Shown here piece after piece: positions 1 through 40,633 of a DNA stretch of 40,633 nt (its first letter is position 1; each line of letters starts with the position of its first letter). The stretch is from a virus. The notes under the pieces are model-generated. The model was not told where the DNA came from, made no database searches, and saw only the letters and a program-made list of their open reading frames with translations. The DNA lies in IMG/VR virus record IMGVR_UViG_3300017598_000604, positions 1-40,633 of that record. The stretch is one strand, 5' to 3'. Made by a program: the position numbers and the translations under genes.

Positions 1-176
1 AACAACCTCCTGTTGCTCCGCCGATTGCCCCGGCCCGGGCTGCTGCACCTGCGATTCCACCCGCTGCTGCGCCCGCTGCGGTTGCAGGAGAAACGGCAAC
101 GTGTACGATTTGTAATGCCAATGTGCCTGTGGCTGAGTTTGGGGCGCATATTCAAGCGCACGCGGCACAGATGTAG
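1..176 (+). CDS. C-terminal part of a Pro/Ala-rich zinc-finger protein (5' truncated)
   Basis: The open frame starting at base 3 runs from the window edge to a TAG at 174-176 and has no start inside the window. The visible 57 residues are a proline/alanine-rich linker followed by CTICNANVPVAEFGAHIQAH, a C-x2-C ... H-x3-H arrangement typical of a small C2H2-like zinc finger near a C-terminus. Such low-complexity linkers usually tether a small nucleic-acid or protein binding finger to a larger domain, here outside the window. An arginine-rich frame over the same bases is a by-product of the high GC content. The function cannot be named. Confidence 0.6.
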   Translation, partial: QPPVAPPIAPARAAAPAIPPAAAPAAVAGETATCTICNANVPVAEFGAHIQAHAAQM

Positions 177-273
177 AACGCACAACCCAAACCGGCCAGG
201 AGTTGAAATGACCGTGTGTCCATTTAGATGCGCATCGAATGGGTAAACACAAAAGACTCCATGATTTTCATGT

Positions 274-467
274 GTCGGGAGTGGTGGAATTGGCAAGCTA
301 AAGCAGAGAAGCGGTGCGAGTCACGGACTCAAAATCCGGGGATGGTGCTTGCCATTGGTAGACACAGGATGGAACGAAAAAAACGGAGTACATCTCAACT
401 CGTAGTTCCGTAACGCTTTGTCCTACTTGAAAAGGTTGCAGGTTCGAATCCTGCCTCTCGACAACCA
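274..467 (+). tRNA. tRNA-Leu-like locus with a disrupted internal layout
   Basis: The outer parts are convincing. GTCGGGAG (274-281) pairs with CTCTCGAC (455-462). A perfect T arm (stem 438-442/450-454, loop TTCGAAT) precedes it, and ACTT-GAAA-AGGT (425-436) makes a class II variable arm. The D arm is interrupted. GTGGAATTGG (284-293) is followed by 65 bases and then a second ATTGG (354-358) continuing TAGACAC. The interrupting piece is bounded by TGGCAAGC (291-298) and its inverse GCTTGCCA (347-354), and it contains a good leucine CAA anticodon hairpin (CGGA-CTCAAAA-TCCG, 324-338). The expected anticodon-loop position (about 372-418) is some 40 bases too long. Removing both extras gives a normal class II length. 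The canonical CCA position is also slightly off. It could be an interrupted gene, a composite of two tRNAs, or a pseudogene. Confidence 0.5.
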
Positions 468-489
468 GCATTTAAGTATGGGGTGAGTC

Positions 490-1494
490 ATGCAAATGAC
501 ATGGGGAGCTTTTAAGCATTACGAGATTGAGGATATTCCGAGTGGGTATTTACGGTGGCTTGCGGAGAATTGTGATGATGATGTGATAGCGTCTGCTGCG
601 GATGAGGAGTTTCGGTTCAGGTCGGATAATAGTGAGCATTTTTGGGATGATAAACCACACAGAAAGATGACCGAAAAGGATCTTAAAGTAATTGATAAGT
701 TAGCGAGGGACACAGTGAACGAAAGGAAGGAGAAACCAATGAATGAAGATTTTGTGCCTGTGGGTCAGGGATCGACCACATCCGCACCTATTGTAACGAA
801 CAAGGAAATGGAAGCGAATCTTGAGCTTGCGAAGGCTGCGAGTGATACGAGGTTGCTTAATTTGATACAGAGTGCGTCGGTGCTTAAACAGTTGAAGCAG
901 TTTGCGCGAATTGAAACTCAGCAACAATACGATCAAGCGATTGATGCCTTTAATTCAACGAAGGAGTTGGTTAAGGATGTTGAGAAGATTAGGCATGAGT
1001 ATGTTGATTTTCCGACTTCCGTTGCTAAGTTGATTAATGGGTTTTTTAAGCCGATTCGGGATGGGATTGAATCGACGAAAGATCACCTTGGGAAGATTAT
1101 CGACGCGAAGAAGCGTGTGGATTTCGACGCAGCGAAAGCGTTAGCGAAGCAGCAAAGGGAAAAGGCTGCGGAGATAGGGGAGCCTGTTACGGTTGAGACT
1201 TCAGATGGTGTGAGGGAGATCGTGATTGGGGCGGACGTGTTGCCGCCGAATAATGTAGTGAGTAGTGCAAAGGGTGCGAAGGTGCATACACGTATAGGGA
1301 AGGAGGTGAAGATAGTCGATTTGGTAGCGTTTTTGAAAGCGTGTGTGAGTAAAGCGGAGCGGAATCAGTGGTTAGCGGAGCATGTGGAGAGTTTGGTGAC
1401 TGTGAATGAAAGTGCGCTTTTGTCGCTCATTAAAGAAGGAGGGAAGAAGAAGGTGCCGGGGGTTGAACTTGTTGAAACGAGTAGGACTGTATAA
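490..1494 (+). CDS. DUF3820-like domain fused to a phage coiled-coil protein
   Basis: This 334-residue protein has two parts. Residues 3-45 contain TWGAFKHYEIEDIPSGYLRW, which matches the DUF3820 pattern common in phage replication and recombination regions. From about residue 84 a long helical, lysine/glutamate-rich segment with coiled-coil character (roughly 100-220) leads to a C-terminal module with VHTRIGKEVKIVDL and a final VPGVELVE stretch, an arrangement I associate with phage early proteins of unknown role. Methionine 84 is preceded by a very strong SD, so a shorter 251-residue product starting at 739 is likely made as well. It is the first protein gene after the tRNA-like locus and is followed two bases later by the next gene. 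A DNA-metabolism role is inferred from family and neighbours only. Confidence 0.75.
   Translation: MQMTWGAFKHYEIEDIPSGYLRWLAENCDDDVIASAADEEFRFRSDNSEHFWDDKPHRKMTEKDLKVIDKLARDTVNERKEKPMNEDFVPVGQGSTTSAPIVTNKEMEANLELAKAASDTRLLNLIQSASVLKQLKQFARIETQQQYDQAIDAFNSTKELVKDVEKIRHEYVDFPTSVAKLINGFFKPIRDGIESTKDHLGKIIDAKKRVDFDAAKALAKQQREKAAEIGEPVTVETSDGVREIVIGADVLPPNNVVSSAKGAKVHTRIGKEVKIVDLVAFLKACVSKAERNQWLAEHVESLVTVNESALLSLIKEGGKKKVPGVELVETSRTV
723..741 (+). promoter_or_regulatory. Internal ribosome binding site and second start inside the DUF3820 fusion gene
   Basis: AAGGAAGGAG at 723-732 lies a normal distance before an in-frame ATG at 739. The resulting product would begin MNEDFVPVGQ and consist of only the coiled-coil and C-terminal parts. 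By comparison the upstream start at 490 has a weaker site (GGGGTGAG). The fusion may therefore be a two-product gene. Confidence 0.5.
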
Positions 1495-1496
1495 AC

Positions 1497-1679
1497 ATGA
1501 AAAGACAAAAGAAGAAGCTGAAGAAGAAACGTGTGATTCAACCTATTATTGAATGTCCTAATTGTCACGAGAGAATCGAACAAGGCCATTTTGTACCAGC
1601 AAGTTTTGGCGATGAAGGATTTTTTATCTGTGAACCACAAACGAAAACAGAGCAAAGAAGGAGAAACGAAAATGAATAA
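1497..1679 (+). CDS. Small basic zinc-ribbon protein
   Basis: This 60-residue protein has a lysine/arginine-rich N-terminus followed by CPNCHERIEQGHFVPASF and a later single cysteine (FFIC), suggesting a small or partial zinc ribbon with a nucleic-acid-binding tail. It starts two bases after the preceding stop without a strong SD, so it is probably translationally coupled. Its 3' end overlaps the next gene's start (ATGAATAA). Codon use is more A/T-rich than the flanking G-ending genes. No family is recognised. Confidence 0.55.
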   Translation: MKRQKKKLKKKRVIQPIIECPNCHERIEQGHFVPASFGDEGFFICEPQTKTEQRRRNENE

Positions 1680-1974
1680 GGACAAAAGATTAAGATTAGC
1701 ATCAGTTATGTTAGAAGTTGACACTTGTAAACATTGTGCTGGAAATATCTATTCTGATACTTTTGGAAATGACAAGGGTTATACTCTGGAAGAAATAGCA
1801 GAACAATTTTGTAAGGTTGTTATACCGGAGCTTGAGCGTAAATTTGATTCCGGGGGATATGCTTGTTCTTACCAGTGCCCTTGTAATCAATTAGGTCCAA
1901 AGGGAGCTATTGGAAGACTTCAAGACTTTATAAAAAAGGAGAAAAAAGATGACACAGAAAAAGACAAAGGATAG
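1672..1974 (+). CDS. Hypothetical cysteine-rich early protein
   Basis: I place the start at the ATG preceded by AAGAAGGAGAAACGAAA, a clear SD. The frame stays open further upstream, but that extension only overlaps the previous gene. The 100-residue product contains two cysteine pairs (CKHC near residue 17; CSYQCPC near residue 69), compatible with a zinc-binding fold, and a lysine-rich tail. It overlaps both neighbours by a few bases, as in a tight operon. No family is recognised. Confidence 0.7.
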   Translation: MNKDKRLRLASVMLEVDTCKHCAGNIYSDTFGNDKGYTLEEIAEQFCKVVIPELERKFDSGGYACSYQCPCNQLGPKGAIGRLQDFIKKEKKDDTEKDKG

Positions 1975-2326
1975 TGTGGTGAGTGTGGTGGAGTTCTCAA
2001 TTGTGGATGATATTCCTGTCCCTGATGTTTCGAGGGGGCGCGGGAAATATCCGTTTGAGCAATTGATACAGGGGCAGAGTTTTTTGGTTGCGTGTGCGTC
2101 GAAGGATGCGAAGAAGATGAAAGCGAATCTTGCCAGTGCTGCGAGGCGGGTGAAGGAGAGTACCGGGGCTGAGTTTTTGGTTCTTTATAGGCCGGAGGAA
2201 AAAGGGTTGAGGTGTTGGTGTGTGAAGGGGAAGGAGGAGCCGGTTGATGTACCACCGGAGGATAATACGGATACCTCAACTCCGGCGGTAAGTGACGATT
2301 TCGTGCCTGTTGCGCAGGTGCAGTAG
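1949..2326 (+). CDS. Phage-conserved early protein with a YPFEQL...SFLVAC module
   Basis: The 125-residue protein begins after AAAAAGGAGAAAAAAG, a strong SD. Its core (residues 33-91) has KYPFEQLIQGQSFLVA, then a basic helix, then a strand-rich LRCWCVKG end. This order resembles a widespread small phage family of unknown role with a YPF...L...G.SF..P opening and a VWR-like close. The C-terminal tail ends DDFVPVAQVQ. DFVPV also occurs at the internal start of the 490-1494 gene and, as DFTPV, at the N-terminus of the large virion protein at 11095-13428, which may reflect a shared interaction peptide. Confidence 0.7.
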   Translation: MTQKKTKDSVVSVVEFSIVDDIPVPDVSRGRGKYPFEQLIQGQSFLVACASKDAKKMKANLASAARRVKESTGAEFLVLYRPEEKGLRCWCVKGKEEPVDVPPEDNTDTSTPAVSDDFVPVAQVQ

Positions 2327-2328
2327 TT

Positions 2329-2454
2329 ATGGCTGAATGGGGGGTGATCTTCGGGTTGCCTCCTTTTTTGTTGGTAATAAACTGGTTGTTACGCGAGATA
2401 GGCAAGGTGCTCGTGAGCTTAATGTTGGAGGTCTCTTATGGAAATAGCAGATAA
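2329..2454 (+). CDS. Small single-pass membrane protein
   Basis: A 41-residue frame starts at an ATG two bases after the preceding stop and overlaps the first 17 bases of the next gene. Residues 5-22 (GVIFGLPPFLLVINWLLR) form a convincing transmembrane segment followed by positive charge. The SD is weak (CAGGTG), so expression probably depends on coupling. Without it the 110 bases here would be an unusually long gap for this operon. It might be a lysis accessory or membrane anchor, but nothing beyond hydrophobicity supports a role. Confidence 0.45.
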   Translation: MAEWGVIFGLPPFLLVINWLLREIGKVLVSLMLEVSYGNSR

Positions 2455-2695
2455 AATAGCAGAAGATTTATTTACGAGCGGTTTTGGTACTAAGGCATCG
2501 AGACTAGTGTTAATGAGTGATGGGTCATACGGTCCTGGTTGGAGCAAACAAGCTGTTATAAAAATAATAGAGGGCCATCTTCAACCCGCCGTTGAAGCGG
2601 ATTATTGCCAATGCAGCTTTAGAAAAACGCCGGAAGCTGCGGTTTCGTGTAAGTGTCTTGAATGTGGTAAATCGATACGCATTGCTTATAACTAA
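2438..2695 (+). CDS. Hypothetical protein with a C-terminal cysteine cluster
   Basis: The 85-residue product starts after TTGGAGGTCTCTT, a good SD. The N-terminal 55 residues look globular. The C-terminal third carries CQC and CKCLEC groups spaced like a small zinc ribbon. Base composition is closer to A/T-balanced than in the strongly G-ending neighbours, so it may be a recent small acquisition. No family is recognised. Confidence 0.65.
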   Translation: MEIADKIAEDLFTSGFGTKASRLVLMSDGSYGPGWSKQAVIKIIEGHLQPAVEADYCQCSFRKTPEAAVSCKCLECGKSIRIAYN

Positions 2696-2716
2696 CCGTT
2701 ATTTTGACTGGAGAAC

Positions 2717-2893
2717 ATGAAAAAACCATCTTTTTATATTCGTTGCCACCGACAACCTACAACAATCGGACCTTCGCAGAATATTGCTGTGTGTATGGTT
2801 GAGGAGTGTTATTGTGAGGTGTTTGAGGAGAGGGTGAGGGAGATTCGAGGATGGTTGGGAAAGGAGAGAGAAGATGGGGAGATTGAAGATTAA
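2717..2893 (+). CDS. Short hypothetical protein, charged C-terminus
   Basis: A 58-residue frame is preceded by GACTGGAGAAC, a good SD, and closes the gap between its neighbours. It overlaps the peptidase gene that follows by 20 bases. The product starts MKKPSFYIRC, has a CMVEECYC cysteine group in the middle, and ends in an acidic/basic helix. Its purine-rich second half matches the local coding style. Function unknown. Confidence 0.6.
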   Translation: MKKPSFYIRCHRQPTTIGPSQNIAVCMVEECYCEVFEERVREIRGWLGKEREDGEIED

Positions 2894-3206
2894 AAAAGGA
2901 GTGAGTATTGTGGGGTTGCAGCTTGAGATGAGGTCGGTGTTGATTGCTGCGGGTGGGATATGGAAGGGGTATGGGTTTGATCTTGTGGTAACGAGCGGGC
3001 TTGATGGGGAACATAGCGTGGGGAGTTATCATTATTACGGGCTTGCGGTTGATTTGCGCACGAGGTATTTCAGGTCATTGAGGGATGTGAGGGATGCGGG
3101 GGATCAATTGCAGAAGAAATTATTCGTTATGGAGCCGACGAGAGACTACGTAGTGGTCGTGGAGAAGGATCACATGCATGTTCATTGTAGGAAGGTTATC
3201 AGATGA
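2874..3206 (+). CDS. M15-like zinc peptidase, candidate endolysin
   Basis: The 110-residue protein carries the zinc-site pattern of small phage M15/VanY-type peptidases. SGLDGEHSVGSYHYYGLAVD (residues 41-60) supplies His53 and Asp60, and KDHMHVHC (98-105) supplies the C-terminal histidines. Known relatives cleave peptide cross-links in peptidoglycan, and compact single-domain versions act as endolysins. There is no signal peptide, so release would need a holin; a holin-like gene lies at 31444-31653 on the other strand. The ATG at 2874 has a good SD (GGAAAGGAG). The stop overlaps the next start. The fold assignment is fairly secure, the lysis role is inference. Confidence 0.75.
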   Translation: MGRLKIKKGVSIVGLQLEMRSVLIAAGGIWKGYGFDLVVTSGLDGEHSVGSYHYYGLAVDLRTRYFRSLRDVRDAGDQLQKKLFVMEPTRDYVVVVEKDHMHVHCRKVIR

Positions 3207-3865
3207 CGCGGGGGGTTTATACACACGTGCCGAGTGAGGGGCCGAAGAATGCAAAAATAATTCTGCATTTATGTGCTGACGTTGGAACGGACTCAAAACC
3301 TTATAAAGACATGGGGTATGATGTTCGTTTGATTGGTAGTGATATGGGTGTCGAAAATTATAGCCCCCTTGATAATGTTAATGTGTATGGGATTATTGCA
3401 AATCCTGTCTGCACTGAATTTAGCGTTGCTCAAGGTTTTGATAAATTCTGTAACTATGAAGAAGGCTTATTTCTTGTTCGTGAATGTCTTCGTATTATTG
3501 TTGCCTGTTCCCCTAAATTTTGGGTAATTGAAAACCCTGCTTCCGGGCGATTAAAGAAAGTTATTGGCGCGCCTCAAATGACATACGAACCTTGGGAATT
3601 TGGTAGCCCCTGGACAAAGAAAACTGGTTTATGGGGTATCTTTAACAAGCCGAAAAAAGTATACACAAAATGGGAAGATGTACCGAAAAACTCAAAACTT
3701 TATATAAGACCAAAGCGACCAAAACCATCGATAGCTTTTTTACACAAAAGCGCGCAGAATGACATTGAAGAATTTTCTTGTTTTCCGCAGGCCGTTAACG
3801 ATATGTCTTTTCGTTCGTTTTGTCCTCAAACATTTGCTTGGGCTTTTTTTATGGTGAATCAATGA
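3203..3865 (+). CDS. C5-cytosine DNA methyltransferase-like protein with a borrowed leader
   Basis: This 220-residue protein contains LHLCADVGTD (about 21-30) as a cofactor-binding motif I equivalent, NPVCTEFS (67-74) with a catalytic cysteine at 70, and ENP at 110-112. These match a compact phage class of cytosine-C5 methylases that use S-adenosylmethionine. The target-recognition region is short, so specificity cannot be read. The first 20 residues (GVYTHVPSEGPKNAK) nearly duplicate the start of the next gene's product, although the DNA has diverged at synonymous positions. The rest has codon use unlike its neighbours. This suggests the methylase body was inserted after the leader of the polymerase gene. 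Likely role: protecting phage DNA from host restriction. Confidence 0.75.
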   Translation: MTRGVYTHVPSEGPKNAKIILHLCADVGTDSKPYKDMGYDVRLIGSDMGVENYSPLDNVNVYGIIANPVCTEFSVAQGFDKFCNYEEGLFLVRECLRIIVACSPKFWVIENPASGRLKKVIGAPQMTYEPWEFGSPWTKKTGLWGIFNKPKKVYTKWEDVPKNSKLYIRPKRPKPSIAFLHKSAQNDIEEFSCFPQAVNDMSFRSFCPQTFAWAFFMVNQ

Positions 3866-5718
3866 AAGGTGTATATACACACGTTCCAAGCGAAGGGCCG
3901 AAGGATGCGAAGATTGTACTTCTCGGTGAGAGCGCGTGGATCAACGAAGTAGAAGCGGGGAGGCCGTTTGCGGGGCAGAGTGGGAATTTGCTAAAGATGT
4001 GGTGGAGTCCGTTGGGGATTAAGCGTACTGAGATGCGGTTGATGAACCTTTTTTCTTATAGGCCGCCTACACGTGAGATAGGTAGTGTGCCTGCGGAGAA
4101 GATAATTAAGGCGATTGAGGGGATTCACGCGAGGATTGCGCAGTTAAAAGATCCGCATGTGATTGTGCCGTGTGGGAATTATGCCACCTTCGCTCTCACT
4201 GGAAAGGGAAAGGTAAAGGCGCAGATTCGGAATGCGTTTGGGCAATTTACGGAGAGTGCGAGTGAAGCGGAGAAGAAAGCGGGGATTACTCAGTTGCGCG
4301 GATCGATATATAAGTATCGAGATTTGAATGGGCGTATCGTGAAAGTGATTCCGACGATTCATCCTGCTGGTGTGTTGCAAATGCCGAAGTGGGGGAAGCG
4401 AAGTATTGCGGATTGGGGGAGAATTGCGAGGGAGAGTAAGTTTCGGGAGGTAAGGGAGCCTGCGCGAGAGCATATTATTAATCCAAGTGAAGATGATATA
4501 CTGCGATTTTACTCTCAAGCGGAAGTGCATAATGAGAATGCGCAAATGAGCATAGATATAGAAACGTGGAGGAATACTTTGAGTTGTGTGGGGTTTGCGG
4601 TGAGTCCGACCTTGAGTATTACTATTCCTTGTACCGAGAAGGATAGGGGGAATTTGGGGTGGATTAATGCGCTTTGTCAAAGTGCGTGTCAGAAAGTATT
4701 GTGTAATGGGAGTTATGATGCGTATTGGCTGAATGCGTATGGGATTGGGATTAGGAACTATCTGTGGGATGTGCAGAGTATGCATCATGCGATTGATCCT
4801 GCGGAATCTCATTCGTTGGATTTTCTTGCGAGTATATATGCGGATTTCTATTGTTATTGGAAAGATGAAGCAAAAGAAGCGGAGGAGATTATTAAGTATG
4901 CGAAGGATTTGGACTCCTTGTATGTATATAATGGGCTTGATTGTTGTTATACGAGGGAGTTGGTTGATAAGTTGGATGTCGAATTAGTACGAGAGGGGAT
5001 GAAGGATTTTTACTTTCGGCATTATCAAGCGATGTTTGGGCCATTGATTTGGACGATGAGGCATGGGATTCGGGTTGATGTAGGAGAACAGAAGAAGATT
5101 GCGAAGCAGTTGAAGGGGGAATTGAAGGGGTTGCATGGGAAGTTGAATGAGTTAGCGGGGGAGGAATTGTTTGCTGTGGAGGAGAAGACTGCGTTGAGGG
5201 AGCCTACAGAAGGGGAATGGTTCGAGTTATTAAAAGGTGCGCCACCTCCGGTAGAAATACCGAAAGCGAAATACATCTCTCGTGAGGCTCGTGAGTTATT
5301 TAAAGAAAACGGTTTGACTTATATGATGAGTGGGAAGAATGCGGGGAAGATACGGTATAAAGTGAGTAAGACAAAGAAGGATTTCAGCAAGGATAAATTA
5401 TTGGAGTTCTTTTATGGAACGTTGGGGTTGCCGAAGCAATTCGAGATGCGGAAGGGGGTTAGCGGGAAGAAGCGAACGATCAGCTTGAATGAGGCTGCGT
5501 TGAGAAAATTGATGGCGAAGAGCCCGAAAGCGGTTGAGCCTGGGGGGTTGTTGCTAAGTTACAGGGAGAAGAAGAAGGAGTTGGATTATCTCAGGGGGAG
5601 TTGGGATAAGGATGGAAGAATAAGGTGTAGCTATAAGATGAATACGAGGGCGGGCCGACTTTCATCAGCGAAGAATCCTATGCGGAAGGGGTATAATTTA
5701 CAAAATTTAAAGAGGTGA
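3862..5718 (+). CDS. Uracil-DNA glycosylase-like / 3'-5' exonuclease / family A polymerase N-terminal part
   Basis: This 618-residue product has three regions. Residues 18-190 form a family 4-like uracil-DNA-glycosylase fold (GRPFAGQSGNLL at 33-44, HPAGVL at 167-172). Residues 225-365 are a proofreading exonuclease with DIE (Asp232, Glu234), NGSYD (Asp286) and YNGLD (Tyr356, Asp360). Residues 385-618 are the thumb and early palm of a family A polymerase, ending with TRAGRLSS and NLQNLKR. UDG-like domains fused to polymerase occur in SPO1-type phages. The protein stops exactly where motif A should follow, and motifs A, B and C are encoded at 7045-7881. I start at the ATG overlapping the methylase stop, because its product begins with the duplicated leader; an upstream in-frame start lies inside the methylase gene. 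Confidence 0.85.
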   Translation: MKGVYTHVPSEGPKDAKIVLLGESAWINEVEAGRPFAGQSGNLLKMWWSPLGIKRTEMRLMNLFSYRPPTREIGSVPAEKIIKAIEGIHARIAQLKDPHVIVPCGNYATFALTGKGKVKAQIRNAFGQFTESASEAEKKAGITQLRGSIYKYRDLNGRIVKVIPTIHPAGVLQMPKWGKRSIADWGRIARESKFREVREPAREHIINPSEDDILRFYSQAEVHNENAQMSIDIETWRNTLSCVGFAVSPTLSITIPCTEKDRGNLGWINALCQSACQKVLCNGSYDAYWLNAYGIGIRNYLWDVQSMHHAIDPAESHSLDFLASIYADFYCYWKDEAKEAEEIIKYAKDLDSLYVYNGLDCCYTRELVDKLDVELVREGMKDFYFRHYQAMFGPLIWTMRHGIRVDVGEQKKIAKQLKGELKGLHGKLNELAGEELFAVEEKTALREPTEGEWFELLKGAPPPVEIPKAKYISREARELFKENGLTYMMSGKNAGKIRYKVSKTKKDFSKDKLLEFFYGTLGLPKQFEMRKGVSGKKRTISLNEAALRKLMAKSPKAVEPGGLLLSYREKKKELDYLRGSWDKDGRIRCSYKMNTRAGRLSSAKNPMRKGYNLQNLKR

Positions 5719-5719
5719 A

Positions 5720-5764
5720 TTCATTTTAGTTACGTTAATTTGCGTTAACTTGCATTAAATTAAA
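5720..5764 (+). repeat. TTNNN pentanucleotide array, block A
   Basis: Immediately after the polymerase N-terminal stop, nine consecutive five-base units all begin with TT (for example TTACG, TTAAT, TTGCG, TTAAC, TTGCA). The remaining three positions vary, so this is a degenerate five-base period, not a simple copy. It ends just before the SD of the 80-residue gene. Confidence 0.75.
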
Positions 5765-5789
5765 CCATTAAATGAAAGGAGGATCAAAA

Positions 5790-6032
5790 ATGAAATACGA
5801 AAAACAATTAAAATCGAACGCAGAAATGGCTGCGGAAATTATGGGGGATTATTTAAAAGGGAAAAAAGTAAAGCCGGAGAAAGTGAAGCTTTCATCCGTT
5901 GCTGTAACGCAGTATCAAAGGTTCATGGCAACGAAAGGAGTGTTTGCTCATCTTGGGTTTAGTATTGCGAGATCAATAGCGAAGGATCGAGAGGAGTTAA
6001 AGGGAATGGTGGAACAACCGAAGTTACCATAA
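5790..6032 (+). CDS. Small helical basic protein inside the split polymerase
   Basis: I choose the second of two in-frame ATGs because AAAGGAGGATCAAAA stands directly before it. The 80-residue product is lysine/glutamate-rich and mostly helical, with no recognised motif. It is flanked on both sides by TTNNN arrays and uses A-ending codons, unlike the G-ending polymerase halves. It therefore looks like part of an inserted cassette. It could be an array-binding protein, but that rests on position alone. Confidence 0.7.
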   Translation: MKYEKQLKSNAEMAAEIMGDYLKGKKVKPEKVKLSSVAVTQYQRFMATKGVFAHLGFSIARSIAKDREELKGMVEQPKLP

Positions 6033-6033
6033 A

Positions 6034-6128
6034 TTGGTTTTTATTGCGTTGTGTTAAGTTCAGTCCGATTCAGCTATTTTGTGTTGCGTTCGTTTGCGTT
6101 TTGTTAAACTCTATTACTTTAAATTTAT
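6034..6128 (+). repeat. TTNNN pentanucleotide array, block B
   Basis: Starting one base after the stop of the 80-residue gene, 16 of 19 consecutive five-base units begin with TT. The exceptions, at 6064, 6074 and 6109, keep the register. Many units end in G (TTGCG, TTGTG, TTAAG, TTCAG), so GTTNN describes the pattern as well. The block is separated from block C by about 19 bases containing an A run and a phase shift. Confidence 0.75.
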
Positions 6129-6147
6129 TAAACAAAAAAGGATCTTT

Positions 6148-6222
6148 TTAATTTAAGTTGCTTTGGGTTGAGTTGATTTCCATTAGTTTGATTTGTGTTC
6201 CGTTGAATTAAGTTAAATTAAA
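6148..6222 (+). repeat. TTNNN pentanucleotide array, block C
   Basis: Fifteen of fifteen consecutive five-base units begin with TT (such as TTAAG, TTGCT, TTGGG, TTGAG, TTGAT). The series ends in two TTAAA units directly before the SD (AAAGGAGGAGAACC) of the RAMP-like gene, as block A also does before its gene. The sequence lacks dyad symmetry, has no spacer-repeat structure, and is not a multiple-of-three coding repeat. Confidence 0.8.
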
Positions 6223-6239
6223 AACAAAGGAGGAGAACC

Positions 6240-6770
6240 ATGAAATATTACAAATGCACGATTAAAGGAAACGCACCTTATTATTATACGAAACCAACCA
6301 AAGAGGAAAAAGTACCGAAAACCGAAGAACAAAAGAAAGCATCGGCTTTGAGGAAAGTTTACAATAACGGGGGTTTGCTTATTCCGAATAGGCAAATTAA
6401 AAGAGCAATGATGGAAGCAGCGAGAACAGCAAAGATGAAAACGGAACGATCCGCTGCGAGGACGGTTAAATTGTTTTCAACTAATCTATTGCAGATACAA
6501 CCACAGGAAATTTACATTCAACCGGAGATGGCGATAGAAGACATTATTCTCGAAGAGTGGTTCATACATGAAGCGGGGATTTGGAGTTATATTGCGAGAG
6601 TTGATGAATGGGAATTGACTTTCGATGTTGTTTTCAGTGAAGTGTTTGAACCTTCTTTCATTAAAGAGGCTTTGGAGAATGCAGGATTATTAAGCTGTAT
6701 TGGCGGTAGGAGGGGGCTTGGCAATGGGGCTTTTGATGTTATAAGTTTCGAGGAAGGGGATGATAGGTGA
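6240..6770 (+). CDS. RAMP/Cas7-like phage protein
   Basis: This 176-residue protein starts YKCTIKGNAPYYY, a position where relatives have a KGTSPLL-type strand. It continues with ALRKVYNNGGLLIPNRQIKR and a basic helix, and ends with an AGLLSCIGGRRGLGNGAFDV glycine-rich loop. I associate this order with a common family of uncharacterised phage early proteins whose fold is reminiscent of CRISPR Cas7/RAMP RNA-binding subunits; that assignment is from memory and would need a profile search. The SD is very strong. It lies between the polymerase halves, immediately after a 15-unit TTNNN array, and has A-rich codon use unlike the polymerase. A nucleic-acid-binding role is plausible inference. Confidence 0.6.
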   Translation: MKYYKCTIKGNAPYYYTKPTKEEKVPKTEEQKKASALRKVYNNGGLLIPNRQIKRAMMEAARTAKMKTERSAARTVKLFSTNLLQIQPQEIYIQPEMAIEDIILEEWFIHEAGIWSYIARVDEWELTFDVVFSEVFEPSFIKEALENAGLLSCIGGRRGLGNGAFDVISFEEGDDR

Positions 6771-7048
6771 ATAAAATGGGCGATTCAAAAGAGGTATTTC
6801 AAGCGTTGAAGAAATCACACCACAGATACAAAGATAAGTGTCTAAAAGAGAATATGAATACTCTTAATGGGTTAGGGATCGAGTATGAGGTGTTTAACCT
6901 TGGGTATCATTTGAAGGTGAAGTTGCTTGGGAATGTGATTGACTTTTGGCCGAGCACTAATAAGTGGATGTGGGATAAGAAGACTTATCACGGGAATGCG
7001 GGGATGTTGATTAAGTGGGTTAATCGATATTTGGGGGAAGAAAGGTGA
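6767..7048 (+). CDS. Phage-conserved small protein with an IDFWPSTNKW motif
   Basis: The 93-residue product has a charged helical N-terminus, then LGIEYEVFNLGYHLKV and VIDFWPSTNKWMW, a combination seen in many small phage proteins of unknown role. It begins at a GTG overlapping the previous stop (SD GAGGAAGGGG); an ATG nine bases later is an alternative. Its codon use (TTG, GGG, AAG) is closer to the polymerase than to the two preceding genes, so the foreign cassette may end just upstream. Its stop overlaps the start of the polymerase catalytic gene (GTGA), implying coupled translation. Confidence 0.7.
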   Translation: MNKMGDSKEVFQALKKSHHRYKDKCLKENMNTLNGLGIEYEVFNLGYHLKVKLLGNVIDFWPSTNKWMWDKKTYHGNAGMLIKWVNRYLGEER

Positions 7049-7881
7049 AGAGTATCCGGGAAACATTCCTACCCGATGAAGGGTGTGTGTTTGTGCGAGT
7101 GGATCTTTCGCAGATAGAAGATCGTGTGTGCAAGATGTATTGCGGGACTGAGCGCATGGTAGAGTTAGCGAATCGGAAGCCGGATGTATATGATGCACAC
7201 GTGGATAATGCGGCTATGATATTTAAGAAAGCGCACGCGGAGATTACTAAGGATGAGAGGTATTTGGGGAAGCGGACAACGCATGGTGCGCAGCGGGGGT
7301 TAAGGGGTGCGAAGTTAAGTGAGAATGTTTCAAAGGACACGAAGGGGGGGTTATTCATTCATCCGAGACAGTGTGATCGGTTACTTGATTCTTATCTTGA
7401 TGCGATGTGGGAGGTTAGAGATATCTACTTCCCGTGGGTTGAGAGTGTGTTAAGGAATGTAGGTGTGCTTGAGACTTCTTGGGGGAGGAGGTTGGATCTA
7501 CGTGGGTTGCGGATCGACGACGACCTATATCGGGAAGCGTATTCGTACTATATGCAAGCTGAGTGTGCGGATTGGACAAATCAATATGGGTTTATTCCTG
7601 GGAGTCATTACATGATGGGGAGGTACGGGAAGCCGCTGAATGCGCAGGTTCATGATGAGATTATTGCGAGTTTGCCTGTGCAAGATACGTATGAATATGC
7701 CGATTTCATCGTGAAGTGTTTTGAGCAGTATCGGGAGATACCGAGAGGGAGTGGGAATTATTTGTGTGTGCCTGCGAGTGTGACGGTGGGGAGAAGTTGG
7801 GGGGATAAGGAGGGAGTGGAGTTTAAGAGTTTGCCGCATCGGGATGATTTTTTTAATGAACTGGTGAAAAGGGGGGTTTGA
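7045..7881 (+). CDS. Family A DNA polymerase, catalytic C-terminal part (separate gene)
   Basis: This 278-residue product resumes exactly where the 3862-5718 gene stops. Motif A is VDLSQIEDR with catalytic Asp20. Motif B spans 72-90, with Arg72, Lys76, His80 and Arg84 where E. coli Pol I has Arg754, Lys758, Phe762 and Tyr766. Motif C is QVHDEI with catalytic Asp204. Together the two genes give a complete UDG-exonuclease-polymerase of ordinary layout. Translation starts at a GTG behind GGGGGAAGAAAG, overlapping the upstream stop, so this is an independent cistron. The His at the 762-like position and the loss of the tyrosine at the 766-like position are noteworthy. Confidence 0.85.
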   Translation: MKSIRETFLPDEGCVFVRVDLSQIEDRVCKMYCGTERMVELANRKPDVYDAHVDNAAMIFKKAHAEITKDERYLGKRTTHGAQRGLRGAKLSENVSKDTKGGLFIHPRQCDRLLDSYLDAMWEVRDIYFPWVESVLRNVGVLETSWGRRLDLRGLRIDDDLYREAYSYYMQAECADWTNQYGFIPGSHYMMGRYGKPLNAQVHDEIIASLPVQDTYEYADFIVKCFEQYREIPRGSGNYLCVPASVTVGRSWGDKEGVEFKSLPHRDDFFNELVKRGV

Positions 7882-7911
7882 TATTAACTTTTAATTAAAT
7901 GGAGGTGGGCT

Positions 7912-8178
7912 ATGTTAGAAGCTTCGACGATAAGGAGAGAGTTGACGATACATGATAAGGAGTTGCTTGCGAAAGTGTTAGCGAGAGGGATTGCGGATGC
8001 TCAAGGGGATGGGACGTGGAAGGATACTGCGGAGGCGATTAATTGGATCAAAGCGGATGATTGGAGGGAGCCGTTGGGGTTCTTGAGTGTGTGTAATCAA
8101 TTGGGGTTGGATTCAGGGATTATGAAGAAGGTGGCGTTTAAGGGTCCGAGGTTTCAGTATAGGAGGTTTGATCATTAG
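7912..8178 (+). CDS. Hypothetical early protein
   Basis: The 88-residue product starts after AAATGGAGGTGGGCT, a strong SD. It is mixed helical with a basic C-terminus (PRFQYRRFDH) and no recognised motif. It lies 30 bases after the polymerase gene, with a short T/A-rich spacer (TTAACTTTTAATTAAA) that resembles the ends of the TTNNN blocks. Codon use is typical of the native genes. Confidence 0.7.
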   Translation: MLEASTIRRELTIHDKELLAKVLARGIADAQGDGTWKDTAEAINWIKADDWREPLGFLSVCNQLGLDSGIMKKVAFKGPRFQYRRFDH

Positions 8179-8190
8179 GGGAGGTAGAGA

Positions 8191-8508
8191 ATGAAAACAC
8201 AAGATGAAATCAAAAAATTATTAAGCACACTATCACCAGACCAGCAAGCATTCGCTAAAGCGGTCACATTGATGCGAATTGAGCACGCGACTATGACACA
8301 ACAACTTGCCGACATAAAACCTTTCTACGATGATTTGTATAAGATTATGCTCGTGATTCTGCACGCGCAACCTTCTCGTGAACTGCGGATACACGATAGT
8401 CAATTTTTGCGTTTCAAGGAGGAATACAGGATCGATAGGATGTATGATAAGGAGAAGAGTGAGGTGGTGATTAGGTTGCTTACTGTTCATGATGATGTTG
8501 CTGAGTAG
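8191..8508 (+). CDS. Hypothetical phage early protein
   Basis: The 105-residue product has a helical N-terminus and a C-terminal region ELRIHDSQFLRFKEEYRIDR followed by a beta-like stretch, a pattern I have seen in small phage early proteins without known function. The SD GGGGAGGTAGAGA is good. It is followed within six bases by the P-loop ATPase gene, so it may be a partner in replication. Confidence 0.65.
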   Translation: MKTQDEIKKLLSTLSPDQQAFAKAVTLMRIEHATMTQQLADIKPFYDDLYKIMLVILHAQPSRELRIHDSQFLRFKEEYRIDRMYDKEKSEVVIRLLTVHDDVAE

Positions 8509-8513
8509 CTCGA

Positions 8514-9701
8514 TTGTCTATCCTCCAAAAGACAACAAACTTCTTCGAGTTGTATCGGCATATTTGCGGAGAGAGTGAAGTACCTTCAATGTATCACTTT
8601 TGGTGCGCGGTATCGCTCATCTCCGCAACCGTAGAAGATAGAATTTGGTTCGAGAAGTTTAAGCACGAGAAATTGTATCCGAATCTATTTATTATGCTTG
8701 TCGGGCCGAGTGGATTGGGTAAGGGTACGGCGATTGGGCATCTCGTTAGGTTGAGTGAGTGTGCGATAAGTGTTAATCGGTTTCGGGGTAGGGTAACGGC
8801 TGCGCACTTAATCGATCATCTTGGGAAGCCGCATTTGGATGAATGGGGGCAACGTGCACTCAGTAATCCGCGTCTTTGGTTGATTATGGATGAATTAAAG
8901 AATGATGTATCGAGTAATCGAAAAATGGTGGAGGAGTTTATCTATCTTATGACGGAGTTGTATACCGCGAGTAATTATACAATTGATACAGGGACGAGGA
9001 CGCATGGGAAGGTAAGGGTTGATAAGCCGATTATTAACTGGTTAGCTGGAACGAATGAAGAAGATTTAAGGGATATTATCACGAAGGAGTTGCTTAATAG
9101 TGGGTTTGTTGCGAGGACTTGTTTTGTATTCGGGGAGTATAATTTTGGAAAGCGGATACCGAAGATTAAGTATCCATATGACTACGAAGAGATATTCCAG
9201 CACCTTTGTTATAGATTATGGGCGTTGCAGAGGACGCATGGGAGAATGTTGATTACGGATAGTGCGGATGCAGAAATGGATAAATGGTACATGACAAGGC
9301 CGAATCCGAGGGAGGAATTGTTATATAGTACGTGGAAAAGGCACCATGATTTGATATTGAAGTTTAGTATGATATTATGCTTGGGGGATTGTTGTCCTTT
9401 GGTGATTCAACAGAAGCATGTGGTGAACGCGAAGAGGATGGTTGATAAAGTGTTTAAGTTCGGGGAAGATTTGGTAGCGATAGGGAGTGAGAGGAATAGT
9501 ATCAAGGATAGCAATACGGTCGCAAGGTATATTAAAGGGAAAAAGCGGATATCACATACAATTGCGAGCAGGTATTTTAGAAGTCTGCATGGGATGAATA
9601 GTGTGAAGTTTCGGAAAGCGATTAATGATTTATTGGTGGATCGGCTGATCGAGATAGAGAAGACTACGACGAAAGCGACATTTTATTTATGGAGGGGGTG
9701 A
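8514..9701 (+). CDS. DUF3987-like P-loop ATPase, probable replication helicase
   Basis: The 395-residue product has Walker A GPSGLGKGT (64-72), Walker B LWLIMDEL (121-128) and the characteristic opening of DUF3987-type proteins (a short helical region, then VPSMYHFW and YPNLFIMLVGPSG). Such proteins are found with phage polymerases and are thought to act as helicase or primase-helicase motors. The C-terminal 80 residues look like a winged-helix domain. The start is uncertain: TTG at 8514 has little SD but keeps the conserved N-terminal region, whereas the next ATG would remove part of it. No separate primase is visible in the window. Confidence 0.75.
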   Translation: MSILQKTTNFFELYRHICGESEVPSMYHFWCAVSLISATVEDRIWFEKFKHEKLYPNLFIMLVGPSGLGKGTAIGHLVRLSECAISVNRFRGRVTAAHLIDHLGKPHLDEWGQRALSNPRLWLIMDELKNDVSSNRKMVEEFIYLMTELYTASNYTIDTGTRTHGKVRVDKPIINWLAGTNEEDLRDIITKELLNSGFVARTCFVFGEYNFGKRIPKIKYPYDYEEIFQHLCYRLWALQRTHGRMLITDSADAEMDKWYMTRPNPREELLYSTWKRHHDLILKFSMILCLGDCCPLVIQQKHVVNAKRMVDKVFKFGEDLVAIGSERNSIKDSNTVARYIKGKKRISHTIASRYFRSLHGMNSVKFRKAINDLLVDRLIEIEKTTTKATFYLWRG

Positions 9702-9705
9702 AATT

Positions 9706-10260
9706 GTGGTTTATACATACAGTTGTTATACAAAGGAAAATATTCCGAAACTAAAACACAGGAAGTGGTGGAACGTTTTCGGGCGCGATGAGATTGTTTA
9801 CGAGAAAAAGTGGGTGAGGGTTTGGGCGGTTACGGATAGTATGTATAAGGTGGAAGCTTTCGATCTGCTGTGCAAACGCGACGGTGGTTCACAGGTGGTT
9901 GGTGATACGTTGCACGAGGACGGTGTAACGCCGCCTTGGGGTTTGCAGATTGAGGAAAGCCCTTGGCCTACTTCTTACATCTCAACAAATGGCACACTTA
10001 CGGAGAAGCCAGACTTGCAAGAAGGCTACCGTGACGGAGCCTTAATTGTCGAAGGCGACGCGGTCAACCTGTACCCTTTGCATGAAACAGAACGCAAACG
10101 CAGGGAGATCTTGTTCCGTGAGTTCAAGTTACCCATAAACTACAGAATCGCGCCTTGCGAGGAGTGTGGGCTGCTTTCCAAACAACCGTTGCTTATCAAC
10201 GGAGAATTGACCAAAGTCGAACCGTGTGATCATACACCTTGCAATTATGGAGGGGGGTGA
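9706..10260 (+). CDS. Hypothetical protein with a C-terminal cysteine motif
   Basis: The 184-residue product starts at a GTG placed well behind GGAGGGGGTG. It appears beta-rich in the first half and ends with CEECGLLSKQP plus further C and H residues, suggesting a small zinc site. A GVTPPWG peptide in its middle recurs as TTPPWEG at the end of the next gene's product. Codon use shifts from the G-ending local style to a more balanced one after about 9850. No family is recognised. Confidence 0.65.
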   Translation: MVYTYSCYTKENIPKLKHRKWWNVFGRDEIVYEKKWVRVWAVTDSMYKVEAFDLLCKRDGGSQVVGDTLHEDGVTPPWGLQIEESPWPTSYISTNGTLTEKPDLQEGYRDGALIVEGDAVNLYPLHETERKRREILFREFKLPINYRIAPCEECGLLSKQPLLINGELTKVEPCDHTPCNYGGG

Positions 10261-10264
10261 ATAA

Positions 10265-10459
10265 ATGGACACGAGAATGATTCAAGAAATAGTCAATGAG
10301 GCTGTTAAGGTTGCAACAAGAGCCGCTATGAACAAAACTCCGGTTCAACAGGTTGTATGGGTGCCTCCAAGAACTGCTATGGAAGATTATCGTGGTTCTT
10401 TCGTGGTGGTTCCGTGTGGTCCGTTGGATGCAGGAACAACACCACCTTGGGAGGGATAG
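10265..10459 (+). CDS. Small hypothetical protein ending in TPPWEG
   Basis: The 64-residue product has an N-terminal helix (IQEIVNEAVKVATRAAM), then a strand-like region and a C-terminal TTPPWEG that echoes the preceding protein. The SD GGAGGGGGGTGAATAA is strong. The gene is followed directly by another start (TAGATG). Function unknown; the shared PPW peptide suggests the two may bind the same partner or share ancestry. Confidence 0.6.
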   Translation: MDTRMIQEIVNEAVKVATRAAMNKTPVQQVVWVPPRTAMEDYRGSFVVVPCGPLDAGTTPPWEG

Positions 10460-10639
10460 ATGGATACAACAGAACAATACCAAGTGAATAAATACAATTA
10501 TACTTGTACTGCGTGTCAAGGAGAAGACGAACCATGTAAATTAACGGTAGTAACTAAAGATAAATTTCACATACTTCCAATCGCTTGTCCGTATCATCAT
10601 CAAGCTTTAGTAAAATGGGTAAAAGAAAACACAAAATAG
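10460..10639 (+). CDS. Short zinc-finger-like protein
   Basis: A 59-residue frame starts at an ATG touching the previous stop, behind GGGAGGG. The product has CTACQGEDEPC in the middle and CPYHHQ later, so four cysteine/histidine groups could hold zinc. It fills an otherwise empty stretch and overlaps the following gene by 25 bases. The A/T-rich codons match the next two genes. Function unknown. Confidence 0.6.
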   Translation: MDTTEQYQVNKYNYTCTACQGEDEPCKLTVVTKDKFHILPIACPYHHQALVKWVKENTK

Positions 10640-10797
10640 ATATATCAAAACTCGATGCGGATCAGATCGCATTCATTCAAGCGAAGGTGAGTGAATTAGG
10701 ATCGAGTGAAGCTGTGAATCGATTTTATAAAAAAGACTGCGCGGTTGATGTGTTTGCGCGTCAGTTTGCTATCGTTCTTTTCAAAGGAGATAAATAA
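10615..10797 (+). CDS. Small hypothetical basic protein
   Basis: I use the ATG at 10615, giving 60 residues starting MGKRKHKIDISKL. An earlier in-frame TTG exists but would add only a serine-rich stretch overlapping the previous gene. There is little SD, so reinitiation after the overlapping gene is likely. The C-terminus (AVDVFARQFAIVLF) is hydrophobic but short for a membrane helix. The next gene starts within its stop (TAATG). Confidence 0.55.
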   Translation: MGKRKHKIDISKLDADQIAFIQAKVSELGSSEAVNRFYKKDCAVDVFARQFAIVLFKGDK

Positions 10798-11090
10798 TGG
10801 AATTCCAAAGTCTTGCAATAGAAATAAACGAAAACGCTAAAAATCATGGATGGTGGGATGGTGAAAGACCTATTCCTGAATTGTTGTGTTTGATACATTC
10901 TGAAGTATCCGAAGCGTTAGAAGCATATCGAAATAGGGATAATGAAAACTTGGCCGAAGAGTTAGCAGATATTGTTATAAGGGTTTTTGATATGTCGGTT
11001 GGATTGGGGATTAATATCCAAGAAGAAGTTGTGAAGAAACACACATTCAATTTAACAAGACCATATCGACATAACGATAAACGTTGTTAA
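10797..11090 (+). CDS. MazG-like nucleotide pyrophosphohydrolase
   Basis: The 97-residue product has the metal-binding signature of all-alpha MazG-type enzymes: HSEVSEALEAYR (34-45) with glutamates spaced E-x2-E, and EELADIVIRVFD (54-65) with E-x2-D. Such enzymes hydrolyse nucleoside triphosphates to monophosphates; phage copies are thought to clean nucleotide pools or lower host alarmone signals. A good SD (AAAGGAGATAAATA) precedes the ATG. It is the last rightward gene: the leftward late operon ends five bases downstream, so the two transcription units converge with no obvious terminator. Confidence 0.8.
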   Translation: MEFQSLAIEINENAKNHGWWDGERPIPELLCLIHSEVSEALEAYRNRDNENLAEELADIVIRVFDMSVGLGINIQEEVVKKHTFNLTRPYRHNDKRC

Positions 11091-11094
11091 TTTG

Positions 11095-13428
11095 CTATTG
11101 CGTTGTTTGCTCCCCCCCTGGAATCGTAGTGTAAAATTCTGCGGCGTTTCGAGTCGGCGCATCTCGGTATAATGTGGACACCGCTTTCATCTCGGCGATT
11201 TTTCGAAGAGAGAGTGCGAGTTTGCTTGAACGGATGCCTTCGGTTAGACCATTGGTGAGGCCGCGAATTGTGTTTGTGTTAGTGAATGCTTTCGAGAGTG
11301 CATATGGGCTTAGAAGGATAGCGATGCCGCCTGCAATACTTGTTGCCTCTATTCGTGGATCGTCGGAAGCGAATGTTCCAATTACCCCGCCAAGACCGCC
11401 CGTTATTTGCCCCGCTTGCATAAGCTGAACGAAGATATTTTTTTCAGTGGGTGCTTGTTGGAGAATTGAGAGCGTAGTCATGAGATCTTTGACCGCTTTG
11501 AATTGTGCTTCCCCTCCGAATACTTCGTGGAAAAATTCCGGTGTGTCGGAACCCTTCTCTAACATCGAGAGGAAATGGTTTGGTGTGAGTTTGCCTGCAT
11601 CGTCAATGTGTCCAGTTATCATACCGTAGCGGAGAGGTTGCAGGAATGTTTTATCGTACATTTCTTGGATTGCGCGTGAGCCTGTGGGGAAGCCAGTTTT
11701 GGATGTGGCACGAGTGAGGGCTGCGCCGACGCGAGGCGTTTCAGAGGAGAAAAAGAGTGCTTCCTTTAGTTTAAGGAGTTTACTGTATATATCGCGTGCG
11801 CTCTTTGTTTCAGTGCCGCCTCCGAGTATTGCAAGTGCTTTCTCCGGTTCTTTGGTTAATGTATTACGCAATGATTTGATTGCGTCATCCCGCATATAGT
11901 GAACGTCTTTTACGAAGAATTTGTCTGCGGTTTCGTGGAGTTCTTTTAAGACTGCGTTGCCGTTTGCGTCTTTGTATTTGTTTATTACGCCTTTTAGTTT
12001 GCTGTCTGCCATACCTGACATATGTTTGACTACTTCGGAGTATGCGTTATCTCCGTCTTTCCAGAATGTGTTGATTATTTTCACGATTTGGTTTGCGTCG
12101 GAAGCGGGGATGTTTTTCCACTCTGCGGCTACTTCAGCTTCGGTGAGTCCGGTTAGAGTTTCGGAGATGCGTGTTGATTCGACTTGTCCTGCGTCGTCTA
12201 CGAGTCGGGTTCCCTGGGTTGCTTGAGCTGTGCGTGAAGTTTTGCCTGTTAGGAGGTCGGTTCGGGTTAGATCTGATGCTTGGTTTACTACGGTTTCGCC
12301 TGTCTTTGTGGTGCTTGTACGCGTAATTGACTTGCGTGCGGTTGAAGTTGGTTGAAGTGGAGGTACGAGTCCGACACTGCGGAGGCGGCCATATACTTTA
12401 TCGGGTAGTCCCTCCATTATTCCGCGACCTTCGACGTTGAAATATCGACGTAGGTTAGAGAGATCGATGATCATACCGGAAGTTGCGAGGGTGTCTTCGA
12501 ACTGTTTATAGAGATATTTTCGGTACGCTTGAACGGGAAGGAACATTTCTCCGAGTGATTCGCCGGTTACTTTGTGAGTACGAGGGACGATATCTTTATC
12601 TCCGAGTATTCTGCGGGCGAATCTGCCGAATTCGGGCCCGGTTAGTTTAGTGGCGCGTTCTTCGATGTATCGCTCGATGAGGTCAATAACCGCTTTCTCA
12701 TTTCGAGTATCGAATTTTGCCATGACTCCGCGAGATCCTATCCCGGCGCGTGCTGCACCTTCGAGCCAAGTGACAAAGTTCTTCTCCTCTGCGTTTAATT
12801 GACCGTAGGTGAGCGAGAAGGGACGTTTGGTAGGTTGGGACCGAAGCCACTTGATAAAACGCCGTGTTGGGTCTTTTTGAGCGGTCGGTTCCACGGTTCC
12901 GAGTACGTCTTGAGCGATTCGGATTTCTGTAGGGATCTCAGATGGAATGAATAGTTTGCGTCCGATTGCGTGGAATGCTTTTCCCATGCCGAGAGTGAGT
13001 GCGTTTATGCCTGCGTCGAGAAGTCCGGCGATGCCGCCGGCTTTGAGATCGTCCCAGTGTGTTTCCATTTCGGGGTCGGTTGCGACGCGCTCTATTCGGC
13101 GTGCTGCGTATTCGGAGCCGCTATTGACAATTGCCTGTATTGCGATTGATGCTGCAGATAGACTGCCTCCGCTTGCGATGCCTGCTATGATTGGAGGACC
13201 GTAGCGAACACCTGCAGCTACAACCTCCTTCCCCGCTTGGATTTTTTCTTCCGAAGTGGGGATGGGTGCGCCGGTTGCCGTGGAGTGTGGTCGGTCTGCC
13301 GCTTCTGCGCGTCTGCGTTTGAAGCCTGCTTCTGATTCGAGTTTGGTGTCATCCATTGGAGTGAAGTCCGTTGTAACATCACCAACCGGAGTGAAATCAC
13401 TTACTATTTTATCTTCATTAGTTGCCAT
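11095..13428 (-). CDS. Large internal virion (ejection) protein candidate
   Basis: The 777-residue protein is the last gene of the leftward late operon. Its N-terminus carries two DFTPV/DFTPM peptides (residues 11-25), followed by an arginine-rich patch, a small-residue-rich hydrophobic stretch (about 75-110) and long helical regions. A second Gly/Ala/Ile-rich stretch near 690-715 could cross a membrane. Position after the nozzle gene, size, helical character and membrane-seeking segments fit short-tailed-phage ejection proteins. No enzymatic motif was seen. The SD AGGAGAAGGTAA is strong. Its start overlaps the upstream gene's end by 25 bases. Confidence 0.6.
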   Translation of the reverse strand: MATNEDKIVSDFTPVGDVTTDFTPMDDTKLESEAGFKRRRAEAADRPHSTATGAPIPTSEEKIQAGKEVVAAGVRYGPPIIAGIASGGSLSAASIAIQAIVNSGSEYAARRIERVATDPEMETHWDDLKAGGIAGLLDAGINALTLGMGKAFHAIGRKLFIPSEIPTEIRIAQDVLGTVEPTAQKDPTRRFIKWLRSQPTKRPFSLTYGQLNAEEKNFVTWLEGAARAGIGSRGVMAKFDTRNEKAVIDLIERYIEERATKLTGPEFGRFARRILGDKDIVPRTHKVTGESLGEMFLPVQAYRKYLYKQFEDTLATSGMIIDLSNLRRYFNVEGRGIMEGLPDKVYGRLRSVGLVPPLQPTSTARKSITRTSTTKTGETVVNQASDLTRTDLLTGKTSRTAQATQGTRLVDDAGQVESTRISETLTGLTEAEVAAEWKNIPASDANQIVKIINTFWKDGDNAYSEVVKHMSGMADSKLKGVINKYKDANGNAVLKELHETADKFFVKDVHYMRDDAIKSLRNTLTKEPEKALAILGGGTETKSARDIYSKLLKLKEALFFSSETPRVGAALTRATSKTGFPTGSRAIQEMYDKTFLQPLRYGMITGHIDDAGKLTPNHFLSMLEKGSDTPEFFHEVFGGEAQFKAVKDLMTTLSILQQAPTEKNIFVQLMQAGQITGGLGGVIGTFASDDPRIEATSIAGGIAILLSPYALSKAFTNTNTIRGLTNGLTEGIRSSKLALSLRKIAEMKAVSTLYRDAPTRNAAEFYTTIPGGEQTTQ

Positions 13429-15050
13429 TTACCTTCTCCTAAATATTTCGCTTTGCGTCCTTGTGCATCTGTGTATACTTTATCTTTCTCGAATTTATCT
13501 TGGGTTTGCTTAACTGTTTGCGTTGACTCTGTTGGTTTCACTAATACAGAATCGAAACCTTCTATTTTCATACCTAAAAGTGTTCGTGCTGTATCCAACA
13601 TACTACGGGCCAGTTTTCGCCCATCTGGTCGTAGATAATTCAACATAGGTAAAGAGTTTAATATTTTTGCGTAATCTTGGTCCGTGAAACGTCCACCTCG
13701 CTCTACCATCGATAACATTTTTTTACCTATGATGCTAAGTTGCCTCTCGTACTGTCTCGCTGCAAGCCAAAGATCGGTTCCTGCAATTTCACCTGATCGA
13801 ATAGCTGCTCCGTGTTTTATTCGACTTGCAAGATCGTCGCTGGAGGAGAACACCTTTAACACAAGAGGTTCGAGAACGGTATCGAATAAATCCATAACGT
13901 CCGTGATATCTTGGTAATCCTTTCGATCTGTTTCCGTTGCAAACCGAAAACCTGCATCCGCAACATCTTGATAAGTTTGGAATGACGCTCCGATTCCATG
14001 CTTCGCTCGATCCTCTGCGCTGATTTGTTTCAATGGTTCAAGTTCTTGTTCCGTTTTGAAACGTGCTACATTTTCTTTTACCATTTTATTAATTGCGCGG
14101 TTCTCCATAATAACACGAGCATCCGAAATATCTTCAGGCTCGATCAAATTTGGGGGTTTTCCTTTTGTTTCCCATATAACAGTTTTCATTTCGTCTGAGA
14201 TGAAGTCTTTGTCTTCAAGGTCGCGGAAGCGATCAAGAATTGGTTGGTAGTGGTCGGGGATGAAACCGTCCTTTGCTGCCATTGCTTCGAGAATGTAACC
14301 TGCGCGGGTTTGTCCGTTATCTTTCATCTTCGGGTGTGCTTTGTTTATTACGTCGATTAGGATAGGGTCATTGAAGGAGCGAGAGAATTCGCGCTCGAAT
14401 AACACTTCGCGCTCACCTTCGTCTAAGCCCTTTAAGCTTGATGCACCATCGGGGATGAAATTGTATTGTACTGCAGTTTCGTGGACTGCTTGGCTAACCG
14501 GGGTGCCTGCGTTGACTTTCTCACCGAATGTTTGAAACCACGCGGGGGTCTGGAAATAGTTTGCGCCGGGGTCAATGCCGGAGAACTTCTTTAGTGCTGC
14601 ACGCTTTACAAAATCACGTGTGATTAGCGGTGGCGCAGTTGAAGTCGCAACAGGTTCCTCCGTCGGTGCGTCGGTCGTTGTTTGCGGAGTCGCTTGTGTT
14701 TGGGTTTGTACCGGCTGTCCAGGGGGAACCTGTTGCGGGGTTTGAGTTGGGGTGGGTGTGCCGCCTCCGATTAATGTTTGAATTTGATTTGCCATTTCGA
14801 TATCAAAAGCTGCTTTTGCTTGCTGTTCGGGAGTGCGCATTCCTGCTATTGAAGTATATAGTGAAGCGTCCACACCTTCGGGGGCATTCTTTGCGAGTGC
14901 AGCGATCTGTTTTTGGTTGCCTTCTTTTACAGCGGCTTCCATTAATTTACGGTAAGCAGTGCGACCTTCCTTTGCGATTTTATCCTCCTCGCTTATACCT
15001 TTCGAAGACGATGGAAGTGCTTGAGACATAAGTGTTTGTAATAGTGACAT
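13404..15050 (-). CDS. Internal virion protein candidate with a Thr/Pro/Gln linker
   Basis: The 548-residue product has a helical N-terminal part, a low-complexity linker of T, P and Q from about residue 97 to 140, and a long helical C-terminal part without recognised motifs. The last 35 residues form a small module (KVYTDAQGRKAKYLGEGKWQ). Gene order (nozzle, GNAT-like, small protein, this, large protein) suggests an ejection or internal core protein. I found no lytic transglycosylase motif, which would be expected in one such protein of T7-like phages. Confidence 0.55.
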   Translation of the reverse strand: MSLLQTLMSQALPSSSKGISEEDKIAKEGRTAYRKLMEAAVKEGNQKQIAALAKNAPEGVDASLYTSIAGMRTPEQQAKAAFDIEMANQIQTLIGGGTPTPTQTPQQVPPGQPVQTQTQATPQTTTDAPTEEPVATSTAPPLITRDFVKRAALKKFSGIDPGANYFQTPAWFQTFGEKVNAGTPVSQAVHETAVQYNFIPDGASSLKGLDEGEREVLFEREFSRSFNDPILIDVINKAHPKMKDNGQTRAGYILEAMAAKDGFIPDHYQPILDRFRDLEDKDFISDEMKTVIWETKGKPPNLIEPEDISDARVIMENRAINKMVKENVARFKTEQELEPLKQISAEDRAKHGIGASFQTYQDVADAGFRFATETDRKDYQDITDVMDLFDTVLEPLVLKVFSSSDDLASRIKHGAAIRSGEIAGTDLWLAARQYERQLSIIGKKMLSMVERGGRFTDQDYAKILNSLPMLNYLRPDGRKLARSMLDTARTLLGMKIEGFDSVLVKPTESTQTVKQTQDKFEKDKVYTDAQGRKAKYLGEGKWQLMKIK

Positions 15051-15061
15051 TTTGTTATCCT

Positions 15062-15544
15062 TTATTTACCTGCGCCTGCCGTAATTGCGGTTTCCTTCGT
15101 TTTGCTCATGCCTGGGATCGCACCAGCAAGACCGCCGAGTGCCGTTTGTCCTTGACCAAGAATAAAATTCGGTATCATAGCGAATATTTGCTGTGCGAGT
15201 TGTTGACCTGCCTGTGTTGCGCTTTGTTCGCCCTGTTGACGCGTTGATGCGAGTATTGCTTCTCCGAATGGTGTGCCGAGCATGTCGCCGCGTGCGAGAT
15301 CTTCGGTGGTTTGGGTGGTTGCGCGTGACGCTGCTTGTTTGGATGATTCGACTGCCTGTGATACGATTGGAATACTCGAACCACCGGAAGTTAATACTTC
15401 CTGCATTGCGTCGAGGAGTCCGGTTCGTGCGCCGGTTGTCTCGGTTGCGAACTGTTCTGCGAGTCCTGCAAGTGTGTTCGCTGCGGGGCTGTCTACGCTT
15501 GACGTTCCTTTTCCGCCTCTTGCTCCTGCTGCTCCTATTGACAT
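15062..15544 (-). CDS. Small Gly/Ala/Gln-rich virion protein
   Basis: I start at the ATG behind GGAGAACATAATC, giving 160 residues; the frame is open further upstream but only overlaps the preceding gene. The N-terminus SIGAAGARGGKG is glycine-rich, the middle is helical with many Gln and Thr, and a hydrophobic stretch (IFAMIPNFILGQGQTALGGL) lies near residue 125. In size and position it resembles the smallest internal virion protein of T7-like phages, but sequence similarity is not evident by eye. Confidence 0.6.
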   Translation of the reverse strand: MSIGAAGARGGKGTSSVDSPAANTLAGLAEQFATETTGARTGLLDAMQEVLTSGGSSIPIVSQAVESSKQAASRATTQTTEDLARGDMLGTPFGEAILASTRQQGEQSATQAGQQLAQQIFAMIPNFILGQGQTALGGLAGAIPGMSKTKETAITAGAGK

Positions 15545-15546
15545 GA

Positions 15547-16107
15547 TTATGTTCTCCTTTGCGCTATTCGAGCGAAATAGGATTGCTCGAAGTCTTCTTT
15601 CGTTAAGTGTACGATGTAGCAAAATGGTTGATCGTATAGGTTCGGGATGCAACCGACTATTTTGTATCCGAGTTTCGTGTGAATGTCAAGAAGATCCGGT
15701 TGCCATGTGGTTCCGATTATTGCGGAGTAGAACTCGAATGCGAGGGAATAAGCGAAGTGCGTGAAATAGTAACTCTCTCGTGATTGTCGATTTTTTATGT
15801 AAAGTCCCGAATATGCTGCTTGGTAAGTTGCGGATTGATCTACCGGAGTGAACCAGGAGGCGCAGGATATTTCGTTTTCAGGTGTGAGGGTGTAAAGGAG
15901 TCCGGTCGGGGAAGCGAAGAGTTCAAGGAAGCGTGGGAGCCTGCGAGAATCGGGGGTTATTAACTTTTCCATGTCTCCGGTTTCTTGTAAGGTGAACCAC
16001 CATCGAAGTAGTATGTTATCTTCCCATTCCAGGGATGCGTATAAGCGTGCGCCGAGTTTATCGAATTGATCCTTGTAGCGCGTGAATATTTCGTTTGCGT
16101 TTTGCAT
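15547..16107 (-). CDS. GNAT-like protein in the virion operon
   Basis: The 186-residue product has an acetyltransferase-like ending: a helix with FAYSLAFEFYSAI, then HTKLGYKIVGCIPN, the place where GNAT proteins have K-L-G-F...G. Short-tailed phages often carry a GNAT-fold protein between the nozzle and ejection proteins (T7 gene 13 is one annotated this way), and the position here agrees. The acetyl-CoA P-loop is not clear, so it may be non-catalytic. Its start overlaps the nozzle gene stop (TAATG). Confidence 0.55.
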   Translation of the reverse strand: MQNANEIFTRYKDQFDKLGARLYASLEWEDNILLRWWFTLQETGDMEKLITPDSRRLPRFLELFASPTGLLYTLTPENEISCASWFTPVDQSATYQAAYSGLYIKNRQSRESYYFTHFAYSLAFEFYSAIIGTTWQPDLLDIHTKLGYKIVGCIPNLYDQPFCYIVHLTKEDFEQSYFARIAQRRT

Positions 16108-18749
16108 TATTCACCCTTTGTCGGGTTATAGATATCGAATGCTACTTCGTATACTTCTACGCACTGCGCGGATGCATTGAGATTGCCTGCGAGTCGAAGG
16201 GAGAATACCGAGCCGATTTTACCTGCGGGGAGTTCTGTTTGGAGGCGACCGTTGTGCTGGACTGTGCCAAGGCTAACTGTACTGCTGTCGTATACAAGCG
16301 TTGCGGTCAAGGATTCGTTTCCTGTGTCTGCGTCGACCACAACACGTTGACAAACGAGGTCAACTTCGGCTTCGTTTAAGGGTGCGGGTACTTCGATTTC
16401 GAATGCGATGTCGGTTCCGTTGTCGTCATTTTCCCCTTCCTTTTCCCAATCGAGGAGTTGGGAGGTTTTACCGAATGCAATCTGATTTGATTCTTCGCTG
16501 TATGCGAGGCAATTTGCACCGACTCCGAGATTTCGCCACCGTCCGTTGGTTAGATCGACTGCGAGTGATTGGGTGTTGTCGGAGATGAGATACTCATTGC
16601 GTGCATACGTAGCAACCACACCAGTGAACGAAGTGAGTGCGCCTGCTGAGAGCCCGCGAAAAATGGGTTTGATTGCGTCGTAGTAAAGTGGGTCGCTCTT
16701 TGTACCTCCACGAAATACTCTAATTCCGCTTGCGGATTCATATATTATTCCTAAAGGTGTTGCGGTTACTGTGTGTGGAGCGGTAGTGCCGGGGATGCCT
16801 GCTATTCTGCGTGGTTTATAAGGATTCTCTCCAAGTATTTGGAATATGCCGGAGGTGGAAAATACGAGCAACATACCTGCCCAGTAGACGAGTTTTTGCA
16901 GAGGGTCATCGTCGTTTGTTACGTTTATGAAGCCTGCTACTGATTCGCATCGTCCAATTGGAGAATAGTATACGCGGCCCTTTTGACCGTCTTGTGTGCG
17001 TGTGATCCAAAATGCGGATGCGTTGTGGTAGAGAGCGTCTTCGAACCATGAATAGGGTTTGATGTTGTCGGTGGGGAGTTCTGTTGACTCTTGATCGTCG
17101 TCGCTTACGTTGTCGGTGTAAGTGGTGGTTCCGTCGGGGAGGACTGCTGTGCGGAAGTATGCACTGCCGCTGCCTGCGGTGCGCCATATTTCTATTGAGT
17201 CTACTTGGGTGTCGTTCGATTGTGGGATATCTGAGAGTGCGCACTTTGTCTGTCCCGCTGTGAGTGTAATTGAAGGGAGCGAGGATGCGACTGTTGGGAC
17301 TGCGAACGTTTCGGTAGCGATGGTTGCACCTTTAAGGAAGCGAAATTCGTCTATGTAACCTTTGTGGGAGTTCGAGCCTGCTGCCTGGTCTGCGCCTATG
17401 ATGAATGATCCATCGTTGCTTATTGAGCCGGAATAGTCCCATGTGAGGAGTGCGGTTCCATCTTGTGTGAATGCCATTTTGTTTTCATCGCCGCCCCAAC
17501 CACGGATGAGTGCGAAGTGGTAGAATGTATCGACTGCGATTGTTATGCCTGCGATGTAATGGCCTATTTCGAGTACGCTGTTATTTCGGTAGTATACCTC
17601 AACTGCGTCTGCGCCACCGGTTACTATGCGGACCATGAAGTAATTGTTTGCGTCGTCGTATTTTGAGAATTGGCTGTGGATATCTCCGGTGGTTACGTCG
17701 TCGAATCGACTCCACCAATCGATTGAGAATTTTTCGCTATCGGGTGAGAGGAAGGTTTGGTCTGCCCAATAGATGCAGTCTCCGGTTCCGTCGCATTGAA
17801 GGGAAGCGGTTCCGAATTTCTTTACTGTTGTGTCCGTGTGTGCGTTGCCGACTGCGGTTGCGTTGCCATTTATTGCGAGGAAGTTTCCAGATTCGGTGAA
17901 GGTTGTGCCGGAGTCTGCTCCGTCTAAGTGTGCAAGGAGGGAATATACGTCTGCGGTGGGGGAGGGGTTGGAGCGTGTGCCGGTTTTTGAATTATAGTAT
18001 GTTAAGCGATATTTGTATGCCCCACCGTCGTCAAGTTGACCGGAGGCACCGCCGTCTGCGAGAGCGGGACCGACTGAAGGGGGTTCAATTCCCCAATCTG
18101 ATACGTAGCCTGCTTGGAGATATGCGCTTGCTTTTCCGTCTGGGTCTACGTTGTCGGTGAGTCGGACGTAGATTGTGTCGTAGCCGAGTGCGTCGTTATC
18201 TCCCCATACCCATTCGCCTGCGGTGAGTGTGCCGATTGTACCGTATGTCATTGCTGTGCTGTCTTCGAGGATGTAGCGAGGGTTGCCGAATTTTGCTATG
18301 TTTGGATTGCCGCCGCCGACTATTTGAAGGTAGTATTCGTTTGTGCCTGAGCCGGATGCATCCCATTGGTATACGGAGGATTCAACGATTGAGGTATCGC
18401 CGGAGTCGATCTTTACGAGTTCTGCTCCGCCGCATATGAATAATTGATCCTTTATGCCTGCGGTTGGTGGCATTGGGGTCATCGAGAGGCGTGAACCGTC
18501 TTGGGCTGAGTTAATCCAACCGTTGCCGATTGCGATTGAGGTGGAATAACCAGATACCCAATGGTCGATGAAGTAGGACGCGGAGTGGCAAGTTTGCGCG
18601 AATATGAGTGCGGAACCGTCGCGGGATTTGACCGAAGCGGTGGAGAGCGGGCCTATGCTTTTTGCGCGGCGCAGGTATCCGGGAGGGGTTAGTTCGAGTG
18701 GGGTTGATAAGTGCAGGCCGCGATCAAGTTGTTTTATTCTGTGTCTCAT
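16107..18749 (-). CDS. Tail nozzle-like protein with two inserted modules including a LamG domain
   Basis: The 880-residue protein has the order of a phage nozzle/tubular B-type protein: an N-terminal strand region, a YKYRLTYYNSKTG...NPSP segment (246-264), an IEIWRT repeat after about 520, YYSPIG and a C-terminal beta region. Two modules interrupt it. Residues about 127-213 (TNEYYLQIVGGG ... TIYVRLTDNVDPDG) are a module I have seen in other phage tail proteins. Residues about 266-486 are a LamG/concanavalin-like domain (LLAHLDG...KFGTASLQCDG...YIDEFRFLKG). The LamG domain may bind surface glycans. The nozzle call rests on pattern and gene order. Confidence 0.65.
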   Translation of the reverse strand: MRHRIKQLDRGLHLSTPLELTPPGYLRRAKSIGPLSTASVKSRDGSALIFAQTCHSASYFIDHWVSGYSTSIAIGNGWINSAQDGSRLSMTPMPPTAGIKDQLFICGGAELVKIDSGDTSIVESSVYQWDASGSGTNEYYLQIVGGGNPNIAKFGNPRYILEDSTAMTYGTIGTLTAGEWVWGDNDALGYDTIYVRLTDNVDPDGKASAYLQAGYVSDWGIEPPSVGPALADGGASGQLDDGGAYKYRLTYYNSKTGTRSNPSPTADVYSLLAHLDGADSGTTFTESGNFLAINGNATAVGNAHTDTTVKKFGTASLQCDGTGDCIYWADQTFLSPDSEKFSIDWWSRFDDVTTGDIHSQFSKYDDANNYFMVRIVTGGADAVEVYYRNNSVLEIGHYIAGITIAVDTFYHFALIRGWGGDENKMAFTQDGTALLTWDYSGSISNDGSFIIGADQAAGSNSHKGYIDEFRFLKGATIATETFAVPTVASSLPSITLTAGQTKCALSDIPQSNDTQVDSIEIWRTAGSGSAYFRTAVLPDGTTTYTDNVSDDDQESTELPTDNIKPYSWFEDALYHNASAFWITRTQDGQKGRVYYSPIGRCESVAGFINVTNDDDPLQKLVYWAGMLLVFSTSGIFQILGENPYKPRRIAGIPGTTAPHTVTATPLGIIYESASGIRVFRGGTKSDPLYYDAIKPIFRGLSAGALTSFTGVVATYARNEYLISDNTQSLAVDLTNGRWRNLGVGANCLAYSEESNQIAFGKTSQLLDWEKEGENDDNGTDIAFEIEVPAPLNEAEVDLVCQRVVVDADTGNESLTATLVYDSSTVSLGTVQHNGRLQTELPAGKIGSVFSLRLAGNLNASAQCVEVYEVAFDIYNPTKGE

Positions 18750-18885
18750 CTTTTTTGTCCGAATTCTTCGCTTTGGTTATTTTTTCTATTTTACTTTCAA
18801 GGTCAGCAACATTTTGTTGGGCAACAACGTTGTTCACGTATAATTGACCGATAATTGTAAATAGGTTTACCTCTTTTTCTTCCAT
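18724..18885 (-). CDS. Short coiled-coil protein before the nozzle gene
   Basis: A 53-residue frame begins after AAAAGGGGGAAAACAAG, a strong SD, and overlaps the first 26 bases of the nozzle gene. The product is a single amphipathic helix (VNNVVAQQNVADLESKIEKI) with a lysine-rich tail, so it likely oligomerises. It fills the 154-base gap between the fibre and nozzle genes. It could be a fibre chaperone or small structural component; no family is recognised. Confidence 0.65.
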   Translation of the reverse strand: MEEKEVNLFTIIGQLYVNNVVAQQNVADLESKIEKITKAKNSDKKDETQNKTT

Positions 18886-18903
18886 CTTGTTTTCCCCCTT
18901 TTC

Positions 18904-20286
18904 TTATGGTCCTCCTGCTTGCCAATCCGCTGTTCCAGTGTTCCAGTGACATATAGCAGTATCATCAACATAAAGGGTTAGATCGTCATTTCCATCCCAA
19001 TCTGCATTAAAAGCATTATTACCGGCACGAGTGTTTAATGCGCCACCTTTCTTCGCGCCACCATAATCGCCTTTTAAAATTCCATCGATCCAAAGATGCC
19101 CCGATGCGTCAAGTATCATTTTATCGTTGGTATCATCTGATGTTCTCCAAATACAAGTGTTACTTGTATAAATAGTGATATTATAACTGGTTGTCTTTGT
19201 TCGAAGTTCACCGGCACGATAAAGGTGTGCTCCACCTGATGTAATGCCACCAAATTTAATACCGTAAGTTGGAACAGCCGAAACGAGATTAATGCCAACG
19301 CCAGCAGCTACAATTGCCGCCGTATTAAATAATAACCCATTATAAAAACCTTTTGTTATTTGACCGTCTGATTGGCTAATTACGTATGCCGCTTTTGCGG
19401 GGTATGACGCACTCTCAGTTGTAACAACCATTCCAATATCATCTGTTCCACTAAGAATATCACCACCAGACTCAGATAAATCGACATCCGGTTCGAGTGT
19501 GACTTCAATTCCAAACATATTCCCTGCTGCACCACCGGATACACGTTTTGCATATGCCCACATACCCCAAACCGGTCCAGCACCTTCTTTATACCCTCTT
19601 CCATGAATTGCAATTGCATGTCCGCTCGCAGCTTCTTGTACCATATGTCCTTGAAGACCAGAAACGTGTGAACCTGCGCCTGTTTTGTACGTTCCAAAAA
19701 ATGCCGCACCAACATAATGATTAGCTGTTGTATTCTTGAATTCTTTTTGTACCCATATAGGTGGATAGAGTTCTGTTGACTTTTGGACTGCTCGAAGCAA
19801 AGGGTTTGCAGGGTCGTTAGCAGGATCGTAAACGAGATTCGCATTTTCTTCAAAAGCCGCTTCTGAGGTAAGATAAATCGGTTGATTGAACGTAATCGCG
19901 CCTGTTGTATCGAATGCGAAAGTTCCACCATTGGAGTTTACAGCATCGAGTTGAAGTGTGTCGCCATCATGAAGGTGTGCGTCGTATGATGTTTTCAATG
20001 CTGCGATGTCTACTCCGTCTACGGTGCCGGATACTGCGATGTTTCCCGTTACAGTCAAACCTGCTGCCATAGTGACTGCGCCGGTAAGTGTGGTAGCACC
20101 GTCAACTTCGAGTGTGCCTGAGAGGTGGAGATTCACCGTAGAGATAGTATCGAAATCATCTTCAACACTGAATGAGCCAAGTCGCTGAGAGATATCGAGG
20201 AATATTACGTTGAGAGATTCAGTGTAGTGTATTAGTTCTTCATCCTCGACAGGTGATTCTATTTGATACCATTTTTCGATTGGCAT
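18904..20286 (-). CDS. Tail fibre / receptor-binding protein
   Basis: The 460-residue protein starts with a short helical part (residues 15-40) that may attach to the tail. A threonine/valine/glycine-rich beta stem follows (LEVDGATTLTGAVTMAAGLT and similar, 57-95), and then a beta-rich C-terminal head lacking known catalytic motifs. Alternating T-G-V repeats are typical of trimeric phage fibres. Its start overlaps the preceding gene's stop (TAATG). Base composition in the distal half (18900-19900) is more A/T-balanced than upstream, consistent with exchange of the host-binding part. Confidence 0.75.
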   Translation of the reverse strand: MPIEKWYQIESPVEDEELIHYTESLNVIFLDISQRLGSFSVEDDFDTISTVNLHLSGTLEVDGATTLTGAVTMAAGLTVTGNIAVSGTVDGVDIAALKTSYDAHLHDGDTLQLDAVNSNGGTFAFDTTGAITFNQPIYLTSEAAFEENANLVYDPANDPANPLLRAVQKSTELYPPIWVQKEFKNTTANHYVGAAFFGTYKTGAGSHVSGLQGHMVQEAASGHAIAIHGRGYKEGAGPVWGMWAYAKRVSGGAAGNMFGIEVTLEPDVDLSESGGDILSGTDDIGMVVTTESASYPAKAAYVISQSDGQITKGFYNGLLFNTAAIVAAGVGINLVSAVPTYGIKFGGITSGGAHLYRAGELRTKTTSYNITIYTSNTCIWRTSDDTNDKMILDASGHLWIDGILKGDYGGAKKGGALNTRAGNNAFNADWDGNDDLTLYVDDTAICHWNTGTADWQAGGP

Positions 20287-20939
20287 TATTTAACCCCCGA
20301 AAGTGAGTAGAAGAAATCCGCGAGCATTCGACACGTTTCCGCGTATTGTAAATCCTGGTGGTCGGATGGATATGAGAATTCGAGCGACAGTAGATCGAAG
20401 ATAATAGGAAGCGCGAAGTAGTCTTCGATGTCGGTGGTGCGAAGTTCTGAGAATAGGTATGCGAGATCACCTTCCGGATAGTTTGCGCCCCAATCTACCG
20501 CGGCGATTGCATCTCCGGTTGTATCGGGGTTAGGGTAGAGTTGGATAAAGCGGTCTGCGGAGTCTTGCGTAACGTGATCGGTTGTGTATGCTACGGGAGT
20601 GCCGGAGTCTGCTTCCCAATCTTCGGAGTATCCCTCGATGTTCGAGGAAAGATCGCGGATGAGTGCGGTGTCTTCGAGGAATAGGTAGATTATGCGAATG
20701 AGTGTCGTTACTCCGTTGCCTGCGCCGTCTTCTATTGCATTGGAGTCGTAGGTTGCAGTACCGCTTGTTACCTTTTGGAATGCGCGTTCGATAAATGGCG
20801 GTGAGGGTAGCTTACCGAGCATTTCGATTACATCGGTATAATATTGCGCGAGTGTAGTAGAGTCATCAAGATCCACACAGAGAGAGCCTGCAAGGGTGCG
20901 GAGAGTTGCGGAGGTGAATTTTGTTGAGGGCCAGGCCAT
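20286..20939 (-). CDS. Head-tail or tail-hub component
   Basis: The 217-residue product contains RFIQLYPNPDTTGDA (about 130-145) and ends with PIIFDLLSLEFSYPSDHQDL and an AETC helix. I associate this pattern with structural proteins in phage adaptor clusters. It sits between the adaptor candidates and the fibre. No enzymatic motif is visible. The SD is AAGG, embedded in the end of the small gene upstream. Confidence 0.55.
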   Translation of the reverse strand: MAWPSTKFTSATLRTLAGSLCVDLDDSTTLAQYYTDVIEMLGKLPSPPFIERAFQKVTSGTATYDSNAIEDGAGNGVTTLIRIIYLFLEDTALIRDLSSNIEGYSEDWEADSGTPVAYTTDHVTQDSADRFIQLYPNPDTTGDAIAAVDWGANYPEGDLAYLFSELRTTDIEDYFALPIIFDLLSLEFSYPSDHQDLQYAETCRMLADFFYSLSGVK

Positions 20940-20942
20940 TAT

Positions 20943-21101
20943 TTATAACCTTATATAATTGATTACTGACATTCTTGCAACTTTAAAACGACGATAAAAA
21001 GGTATATTGCTGACACCTATACGCAATACAGAAAGAAAAAAAGGATATGCGAGCAATACACGCTTCCATCGAGGTCTTTTCTTTAATTGTATTGTATTCA
21101 T
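20943..21101 (-). CDS. Small basic hydrophobic protein
   Basis: A 52-residue frame starts right after the upstream stop (TAAATG) behind GTGGAGATAA. The product is arginine/lysine-rich at the N-terminus (LKKRPRWKR) with a hydrophobic segment (VLLAYPFFLSVLRIGV) that could insert into a membrane. Together with the next upstream frame it fills a gap of 280 bases between two virion genes. Function unknown. Confidence 0.5.
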   Translation of the reverse strand: MNTIQLKKRPRWKRVLLAYPFFLSVLRIGVSNIPFYRRFKVARMSVINYIRL

Positions 21102-21224
21102 TTATCTCCACTTTTTACGTCGTAGTAATAAATCAAGAAATAAAACGAGCGATAGAAACAAAATCCCGAAGGTTGCAATAATGAACGCTAAAGCATATTT
21201 AATTTTTTCAATTATACGCATCAT
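21102..21224 (-). CDS. Single-pass membrane peptide
   Basis: A 40-residue frame begins at the ATGATG overlapping the adaptor gene stop (SD ACGAGGGA). Residues 11-33 are strongly hydrophobic (ALAFIIATFGILFLSLVLFL), flanked by K/R on both sides, so it is a transmembrane segment. It is coupled to the small basic gene that follows. Possible lysis accessory or tail-associated membrane peptide, but there is no direct support. Confidence 0.55.
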   Translation of the reverse strand: MMRIIEKIKYALAFIIATFGILFLSLVLFLDLLLRRKKWR

Positions 21225-21826
21225 TCCCTCGTTACTATTCCAAATTGTTTAGCGAGTGAAGCGATTCGAATCTTAATATCATTGTGGCTGCGAAAACGCG
21301 AAAGCAGCACGAGTTCAGCGAGGGCGACTGCAAGGTCTGCGTCTTCATCAGGAAGCGTTAGGGTTTCGGTTGTGAGTGCGGAGTGATCAGCGTATGCGGT
21401 GACGAGTTTCGTGTACGTGATTGATAAATCGTTAGTGCCTCCTGCTGCTTTCGCGGGATAGATTATGAGAAAGTCGCGTCCGAGTTGGCAGAATGCTTCG
21501 AAGCGTGTACCGTCTATTTTTCGGAACCAATCAGGGTCGAGTGCGTTTAATTCGTGGAGGGTGTCGCATTTTAGAAGCGGGCGGTTTGATTCCGTGATTT
21601 CGAGAATATCGATTGCAGTAGTGAGAGTTGCGCGGTAATCGTAGATGAGTGTAACTGCGGATGTGCTGAATGTAGAGGTTGCGGTTACGCGACGAAGATA
21701 GGTGTTTGCGAGTCGTTCGCACATACCGAATACTTGGCAAGCGAGGTCTTGAGTGATGCCGACGTTGCCGGATTGTCTGACTCGTTGCTGAAGGAGGTCT
21801 ACGGTTGTTGAGTAAGTTCGTGACAT
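21221..21826 (-). CDS. Head-tail adaptor-like protein
   Basis: The 201-residue protein begins with a helix-rich region (TTVDLLQQRVRQSG) followed by beta segments, and ends with PDEDADLAVALAELVLLSRF, helices typical of ring-forming adaptors between portal and tail. It lies in the usual place after the capsid genes. The assignment is from length, secondary-structure pattern and gene order only. Confidence 0.55.
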   Translation of the reverse strand: MSRTYSTTVDLLQQRVRQSGNVGITQDLACQVFGMCERLANTYLRRVTATSTFSTSAVTLIYDYRATLTTAIDILEITESNRPLLKCDTLHELNALDPDWFRKIDGTRFEAFCQLGRDFLIIYPAKAAGGTNDLSITYTKLVTAYADHSALTTETLTLPDEDADLAVALAELVLLSRFRSHNDIKIRIASLAKQFGIVTRE

Positions 21827-21954
21827 TCTTTAACTCTTTTTATCTTACAAGTTGCATTACAATAAGGACATTGAAACCTTCGAGGCTTTAGCCATTTACG
21901 TACAATAAAACCACACGCTTCACAGTGGATGATGTATTCACCTATCGACTCCAA
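21799..21954 (-). CDS. Short rubredoxin-like zinc-ribbon protein
   Basis: A 51-residue frame overlaps the ends of both neighbours and starts at TTG 21954, the only likely start. It contains CEACGFIVRKW and CPYCNATC, two cysteine pairs about 18 residues apart as in rubredoxin-like ribbons, with basic residues between. The start lacks a clear SD. Because the cysteine spacing is so regular, I think it is a real gene, probably with a regulatory or structural zinc role. Confidence 0.5.
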   Translation of the reverse strand: MESIGEYIIHCEACGFIVRKWLKPRRFQCPYCNATCKIKRVKECHELTQQP

Positions 21955-22886
21955 TTGTCGTGTATGTAATCTCGTGCGGTTCGTTGGTCGTGATAGCTAC
22001 TGAAACCAGGATACATTTCGAGAATGAAGGTTAAATCGTCCGAGCCGCGAGAAGTGCGCTTTGCATCTTGGATTGCTCTCTTCCAAATTGTACCCTGTGC
22101 GCGTTCATCATTTCGATATACTGCTGCTGCTTCGATGTTGCCTTTCTTTAATTCCGTTGCTTTAAGATATCGATAGAGATCGACAAGCACTCCCTCTTTG
22201 AGTGTGTATGGGTCGATTACGAGTGGGATTGACGTGCTGAGTGAGAGTGAAGTAGGCAACGCCCAATAGATATAATGTACTACCTCGCTCAAAAGAGGAG
22301 GAGGATATATTTCATACATTGGGTATCCGTTCGAATCGACTCCTACCTGCGCGACGAGGTGGGGGATATTCCCGGTTAGACTCCTGCCTGGGGCTTGTAT
22401 GCCGATTGCTTCAAGAGGAACTTCGGTTAATTGTTTACGGAGGCGCGTGAAGTAGAAGTCTCCGACCCAACGTGCGTCGGATGCGAGCGGGTGGTGGCGT
22501 TTGACAATCACGTAGGACGCTGCCGCCGCCGCCGCTTCCCCGAAACCGGTCGATAGAACGAGGTTTGTCTCATCTGTGACGGATGCAATCTTATTCCAGG
22601 CGGATTGGACTTTGAAATAGTAATATTCTTGCGCGCCTGCGCTCATATCGGTTTCGAAGGTGGTCGATGCACCTGCGACCGCAGTGGAAGCGCGAGTGGT
22701 TGTGACTGTTCCGGTGTCAATAATTGCGGGGAGTGCAAGCTCGCCAACCTTGCGAAGGTGTCGGAAACGCACCTTACTCACCATTTCTTTGTAGCGGTTG
22801 TCTATCCACTTCGCGCAGGCGATGCCGCCTACATCGGTTGCTATAGAGGAGAGGATGTCGCGTGTTAATTCAGTTACGGTAGGCAT
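21942..22886 (-). CDS. Adaptor / tail tubular A-like protein
   Basis: The 314-residue product has an N-terminal helix (VTELTRDILSSIATD), then AKWIDNRYKEMVSKVRFRHL, a pattern found in phage adaptors. Beta segments follow, and then EIYPPP followed by VHYIYWALP. The C-terminal 80 residues are helical. An alanine run (EAAAAAASY) sits near residue 120. Position after the capsid cluster and before smaller adaptor-like genes supports a head-tail connector role, not an enzymatic one. Confidence 0.55.
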   Translation of the reverse strand: MPTVTELTRDILSSIATDVGGIACAKWIDNRYKEMVSKVRFRHLRKVGELALPAIIDTGTVTTTRASTAVAGASTTFETDMSAGAQEYYYFKVQSAWNKIASVTDETNLVLSTGFGEAAAAAASYVIVKRHHPLASDARWVGDFYFTRLRKQLTEVPLEAIGIQAPGRSLTGNIPHLVAQVGVDSNGYPMYEIYPPPLLSEVVHYIYWALPTSLSLSTSIPLVIDPYTLKEGVLVDLYRYLKATELKKGNIEAAAVYRNDERAQGTIWKRAIQDAKRTSRGSDDLTFILEMYPGFSSYHDQRTARDYIHDNWSR

Positions 22887-22897
22887 GTTATAATACC

Positions 22898-23104
22898 TTA
22901 ATATTTAAAGGTGCTGTGCTGTTTTACAAATTGCTTCGAAGCGGGTTTTGGTTTCTCCCTTGCATAATCACCCAATGCTTCCTGTGTGAGTGTGTTATCG
23001 TTGTATAAACGCTTCGCTGCTCCACTTAAAGATTCAGGTGGAAGGTCGCCTCGACGTGCGGCGAGTGCGAGTTTGAATGGGCTTGTAGGTTTATCTTTTG
23101 CCAT
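22898..23104 (-). CDS. DUF3008-like small basic protein
   Basis: The 68-residue product contains FKLALAARRGDLPPESLSGA, which resembles small phage proteins (DUF3008-type) with ALAARRGE...SGAAK. These are encoded near capsid and portal genes and have no known function. It overlaps the upstream gene by 14 bases. The SD is modest (CGGTGAG). Confidence 0.55.
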   Translation of the reverse strand: MAKDKPTSPFKLALAARRGDLPPESLSGAAKRLYNDNTLTQEALGDYAREKPKPASKQFVKQHSTFKY

Positions 23105-23318
23105 GTCTCACCGATCCCTTCTTTTTACGCTTACGCTCACGTAGTTCTCTTGCAAGTCGTTCTTTCTCTATCCTTTCGCGTTCTTCCTTCTCGGCCGCGA
23201 AAATAGTTACAACCGCTTCAACTTCCTCGCGTCGAGATCTCGGAAGTTCATCGATTTGTAAGTTGCCGTTGAATATCAAAGTTGCTAATCTTTTTGTAGA
23301 TGCTTTTAGTAAGTCCAT
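23091..23318 (-). CDS. Highly charged helical protein
   Basis: The 75-residue product has a globular-looking first half and then a Glu/Arg/Lys-rich helix (EKEERERIEKERLARELRER) ending in a basic tail. The SD GGAAGGATAGATA is good. A coiled-coil or scaffold-like role is plausible but untested. Confidence 0.6.
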   Translation of the reverse strand: MDLLKASTKRLATLIFNGNLQIDELPRSRREEVEAVVTIFAAEKEERERIEKERLARELRERKRKKKGSVRHGKR

Positions 23319-23321
23319 TAT

Positions 23322-23687
23322 CTATCCTTCCGATTCTTTCACGTATTTAAGTAATGTCGTTGGTGAACAACCAAGCAATGCTGCTGTTTCGTAACGTTTA
23401 CTCGTAAGACCATCAGCATCGATTACTATTTGCTTGCAGATTTCCTCCGCTACTTGTCGGAGTGTGCGTCCATTGCCGAGATCGAATGTGCGTCCGTTCC
23501 AATCAATTTGGAGTTTTTGGATGCTTGGGGATTTTTTGTCCGTTTGCAAACGTGAAACACTGAGAGCGATTTGTAATAATAAATTACGCAATCGTGAATT
23601 GTCTGCATACTCAAGGTGGCACAGGGATAGCATCTCTTGGATGTTTTCTATGCGTTCCTCGAATGTTGGTTTGTCGATATCATTCAT
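23322..23687 (-). CDS. Protein with C-terminal Fis-type HTH motif
   Basis: The 121-residue product has a helical N-terminal half and ends with RYETAALLGCSPTTLLKYVK, the pattern of a Fis-type helix-turn-helix (A-x-LLG-S-TTL--K). It lies among head-tail genes, so it may be a regulator expressed late, or the helix-turn-helix could serve in packaging. Its start overlaps the preceding stop (ATGA). Confidence 0.6.
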   Translation of the reverse strand: MNDIDKPTFEERIENIQEMLSLCHLEYADNSRLRNLLLQIALSVSRLQTDKKSPSIQKLQIDWNGRTFDLGNGRTLRQVAEEICKQIVIDADGLTSKRYETAALLGCSPTTLLKYVKESEG

Positions 23688-24253
23688 AGTGTGCCGTTCA
23701 TGCCGAAATAGGGCTTCATCATGCTGTTCATTAATTTTGAGTGCGCAGGGGTGAATAAGCGGATACCGCGCATCTCAGCAATACCGATGAGATAATAAAA
23801 AGCAGGACGTTGAGTTGTGTACTCATCCTTCGTGGACATTTCAATTCCGTACATATGTATTTCGGTGTGTCTGTTTTCCATTATTGCAAGTGCCAACATG
23901 AGAGATGCCGTTGAAGTGAAGAAGCCGATGTCCTTGCTATAAAAAGAGCATACCTCCTCAGCAGGGTAACGAACGCAGGTTGGTATTTCGGGTATGTCCT
24001 GATACATATAAATAGGACAGGTTGCTGTGGGGTATAAATGAGCGGAAGCGTAGCCGTTTTTCGATACCTCTGTTATGTAATCGGGATGGTGCACATCGAA
24101 CCAACGTGATGCCTTTTCCCATATCTTCTTATAATAAACCATGAGGTTGTTAAGCCCCCAAAGTTCATGCTCACCTGCATCGACTATTGGCTTGGCTGCG
24201 CTGAGTGTATCCTTCGCACAACCAAGCATAGCCAGTTTGCCTTTTTCGGTCAT
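23684..24253 (-). CDS. Rossmann-like enzyme related to DUF115/MAF-type proteins
   Basis: I start at the ATG before TEKGKLAMLG, giving 189 residues; the longer frame overlaps the upstream gene. Features are AMLGCAKDTLSAAKP, ELWGLNN, WFDVHHP, PIYMYQDIPEIP, FFTSTASLMLALAIM, MYGIEMS and EYTTQRPAFYYLIGIA. I recall this ordered set from many phage proteins with a DUF115-like glycosyltransferase-type fold and no proven substrate. Embedded in the virion operon, it may modify a structural protein or DNA. The leading strand-loop motif is GCAKDT in place of a glycine-rich loop. Confidence 0.55.
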   Translation of the reverse strand: MTEKGKLAMLGCAKDTLSAAKPIVDAGEHELWGLNNLMVYYKKIWEKASRWFDVHHPDYITEVSKNGYASAHLYPTATCPIYMYQDIPEIPTCVRYPAEEVCSFYSKDIGFFTSTASLMLALAIMENRHTEIHMYGIEMSTKDEYTTQRPAFYYLIGIAEMRGIRLFTPAHSKLMNSMMKPYFGMNGTL

Positions 24254-24257
24254 ACGA

Positions 24258-25202
24258 TTAACTCGTTGACTGCGTACCGGAATATTCCATTGAACGCTCA
24301 CCATCGTCGTTGACGATTGAGATAGGAGCGAAAAACTCCATATCGGCTCCAACCATGATTGAGCCTGCATCGTTGGACACGGAGCGGATATTAAGGTTCG
24401 GTCCGTAATGTCCTTTTGTGGTTGTTTGTGCTGTTGCGATTATGCCGGTTGCGTGCCTGTTTCGAACGTATGCACTCGGCGTTGAACCGTAAACATACAA
24501 AGAATCAAGCGCAGTGGAGTCATTGTTGACAACTGCGGTTGAAAAGTTACTATCGACCTCTTTTAACGTGATTCGAACGTTTTCTGGCCCTCCGCGAATT
24601 CGACATAATGAAATTCCACCCGCTGTCACAGCACCACCTGTATTACCAACGTGAGTATGATTAAGGACAGACGTACGATCTGCGTTACCATCGATAACGA
24701 TCCAATCATCACAATACATTGTCGAATCGTTATTCATTGTGATGCAATCTTGCATTGTGAAGTCTGCGGCGTTTACATCGATGGGTGCTGTGAGGTTGAG
24801 TACTCCGCAGGAAAACTTGACATTCTTGATTGTGATTGAAGCTGCACCAATGTCAATGTCTGCCGTGGTTGCGGTGGTAAAGGTAAGTTTTGGCATATCG
24901 GCTCCCTTACCAATGCCGATTACTGTAACACCTGCTACATCGAAATTTGCGCCTGCCGCCGCGATAATATTCTCCGCATGTCCCGGCATAAGCACAATAA
25001 CATCACCTTTGCTTGCAGTACACTTACCTACAGCATAATCAAGGGTTTTATATGGTTTACTCGGAACCTTCCCTTGATTTTGATTCGCGTTATCTGAGCC
25101 TGTACTATTATGAACGAAAAACACGGAACCGGTTGTGAATGGAAAGTCGCCAAGAACCGGTACTCCGCCGAGTGCGTATACCATGTCGCTATGGGTTGTC
25201 AT
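24258..25202 (-). CDS. Parallel beta-helix virion protein
   Basis: The 314-residue product has TGSVFFVHNSTGSD, then YKTLDYAVGKCTASKGDVIV, MPGHAENI and a series of short beta segments (VTVIGIGKGADMP, ITIKNVKFSCGV). I associate this order with beta-helix proteins encoded next to phage capsid genes, thought to be decoration or head fibres. It directly follows the major capsid gene. No catalytic motif is visible. Confidence 0.65.
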   Translation of the reverse strand: MTTHSDMVYALGGVPVLGDFPFTTGSVFFVHNSTGSDNANQNQGKVPSKPYKTLDYAVGKCTASKGDVIVLMPGHAENIIAAAGANFDVAGVTVIGIGKGADMPKLTFTTATTADIDIGAASITIKNVKFSCGVLNLTAPIDVNAADFTMQDCITMNNDSTMYCDDWIVIDGNADRTSVLNHTHVGNTGGAVTAGGISLCRIRGGPENVRITLKEVDSNFSTAVVNNDSTALDSLYVYGSTPSAYVRNRHATGIIATAQTTTKGHYGPNLNIRSVSNDAGSIMVGADMEFFAPISIVNDDGERSMEYSGTQSTS

Positions 25203-25324
25203 GTTTACTTTCTCCTTATACCTTTCCCTTTCGGTTCACCGATACGAGGATTCGGCAAAGGTAAACTGTTGTGGCGCGAGACGATACACCCTCGTAAAAA
25301 GGTTTCGCGCAAAAGAGTTATTGG

Positions 25325-26221
25325 TTAACCCGACGACCCATCTATACCCCTCCAACTCCCATAACCTTGCGTATGGCGTTGGTATGCGGTCGCTACTGCG
25401 TTCTTGGTTAATGGATCATCGAACATATCGAAGATCGGTGAATCTCGCCAGAAGAAATTAAGGTCATGTTGGCCTTTGCCTGCCATCAACCACCAGTAGG
25501 TTGAAGTGGTGATGTAGTGAGCAACCATGAACGATAGATCTTCATCAACGAGCGCGTTGATCTCGTTATCCGCTTTGTATGGCTTACCGGATGAACCGAA
25601 GATTTCGCGTGCGATGAACTTGTTCGCACTCGTGACAATAGCCATAACGGGTGCCATTAAGCGCGGCAAATTCCGCTCATCGGTTTGATCTTCGAAGCGG
25701 GTGATTGAGTTTTGAATACCCGTGATCGAGAAACCGATATCAGGTGAAGGTCGATTTGCACGACTCTCTCCATCAAGTCCGGTATGTGCGGTACTGCATA
25801 GTGCTTCGGATGAAGTGAAGCCGACATATGAAGTCGAGAACGAGTTATTGAATACCGACCATGCGGCGACTTCTTCCCGGTTGCGACCTGCACGAGAGAG
25901 ACAACGTACCATTTCCTGCATCACACCGTAGAGTTCATCTCTCCACGCTTCCCAGGTAATTTCGACTGCGAGTCCGTATGGGGTTGCAGTGTATGCCTTT
26001 GTTCCGCCGGTGATGATTTCATCGAAGGTGAATTGCGAGCCTTCAGTCTTCTCAGGCATGGAACCAAGACCGGATACTTGGAAGTCGCTAACAGGGTTCC
26101 ACTCCATGTTTTCGACGTTGAATACGAGTGGATACTCCTTTGGTCTTTCTTTTCCTGTTTCAACGTATACTTCCCGAAGATCAGGTGCGAGTAATTCGCT
26201 AATTGAACCTCTTGTAATCAT
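25325..26221 (-). CDS. Major capsid protein (Mu gpT-like)
   Basis: The 298-residue protein has the pattern of HK97-fold major heads of the Mu gpT type: an N-terminal arm, a VSGLGSMPEK...FTFDEII stretch, a long helical spine region EEVAAWSVFNNSF, and a C-terminus with DDPLTKNAVATAYQRHTQGY. It is encoded after scaffold, decoration and unknown genes, as expected. Its length fits a compact major capsid. The SD AAGGAGAGGTAAAA is strong, in keeping with high expression. The 122 bases that follow hold no convincing gene. Confidence 0.8.
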   Translation of the reverse strand: MITRGSISELLAPDLREVYVETGKERPKEYPLVFNVENMEWNPVSDFQVSGLGSMPEKTEGSQFTFDEIITGGTKAYTATPYGLAVEITWEAWRDELYGVMQEMVRCLSRAGRNREEVAAWSVFNNSFSTSYVGFTSSEALCSTAHTGLDGESRANRPSPDIGFSITGIQNSITRFEDQTDERNLPRLMAPVMAIVTSANKFIAREIFGSSGKPYKADNEINALVDEDLSFMVAHYITTSTYWWLMAGKGQHDLNFFWRDSPIFDMFDDPLTKNAVATAYQRHTQGYGSWRGIDGSSG

Positions 26222-26243
26222 TTTTACCTCTCCTTAATTATTA

Positions 26244-26780
26244 TTATAAACCGGTTAACAAACCACCGACAGTGATGCGTGCTTGAACGCGACCATTAAC
26301 AGTTGAAGCAGGGTCTACGAGTAAATCAATCACGCCTGCAACGTATGCGGTTGACGATGCGCCGGGAGCGGAAAGTGACCAACCGTAGTGAGTATCGGAT
26401 GAACCATCTTTACCGAGATACACAGTTGAACCGACCTTGCTTACCTTCGCAGATGATGCGGTAGAGTGTACCAAATTCCCGATGAGAGTTACGCCCTCTC
26501 GAAGTTCAGCTACAGCGATGTTTGTCGTAACTGATGCAACCGCCTTCCCTTGCGCAATACCGACGATAAGATTAACGCTGCTTTTCTTTACAAAGTCCGT
26601 ATTACTCGAAGCACCGCTGCTTGTGTTCAGCGAGCAAGCGACCAACACATTGGAAGCGAGCTTAACTGGTGCGCCGACAATGAACGTGGCGGAAGTTTTC
26701 TGCGGATAACTCGCAAGTGGTGTTGAACTAAGTCCTGACTTTGCGCCTGGGACCATTTTCATTTTTGCTTGTGCAGCCAT
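26244..26780 (-). CDS. Capsid decoration-like protein
   Basis: The 178-residue protein is Ala/Val/Ser/Thr-rich with beta-barrel-like strands (PVKLASNVLVACS, VTLIGNLVHST, AGVIDLLVDPAS). It lies immediately before the major capsid gene, the usual place for decoration or head-stabilising proteins. There is no catalytic motif. The start has a strong SD (AAAAAGGAGATAAA). Confidence 0.7.
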   Translation of the reverse strand: MAAQAKMKMVPGAKSGLSSTPLASYPQKTSATFIVGAPVKLASNVLVACSLNTSSGASSNTDFVKKSSVNLIVGIAQGKAVASVTTNIAVAELREGVTLIGNLVHSTASSAKVSKVGSTVYLGKDGSSDTHYGWSLSAPGASSTAYVAGVIDLLVDPASTVNGRVQARITVGGLLTGL

Positions 26781-26783
26781 CTT

Positions 26784-27632
26784 TTATCTCCTTTTTACAC
26801 TTTTCGTTTTAGGTTTCTTTGTTGGTCCAGCATCAATCATAGCATTCTCCTTTGGTTTACCTTCGTGATATGTTACAGCTTTCATTGTAATGAAGTCATC
26901 GATATCGAAAAAGTCTATCCATGATTTATCGCCGCATGTATTTGCCCACTTTACCATCTTCGTGATTATTTTATTTTTAAGCCAATCAGGTTGCGTTACG
27001 CTGACTTTCCGAGTGCCGAAGATATCCTCAATTCGATGTTGCAGGTCAAGTTCGTCTTCCGACATTGATTGCCAGAATTCTTGGTTGGTTGAGCCGTACT
27101 TTCGCTCGAATTCGGTGCAGGTGCGCTTTATGATAATGTTGATATCTTTGCCGTTTGGTATTTGCTCATCGACAATCTTCCGTACCGTTGCATAACGTTC
27201 AAGTGCGTCTTCGAGTCCGTCACAGTAAACGAAGCCATTAAAATGACCGTCTGAGTAGAATCGTTCATCGACTCCAACTTTACCGTGAATCGGCATGAGG
27301 TCGCCGCAAATAATCGGACCGGCAAGTATTGCATTGTAAAATTGCATCGCTTCGAGGAAGTTTCTCACCTTTACCACAACTTTATAACATCGGAGTTTGC
27401 AATATTCCGGCACGAGATCGAAGTTATTAAACATCACACTATGCCATAGGAAACAATCTCGAAGAGAGGTTGTGTGACCGAAGAAAAGCCAGTTTGTGTT
27501 AAAGTCCATCGACGCATTCTGATTTACCTCGATTAAGCCTGTACCGGGATTAATGAACGTGAGATTAGAACGAAGACAGTTTTGAATTCCTGCTTCGAAC
27601 TTTTCATTCTGGAAATAAAGTTTACGCCACAT
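26784..27632 (-). CDS. Hypothetical protein in the capsid cluster
   Basis: I start at the second of two ATGs, because AAAGGAGGTTAT stands directly before it; the product has 282 residues. It contains NWLFFGHTTSLRDCFLWHSV and YCKLRCYKVVVKVRNFLEA in the first third and a basic tail. No family is recognised. The A/T-rich upstream spacer may hold a weak promoter, but the boxes are not convincing. Surrounded by scaffold and decoration genes, it is probably a head-related component, though its cysteine and aromatic content is unusual for one. Confidence 0.55.
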   Translation of the reverse strand: MWRKLYFQNEKFEAGIQNCLRSNLTFINPGTGLIEVNQNASMDFNTNWLFFGHTTSLRDCFLWHSVMFNNFDLVPEYCKLRCYKVVVKVRNFLEAMQFYNAILAGPIICGDLMPIHGKVGVDERFYSDGHFNGFVYCDGLEDALERYATVRKIVDEQIPNGKDINIIIKRTCTEFERKYGSTNQEFWQSMSEDELDLQHRIEDIFGTRKVSVTQPDWLKNKIITKMVKWANTCGDKSWIDFFDIDDFITMKAVTYHEGKPKENAMIDAGPTKKPKTKSVKRR

Positions 27633-27688
27633 ATAACCTCCTTTCATTGCTGTATAATATTTTTATAAAAAAATCAAGCATAATCTTA

Positions 27689-28366
27689 TCAACGAATCGG
27701 AACACCAGGAATTGTGCCTTTCTTCATACGATTACCGATGGAGTTTGCGGCTACGCTGCGAGCGGCTTTTTGACGCGTTGAATGCGCTTCCATTCTATTG
27801 AGCGTATCATCGGATACACCGGTTATCTCAGGAGTGACAACGTTCTTGAAAACCTCTTGTCCTTGTTTTCGGTTTGTTGCTTCTGCGAGATCGTGTATAT
27901 CCGCTTCGACTCCGAATTGTTGACGTAGGCGTTTATTCTCCTCACGTTTCGCAAGCAGAAGGTGTTTGTCTTTTGGAATATGCATGAGTAGAACGTCACC
28001 GATTCGAATTGTATTGTCTTCGCGTGTAAGTTCCGCTGCTTCGGGGAAGTCGGAGGTACTCGATACAATCCAACCGTCCGCTTTCGCGCTCCATACCATA
28101 GTGCCTTGTAAGTTTACGTAATTCACCCACTTCGTTATATAGAGCGGGTGGTTCGTGCCGATTTCAAGATACGACTTCGAGATATCACTTCGAATCTCCC
28201 TGTTTCGTTCAGGGTTTAGAGCGTCGTGGTCGTGTGGGATTGCTCCTCTGTCTGCGTATTGCTCCTCTGCTTGTTCTTCGAGATTGTCGGTGCGCTTGAT
28301 TAAAGTTTCTCGTTGCTCGTGTCCTGCTGGGGGCAACCCGAATGAGTCTAATTTAACTTCTGGCAT
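27689..28366 (-). CDS. Helical virion-cluster protein
   Basis: The 225-residue product opens MPEVKLDSFGLPPAGHEQRE and has a beta-rich middle with LYITKWVNYVNLQGTMVWSA, possibly exposed on the head, and then a helical, Arg/Lys-rich C-terminus. I cannot name a family. It lies between the scaffold candidate and the capsid genes with short spacers. The SD is AAAGGAGGAATT. Confidence 0.55.
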   Translation of the reverse strand: MPEVKLDSFGLPPAGHEQRETLIKRTDNLEEQAEEQYADRGAIPHDHDALNPERNREIRSDISKSYLEIGTNHPLYITKWVNYVNLQGTMVWSAKADGWIVSSTSDFPEAAELTREDNTIRIGDVLLMHIPKDKHLLLAKREENKRLRQQFGVEADIHDLAEATNRKQGQEVFKNVVTPEITGVSDDTLNRMEAHSTRQKAARSVAANSIGNRMKKGTIPGVPIR

Positions 28367-28380
28367 AATTCCTCCTTTAT

Positions 28381-29193
28381 CTATGCTGCATCACCGAAAT
28401 ATTCCTTGCCTCGTTTTTCCCAAAAGTCATTCCATCCTGCATACCCCATACCTTTGTAGTATTCATCGGGGGTCTTTCCGACAGTAGACATAGCCGAGAT
28501 GGATTCTTTCGATAAAATCTCTTCCGGTTTCGGTGTGGTTCCGTTTCCTTTTTTTCCTTCTTCGCGTGCATTATTCGCATTCGATGGATCGAGTTGGTTT
28601 TGTGTATTACTACGAAGAGTTGCTTCCTTCGTTGCTTCTGTTATAATTGCAATATTCGCGCCGAGTGCCATATTGTAAGCGGCTTCACGCATCTTTGGAT
28701 TCATGCGTTGTTCAGGGGTAAGTTGAGAGAGTGCAGCATCATATGATTGCTTGACTTCGGGGATTGAAAGTTTATCCATCTTACCTTTCGTAATCTCATC
28801 GGAAAGCATATCGATTGTATTGATGCCTGCTGACATGGCGGGGTCGATGTCTTCGCTCTTTATCTGAAGTCGTGTAACTTGCCTCTCAAGTCCTGCACGC
28901 TCCTTGTTCAACTTCGCAATCGGTTGTTGTTGTTGTACTGCTTCATCTATCTTCGTATCGATTGCGTCTATCTGCGTATTCAGCGTACCGATTTGATCTG
29001 CGATAGTTGGACCTGTTGGTGTTGCAGGTTGTATCGGTTGAGAAGGTTGCGTAGAACGCGCACCCGCTTCAAATGAATCAAGACGCTGCTTGAGAACGTC
29101 GAAATCTGCTTTCGGGACTGTCTCGATTGCGTTTGGGTCTGTTTCCGATTCCTTCGGCTTCCCTGTCGCTGGATCGATAATAGGATCTACCAT
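28381..29193 (-). CDS. Scaffolding protein candidate
   Basis: The 270-residue protein is charged and largely helical. An acidic N-terminal region and a Pro/Thr/Gln linker (about 48-66) precede a long coiled-coil-like part with IGTLNTQIDAIDTKI and QQQPIAKLNKERAGLERQV, and it ends in a small C-terminal module. Its place between portal and capsid genes and its low-complexity/helical architecture are typical of scaffolds. There is no protease motif. Confidence 0.65.
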   Translation of the reverse strand: MVDPIIDPATGKPKESETDPNAIETVPKADFDVLKQRLDSFEAGARSTQPSQPIQPATPTGPTIADQIGTLNTQIDAIDTKIDEAVQQQQPIAKLNKERAGLERQVTRLQIKSEDIDPAMSAGINTIDMLSDEITKGKMDKLSIPEVKQSYDAALSQLTPEQRMNPKMREAAYNMALGANIAIITEATKEATLRSNTQNQLDPSNANNAREEGKKGNGTTPKPEEILSKESISAMSTVGKTPDEYYKGMGYAGWNDFWEKRGKEYFGDAA

Positions 29194-29195
29194 AA

Positions 29196-29438
29196 TTAAC
29201 TCCCTCCTTGTTCGTGGTTTGCTTGTGAAGTGCGCTCACGCACCTCTGCTTCAACTTTCTTTCTTATCTCCTCGTACACTTTTATCTCATGCGCCATGCC
29301 GGTTGCGTTTTCTACCGAACCCCCGCGTATCGCTTTCGCAATCTTCCCGTTTAAGGTATCCTCTGCACCTTTAGCCCAATCAATGAAGTCTGAATATGCA
29401 GATGCGTTAGTCAACAAGTGTTCAATCCACCTTCGCAT
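29196..29438 (-). CDS. Small helical protein between portal and scaffold
   Basis: I use the ATG after AAAAGGAGAATAAAA, giving 80 residues; a longer frame overlaps the upstream gene. The product is mostly helical (AYSDFIDWAKGAEDTL...HEIKVYEEIRKKVEAE) and may be a coiled-coil assembly factor. It ends two bases before the scaffold gene start. Confidence 0.6.
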   Translation of the reverse strand: MRRWIEHLLTNASAYSDFIDWAKGAEDTLNGKIAKAIRGGSVENATGMAHEIKVYEEIRKKVEAEVRERTSQANHEQGGS

Positions 29439-29574
29439 TTTTATTCTCCTTTTTATCCTCACTCGACCCACCGCACAATTCACGAGATATCATAATGCAC
29501 TCTTCCTCTTCGAGAGGTTTCGGTGTGTTTATTCTATACTTACCTTCCTTCGTGGAATATTCATAAGTATGCAA
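29422..29574 (-). CDS. Short hypothetical protein after the portal gene
   Basis: A TTG one base after the portal stop is spaced well behind GAAGGAGGATGAT, giving 50 residues; the frame also remains open upstream within the portal gene. The product is Glu/Lys-rich with EGKYRINTPKPLEEEECIMI and a charged tail. Its end overlaps the next gene's start by 17 bases. Function unknown. Confidence 0.5.
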   Translation of the reverse strand: MHTYEYSTKEGKYRINTPKPLEEEECIMISRELCGGSSEDKKENKNAKVD

Positions 29575-29575
29575 A

Positions 29576-31441
29576 TCATCCTCCTTCACCTCCTGGTGCG
29601 GGAAGTGCCGCAGGTTGTGTTTGTGCGCCTCCAAGCATATTAATAAGTTGTCCGAGTGCTTGTTGGTCTTGTGATGTTGCTTCGATTGAATTTAGCTCAT
29701 CTTCGACATCGATAATGAATGTGCCTGGGTCGCGCACTTGGTCGAATGTACGAAGTGTGCGATCAATTATCTCTCCTGCTGAGTCTGCGACCTTTCGAGC
29801 GATTTGTGCAACTTCAGGTGGAGTTTGCGGATTCGATGCAAGCATGATTAATTCGATTGTGCGTTGGTAATATTGACCAAGGATGTTTGTGAGCATAATC
29901 GAATTCTGCCTGTCTGCTTCTTTGTTTATCGACGCGGATGCGGCAGTCATCTCAAGATCTACATGCTCATCGAAGGTGTTGCGCTTTAGTACGTCAATTA
30001 CGCGATTTCCGTCTTCGTATCCGAGTATTTGGTAAATTGACACAATTGCTCGTTGGTCGCCTGCGAGTATCCTCTCCCCGTATCGATAACACGCTTGTTG
30101 AAGCGAAGAAGCAGCGCAACCTTTTATCGAATCGAATGCGGGTGTAAAACGTTGGTTTACTTTCTGCATAAATGACATTGCGGTGATGCCTGGGGTGCGT
30201 CCGGGGATATTTTGAGGTTGGGATATCTCGTTGATTCCGACCCGTTGATTTGCGAGTTGCATCGTTAACATTTGATCTTGCCATATTGAATTGTAAACGT
30301 CCGCCATTTGGAGGGCTTGGATGTCCTCACGTGGGTTCGGGGTGGATATATATTTACCGGGCCAAACTTTCATCGTTTCGGGGAGTCCCTCCGAACCTAC
30401 CCATACACGAGAGTTTGCGAGGAGTATATTGAGGGTTGCGTAGTTATGCACATCAGATAACTTCTCTTCATATGGTTGCATCATCTGCAAAACGCCGAGG
30501 CCGTAGAAGAGGTGTGCCTGCTTCTGATAAACCATTGCTTCTGCCGGTCTACGGTCGTTTGGCGCATAATTAATATCGAGCGCTTTCCGACCGGAGTGAT
30601 TCCATACCACAAGAAGATCCTCATCGATTCCGTCACCGTCTATGTCGAAGTAACAATAACATAGAATAAGGTCTACGATTGTACCGCGCATGTGTTGTTG
30701 GTCCGTTTGCCTGCCAAGTATCTCGCGTGTGGTACGGACCCAATTCTTTGCGTGGAGAGGTTGGATTCCGTCGAGGTTCCAATTGTTTGCTTTCGCCATA
30801 TCGACTATCTGTTGCATGGTGTAGTGAAAGCGGAGTCCGAAAAATTGCATCGCGTCTATATCGTCCGAGGAACCTGATGGAACGATAATATCTTCGGGGG
30901 CGACGGAGTAGAAACGCGGCCCGACACTTAATACCTTCGATACTCGTGTTTTCTTTGTCTTCTCTATATAGGGTGTGTATACCAAACCAGTTCCGAGTTG
31001 TACGTCATCGAGTATTGAATCTTCAAGTGCGGGGCGCAGGCGTGCGTCATTCGAAGTAGCTATATGATTAACGAATCGTTGTAGTGCTTTCGCGTCCGCT
31101 ACTGTTTCTTTGTCGCCTCGATATTTCGGTTTTGGTCTGATGGTAACGAGAGGGGATATATTGAATATCAAATCGATAGCTTGTGCGTATATCGTATCAG
31201 ATGCGATTGCGCCTATCGTAACCTCGATATTCGGCGCGTTTGGTATCGGGATGTTCCGTGTTCCAATCTTCGGTACTGCGTTGTACATTTTTAAGCATTC
31301 ACGCCAAATTGCATCGAGGCGTTTTCGAGATGAGAGCGAATCTTCAATTTCATTATACACCCAATCATTCAAAGCACGCATTTGACCTTCATCGAATTTT
31401 AAAGTCTGCCGTGTTTTGTGTTTCTCTATGAATCGCGCCAT
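29576..31441 (-). CDS. Portal protein
   Basis: The 621-residue protein has the layout of short-tailed-phage portals: a helical N-terminus (ALNDWVYNEIEDS), a wing with strands (LVTIRPKPKYRGD, VYTPYIEK), PEDIIVP, a helical stem near HNYATLNILLANSR, a NIPGRTPGITA loop, and a Pro/Gly-rich C-terminal tail. Length and location before scaffold and capsid genes fit. It should form the dodecameric DNA entry channel. There is a plain start close behind the preceding holin-like gene. Confidence 0.8.
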   Translation of the reverse strand: MARFIEKHKTRQTLKFDEGQMRALNDWVYNEIEDSLSSRKRLDAIWRECLKMYNAVPKIGTRNIPIPNAPNIEVTIGAIASDTIYAQAIDLIFNISPLVTIRPKPKYRGDKETVADAKALQRFVNHIATSNDARLRPALEDSILDDVQLGTGLVYTPYIEKTKKTRVSKVLSVGPRFYSVAPEDIIVPSGSSDDIDAMQFFGLRFHYTMQQIVDMAKANNWNLDGIQPLHAKNWVRTTREILGRQTDQQHMRGTIVDLILCYCYFDIDGDGIDEDLLVVWNHSGRKALDINYAPNDRRPAEAMVYQKQAHLFYGLGVLQMMQPYEEKLSDVHNYATLNILLANSRVWVGSEGLPETMKVWPGKYISTPNPREDIQALQMADVYNSIWQDQMLTMQLANQRVGINEISQPQNIPGRTPGITAMSFMQKVNQRFTPAFDSIKGCAASSLQQACYRYGERILAGDQRAIVSIYQILGYEDGNRVIDVLKRNTFDEHVDLEMTAASASINKEADRQNSIMLTNILGQYYQRTIELIMLASNPQTPPEVAQIARKVADSAGEIIDRTLRTFDQVRDPGTFIIDVEDELNSIEATSQDQQALGQLINMLGGAQTQPAALPAPGGEGG

Positions 31442-31443
31442 CT

Positions 31444-31653
31444 TTAGCCCCCTAAACCTTTAGCTATAAGGTTGAGTAATAACAAAACACAAGACAACGC
31501 AAGACTGCCGATCATTATATTTAAACGTGTAAAAATACCATCAACTCGCTTCCTTTGTTCTTTCATGTCATCCCTCGTGATTACCCTGAAATCCTCAAGC
31601 GTTTTGATGCGCTCCTCGTGTCCTTCATGCATCTTGCAAAAGGAATCATTCAT
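31444..31653 (-). CDS. Holin-like membrane protein (XhlA-type topology)
   Basis: The 69-residue protein has an N-terminal amphipathic/coiled-coil helix (GHEERIKTLEDFRVI...MKEQRKRVDG) and one C-terminal transmembrane segment (IMIGSLALSCVLLLLNLIA). This order is like XhlA-type haemolysin/holin accessory proteins. It would allow the M15-like peptidase at 2874-3206 to reach the wall. An internal positive charge is absent from the membrane helix. The location immediately before the portal gene is unusual for lysis genes. Confidence 0.55.
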   Translation of the reverse strand: MNDSFCKMHEGHEERIKTLEDFRVITRDDMKEQRKRVDGIFTRLNIMIGSLALSCVLLLLNLIAKGLGG

Positions 31654-31664
31654 AATGTCTTCGA

Positions 31665-32036
31665 TTAAGCAAGCTCAAACTCAACACGAGCATTCGCCGC
31701 CGTTGCAAGCGTGCAATCACTGATGTCGATAAAGGGGTACATACGCCGACCTCGATCACCGAAATATCGAATACGTTGATCTGTATCACCGGCACATTTT
31801 ACGTGGAATAACTCCGGTGCGGTTGTGGTATTTGCGACTGCGAGTACGGTTGTTGTATCATCCGGTTGACCTTCCTTGATAATCATAACGTCATTAACAC
31901 CGGATGGATGAAATGTGATTGATTTTACCATAATTCCACTCTCTACGAAACCTGCGAGATCACCGGGAGTTGACCAATCTGCGTCAAGCCCTTTCACTTG
32001 CAAGAATTGATTCTGTATCTTTGTCGTGTTTCCCAT
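31665..32036 (-). CDS. Small beta-rich virion protein
   Basis: The 123-residue product is mainly beta, with VKSITFHPSGVNDVMIIKEG, LFHVKCAGDTDQRIRYFG and ARVEFEL. It could form a small jelly-roll or fibre-associated piece. It follows the large modular fibre gene with a 27-base gap. No family is recognised; co-location suggests a virion component. Confidence 0.55.
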   Translation of the reverse strand: MGNTTKIQNQFLQVKGLDADWSTPGDLAGFVESGIMVKSITFHPSGVNDVMIIKEGQPDDTTTVLAVANTTTAPELFHVKCAGDTDQRIRYFGDRGRRMYPFIDISDCTLATAANARVEFELA

Positions 32037-32063
32037 TATTTACCTCTTTTAATTGTAAATAGT

Positions 32064-34403
32064 TTAACTTACATTCATACCAAGACGAAAGCGGCTAAAG
32101 CCACCTCCTTCGGTTGCCCACGGTTCTCCTTCGATTTCTGCCCGTGTCAATGCTTCATCATAGAAAATAAGTCTGCCAATGTGCATGGGGAACTCGCTTC
32201 CGTATGCGAGTTGGATGACACTAGACGGGTTGAATGAACCATCGTATGTTGCTGGAGTTGCATCCCAAGTCGTCACTCCACCGTGTTTTTCCCCTACCTC
32301 GAAATCGAAGTCTCCGTTGTCGGCGAATGCTCGTAGAAAGAAAAGGTAGGTTGTATCCCTTACAAAATCAGCATCAACGGTTGAACTACTGCTACCATCC
32401 CAACCATAAAGCAGACCGGCATTGTTAGTTATAAACAGGGGCTTGTCTGAGTCAGATATTACAACACTATTTGAACCTGATAGGTCGGTATAACTATGCT
32501 TCGGTGTCCACTCAACAATCATAGTGAACTCCGAATCAGCAATATTTCCTATCGAGTTTCTGAGTGCAGCGCTCATCGTCCAAGAATACCCTGTGGTGGC
32601 TGAACCCGCCTCAGTCGTCCGAATCGTCGGGCAGCCGGATGTGGGGATGTATGAGGTGGGGTATGATGGGGATTCTTCAAGCTGTGCGCCGTAAAGATAA
32701 ACACCCGATGCATTGTCACCTGCATAACTTATACCAGTATCTGAATCTCCCAAATAAAGGATCACTTGCGGAACACCTGCCGCCGAACCTATATCCTCGG
32801 TCACCCAAATTCTATACCAATCGTTATCTTCAAGATCAGTTTCAATACCTCTGTCATCTGAACCGGAATTTGTGCCTAATTCACCACTTGATATATTAAA
32901 CCAGCTACCCCCTAACGTTCCTGCTTTTGTTTTTATATATAGAGCGATCCAACTCCTACCATTAGTTGATGGTTTCTTCACGTAAATCGAAGCCGTATGA
33001 TCCGCATCGTCTGTGAGTTCACTCGTGATTGTGTATACTATATAATGTGTTGACGTATCGCTGTTTTCCTTTAAATGCCCTGTGGTATAAGCCTCCCCAT
33101 CAGGACCGGTGAAGCTCGTGCTCTCAATCGTAGCATCCGAAACAGTCCATTCCGTAAAATCCTCCGAATAATCCAATAGATTAACTGCTTCACCCTCAGC
33201 AAGCGCAGAACCGTCCTCGATTCGGGGGATTGCGGATATATCACGAGTAGCATGTCCTTCTGCCTCATCGTCTACGTTGGCAAGTGTCGAGGGATAGAGA
33301 AGGGCTACATCGGGGATTTGCTTCAATGAAAAGTTGTCAAAATCAGCACTGGATGCAGCGTGATCCGATGTTATTCTTAGACCACCCGTTGAAGCATCGG
33401 TGTACTTGAAGATAATTTGCTTGTCAGTTCCATTCGCTGATACTACACCAATTTCAAAACCATCATCAAAGTCGGATATCGTCCAAGTATTAGCAATATT
33501 AGCAACGTCAAACTCAAGCACATACCAATTATTCTGAGCCATTACTGCTTCTGCGGCTGCGAGTGTGCAGAATTGACCTATTGCACTGGCGGTTATTGTA
33601 AGGTCACCGGTTTCATCGTAGGCATTGATGTCGGTATTTGTCCAATCGGATGCGCCAGAGAAATCTCGGTCAACTTGATCTGCAATAAGCTCATCCCCGA
33701 TCGTATTGCCGGAGGGGAGTTCCTCAAGCTGAAGACCATAGACGATTAAATTCCAGGTATCTGCGCTTGCCGCTATGGATGAGTCTCCGTCAGCCTCGGC
33801 AAACGCAACATAAATAAAGCCTACCTGTCCGTCGGTAGTCAAAACATCGTAAGCAAAGGACACCCGATACCAATTATCTCCTTCGCTTGTTATCACCGGA
33901 TTGACAGCGGAACCCGTTTCCGTCCCGTTTCCAACATCACCAGCCCCCTCAAGTTGAAACCACGCACCGCTTTGCGTCTGTCCAGCATCTTGCGCCCCAG
34001 CACATAGATATATCCAATTATCGGGGTCGTAAGCGGTTCCAATCTTCACATAGGCAGACGCTACGGCATAACTGTCAGAGGTCAATGCGTATTTGGCAGC
34101 CGCTTCTGCAAAATGAGTCTTTCCAGCCCCTCCGGACCCAGTAAATTTAACAGCAGTCGTACCACCATCCGGATCTGCTACCAACGCAGTGAAGGTGACA
34201 TTAGTAGTATAGTCCCACTCCGTACCACCGTTCTCGTCTTCGCTAAAATTTATGGCATTTTCTCGATTCCCGAAGCTCCGCTTAAGCAAGTCTGAATCAT
34301 GATAAGTCGCATCACTTACACGCTTAAGCGCACCGGCTGTGAGGTTCCCCATTGAATCTGTGAGCGTATCGTCATTAAACGTAACATCTACAATTTTCGC
34401 CAT
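32064..34403 (-). CDS. Modular fibre / carbohydrate-binding virion protein
   Basis: The 779-residue protein is made of beta-sandwich modules. Residues 45-230 start NAINFSEDENGG and end IVYGLQLEELPSG. Residues 235-360 are a smaller CBM-like module. Residues 405-590 start NLLDYSEDFTEWT and end GVYLYGAQLEESPSYPTSYI, a clear second copy of the first module type. A final LamG-like region occupies 600-779. Such repeated modules are typical of phage fibres or head-surface proteins that bind glycans. It is separated from the other fibre by the entire capsid cluster. The first two modules are only remotely alike in sequence. No catalytic residues are apparent. Confidence 0.65.
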   Translation of the reverse strand: MAKIVDVTFNDDTLTDSMGNLTAGALKRVSDATYHDSDLLKRSFGNRENAINFSEDENGGTEWDYTTNVTFTALVADPDGGTTAVKFTGSGGAGKTHFAEAAAKYALTSDSYAVASAYVKIGTAYDPDNWIYLCAGAQDAGQTQSGAWFQLEGAGDVGNGTETGSAVNPVITSEGDNWYRVSFAYDVLTTDGQVGFIYVAFAEADGDSSIAASADTWNLIVYGLQLEELPSGNTIGDELIADQVDRDFSGASDWTNTDINAYDETGDLTITASAIGQFCTLAAAEAVMAQNNWYVLEFDVANIANTWTISDFDDGFEIGVVSANGTDKQIIFKYTDASTGGLRITSDHAASSADFDNFSLKQIPDVALLYPSTLANVDDEAEGHATRDISAIPRIEDGSALAEGEAVNLLDYSEDFTEWTVSDATIESTSFTGPDGEAYTTGHLKENSDTSTHYIVYTITSELTDDADHTASIYVKKPSTNGRSWIALYIKTKAGTLGGSWFNISSGELGTNSGSDDRGIETDLEDNDWYRIWVTEDIGSAAGVPQVILYLGDSDTGISYAGDNASGVYLYGAQLEESPSYPTSYIPTSGCPTIRTTEAGSATTGYSWTMSAALRNSIGNIADSEFTMIVEWTPKHSYTDLSGSNSVVISDSDKPLFITNNAGLLYGWDGSSSSTVDADFVRDTTYLFFLRAFADNGDFDFEVGEKHGGVTTWDATPATYDGSFNPSSVIQLAYGSEFPMHIGRLIFYDEALTRAEIEGEPWATEGGGFSRFRLGMNVS

Positions 34404-34405
34404 AA

Positions 34406-35056
34406 TTAATACCCGTAAACCCGCAATGGTAATACTTTATTCTTATTGGCGATAAGCACCGACTCCTCAATTGAATAGCCGAGCGTTTCCGCTTCTCCGA
34501 TTGTCACCATCGTAGTTCCACCGTCGCCCAAGCCGGGGCCAACAGGAACGGTTTCATCCCCTGTAGTCTCTGTTTCCACCGGATACCGAATCACCTTGCG
34601 AAGGATTGCGTTCTGTGGCTGCGTACCTCTATCATTCCAGAGGTTGCGGAATGCATCCCATGCCGTAGGTCCGAACCAATATAGAAAACCGGATTGCGTA
34701 TCGAGCCAGTTTTTAATCGGCACCATTGAGGAGTCGTAATCGAGATGAACAAGAAAGACGAATTTGGTTTCCTCCTGCGCCAGCTTCCACCAACTTTGAA
34801 ATATCTCAAAGCCAGAGGTTTCACGGTAAAGAATCGGCAATACGCCATACTTTGCAATCTTCCGCTTGAGTGATCCAGGAATAATATTCTCCTTTATCCA
34901 TGCCCACTGTTCAGCCGCACTCATGACGGCCCACTCCGGCGAGTCAAGCACAGCCTGCGAAACATACCGGTCCCTGATCGACTGTTTTTGTGCCAAGGTG
35001 AGACTATCCAAATCAGCAGACCCATCCGCATAAATCACTGCATACCAATAAGCCAT
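34406..35056 (-). CDS. Probable virion protein
   Basis: The 216-residue product begins MAYWYAVIYADGS, contains a helical part (AEQWAWIKENIIPGSLKR) and has a Gly/Pro linker (PVGPGLGDGGTT) near residue 175 followed by a short C-terminal domain. I recognise no family. It is the first gene after a Rho-independent terminator and three bases before the modular fibre gene, so the two may act together. The SD AGGAG is good; expression must come from read-through or an unseen promoter. Confidence 0.55.
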   Translation of the reverse strand: MAYWYAVIYADGSADLDSLTLAQKQSIRDRYVSQAVLDSPEWAVMSAAEQWAWIKENIIPGSLKRKIAKYGVLPILYRETSGFEIFQSWWKLAQEETKFVFLVHLDYDSSMVPIKNWLDTQSGFLYWFGPTAWDAFRNLWNDRGTQPQNAILRKVIRYPVETETTGDETVPVGPGLGDGGTTMVTIGEAETLGYSIEESVLIANKNKVLPLRVYGY

Positions 35057-35093
35057 CCTTCATACTCCTGTTTTCACATCCGGCTGGATAACA

Positions 35094-35132
35094 ATAAAAA
35101 AGCGACCCACGCAAATGCATACGCAGGTCGCT
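35094..35132 (-). terminator. Rho-independent terminator after the 56-residue gene
   Basis: On the leftward strand AGCGACC (35126-35132) pairs with GGTCGCT (35101-35107) to form a seven-base-pair stem, followed by a run of T (complement of 35095-35101). It lies six bases after the stop of the 56-residue gene, so that gene could be a mono-cistronic unit with some read-through into the late operon. Confidence 0.75.
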
Positions 35133-35137
35133 CTCAA

Positions 35138-35308
35138 CTAACCCCTACCCTTTGTAGGCCGAAAGATACCGCCGCTTTTCGTAGGATTCACGATCCCGCG
35201 CCGACCCTTTGCCGGTCCTGGTTTCTTCGGTGTACCTGCACCGGATCGACCTTGTTTGTGATTGTTCTTCTCCGTGTATGATACTTTCCCTGCTGACTGT
35301 CCAGACAT
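35138..35308 (-). CDS. 56-residue Gly/Lys/Arg-rich basic protein
   Basis: A frame behind AAAAAGGAGAAGAAGA encodes 56 residues rich in Gly, Lys, Arg and Pro (GAGTPKKPGPAKGRRGIVNP and a GGIFRPTKGRG tail), so it is very basic and probably disordered. It has its own promoter-like sequence 50 bases upstream and a terminator directly downstream. A nucleic-acid binding or condensing role is plausible; similar tiny basic proteins occur beside packaging genes. It was noticed by reading small frames and has no named family. Confidence 0.7.
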   Translation of the reverse strand: MSGQSAGKVSYTEKNNHKQGRSGAGTPKKPGPAKGRRGIVNPTKSGGIFRPTKGRG

Positions 35309-35360
35309 TCTTCTTCTCCTTTTTCGTTGCGTTGTTGGTTAATCGTTAATGAATAAATTG

Positions 35361-35389
35361 CACATACCATAATGGGTTGATATTGTCAA
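35361..35389 (-). promoter_or_regulatory. Sigma70-like promoter
   Basis: On the leftward strand TTGACA (35384-35389) is separated by 17 bases from TATGTG (35361-35366), which is preceded by TGG in an extended -10 arrangement. The -35 box is perfect, the -10 box weak. It lies in the roughly 100-base spacer after the terminase nuclease gene and upstream of the 56-residue gene. This is the best promoter candidate I found; it indicates a bacterial host polymerase. Confidence 0.6.
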
Positions 35390-35408
35390 GAGTTCCGGCT
35401 TTATCGAA

Positions 35409-36068
35409 CTAATGCAAATATTCCCCCGTGTCCGTACCGGATTTATATTTCTCTAACTCTTGGCTAATTCGGTGCGCGGGCATCCCTGATGAGCGTAAAT
35501 AGGATGCATATTCCTCCCTCTCGATATCCTCTGATTGCTTTACAACTCTCCTCGGTGCGACTTTATTCACGCACGCTTCCATTGAATCGATAATATCTTT
35601 AGTTTGCGCAGTGGGGAAGCCGGTAATCTCAGCCCTTGCATCGATCTCCTTCTCTTGAAGGAAGAAGCGTCCTTCGTCAAGTATCGGCTCAACTCCTGTG
35701 CGAATCCGATAATTCTTATCCACGTTATTCGGTTGATACACCCCGAACATCTTAATACCGCCGCCGATGTCACGTTGCTTTGCTTCTTCACGGATAATTG
35801 AGCCGAATAAAACCTGCATACCATTTGCTTCAAGTCCGAACCTGCGCGGCTTGAACTTCTCCTGTGTGTCGAGTATCTTTTCCTTGAATTGGGTTGCGGT
35901 GAGTCGGCCTGCCCAAATGTGAATCCAGAACCAACGCATCAACCAATCTCTCGCACCTACTACAATACATTGACGTGCGCGCCGCTTACTTCTCCGCTTC
36001 GCGTCCTTCCCCGCTGCGAGGTCTGCGTATGCGTAGATCTCCAGACTATCAAGGGGTAATTGTTGCAT
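35409..36068 (-). CDS. Large terminase nuclease domain as a separate gene
   Basis: The 219-residue product matches the RNase H-like nuclease half of TerL: YAYADLAAGKDA (Asp16), KPRRFGLEANG (Glu80), and QTKDIIDSMEA (Asp158/Asp161) supply the metal-binding acidic residues. A long beta-alpha region with WFWIHIWAGRLTATQ fits too. The ATPase half lies upstream as another gene, with two unrelated small genes between. So this phage encodes its headful or cutting nuclease on its own. The start has AAGG close to the ATG. Either a split polypeptide pair or an ancestral fission explains it. Confidence 0.75.
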   Translation of the reverse strand: MQQLPLDSLEIYAYADLAAGKDAKRRSKRRARQCIVVGARDWLMRWFWIHIWAGRLTATQFKEKILDTQEKFKPRRFGLEANGMQVLFGSIIREEAKQRDIGGGIKMFGVYQPNNVDKNYRIRTGVEPILDEGRFFLQEKEIDARAEITGFPTAQTKDIIDSMEACVNKVAPRRVVKQSEDIEREEYASYLRSSGMPAHRISQELEKYKSGTDTGEYLH

Positions 36069-36074
36069 CCTTCG

Positions 36075-36440
36075 CTAACCTACCTTCCCTTCGTCAATCT
36101 TATGCTCTCCGCACCAATCCGTCTTATACATAACCGGCCAACCTTTCATCGTCGGCGCGCACCTCCTGCATCTACCAATCGAGCCGGTCTTAACCACGAA
36201 ATAAATACACGTCTCACATATCATCCCTTTTGCTCTCCCGGCCCAATTATCTTCTTTGTTTGCGTTGTCTTCAACTTTGTCAAGGGGATCAACACCAGAC
36301 TCAAATACAATATTACAAGCACTCTCAGCAGGGTGTTGCCCCGATCCATGAATATTATACCCTAAATTCGTAAGCCAATCACACAATCTATTCCTATTCT
36401 TCGGATGAATCGCCGGTTTTATGGTCAGTGTATGCTTCAT
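36075..36440 (-). CDS. Two-part cysteine-rich small protein inside the split terminase
   Basis: The 121-residue product has a charged N-terminal half containing LCDWLTNLGYNIHGSG and, after about residue 70, a CETCIYF...GRCRRCAP...DWCGEH sequence that matches a common small phage zinc-ribbon type usually encoded alone. It may thus be a fusion. It overlaps the gene before it and ends six bases before the nuclease start. A bridging role in packaging is only inferred from location. Confidence 0.6.
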   Translation of the reverse strand: MKHTLTIKPAIHPKNRNRLCDWLTNLGYNIHGSGQHPAESACNIVFESGVDPLDKVEDNANKEDNWAGRAKGMICETCIYFVVKTGSIGRCRRCAPTMKGWPVMYKTDWCGEHKIDEGKVG

Positions 36441-36708
36441 TGTTATCCTCCTCTCCTAACCTTTTTTCATAATCAATATACTCAACATCACCTTTGTCAG
36501 ATAGATCATAAAGGGCTTGAAACATCAGCCCCTTTAATAAATCATCATCTCCGTTGTGGAAAGTTCTAACCCTATCATCTTTAGTCTTCCATACAAGTGC
36601 AATCGCAATAAGCGAATCAGTCCTGAGTAATTCCAAAATATCCATGACATTTTTTCGCACACCTGTATCGTCAATTATCCCAATACTCTCTACATTATCA
36701 TTGCTCAT
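36394..36708 (-). CDS. Hypothetical small protein inside the split terminase
   Basis: I use the ATG after GGGGAGTTTGATT, giving 104 residues; an upstream TTG adds only two. The product has an N-terminal helix, a beta strand pair (LIAIALVWKTKD, RVRTFHNGDD) and an acidic C-terminal tail. It begins within six bases of the ATPase stop, so the three genes are translated as one unit. No family is recognised. Confidence 0.55.
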   Translation of the reverse strand: MSNDNVESIGIIDDTGVRKNVMDILELLRTDSLIAIALVWKTKDDRVRTFHNGDDDLLKGLMFQALYDLSDKGDVEYIDYEKRLGEEDNNEAYTDHKTGDSSEE

Positions 36709-36710
36709 AA

Positions 36711-39700
36711 TCAAACTCCCCTAATCCTAACCCCTCTACCACTTGCTTCCGCAATCCTGTTCATGATTGTCTCAGTTAGCCGCTCTCCCCGCTCCACCTT
36801 CGGCAACGGCTTCTCACCCGCATCTTTAATCTTACCCTTATTATACCTCTTAAGTAAAATCATATCCCTCTCATCTTCCTCGAATAGAATCTGACCACCG
36901 ACAATGGTAAAATCCCGTATCAAAGAAGCGTCAAAATCCGTCAACTCAGGATCGGACGCATTGTTTAGATAGAGTAAGTAAAAATTCGCCTTATGTTCCC
37001 GCTGCAATTGCTCAATATCAGCGAGTGAATACTTCTCTTTCCATAGTATCTCCCCGTCTCGAATTATCCTGTGAAAACGCTCATCATTAACCTCTACACT
37101 TGAGTCATGGTCAATTATCTCCGAATAGAGATCATAAACACTCCAACGCGTATTATGAACAGCAAGACCATTTGCAAAAAATGAGTGTTCATCTTCAACC
37201 GTCAAATCCCACACTTCTTCAACAATACCAGTACGAACAACATCGACTACACGCTCAAATCTCAAATCCTCATCTAATTTAGTGTCTCTCCAAACGTTCA
37301 AACCACCGTATAAATTTTTATTAACGCTTTGTGTGCGTTCAATTGTACTAAAATTAAAACTTGCACTATGACAAATAGAACGAATAGGATACTTTGAATT
37401 CGGTGGTTGTACGACACGTTCTCTCGTCAAAAACCGACCAGTTCGAACACCACAAATACAAGCAATATGTCGAAGATCTTCCAATAATTCTTTGTTGGAA
37501 ATCTCAACTCTCCAAGTTTGATGGTTTTGCCAACCACCATCCGCATCACAAAAACCACGCAAAAATTGAATCTTGCTTTCCTTTGGAAGACGATAAACCC
37601 AATCAGGTATACGTTTAGTCTTCGCGCTCCCCTCAAAACCCAAATCAACAAAAAACTTTGCCGCTGCAACACTGTCCGTTCTATAATACCCACCCTTCGT
37701 CAAAGATAATTTATTACACGGTACATATTGTTTTAAATCATTCAATACTCGCTCGTTCAACTTTTCATCAATTCCAGGTGAAAAACAAACGTAACCTTTT
37801 TTCGGTCGATTATTAACCCAACCATCACCTAACATAAAACCAAATAACCAACAAAATTCAGGTTCAAAATCTGTATCGCAATCGTAAGAATACAGCGATT
37901 TGTGCGCAACAATCAAATCACCAATCTGTAATTGATCTGCTCTTCTCCACCCCAATGAAGATTTACCGACGGAAATTAAAAACGGGTGGTTCCCTGTCGC
38001 TTTCAGGTCATGTGTATTTGTCGAAATAGCCCAAGTTTCAGCTTTACCTTGGGGTATAACCGCGCTTACTTTTTTTCTCCAAGCACCATTTCCATTATCA
38101 TCAGGAGCATAAACAAATTCTCCAGCTTTAATATCGCAAATTCGCTTTTTAGTTCCATCAGACATCGTAATCATTGAATCTTTTGTTAAACACCCGATGA
38201 TGAATTCCAGCGATTCCAATCCACTCTCAATCTCATACTTATCAAGGAGTGCGCGACTCGCCTTATGCCACTCAATCGCCTCCGTCATCACCACCTCCGA
38301 ATGCGCAGCATCAAACGTCACAAGATCATCCTTTATCATCACATTCGGCCTCGCGCCAGTAATCGCACCCCCTACACCCACCGCACGAATAGTCGGATCA
38401 GGCCACTCATTCTTCCTCGGTATAATTATCCCATCATTATTCCACTGCGCACTATCCCTCGCATTCTCCCAACATCGATCAGGCCAGAATGCGCGAAACA
38501 CACGATTCTCCGTAAACACACTCTTCACTACGCGGAGATTCTTCTGCGCCATGTTCGCAGTCTCACCCGCCATGAGTATTCGACATTCGCTCCCTTCGAG
38601 TCCTGGGAAGTATATATTAGTCTCCGCTGGTTGAATAAGAATATGCGTCGGCAACCCCCCACTTACAATTGTAGTATTGTGTGTGATAATGTCCCCGAAG
38701 GTAAGAGTATGGTTCTCCGTCTGCACCGACGTAGTTTCTCGCTCACCTAAATATTCGATTTTTACAACGGATTCCCATCCAATGTCGCTATCACACATCC
38801 CCAATAACCAACTGTCTTTTATAATCTCCGCAACTTTACGCACCTTCCTCCTTGTTGAAGCGTATTTATTATCAACACGAATACCATGCTTTAATCGAAG
38901 CGACACACCACCTTTTGGTATTCGCTCCCGCCATTGAGGAGGAAATTGATCGATAACACACCTATCGCTACGGTCCAATTTACCTTCGTATACAATTCCC
39001 GCATAATCAGTAAAATTTATTCTGAAGTATTTATAATCGTTGTAATCTTTACCGTTAATGCGTACTCCTGTTTCTCTTCTCAATTTTGGATGAAGGCCGA
39101 ATTTTATAAGGAGATGTTGCACATCGAATGCAAGTCGTTCACTTATCGTAGTATACTCTATCGCGCGCCCCGTTGTGTTTCGTACTACACTTTTCGTACC
39201 ATCGTGTCGAATCAATTCATACAAAAAAGCCCGAACAGTCTCTTCATCTCCTTGCAATACGAAGTCCGGGGCGAATTTATCTGCGGAGCGATGACCGTAG
39301 AGTCCCCAACTACCCCATAAATCTTTGGCTTTTTTAACCGCAACAAACCCCGCACGTTCAGAATACACATATTCCACCGTCTTATAACCCAACTTTGTTA
39401 CTAAGGACGCAAAAAGATCTCGCTCTTTCCCGTCTTTTGCTGTCATGCGAGATGAAACAAAATCGCCATCCGCTACCATCCAGCCACAAACAGCAGCTTC
39501 AAGAGGTGAATGTTTCTTACCAAAAACACCTTTTTTAACAACTCCGATCCAATCACCAATACTCAAACCATCGTCTATACTTACCCAATCGCTTTCCCAA
39601 CGAAGGAAAGGGTGATTGCCTGTACAAAGAAACTCGCGACCAGAAGTTGTTACGACTCGATAAACACTCTTAATCCCGTTCGGTTGTGTGATCATTGTAT

Positions 39701-40463
39701 CCTCCTTTATTCTTCCATTTTTATCTGTGGAAGACACAATACCACGACTATACTGCCTTGTCAACATGTATTTGTCACAGCATTTTCCATGCTCACGCGG
39801 CATCAACTTCAGCTTCCGAAACGGCGGCACTTTCTGCAACCAATGACACGCATCCCGATGGAAATGGTCGGTGAGAAAGAAGCGTCCAAGCACACCCTTC
39901 AGGAACACGAACAAACTCTCCTCTGCACGCTTCTTATACCGCTTCAACCACTCCCCTTCAGGCATACTCGCACCCGCATGTCTCGGTTGACCATTCGAAT
40001 CAATAACAATCTCCGTCGGCCTGAACTCGTTGTCCCCTTCCCTTTCGCGTGCGGGTTGGAAGGTGGAGCCGAGAGGTGGATTAAGTCTCCCGGCTCCGTT
40101 TGGTGGGATGTTGGCACTCCCCTCGTGTATAAAGGGTAAACTGAGCGCAGCCAACACTCGCTCATCACCGTCAAGGTGGGCTGTCCTTGACGATATATAA
40201 CGTGCCTGGTATGGGGAGATTGTTCCTCCGCTCTTTCCATTGCTATACTTCAATGGAGTTCCAGACACCGGCAACGATGACTTCCCCCCATTGATCGTGG
40301 TGGGAAAAAGCGTCGGATCAAACGCACCATCGTTGAAATCTATCGCAATAATCGGACAAGGGCCGAACTCGCGCAATATTCTCGCATCCATCGCCTCTCG
40401 ATGCCCCTCCGAGACACGTGCAAGTACCGCAGCCACCTCATCCCTGTCGTCTATGTAATCCAC
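36711..40463 (-). CDS. Large terminase ATPase with two inteins
   Basis: The 1250-residue precursor contains an unusual N-terminal extension (1-180), then the TerL ATPase. Walker A is MPREHGK plus TTIVSG, split by intein 1. ETANMAQKNLRVVKSV and the Walker B-like NVMIKDDLVTFD follow. Next comes FIIG plus TRW, split by intein 2. After splicing the ATPase would be about 534 residues and still lack the nuclease half, which is encoded at 35409-36068. Start is GTG at 40463, preceded by an in-frame stop and a weak SD. The protein would power DNA packaging. The intein codon usage appears more A/T-rich than the flanking parts. Confidence 0.8.
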   Translation of the reverse strand: MDYIDDRDEVAAVLARVSEGHREAMDARILREFGPCPIIAIDFNDGAFDPTLFPTTINGGKSSLPVSGTPLKYSNGKSGGTISPYQARYISSRTAHLDGDERVLAALSLPFIHEGSANIPPNGAGRLNPPLGSTFQPAREREGDNEFRPTEIVIDSNGQPRHAGASMPEGEWLKRYKKRAEESLFVFLKGVLGRFFLTDHFHRDACHWLQKVPPFRKLKLMPREHGKCCDKYMLTRQYSRGIVSSTDKNGRIKEDTMITQPNGIKSVYRVVTTSGREFLCTGNHPFLRWESDWVSIDDGLSIGDWIGVVKKGVFGKKHSPLEAAVCGWMVADGDFVSSRMTAKDGKERDLFASLVTKLGYKTVEYVYSERAGFVAVKKAKDLWGSWGLYGHRSADKFAPDFVLQGDEETVRAFLYELIRHDGTKSVVRNTTGRAIEYTTISERLAFDVQHLLIKFGLHPKLRRETGVRINGKDYNDYKYFRINFTDYAGIVYEGKLDRSDRCVIDQFPPQWRERIPKGGVSLRLKHGIRVDNKYASTRRKVRKVAEIIKDSWLLGMCDSDIGWESVVKIEYLGERETTSVQTENHTLTFGDIITHNTTIVSGGLPTHILIQPAETNIYFPGLEGSECRILMAGETANMAQKNLRVVKSVFTENRVFRAFWPDRCWENARDSAQWNNDGIIIPRKNEWPDPTIRAVGVGGAITGARPNVMIKDDLVTFDAAHSEVVMTEAIEWHKASRALLDKYEIESGLESLEFIIGCLTKDSMITMSDGTKKRICDIKAGEFVYAPDDNGNGAWRKKVSAVIPQGKAETWAISTNTHDLKATGNHPFLISVGKSSLGWRRADQLQIGDLIVAHKSLYSYDCDTDFEPEFCWLFGFMLGDGWVNNRPKKGYVCFSPGIDEKLNERVLNDLKQYVPCNKLSLTKGGYYRTDSVAAAKFFVDLGFEGSAKTKRIPDWVYRLPKESKIQFLRGFCDADGGWQNHQTWRVEISNKELLEDLRHIACICGVRTGRFLTRERVVQPPNSKYPIRSICHSASFNFSTIERTQSVNKNLYGGLNVWRDTKLDEDLRFERVVDVVRTGIVEEVWDLTVEDEHSFFANGLAVHNTRWSVYDLYSEIIDHDSSVEVNDERFHRIIRDGEILWKEKYSLADIEQLQREHKANFYLLYLNNASDPELTDFDASLIRDFTIVGGQILFEEDERDMILLKRYNKGKIKDAGEKPLPKVERGERLTETIMNRIAEASGRGVRIRGV
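37152..38192 (-). mobile_element. Intein 2 in the terminase GTRW motif
   Basis: Residues 758-1104. It begins CLTKDSMIT after FIIG and ends FANGLAVHN before TRW, restoring the GTRW motif on splicing. It shows block B ATGNHPFLIS, two well-kept LAGLIDADG-type motifs (WLFGFMLGDGW and FLRGFCDADGG), and the terminal VWDLTVEDEHSF block. It therefore looks intact for splicing and homing. Confidence 0.88.
38676..39782 (-). mobile_element. Intein 1 in the terminase Walker A motif
   Basis: Residues 228-596 of the precursor. It starts at Cys228, directly after ...EHGK, and ends THN before Thr597, restoring GKTT on splicing. The splicing domain includes CTGNHPFLRW (block B) and the terminal block. Two LAGLIDADG-like motifs (AVCGWMVADGDF and FLYELIRHDGT) mark a homing endonuclease region, partly degenerate. 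The opening CCDKYMLT is atypical, so the exact N-terminal block is less certain. Confidence 0.8.
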
Positions 40464-40481
40464 ACTAACTCACCAGTATAC

Positions 40482-40633
40482 TCAAAGAACCTCAATAACC
40501 CCAATCGCACCCACGTCCGCACCCTCATCGTCCCCAACCGTAACCTCCTCATCACCGTTCACCTCTTCATAGTCGGAGCCTTTAATCAATTCTACAATTG
40601 CGAGATCCTCCGGGGTCCCTTCCTCGATAAGCG
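40482..40633 (-). CDS. C-terminal end of an acidic protein (5' truncated)
   Basis: The leftward frame enters from the right window edge and stops at a TGA 19 bases before the terminase ATPase start. The visible 49 residues are acidic (EEVNGDEEVTVGDDEGADVG) with a short hydrophobic end. Given its position immediately upstream of the terminase large subunit it could be a small terminase or another packaging protein, but no motif supports this. Confidence 0.55.
   Translation of the reverse strand, partial: LIEEGTPEDLAIVELIKGSDYEEVNGDEEVTVGDDEGADVGAIGVIEVL

Follow-up and report, generated by a model that had tools for sequence, protein, structure and literature searches.

A family A DNA polymerase gene in a viral clade, probably divided by an old fission into two separately translated subunits with changing genes in the gap

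A family A DNA polymerase is encoded in two pieces in the 40,633-nt stretch of viral DNA analysed here (IMG/VR record IMGVR_UViG_3300017598_000604; hereafter, the window). The polymerase described by PF00476 and phrog_17 is not a single chain at this locus but lies in two ORFs, 1,326 nt apart, and it is likewise divided in all of the seven contigs considered below; the N-half, the C-half and the three ORFs between them are listed in Table 1. Their coordinates and reading frames are those of the original prediction, which had also placed motifs A, B and C in the C-half and none of them in the N-half, had described TTNNN arrays in the insert, and had noted a GTG that overlaps the upstream stop codon and is preceded by a Shine-Dalgarno sequence; all of these features are confirmed by the observations that follow.

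Table 1. Features of the divided polymerase locus in the window
Feature	Coordinates	Strand	Description
Polymerase N-half, 618 aa	3862–5718	+	UDG family-4-like domain, 3′-5′ exonuclease, thumb and palm to NLQN-LKR-stop
Split point	5710–5718	+	Last N-half codons AAG-AGG-TGA (KR-stop), from the sequence
Insert	5719–7044	+	1,326 nt, 37.6% GC, three ORFs
TT-every-5-nt array	5720–5761	+	9/9 units
Insert ORF 1	5772–6032	+	86 aa (from 5772) or 80 aa (from ATG 5790, after GGAGG)
TT-every-5-nt arrays	6024–6219	+	6024–6060, 6069–6105 and 6148–6219, ahead of insert ORF 2
Insert ORF 2, 176 aa	6240–6770	+	Weak phrog_4652 match, E 0.0023
Insert ORF 3, 93 aa	6767–7048	+	phrog_27571, E 7.5e-7; stop overlaps C-half start codon
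Shine-Dalgarno-like sequence	7033–7044	+	GGGGGAAGAAAG, before the C-half start, read directly
Polymerase C-half, 278 aa	7045–7881	+	GTG start; motif A, fingers/motif B, motif C (QVHDE)
Neighbour ORF, 105 aa	8191–8508	+	Conserved downstream in the clade
DUF3987/primase-helicase-like gene	8514–9701	+	Also downstream of the polymerase in clade members and other UDG-PolA phages

The N-half matches PF03167 (UDG; E 5.5e-18, 65.9 bits, above the profile cut-off) and the exonuclease profile PF01612 (E 4.2e-6). The match to TIGR00758, for family 4 UDG, has an E-value of 2.1e-22 and scores 79.7 bits against a cut-off of 125.3; the N-terminal cysteine pair of the family 4 UDG iron-sulphur cluster is absent, with no cysteine in residues 1 to ~100 of the N-half. 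The protein ends in AGRLSSAKNPMRKGYNLQNLKR followed by the stop codon, and the nucleotides at this end, AAAGAGGTGA (5709–5718), are Shine-Dalgarno-like and identical in the window and in two of its relatives, L007 and L009. The C-half begins with (V)KSIRETFLPDEGCVFVRVDLSQIEDR, has the motif A aspartate 18 residues after its start, and matches PF00476 (E 1.4e-21, profile positions 139–380). In phrog_17, the N-half covers positions 477–985 and the C-half positions 995–1241; thus, the halves are complementary in profile. All three family A motifs lie in the C-half with the catalytic aspartates kept, which places the enzyme in family A; D20 and D204/E205 are invariant and align to Taq D610/D785. 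In motif B (R..K...(F/Y/H)...Y), R72, K76 and H80 are kept, and the position of the tyrosine is taken by an arginine (R84) in the five members aligned. Because such an invariant arginine is unusual, most aligned unsplit relatives having a tyrosine, altered polymerase chemistry is possible. The predicted structure of the C-half matches PolA structures (E ~1e-11); the AlphaFold model of the N-half, made with an alignment of five sequences, is poor (mean pLDDT 58). The terminase of the same phage carries inteins, found with the same libraries.

Domain and phrog profile matches gave no confident function for the three insert ORFs, and no homing endonuclease gene was recognised with them in the window insert. 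The arrays are real: 15 of 15 units are present at 6148–6219 and all nine in the array that opens the insert, whereas 50 shuffles of the complete window under a first-order Markov model gave six units at most. At the downstream boundary, the GTG of the C-half (7045–7047) overlaps the TGA (7046–7048) of the preceding ORF. A start codon and a Shine-Dalgarno-like sequence are present at the C-half in all seven members of the clade, the start lying 2–7 codons ahead of a conserved IR(E/Q)T. Judged by sequence, there are two intact ORFs, both equipped with a separate start for translation, which together span the unsplit enzyme.

The same break was found in six other viral contigs, with 41–71% identity to the window. 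These relatives were recovered by searches with alignments of two and of five sequences; when viral contigs were searched with single sequences, or genome contigs were scanned, few or none came up. The seven split members form one clade (support 100/99), nested among unsplit relatives, and QN[L/I]KR followed by a stop is the end of the N-half in six of them. The insert measures 1,326 nt in the window and 347, 841, 2,696, 4,892 and 8,639 nt in other members; in L052, the N-half of which ends in NLQTIPQ and a stop and the C-half of which is at the opposite end of the contig, it would be ~3.8 kb if the contig is circular. No ORF is common to the window insert and the inserts of the six relatives (homology at E 1e-3), and one large membrane/ATPase-like ORF is common only to those of L007, L052 and L054. 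An HNH endonuclease gene (phrog_5200, 9.5e-49) lies immediately 3′ of the N-half in L011, the only relative with an HNH gene. The original prediction had called for alignment to unsplit homologues and had named misassembly as a possible source of the break. Close unsplit relatives do exist and continue NLQNPSRKIRHTFLPDKG where the window has NLQNLKR-stop and (V)KSIRETFLPDEG; since they read through the same point, no residues are missing at the window split. Misassembly or chance is ruled out by the occurrence of the break in six independent contigs. The split and the three genes are present as claimed, but the idea that the insert divided the polymerase needs revision: the break is old and common to the clade, and the three genes are what fills the gap in this virus today and probably did not cause the division.

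The linker between NLQN and motif A is also cut in distant relatives, the Vibrio phage VS-ABTNL-3 and the metagenomic contigs L069 and L088, the latter two with no insert and a stop–start overlap only. A single origin for all of these splits and that of the clade was rejected (AU p 2e-11). MEP401, a published OM43 phage whose PolA is of another lineage, is cut in the same linker, and the site of the SPO1 polA group I intron is ~7 residues upstream of the window split. Breaks elsewhere in the gene were seen in Kuura and, as in-frame stops that are possibly errors or readthrough, in L062 and L099; with these counted, three of six breaks fall within the ~20-residue linker, which has a chance of ~2e-4 if breaks are uniform, a rough and post hoc estimate.

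We consider it highly probable that the polymerase gene was divided by an old fission, that its two products are made as separate subunits and associate with no peptide bond between them, and that the gap was then filled with cargo genes. The fission would have cut a replicative family A polymerase (UDG, exonuclease and polymerase) in the loop that joins the NLQN element to motif A. Each half would be translated from its own start and the two would fold together: the exonuclease, the thumb and part of the palm would come from the N-subunit, and the fingers, together with the catalytic aspartates, from the C-subunit. The gap would have become a site that accessory genes enter and leave. The initial event may have been the insertion of a homing endonuclease gene at a site known as a homing hotspot in phage polA, an origin made plausible by the HNH gene in one relative and by the nearness of the SPO1 intron site. 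We infer subunit assembly, polymerase activity and the homing origin from the sequences.

Fission by insertion is often inactivating, and the polymerase could be a broken relic in a phage replicated by a host or other enzyme. This is highly unlikely, however: pN is lower than pS in 21 of 21 pairs for each half, both being under purifying selection across divergence to ~41% identity, and the catalytic residues and the position beside the primase/helicase gene are kept. Moreover, no second PolA, PolB or DnaE was found in the window and the five clade contigs searched, which may be incomplete. Just as unlikely are two independent enzymes with no joint polymerase, the N-half working by itself as a UDG/exonuclease and the C-half belonging to a different complex. 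The UDG-like and exonuclease domains are indeed both in the N-half, but this half retains the thumb and the palm to NLQN, the known use of which is only with the C-half, and the identities of the N- and C-halves correlate (r = 0.89), although a shared tree alone would give the same.

That a group I or group II intron, possibly split or degenerate, is removed from the RNA to give a single polymerase chain is most improbable. Introns are known in phage polA (SPO1, Bastille and Pf-WMP3; PMC3428280, PMC11878797), the SPO1 site is close by, and an intron was raised as a possibility for the MEP401 split by its authors (PMC10580990). However, no Rfam match reached the gathering score, and none relevant was seen at a relaxed E-value, in the window, L007, L009, L010, L011 and L004; most inserts lack homology to one another, and their lengths run from 347 to 8,639 nt; the C-halves have starts of their own; and L069 and L088 are split with no insert. 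Together with the unsplit homologues, this favours two polypeptides rather than RNA splicing, as the original prediction had argued. A split intein ligating the halves by protein trans-splicing, as known in phage replication genes (MIJ3 PolB; PMC6892783) and in line with the inteins of the terminase, is hardly conceivable, because LKR alone follows NLQN and at most ~15 in-frame codons lie between a stop and the C-half starts, leaving no room for intein N or C pieces, and neither half has an intein domain match in the libraries that match the terminase inteins.

Beyond fission into two subunits, we tentatively raise a bolder reading, possible but not one we would favour: the NLQN-to-motif A linker of phage family A polymerases may be a repeated, selectively tolerated fission point, and the clade may have a stable two-subunit replicase whose gap has long served as a docking site for accessory genes, amounting to as much as 8.6 kb; supplying the halves separately would perhaps let the phage control how the polymerase assembles. 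If the halves assemble, the product would be a family A replicase that depends on two chains, with its break beside the catalytic aspartate and preserved through long divergence, and the unsplit sisters would allow a direct comparison. The engineering of split polymerases could make use of such naturally occurring breaks, which also suggest that an essential phage gene, once interrupted, can become a neighbourhood for gene cargo. To the question of split or intron in MEP401, the comparative answer from this second lineage points to separate translation and no intron.

Split DNA polymerase A occurs in the Methylophilales OM43 phages MEP401 and MEP402 and in most group I relatives (PMC10580990; OP830906). 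As in the window, a family A polymerase is encoded by two ORFs with a small ORF between them and is cut in the NLQN-to-motif A linker, MEP401 gp13 ending in NLQNFDGEIKTLFLSRYGE and a stop and gp15 starting with MILNADAKALEW. Unlike in the window, the PolA is of another lineage, without the UDG domain, the single insert is small, and the break is closer to motif A, by about a dozen residues; an intron was suspected by the authors. In VS-ABTNL-3 (PVS_29/PVS_28/PVS_27; MF497422), a UDG-PolA is likewise cut in this linker and a single gene separates the halves, but it is only ~26–28% identical and its split is a separate event on the tree. The annotation of MF497422 does not label PVS_29/PVS_27 as a split gene. 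SPO1 gp31 is also of the UDG-PolA family and is interrupted nearby, before NAQQ, but by a spliced group I intron with I-HmuI inside, giving one protein (PMC3428280, PMC11878797). The minimal PolIII alpha of jumbo phages (PMC7824862) and MIJ3 PolB (PMC6892783) are likewise phage polymerases in separate pieces; they are of other polymerase families, and the MIJ3 halves bear intein blocks. In gp43A/gp43B of Aeromonas phages 25 and 44RR and in Aeh1 NrdA, an essential enzyme is also split by an insert (PMC2988022). These are a family B polymerase or a reductase, the insert is a homing endonuclease or an untranslated stretch, and multi-kb variable cargo is not reported (PMC2988022). Their halves are translated apart and, where tested, form an active enzyme: the split T4-like gp43A/B co-purify and polymerise, and the split NrdA is active (PMC2988022).

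The polymerase of the window is split as described in the original prediction, 3862-5718 and 7045-7881 being two intact ORFs (hereafter the N-half and the C-half). The N-half ends in AGRLSSAKNPMRKGYNLQNLKR, followed by a stop codon; in the C-half the motif A aspartate lies 18 residues after the start and motif C reads QVHDE. The two cover the DNA polymerase profile phrog_17 in succession, at positions 477-985 and 995-1241, respectively. The structure model of the N-half was of unusable quality; the C-half alone was predicted with a pLDDT of 81.5 and matched PDB structures of family A DNA polymerases (PolA; E about 1e-11), at an rmsd so high (8-9 Å) that domain placement in the isolated model is unreliable. 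An arginine, R84, is invariant in five aligned C-halves of the split clade (see below); in the majority of the unsplit relatives aligned, this position holds the motif B tyrosine.

Features of the window and of related viral records (L numbers)
Feature	Record	Coordinates	Strand	Remarks
Polymerase N-half	window	3862-5718	+	uracil-DNA glycosylase (UDG)-superfamily domain and 3'-5' exonuclease domain
Polymerase C-half	window	7045-7881	+	PF00476 polymerase part, from profile position 139 on
Methyltransferase-like gene	window	3203-3865	+	just upstream of polymerase; start MTRGVYTHVPSEGPKNAKI
TT-every-5-nt arrays	window (insert)	5720-5761, 6024-6060, 6069-6105, 6148-6219		up to 15/15 units; intergenic stretches
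Weaker TT-every-5-nt arrays	window	13480-13511, 14912-14948, 21077-21113
Terminase large subunit ORF	window	36711-40463	-	1,250 aa; apparent two inteins
Membrane-anchored, partly P-loop ATPase-like protein	L007	6942-8861
Same	L140	4247-5461
Same	L139	3357-5168	-

Elsewhere in the window, the start of the methyltransferase-like gene nearly repeats that of the polymerase, MKGVYTHVPSEGPKDAKI (3862-3925, + strand); the 5' end of the polymerase gene is apparently partly duplicated, flanking a methyltransferase-like gene that was apparently inserted. The terminase ORF matches intein N-terminal regions, LAGLIDADG_3, Intein_splicing and an intein C-terminal region.

IMG/VR searches with both halves as queries returned L007, L009, L010, L011 (with its near-copy L012), L054/L128 and L052, all broken at the identical place. 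With the window these form a split clade of seven metagenomic contigs, 41-71% identical in pairwise comparisons. The N-half ends in QN(L/I)KR in six of the seven and in NLQTIPQ in L052; the C-halves begin with 2-7 codons followed by (K)SIRETFLPDEG or a very similar sequence. The closest outgroups, L053, L055, L056 and L057, have a single ORF, uninterrupted at the split point, and NLQNLKR and (V)KSIRETFLPDEGCVFVRVDLSQIEDRV of the window together span the whole unsplit stretch of L055 (NLQNPSRKIRHTFLPDKGCVFIKIDLSQVEDRV). In a careful IQ-TREE run with 32 polymerases the seven split sequences form one clade (bootstrap/SH-aLRT 100/99), which L057 adjoins (95/91), with L053, L055 and L056 outside; a larger, quick tree was consistent with this. 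Judged from the sequences, the split is old and common to the clade.

What lies between the halves varies. In the window, 1,326 nt hold three short ORFs, without a confident function match or homologues in the inserts of other clade members, and TT-every-5-nt arrays well above the level in shuffled sequence; L007 has a run of this kind as well (10/10, minus strand, 1407-1453). The other gaps measure 347, 841, 2,696, 4,892 and 8,639 nt, and about 3.8 kb in L052, provided that this contig, which carries the halves at opposite ends, is circular. The membrane-anchored, partly ATPase-like protein is common to three larger inserts: its gene spans the contig ends of L052 and is shared with L007 and L054. 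Other inserts carry a YspA/SLOG gene (L009), an HNH endonuclease gene beside the N-half (L011; phrog_5200, 9.5e-49) or a PAPS-reductase-like gene (L054).

Two polypeptides rather than RNA splicing had been proposed, and the sequences favour this: each of the seven C-halves opens with a start codon (ATG, GTG or TTG) and is closely preceded by a Shine-Dalgarno (SD)-like sequence (GGGGGAAGAAAG before the window's GTG; L009, TTGAGG; L010 and L007, AAAGGGG; L054, AGGGGG; L052, AAGGAGG; weak in L011), and no Rfam intron was found in the window or in the five relatives examined. The sequences indicate that the halves are made as two chains, not one. Decay of the polymerase is argued against because pN is below pS in 21/21 pairs for both halves (synonymous sites being saturated) and because N-half and C-half identities correlate (r 0.89). 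Searches of the window and five clade contigs turned up no PolA besides this one, and neither PolB nor DnaE; their controls gave the expected matches. The inserts do not look like an intron either, their unrelated content and 25-fold length range being unlike one intron family. An intein at the break has no space: in the members measured, going upstream from the C-half start, a stop codon in frame is reached within about 15 codons.

The same linker is cut elsewhere. In Vibrio phage VS-ABTNL-3 the first ORF ends in NLQNLPKGDG, and the polymerase restarts at ...QLPNIKKLFVPEP after one intervening gene. The distantly related L069 (NLQNIPEGG, TAATG overlap) and L088 (NLQNISKGDK, ATGA overlap) are cut without an insert; each is a single metagenomic contig, in which a frameshift error is possible. 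The ten split sequences require three changes on the tree; a single clade for all ten was rejected (AU p 2.3e-11), tree and test being subject to the limits of their common model. In Caulobacter phage Kuura (L002, 4977-8381) the UDG/exonuclease and polymerase parts are also separate ORFs, with two small genes in the gap, and the break lies elsewhere in the gene, separating the exonuclease from the thumb. Single in-frame stops interrupt otherwise open UDG-PolA genes in L062 (3338-3340, TAG) and L099 (6693-6695, TGA), which may reflect error, readthrough or recoding. Counted by position, the breaks are few.

At the level of sequence, then, the fission, its age, the start codons with SD-like sequences, the complementarity of the halves and selection are established. 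The break falls in a loop that joins NLQN to the strand leading to motif A. In unsplit relatives the length of this loop varies, the shortest having a few residues and the longest more than 20, as expected for a surface loop tolerating a cut. The split gp43A/B family B polymerase of T4-like phages co-purifies and polymerises, and split NrdA is active (PMC2988022); by likeness to these, we infer that the two halves would assemble non-covalently. SPO1 polA has a group I intron with an HNH nuclease immediately in front of N(A)QQ; the window split follows about 7 residues further on, and the same polA site as in SPO1 is reused in distant phages by intron nucleases of the SPO1 kind (PMC3428280). 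Given this nearby site, its reuse and the HNH gene beside the L011 N-half, a homing endonuclease would be the likeliest first insert, which we offer as a lead.

Split PolB and split PolIII-alpha are known. A split phage PolA has already been reported in the OM43 (Methylophilales) phage MEP401, cut between NLQNFDGEIKTLFLSRYGE and MILNADAKALEW, in the same linker as in the window but in a different PolA lineage (PMC10580990). As far as open-licence papers show, the following is new here: the UDG-PolA lineage, too, has a split; this split is fixed in a clade that has unsplit sisters; the gap holds cargo that is large and varies; one linker has been cut repeatedly; and the sequences give evidence that the halves are translated separately.

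Follow-up and report, generated by a model that had tools for sequence, protein, structure and literature searches.

The split polymerase locus

The stretch of DNA analysed here (the window) is the complete IMG/VR virus record IMGVR_UViG_3300017598_000604, 40,633 bases in length. Replication genes on the plus strand occupy the left part of the window, and a family A DNA polymerase (PolA) is encoded there in two ORFs, in agreement with the split polymerase proposed in a first-pass annotation (Table 1). ctMlz233 (GenBank accession number MW202489) carries a single polymerase of 779 aa. The N-terminal part from the window aligned to residues 1 to 530 of this protein and the C-terminal part from residue 546 onward, in the same order. 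A related primase/helicase is found directly 3' of the intact polymerase gene in ctMlz233. Since the two parts align in order to one gene, it was concluded that three arrays of five-base units, a vipr gene and two small ORFs separate what is a single polymerase gene elsewhere. Vipr is an early-branching RAMP protein of VIPR, a system described in a 2026 preprint (bioRxiv 2026.04.26.720920; PMC13142463).

Table 1. Features of the split polymerase locus in the window
Feature	Position	Strand	Remarks
PolA N-terminal part	3862..5718	+	family 4 UDG, 3'-5' exonuclease, thumb; ends ...NLQNLKR
Array 1 (TTNNN x9), putative vrRNA repeat tract	5720..5764	+	NN = CA TA AC AA GC AA GC AA AA; ends TTAAATTAAA
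86-aa ORF	5772..6032	+	between arrays 1 and 2; 80 aa from inner ATG; possible accessory gene
Array 2 (15 units), putative vrRNA tract	6034..6108	+	NN = GG TT GC GT AA CA CG CA AT GT GC CG GC TT AA
Array 3 (15 units), putative vrRNA tract	6148..6222	+	NN = AA AA GC GG GA GA CC AG GA GT CC GA AA AA AA
vipr homologue (176 aa)	6240..6770	+	RAMP, Csm3/Cas7 fold; probable array-binding protein
93-aa ORF	6767..7048	+	overlaps vipr gene end; possible accessory (vap) gene; matches phrog_27571 (function unknown)
PolA C-terminal part	7045..7881	+	palm/fingers; GTG start overlaps preceding stop; begins SIRETFLPDEG; resumes exactly at N-part end

The two neighbouring proteins had been given earlier as 176 and 80 residues; the first size is correct and the second is reached only by counting the small ORF from its inner ATG. 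No relatives of the 86-aa ORF were found, and P0003 and P0005 used as single-protein queries against IMG/VR found none either. No vap gene was recognisable in the window locus, both small adjacent ORFs being without relatives in other VIPR loci. Pfam, NCBIfam and PADLOC scans of the neighbouring ORFs detected no cas genes, and an Rfam scan of the window gave 0 matches.

Pentamer arrays in the window

A recount confirmed that 40 of 43 five-base units start with TT in three TTNNN blocks (5720-5764, 9 units; 6034-6128, 19 units; 6148-6222, 15 units). The run scores of blocks 1 to 3 are 9, 10 and 15, the next-best run in the 40.6 kb window scores 6, and no comparable run was found in the window at periods other than 5. 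Both statistical checks suggested by the first-pass annotation gave a clear signal. In dinucleotide-preserving shuffles (10,000 per spacer) the highest run scores were 6, 8 and 8, so that 0 of 10,000 reached the observed score of any block (p ≤ 1e-4 per block). TT pairs are enriched at lags 5 and 10, with 37 and 36 recurrences versus 4 to 17 at other lags.

Units 7 and 9 of array 2 are imperfect, and on its 3' side this array is followed by four degenerate units (6109-6128) which may be a tail and not part of the array. The units are not identical copies, and identical repeats of the CRISPR type are absent. T is found at position 1 in 38 of 39 units and at position 2 likewise in 38 of 39, while positions 3 and 4 are close to full entropy (1.79 bits). 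Position 5 is G in 18, A in 10, T in 10 and C in 1 of the 39 units; the earlier remark that many units end in G therefore holds weakly, A and T also being common. Array 3 has the same end as array 1, and arrays run right up to the ribosome-binding sites in front of the 86-aa ORF and vipr. In pseudoknot-free folding, the arrays with their 3' flanks folded no better than shuffled sequences, and no conserved structured 3' tail was evident on the window arrays.

Related array loci and cultured phages

We scanned IMG/VR with DNA patterns alone, (TTNNN)11TT and then (TTNNG)9, and obtained 231 loci (232 with the window). The majority of the 231 consist of tandem repeats, runs of T or repeats inside coding sequence. 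Diverse non-coding TTNNG/N arrays, with GTT fixed and two bases variable, are present in 48 of the 232 loci (window included), often several per locus. A homologue of the 176-aa protein is encoded in 37 of these 48 loci versus 0 of the 184 others (Fisher p 2e-33). In at least 3 of the 11 diverse-array loci lacking vipr the arrays lie close to the end of the contig or stretch, so the gene may have been cut off in some of them. In the Vipr-bearing loci all 94 arrays are within 2 kb of vipr (88 within 1 kb), 87 are on the same strand and 81 are downstream of the gene. In 89 arrays of the GTT type, the anchor bases T, T and G have frequencies of 97, 99 and 88%, and the entropy is 1.93 bits at position 3 and 1.95 bits at position 4. 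An array scan of genome contigs gave 23 matches, almost all of them low-diversity tandem repeats, with a Vipr homologue in 0, and these contigs were therefore not taken as a guide to the host.

Two arrangements differ from the common one. The TTNNG arrays in L046 and L231 are opposite in strand to vipr, unlike those in all other loci. In L104, L170 and L189, GTTNN arrays follow one another head to tail with a TCGG-type separator, giving several guides per spacer with changing phase.

Family members in cultured phages were found by protein and not by array. They occur in Felix O1-like phages including wV8 and SUSP1; in Mycobacterium phages Quico and LittleE; in Gordonia phages Trine, ODay, UmaThurman and MakoManhole; in Pseudomonas phages LESphi2 and Medea1; and in Vibrio phage 1.266. 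The vipr loci of cultured phages contain period-5 arrays with GGC, GGT or GCA anchors. A motif-blind test (information at period 5 versus shuffles) gave, in all 11 loci, a z score between 6.0 and 14.9 on one or both sides of vipr, above 6 in 10 of them, while 0 of 35 control gene flanks from the same loci exceeded 6 (maximum 3.1). Across phages, such arrays are strictly associated with vipr genes. The search for a five-base phase in related phages proposed by the first-pass annotation thus did find period-5 arrays beside homologues of the 176-residue protein, and a simple DNA pattern is able to find VIPR loci without a protein search.

In wV8 (L263), repeats annotated as 'DR_4' (4768-4825 and 6161-6218) adjoin the GGTNN arrays and are probably shared vrRNA tails. 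In LittleE (L265, 4980-6142) and ODay (L270, 4980-5609), vipr and its arrays lie among tail genes like a movable cassette, on the opposite strand in LittleE.

The 176-aa Vipr homologue

A family profile built without the window detected the 176-aa protein with an E value of 9e-17 among 10,174 ORFs, as the sole match among the 158 ORFs of the window. In a profile search of PDB, the family profile matched entry 36pp, 'SUSP1 Vipr protein' (E 4.4e-41), and for this reason the array-associated family was identified as Vipr. The 176-aa protein itself shows low identity to SUSP1 Vipr (33% over 70 residues, E 0.001 in a single comparison). Its AlphaFold2 model has a pLDDT of 85.5 and a pTM of 0.82. 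Among the Foldseek matches listed, nearly all at the top are RAMP subunits from CRISPR systems (Csm3, type VII Cas7); VIA-align superposed the model on chain I of 9g9g (Csm3-type) with Z 11.7 and rmsd 4.1 over 161 residues. The entry 36pp was absent among the best 50 Foldseek matches listed (library to 8 April 2026), the match to it being one of sequence profile. We conclude that the 176-aa protein is a Vipr homologue with a RAMP fold, and it probably binds the array RNA.

Proposed function and anchor variation

In VIPR, the guide RNAs (vrRNAs) contain 9 to 16 YNNGG repeats in which NN specify the DNA target, one target base being skipped from each dinucleotide to the next; Vipr co-purifies with its array RNAs, and the system is used against competing phages and satellites (PMC13142463). 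We consider it very likely that the window carries a divergent VIPR system, with each of the three arrays forming the repeat tract of one vrRNA and with the 176-aa protein as its Vipr. What is new here is a variant with a divergent anchor of an already known system, and the earlier statement that no phage element had been described in these terms is superseded by VIPR. The first-pass annotation had also suggested an RNA wrapped by a multimeric protein, a part for which the RAMP-like neighbour could serve. This suggestion fits best among its proposals, with the Vipr homology in its favour, and binding would follow from that homology.

Judging from its homologue, each RNA would be covered by a row of Vipr subunits, one for every five bases, and these would hold the fixed bases, UU plus the preceding D (G, A or U). 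The two variable bases of each unit would then be presented for pairing with one strand of the DNA target, where a base would be skipped from one pair to the next. Once bound, the complexes would keep phages, satellites or prophages that compete with this phage from being transcribed. For the window phage we infer that array RNAs are transcribed, processed and bound, that the skip rule holds and that there are targets. Several observations weaken the VIPR reading: the window anchor is not GGY, targets of arrays 2 and 3 were not found with a 1-nt skip, a structured 3' tail is not evident and a vap gene is not recognisable, and the protein has low identity to SUSP1 Vipr and the longest branch in the Vipr tree.

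G at unit position 5 has a frequency of about 0.45 in the window, the lowest of all loci, followed by L229 (0.63) and L010 (0.70). C is nearly absent from this position both in the window (1/39, p 0.001 versus the genome's C frequency at third codon positions) and in L229 (1/99). In our reading, the G-UU anchor has loosened to D-UU here. On a tree of 43 Vipr proteins the anchor has to switch five times between the GG type and the GTT type, and at least two of these switches are forced by well-supported branches; the sampling favours the GTT type because the IMG/VR loci were found by a GTT-type pattern. The window protein falls close to the SUSP1 group, a placement that is unsupported. In its fixed part the VIPR code is evidently not universal, as GGC, GGT, GCA, GTT and relaxed D-UU anchors are found beside related Vipr proteins. 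This diversity makes anchor reading by Vipr directly testable and puts natural orthogonal versions on offer.

The long branch and the low G at position 5, together with the two imperfect units within array 2 and the targets not found, could also indicate a decaying VIPR remnant with an eroding array code, a drifting protein and no present function. We regard this as improbable. Positions 1 and 2 have kept T almost throughout and only position 5 is relaxed, still avoiding C; L229 has the same relaxed pattern; and the vipr ORF is intact with a confidently predicted fold.

Target search and alternative decoding

IMG/VR was scanned under a 1-nt skip with one exact pattern covering 10 units of array 3 and with three seeds of 8 units each taken from arrays 2 and 3. 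These 16- to 20-base gapped patterns gave no extended match for arrays 2 and 3, and extension of 42 seed matches stayed at chance level. In a target search among the collected loci with skips of 0 to 3 nt, no array stood out; an apparent excess at skip 1 is mostly due to a few arrays whose windows overlap. An array in L133 (1894-2033, minus strand) has overlapping 10-unit windows that, read with a 1-nt skip, agree in 18 of 20 bases with minus-strand sequence of L064/L077 at about 4571. This match may be due to chance in AT-rich DNA.

We also considered a recoded variant in which only UU is fixed and the other three bases of each unit serve as guide, and the target would be one unbroken run read three bases at a time. 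Decoded in this manner, arrays 2 and 3 give open and codon-like sequences (array 2, GLAVKQRQIVARALK; array 3, NKAGEDPSDVPEKKK). The codon-likeness of the decoded triplets reached p 0.026 in a pooled-letter permutation but did not exceed what column composition gives (p 0.28). Comparison of the contiguous decoded sequences with phages (tblastn and blastn) gave nothing above chance, and the best blastn pieces span the artificial join. The strong depletion of C at the fifth base counts against triplet reading, which we judge to be quite improbable.

Variable bases in sibling phages

The siblings L082 and L155 are 96 to 98% identical in the DNA flanking their arrays and 85% in the vipr gene region. 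The fixed bases of their arrays agree at 106 of 108 positions, but the guide dinucleotides at only 13 of 48, which is about chance (hand count, leaving out conserved terminal units). The flanks and the anchor are kept while NN are replaced, and this pair shows best that the variable bases carry information. For the window itself, the search turned up no close sibling to compare. The variable bases of the window arrays are probably guide sequence for DNA targets.

The sibling comparison also bears on an autoregulatory leader RNA, by which the RAMP-like protein would only coat its own messages at UU-spaced sites, in a TRAP-like manner, and the variable bases would be uninformative. The position of the arrays next to the two ribosome-binding sites and a protein that is probably an RNA binder would suit such a leader. 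However, complete replacement of the middle bases beside well-kept flanks points to selection for change and not to neutral filler, arrays are also found downstream of vipr (81/94), and the use of NN as guide has been shown experimentally for a close homologue (PMC13142463). A leader function alone is therefore very unlikely. That the arrays mark an origin, or a site of ssDNA loading or recombination, beside the polymerase is hardly tenable: the window arrays do lie within replication genes, but elsewhere the arrays track vipr even among tail genes (LittleE, ODay) and not replication genes, and for the roles as origin, ssDNA-loading site or transcription element (promoter) raised in the first-pass annotation we found no support.

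Comparison with known systems

TRAP binds (G/U)AG repeats, and its triplets placed two bases apart have the same five-base period as the window arrays. The protein folds are unrelated and the triplet is D-UU in the window versus NAG in TRAP. The arrays were not assigned to TRAP, as the 176-aa protein is a RAMP and the triplet is D-UU. We know of no conserved or selected sequence in TRAP spacers.

The Vipr homologue resembles the Csm3/Cas7 backbone subunits of type III-A and type VII CRISPR effectors in fold and, probably, in forming a filament on RNA. In contrast to these effectors, the window has no cas operon, CRISPR repeats or spacers, and its period is five bases versus six. A class 1 CRISPR-Cas system was rejected on the lack of cas genes among the neighbouring ORFs scanned and of identical repeats. 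VIPR has been proposed as a CRISPR ancestor.

Seven VIPR types have been distinguished, with 'GGY/NN motifs, or a related consensus' (PMC13142463). The window locus differs from type II (the SUSP1/P. fulva clade) as follows: it lacks an obvious structured tail, whereas type II has a conserved 3' tail with a pseudoknot; it is inserted in a split PolA; its accessory ORFs are unrelated to those in the loci examined; and its anchor is D-UU/NN and not GGY, although the preprint allows a related consensus. Because of this anchor the window was not filed under type II. It shares with this type a phage RAMP protein of about 20 kDa, arrays that adjoin vipr, an intergenic location, a fixed anchor combined with a variable dinucleotide, and array lengths (9, 15 and 15 units) within the VIPR range of 9 to 16.
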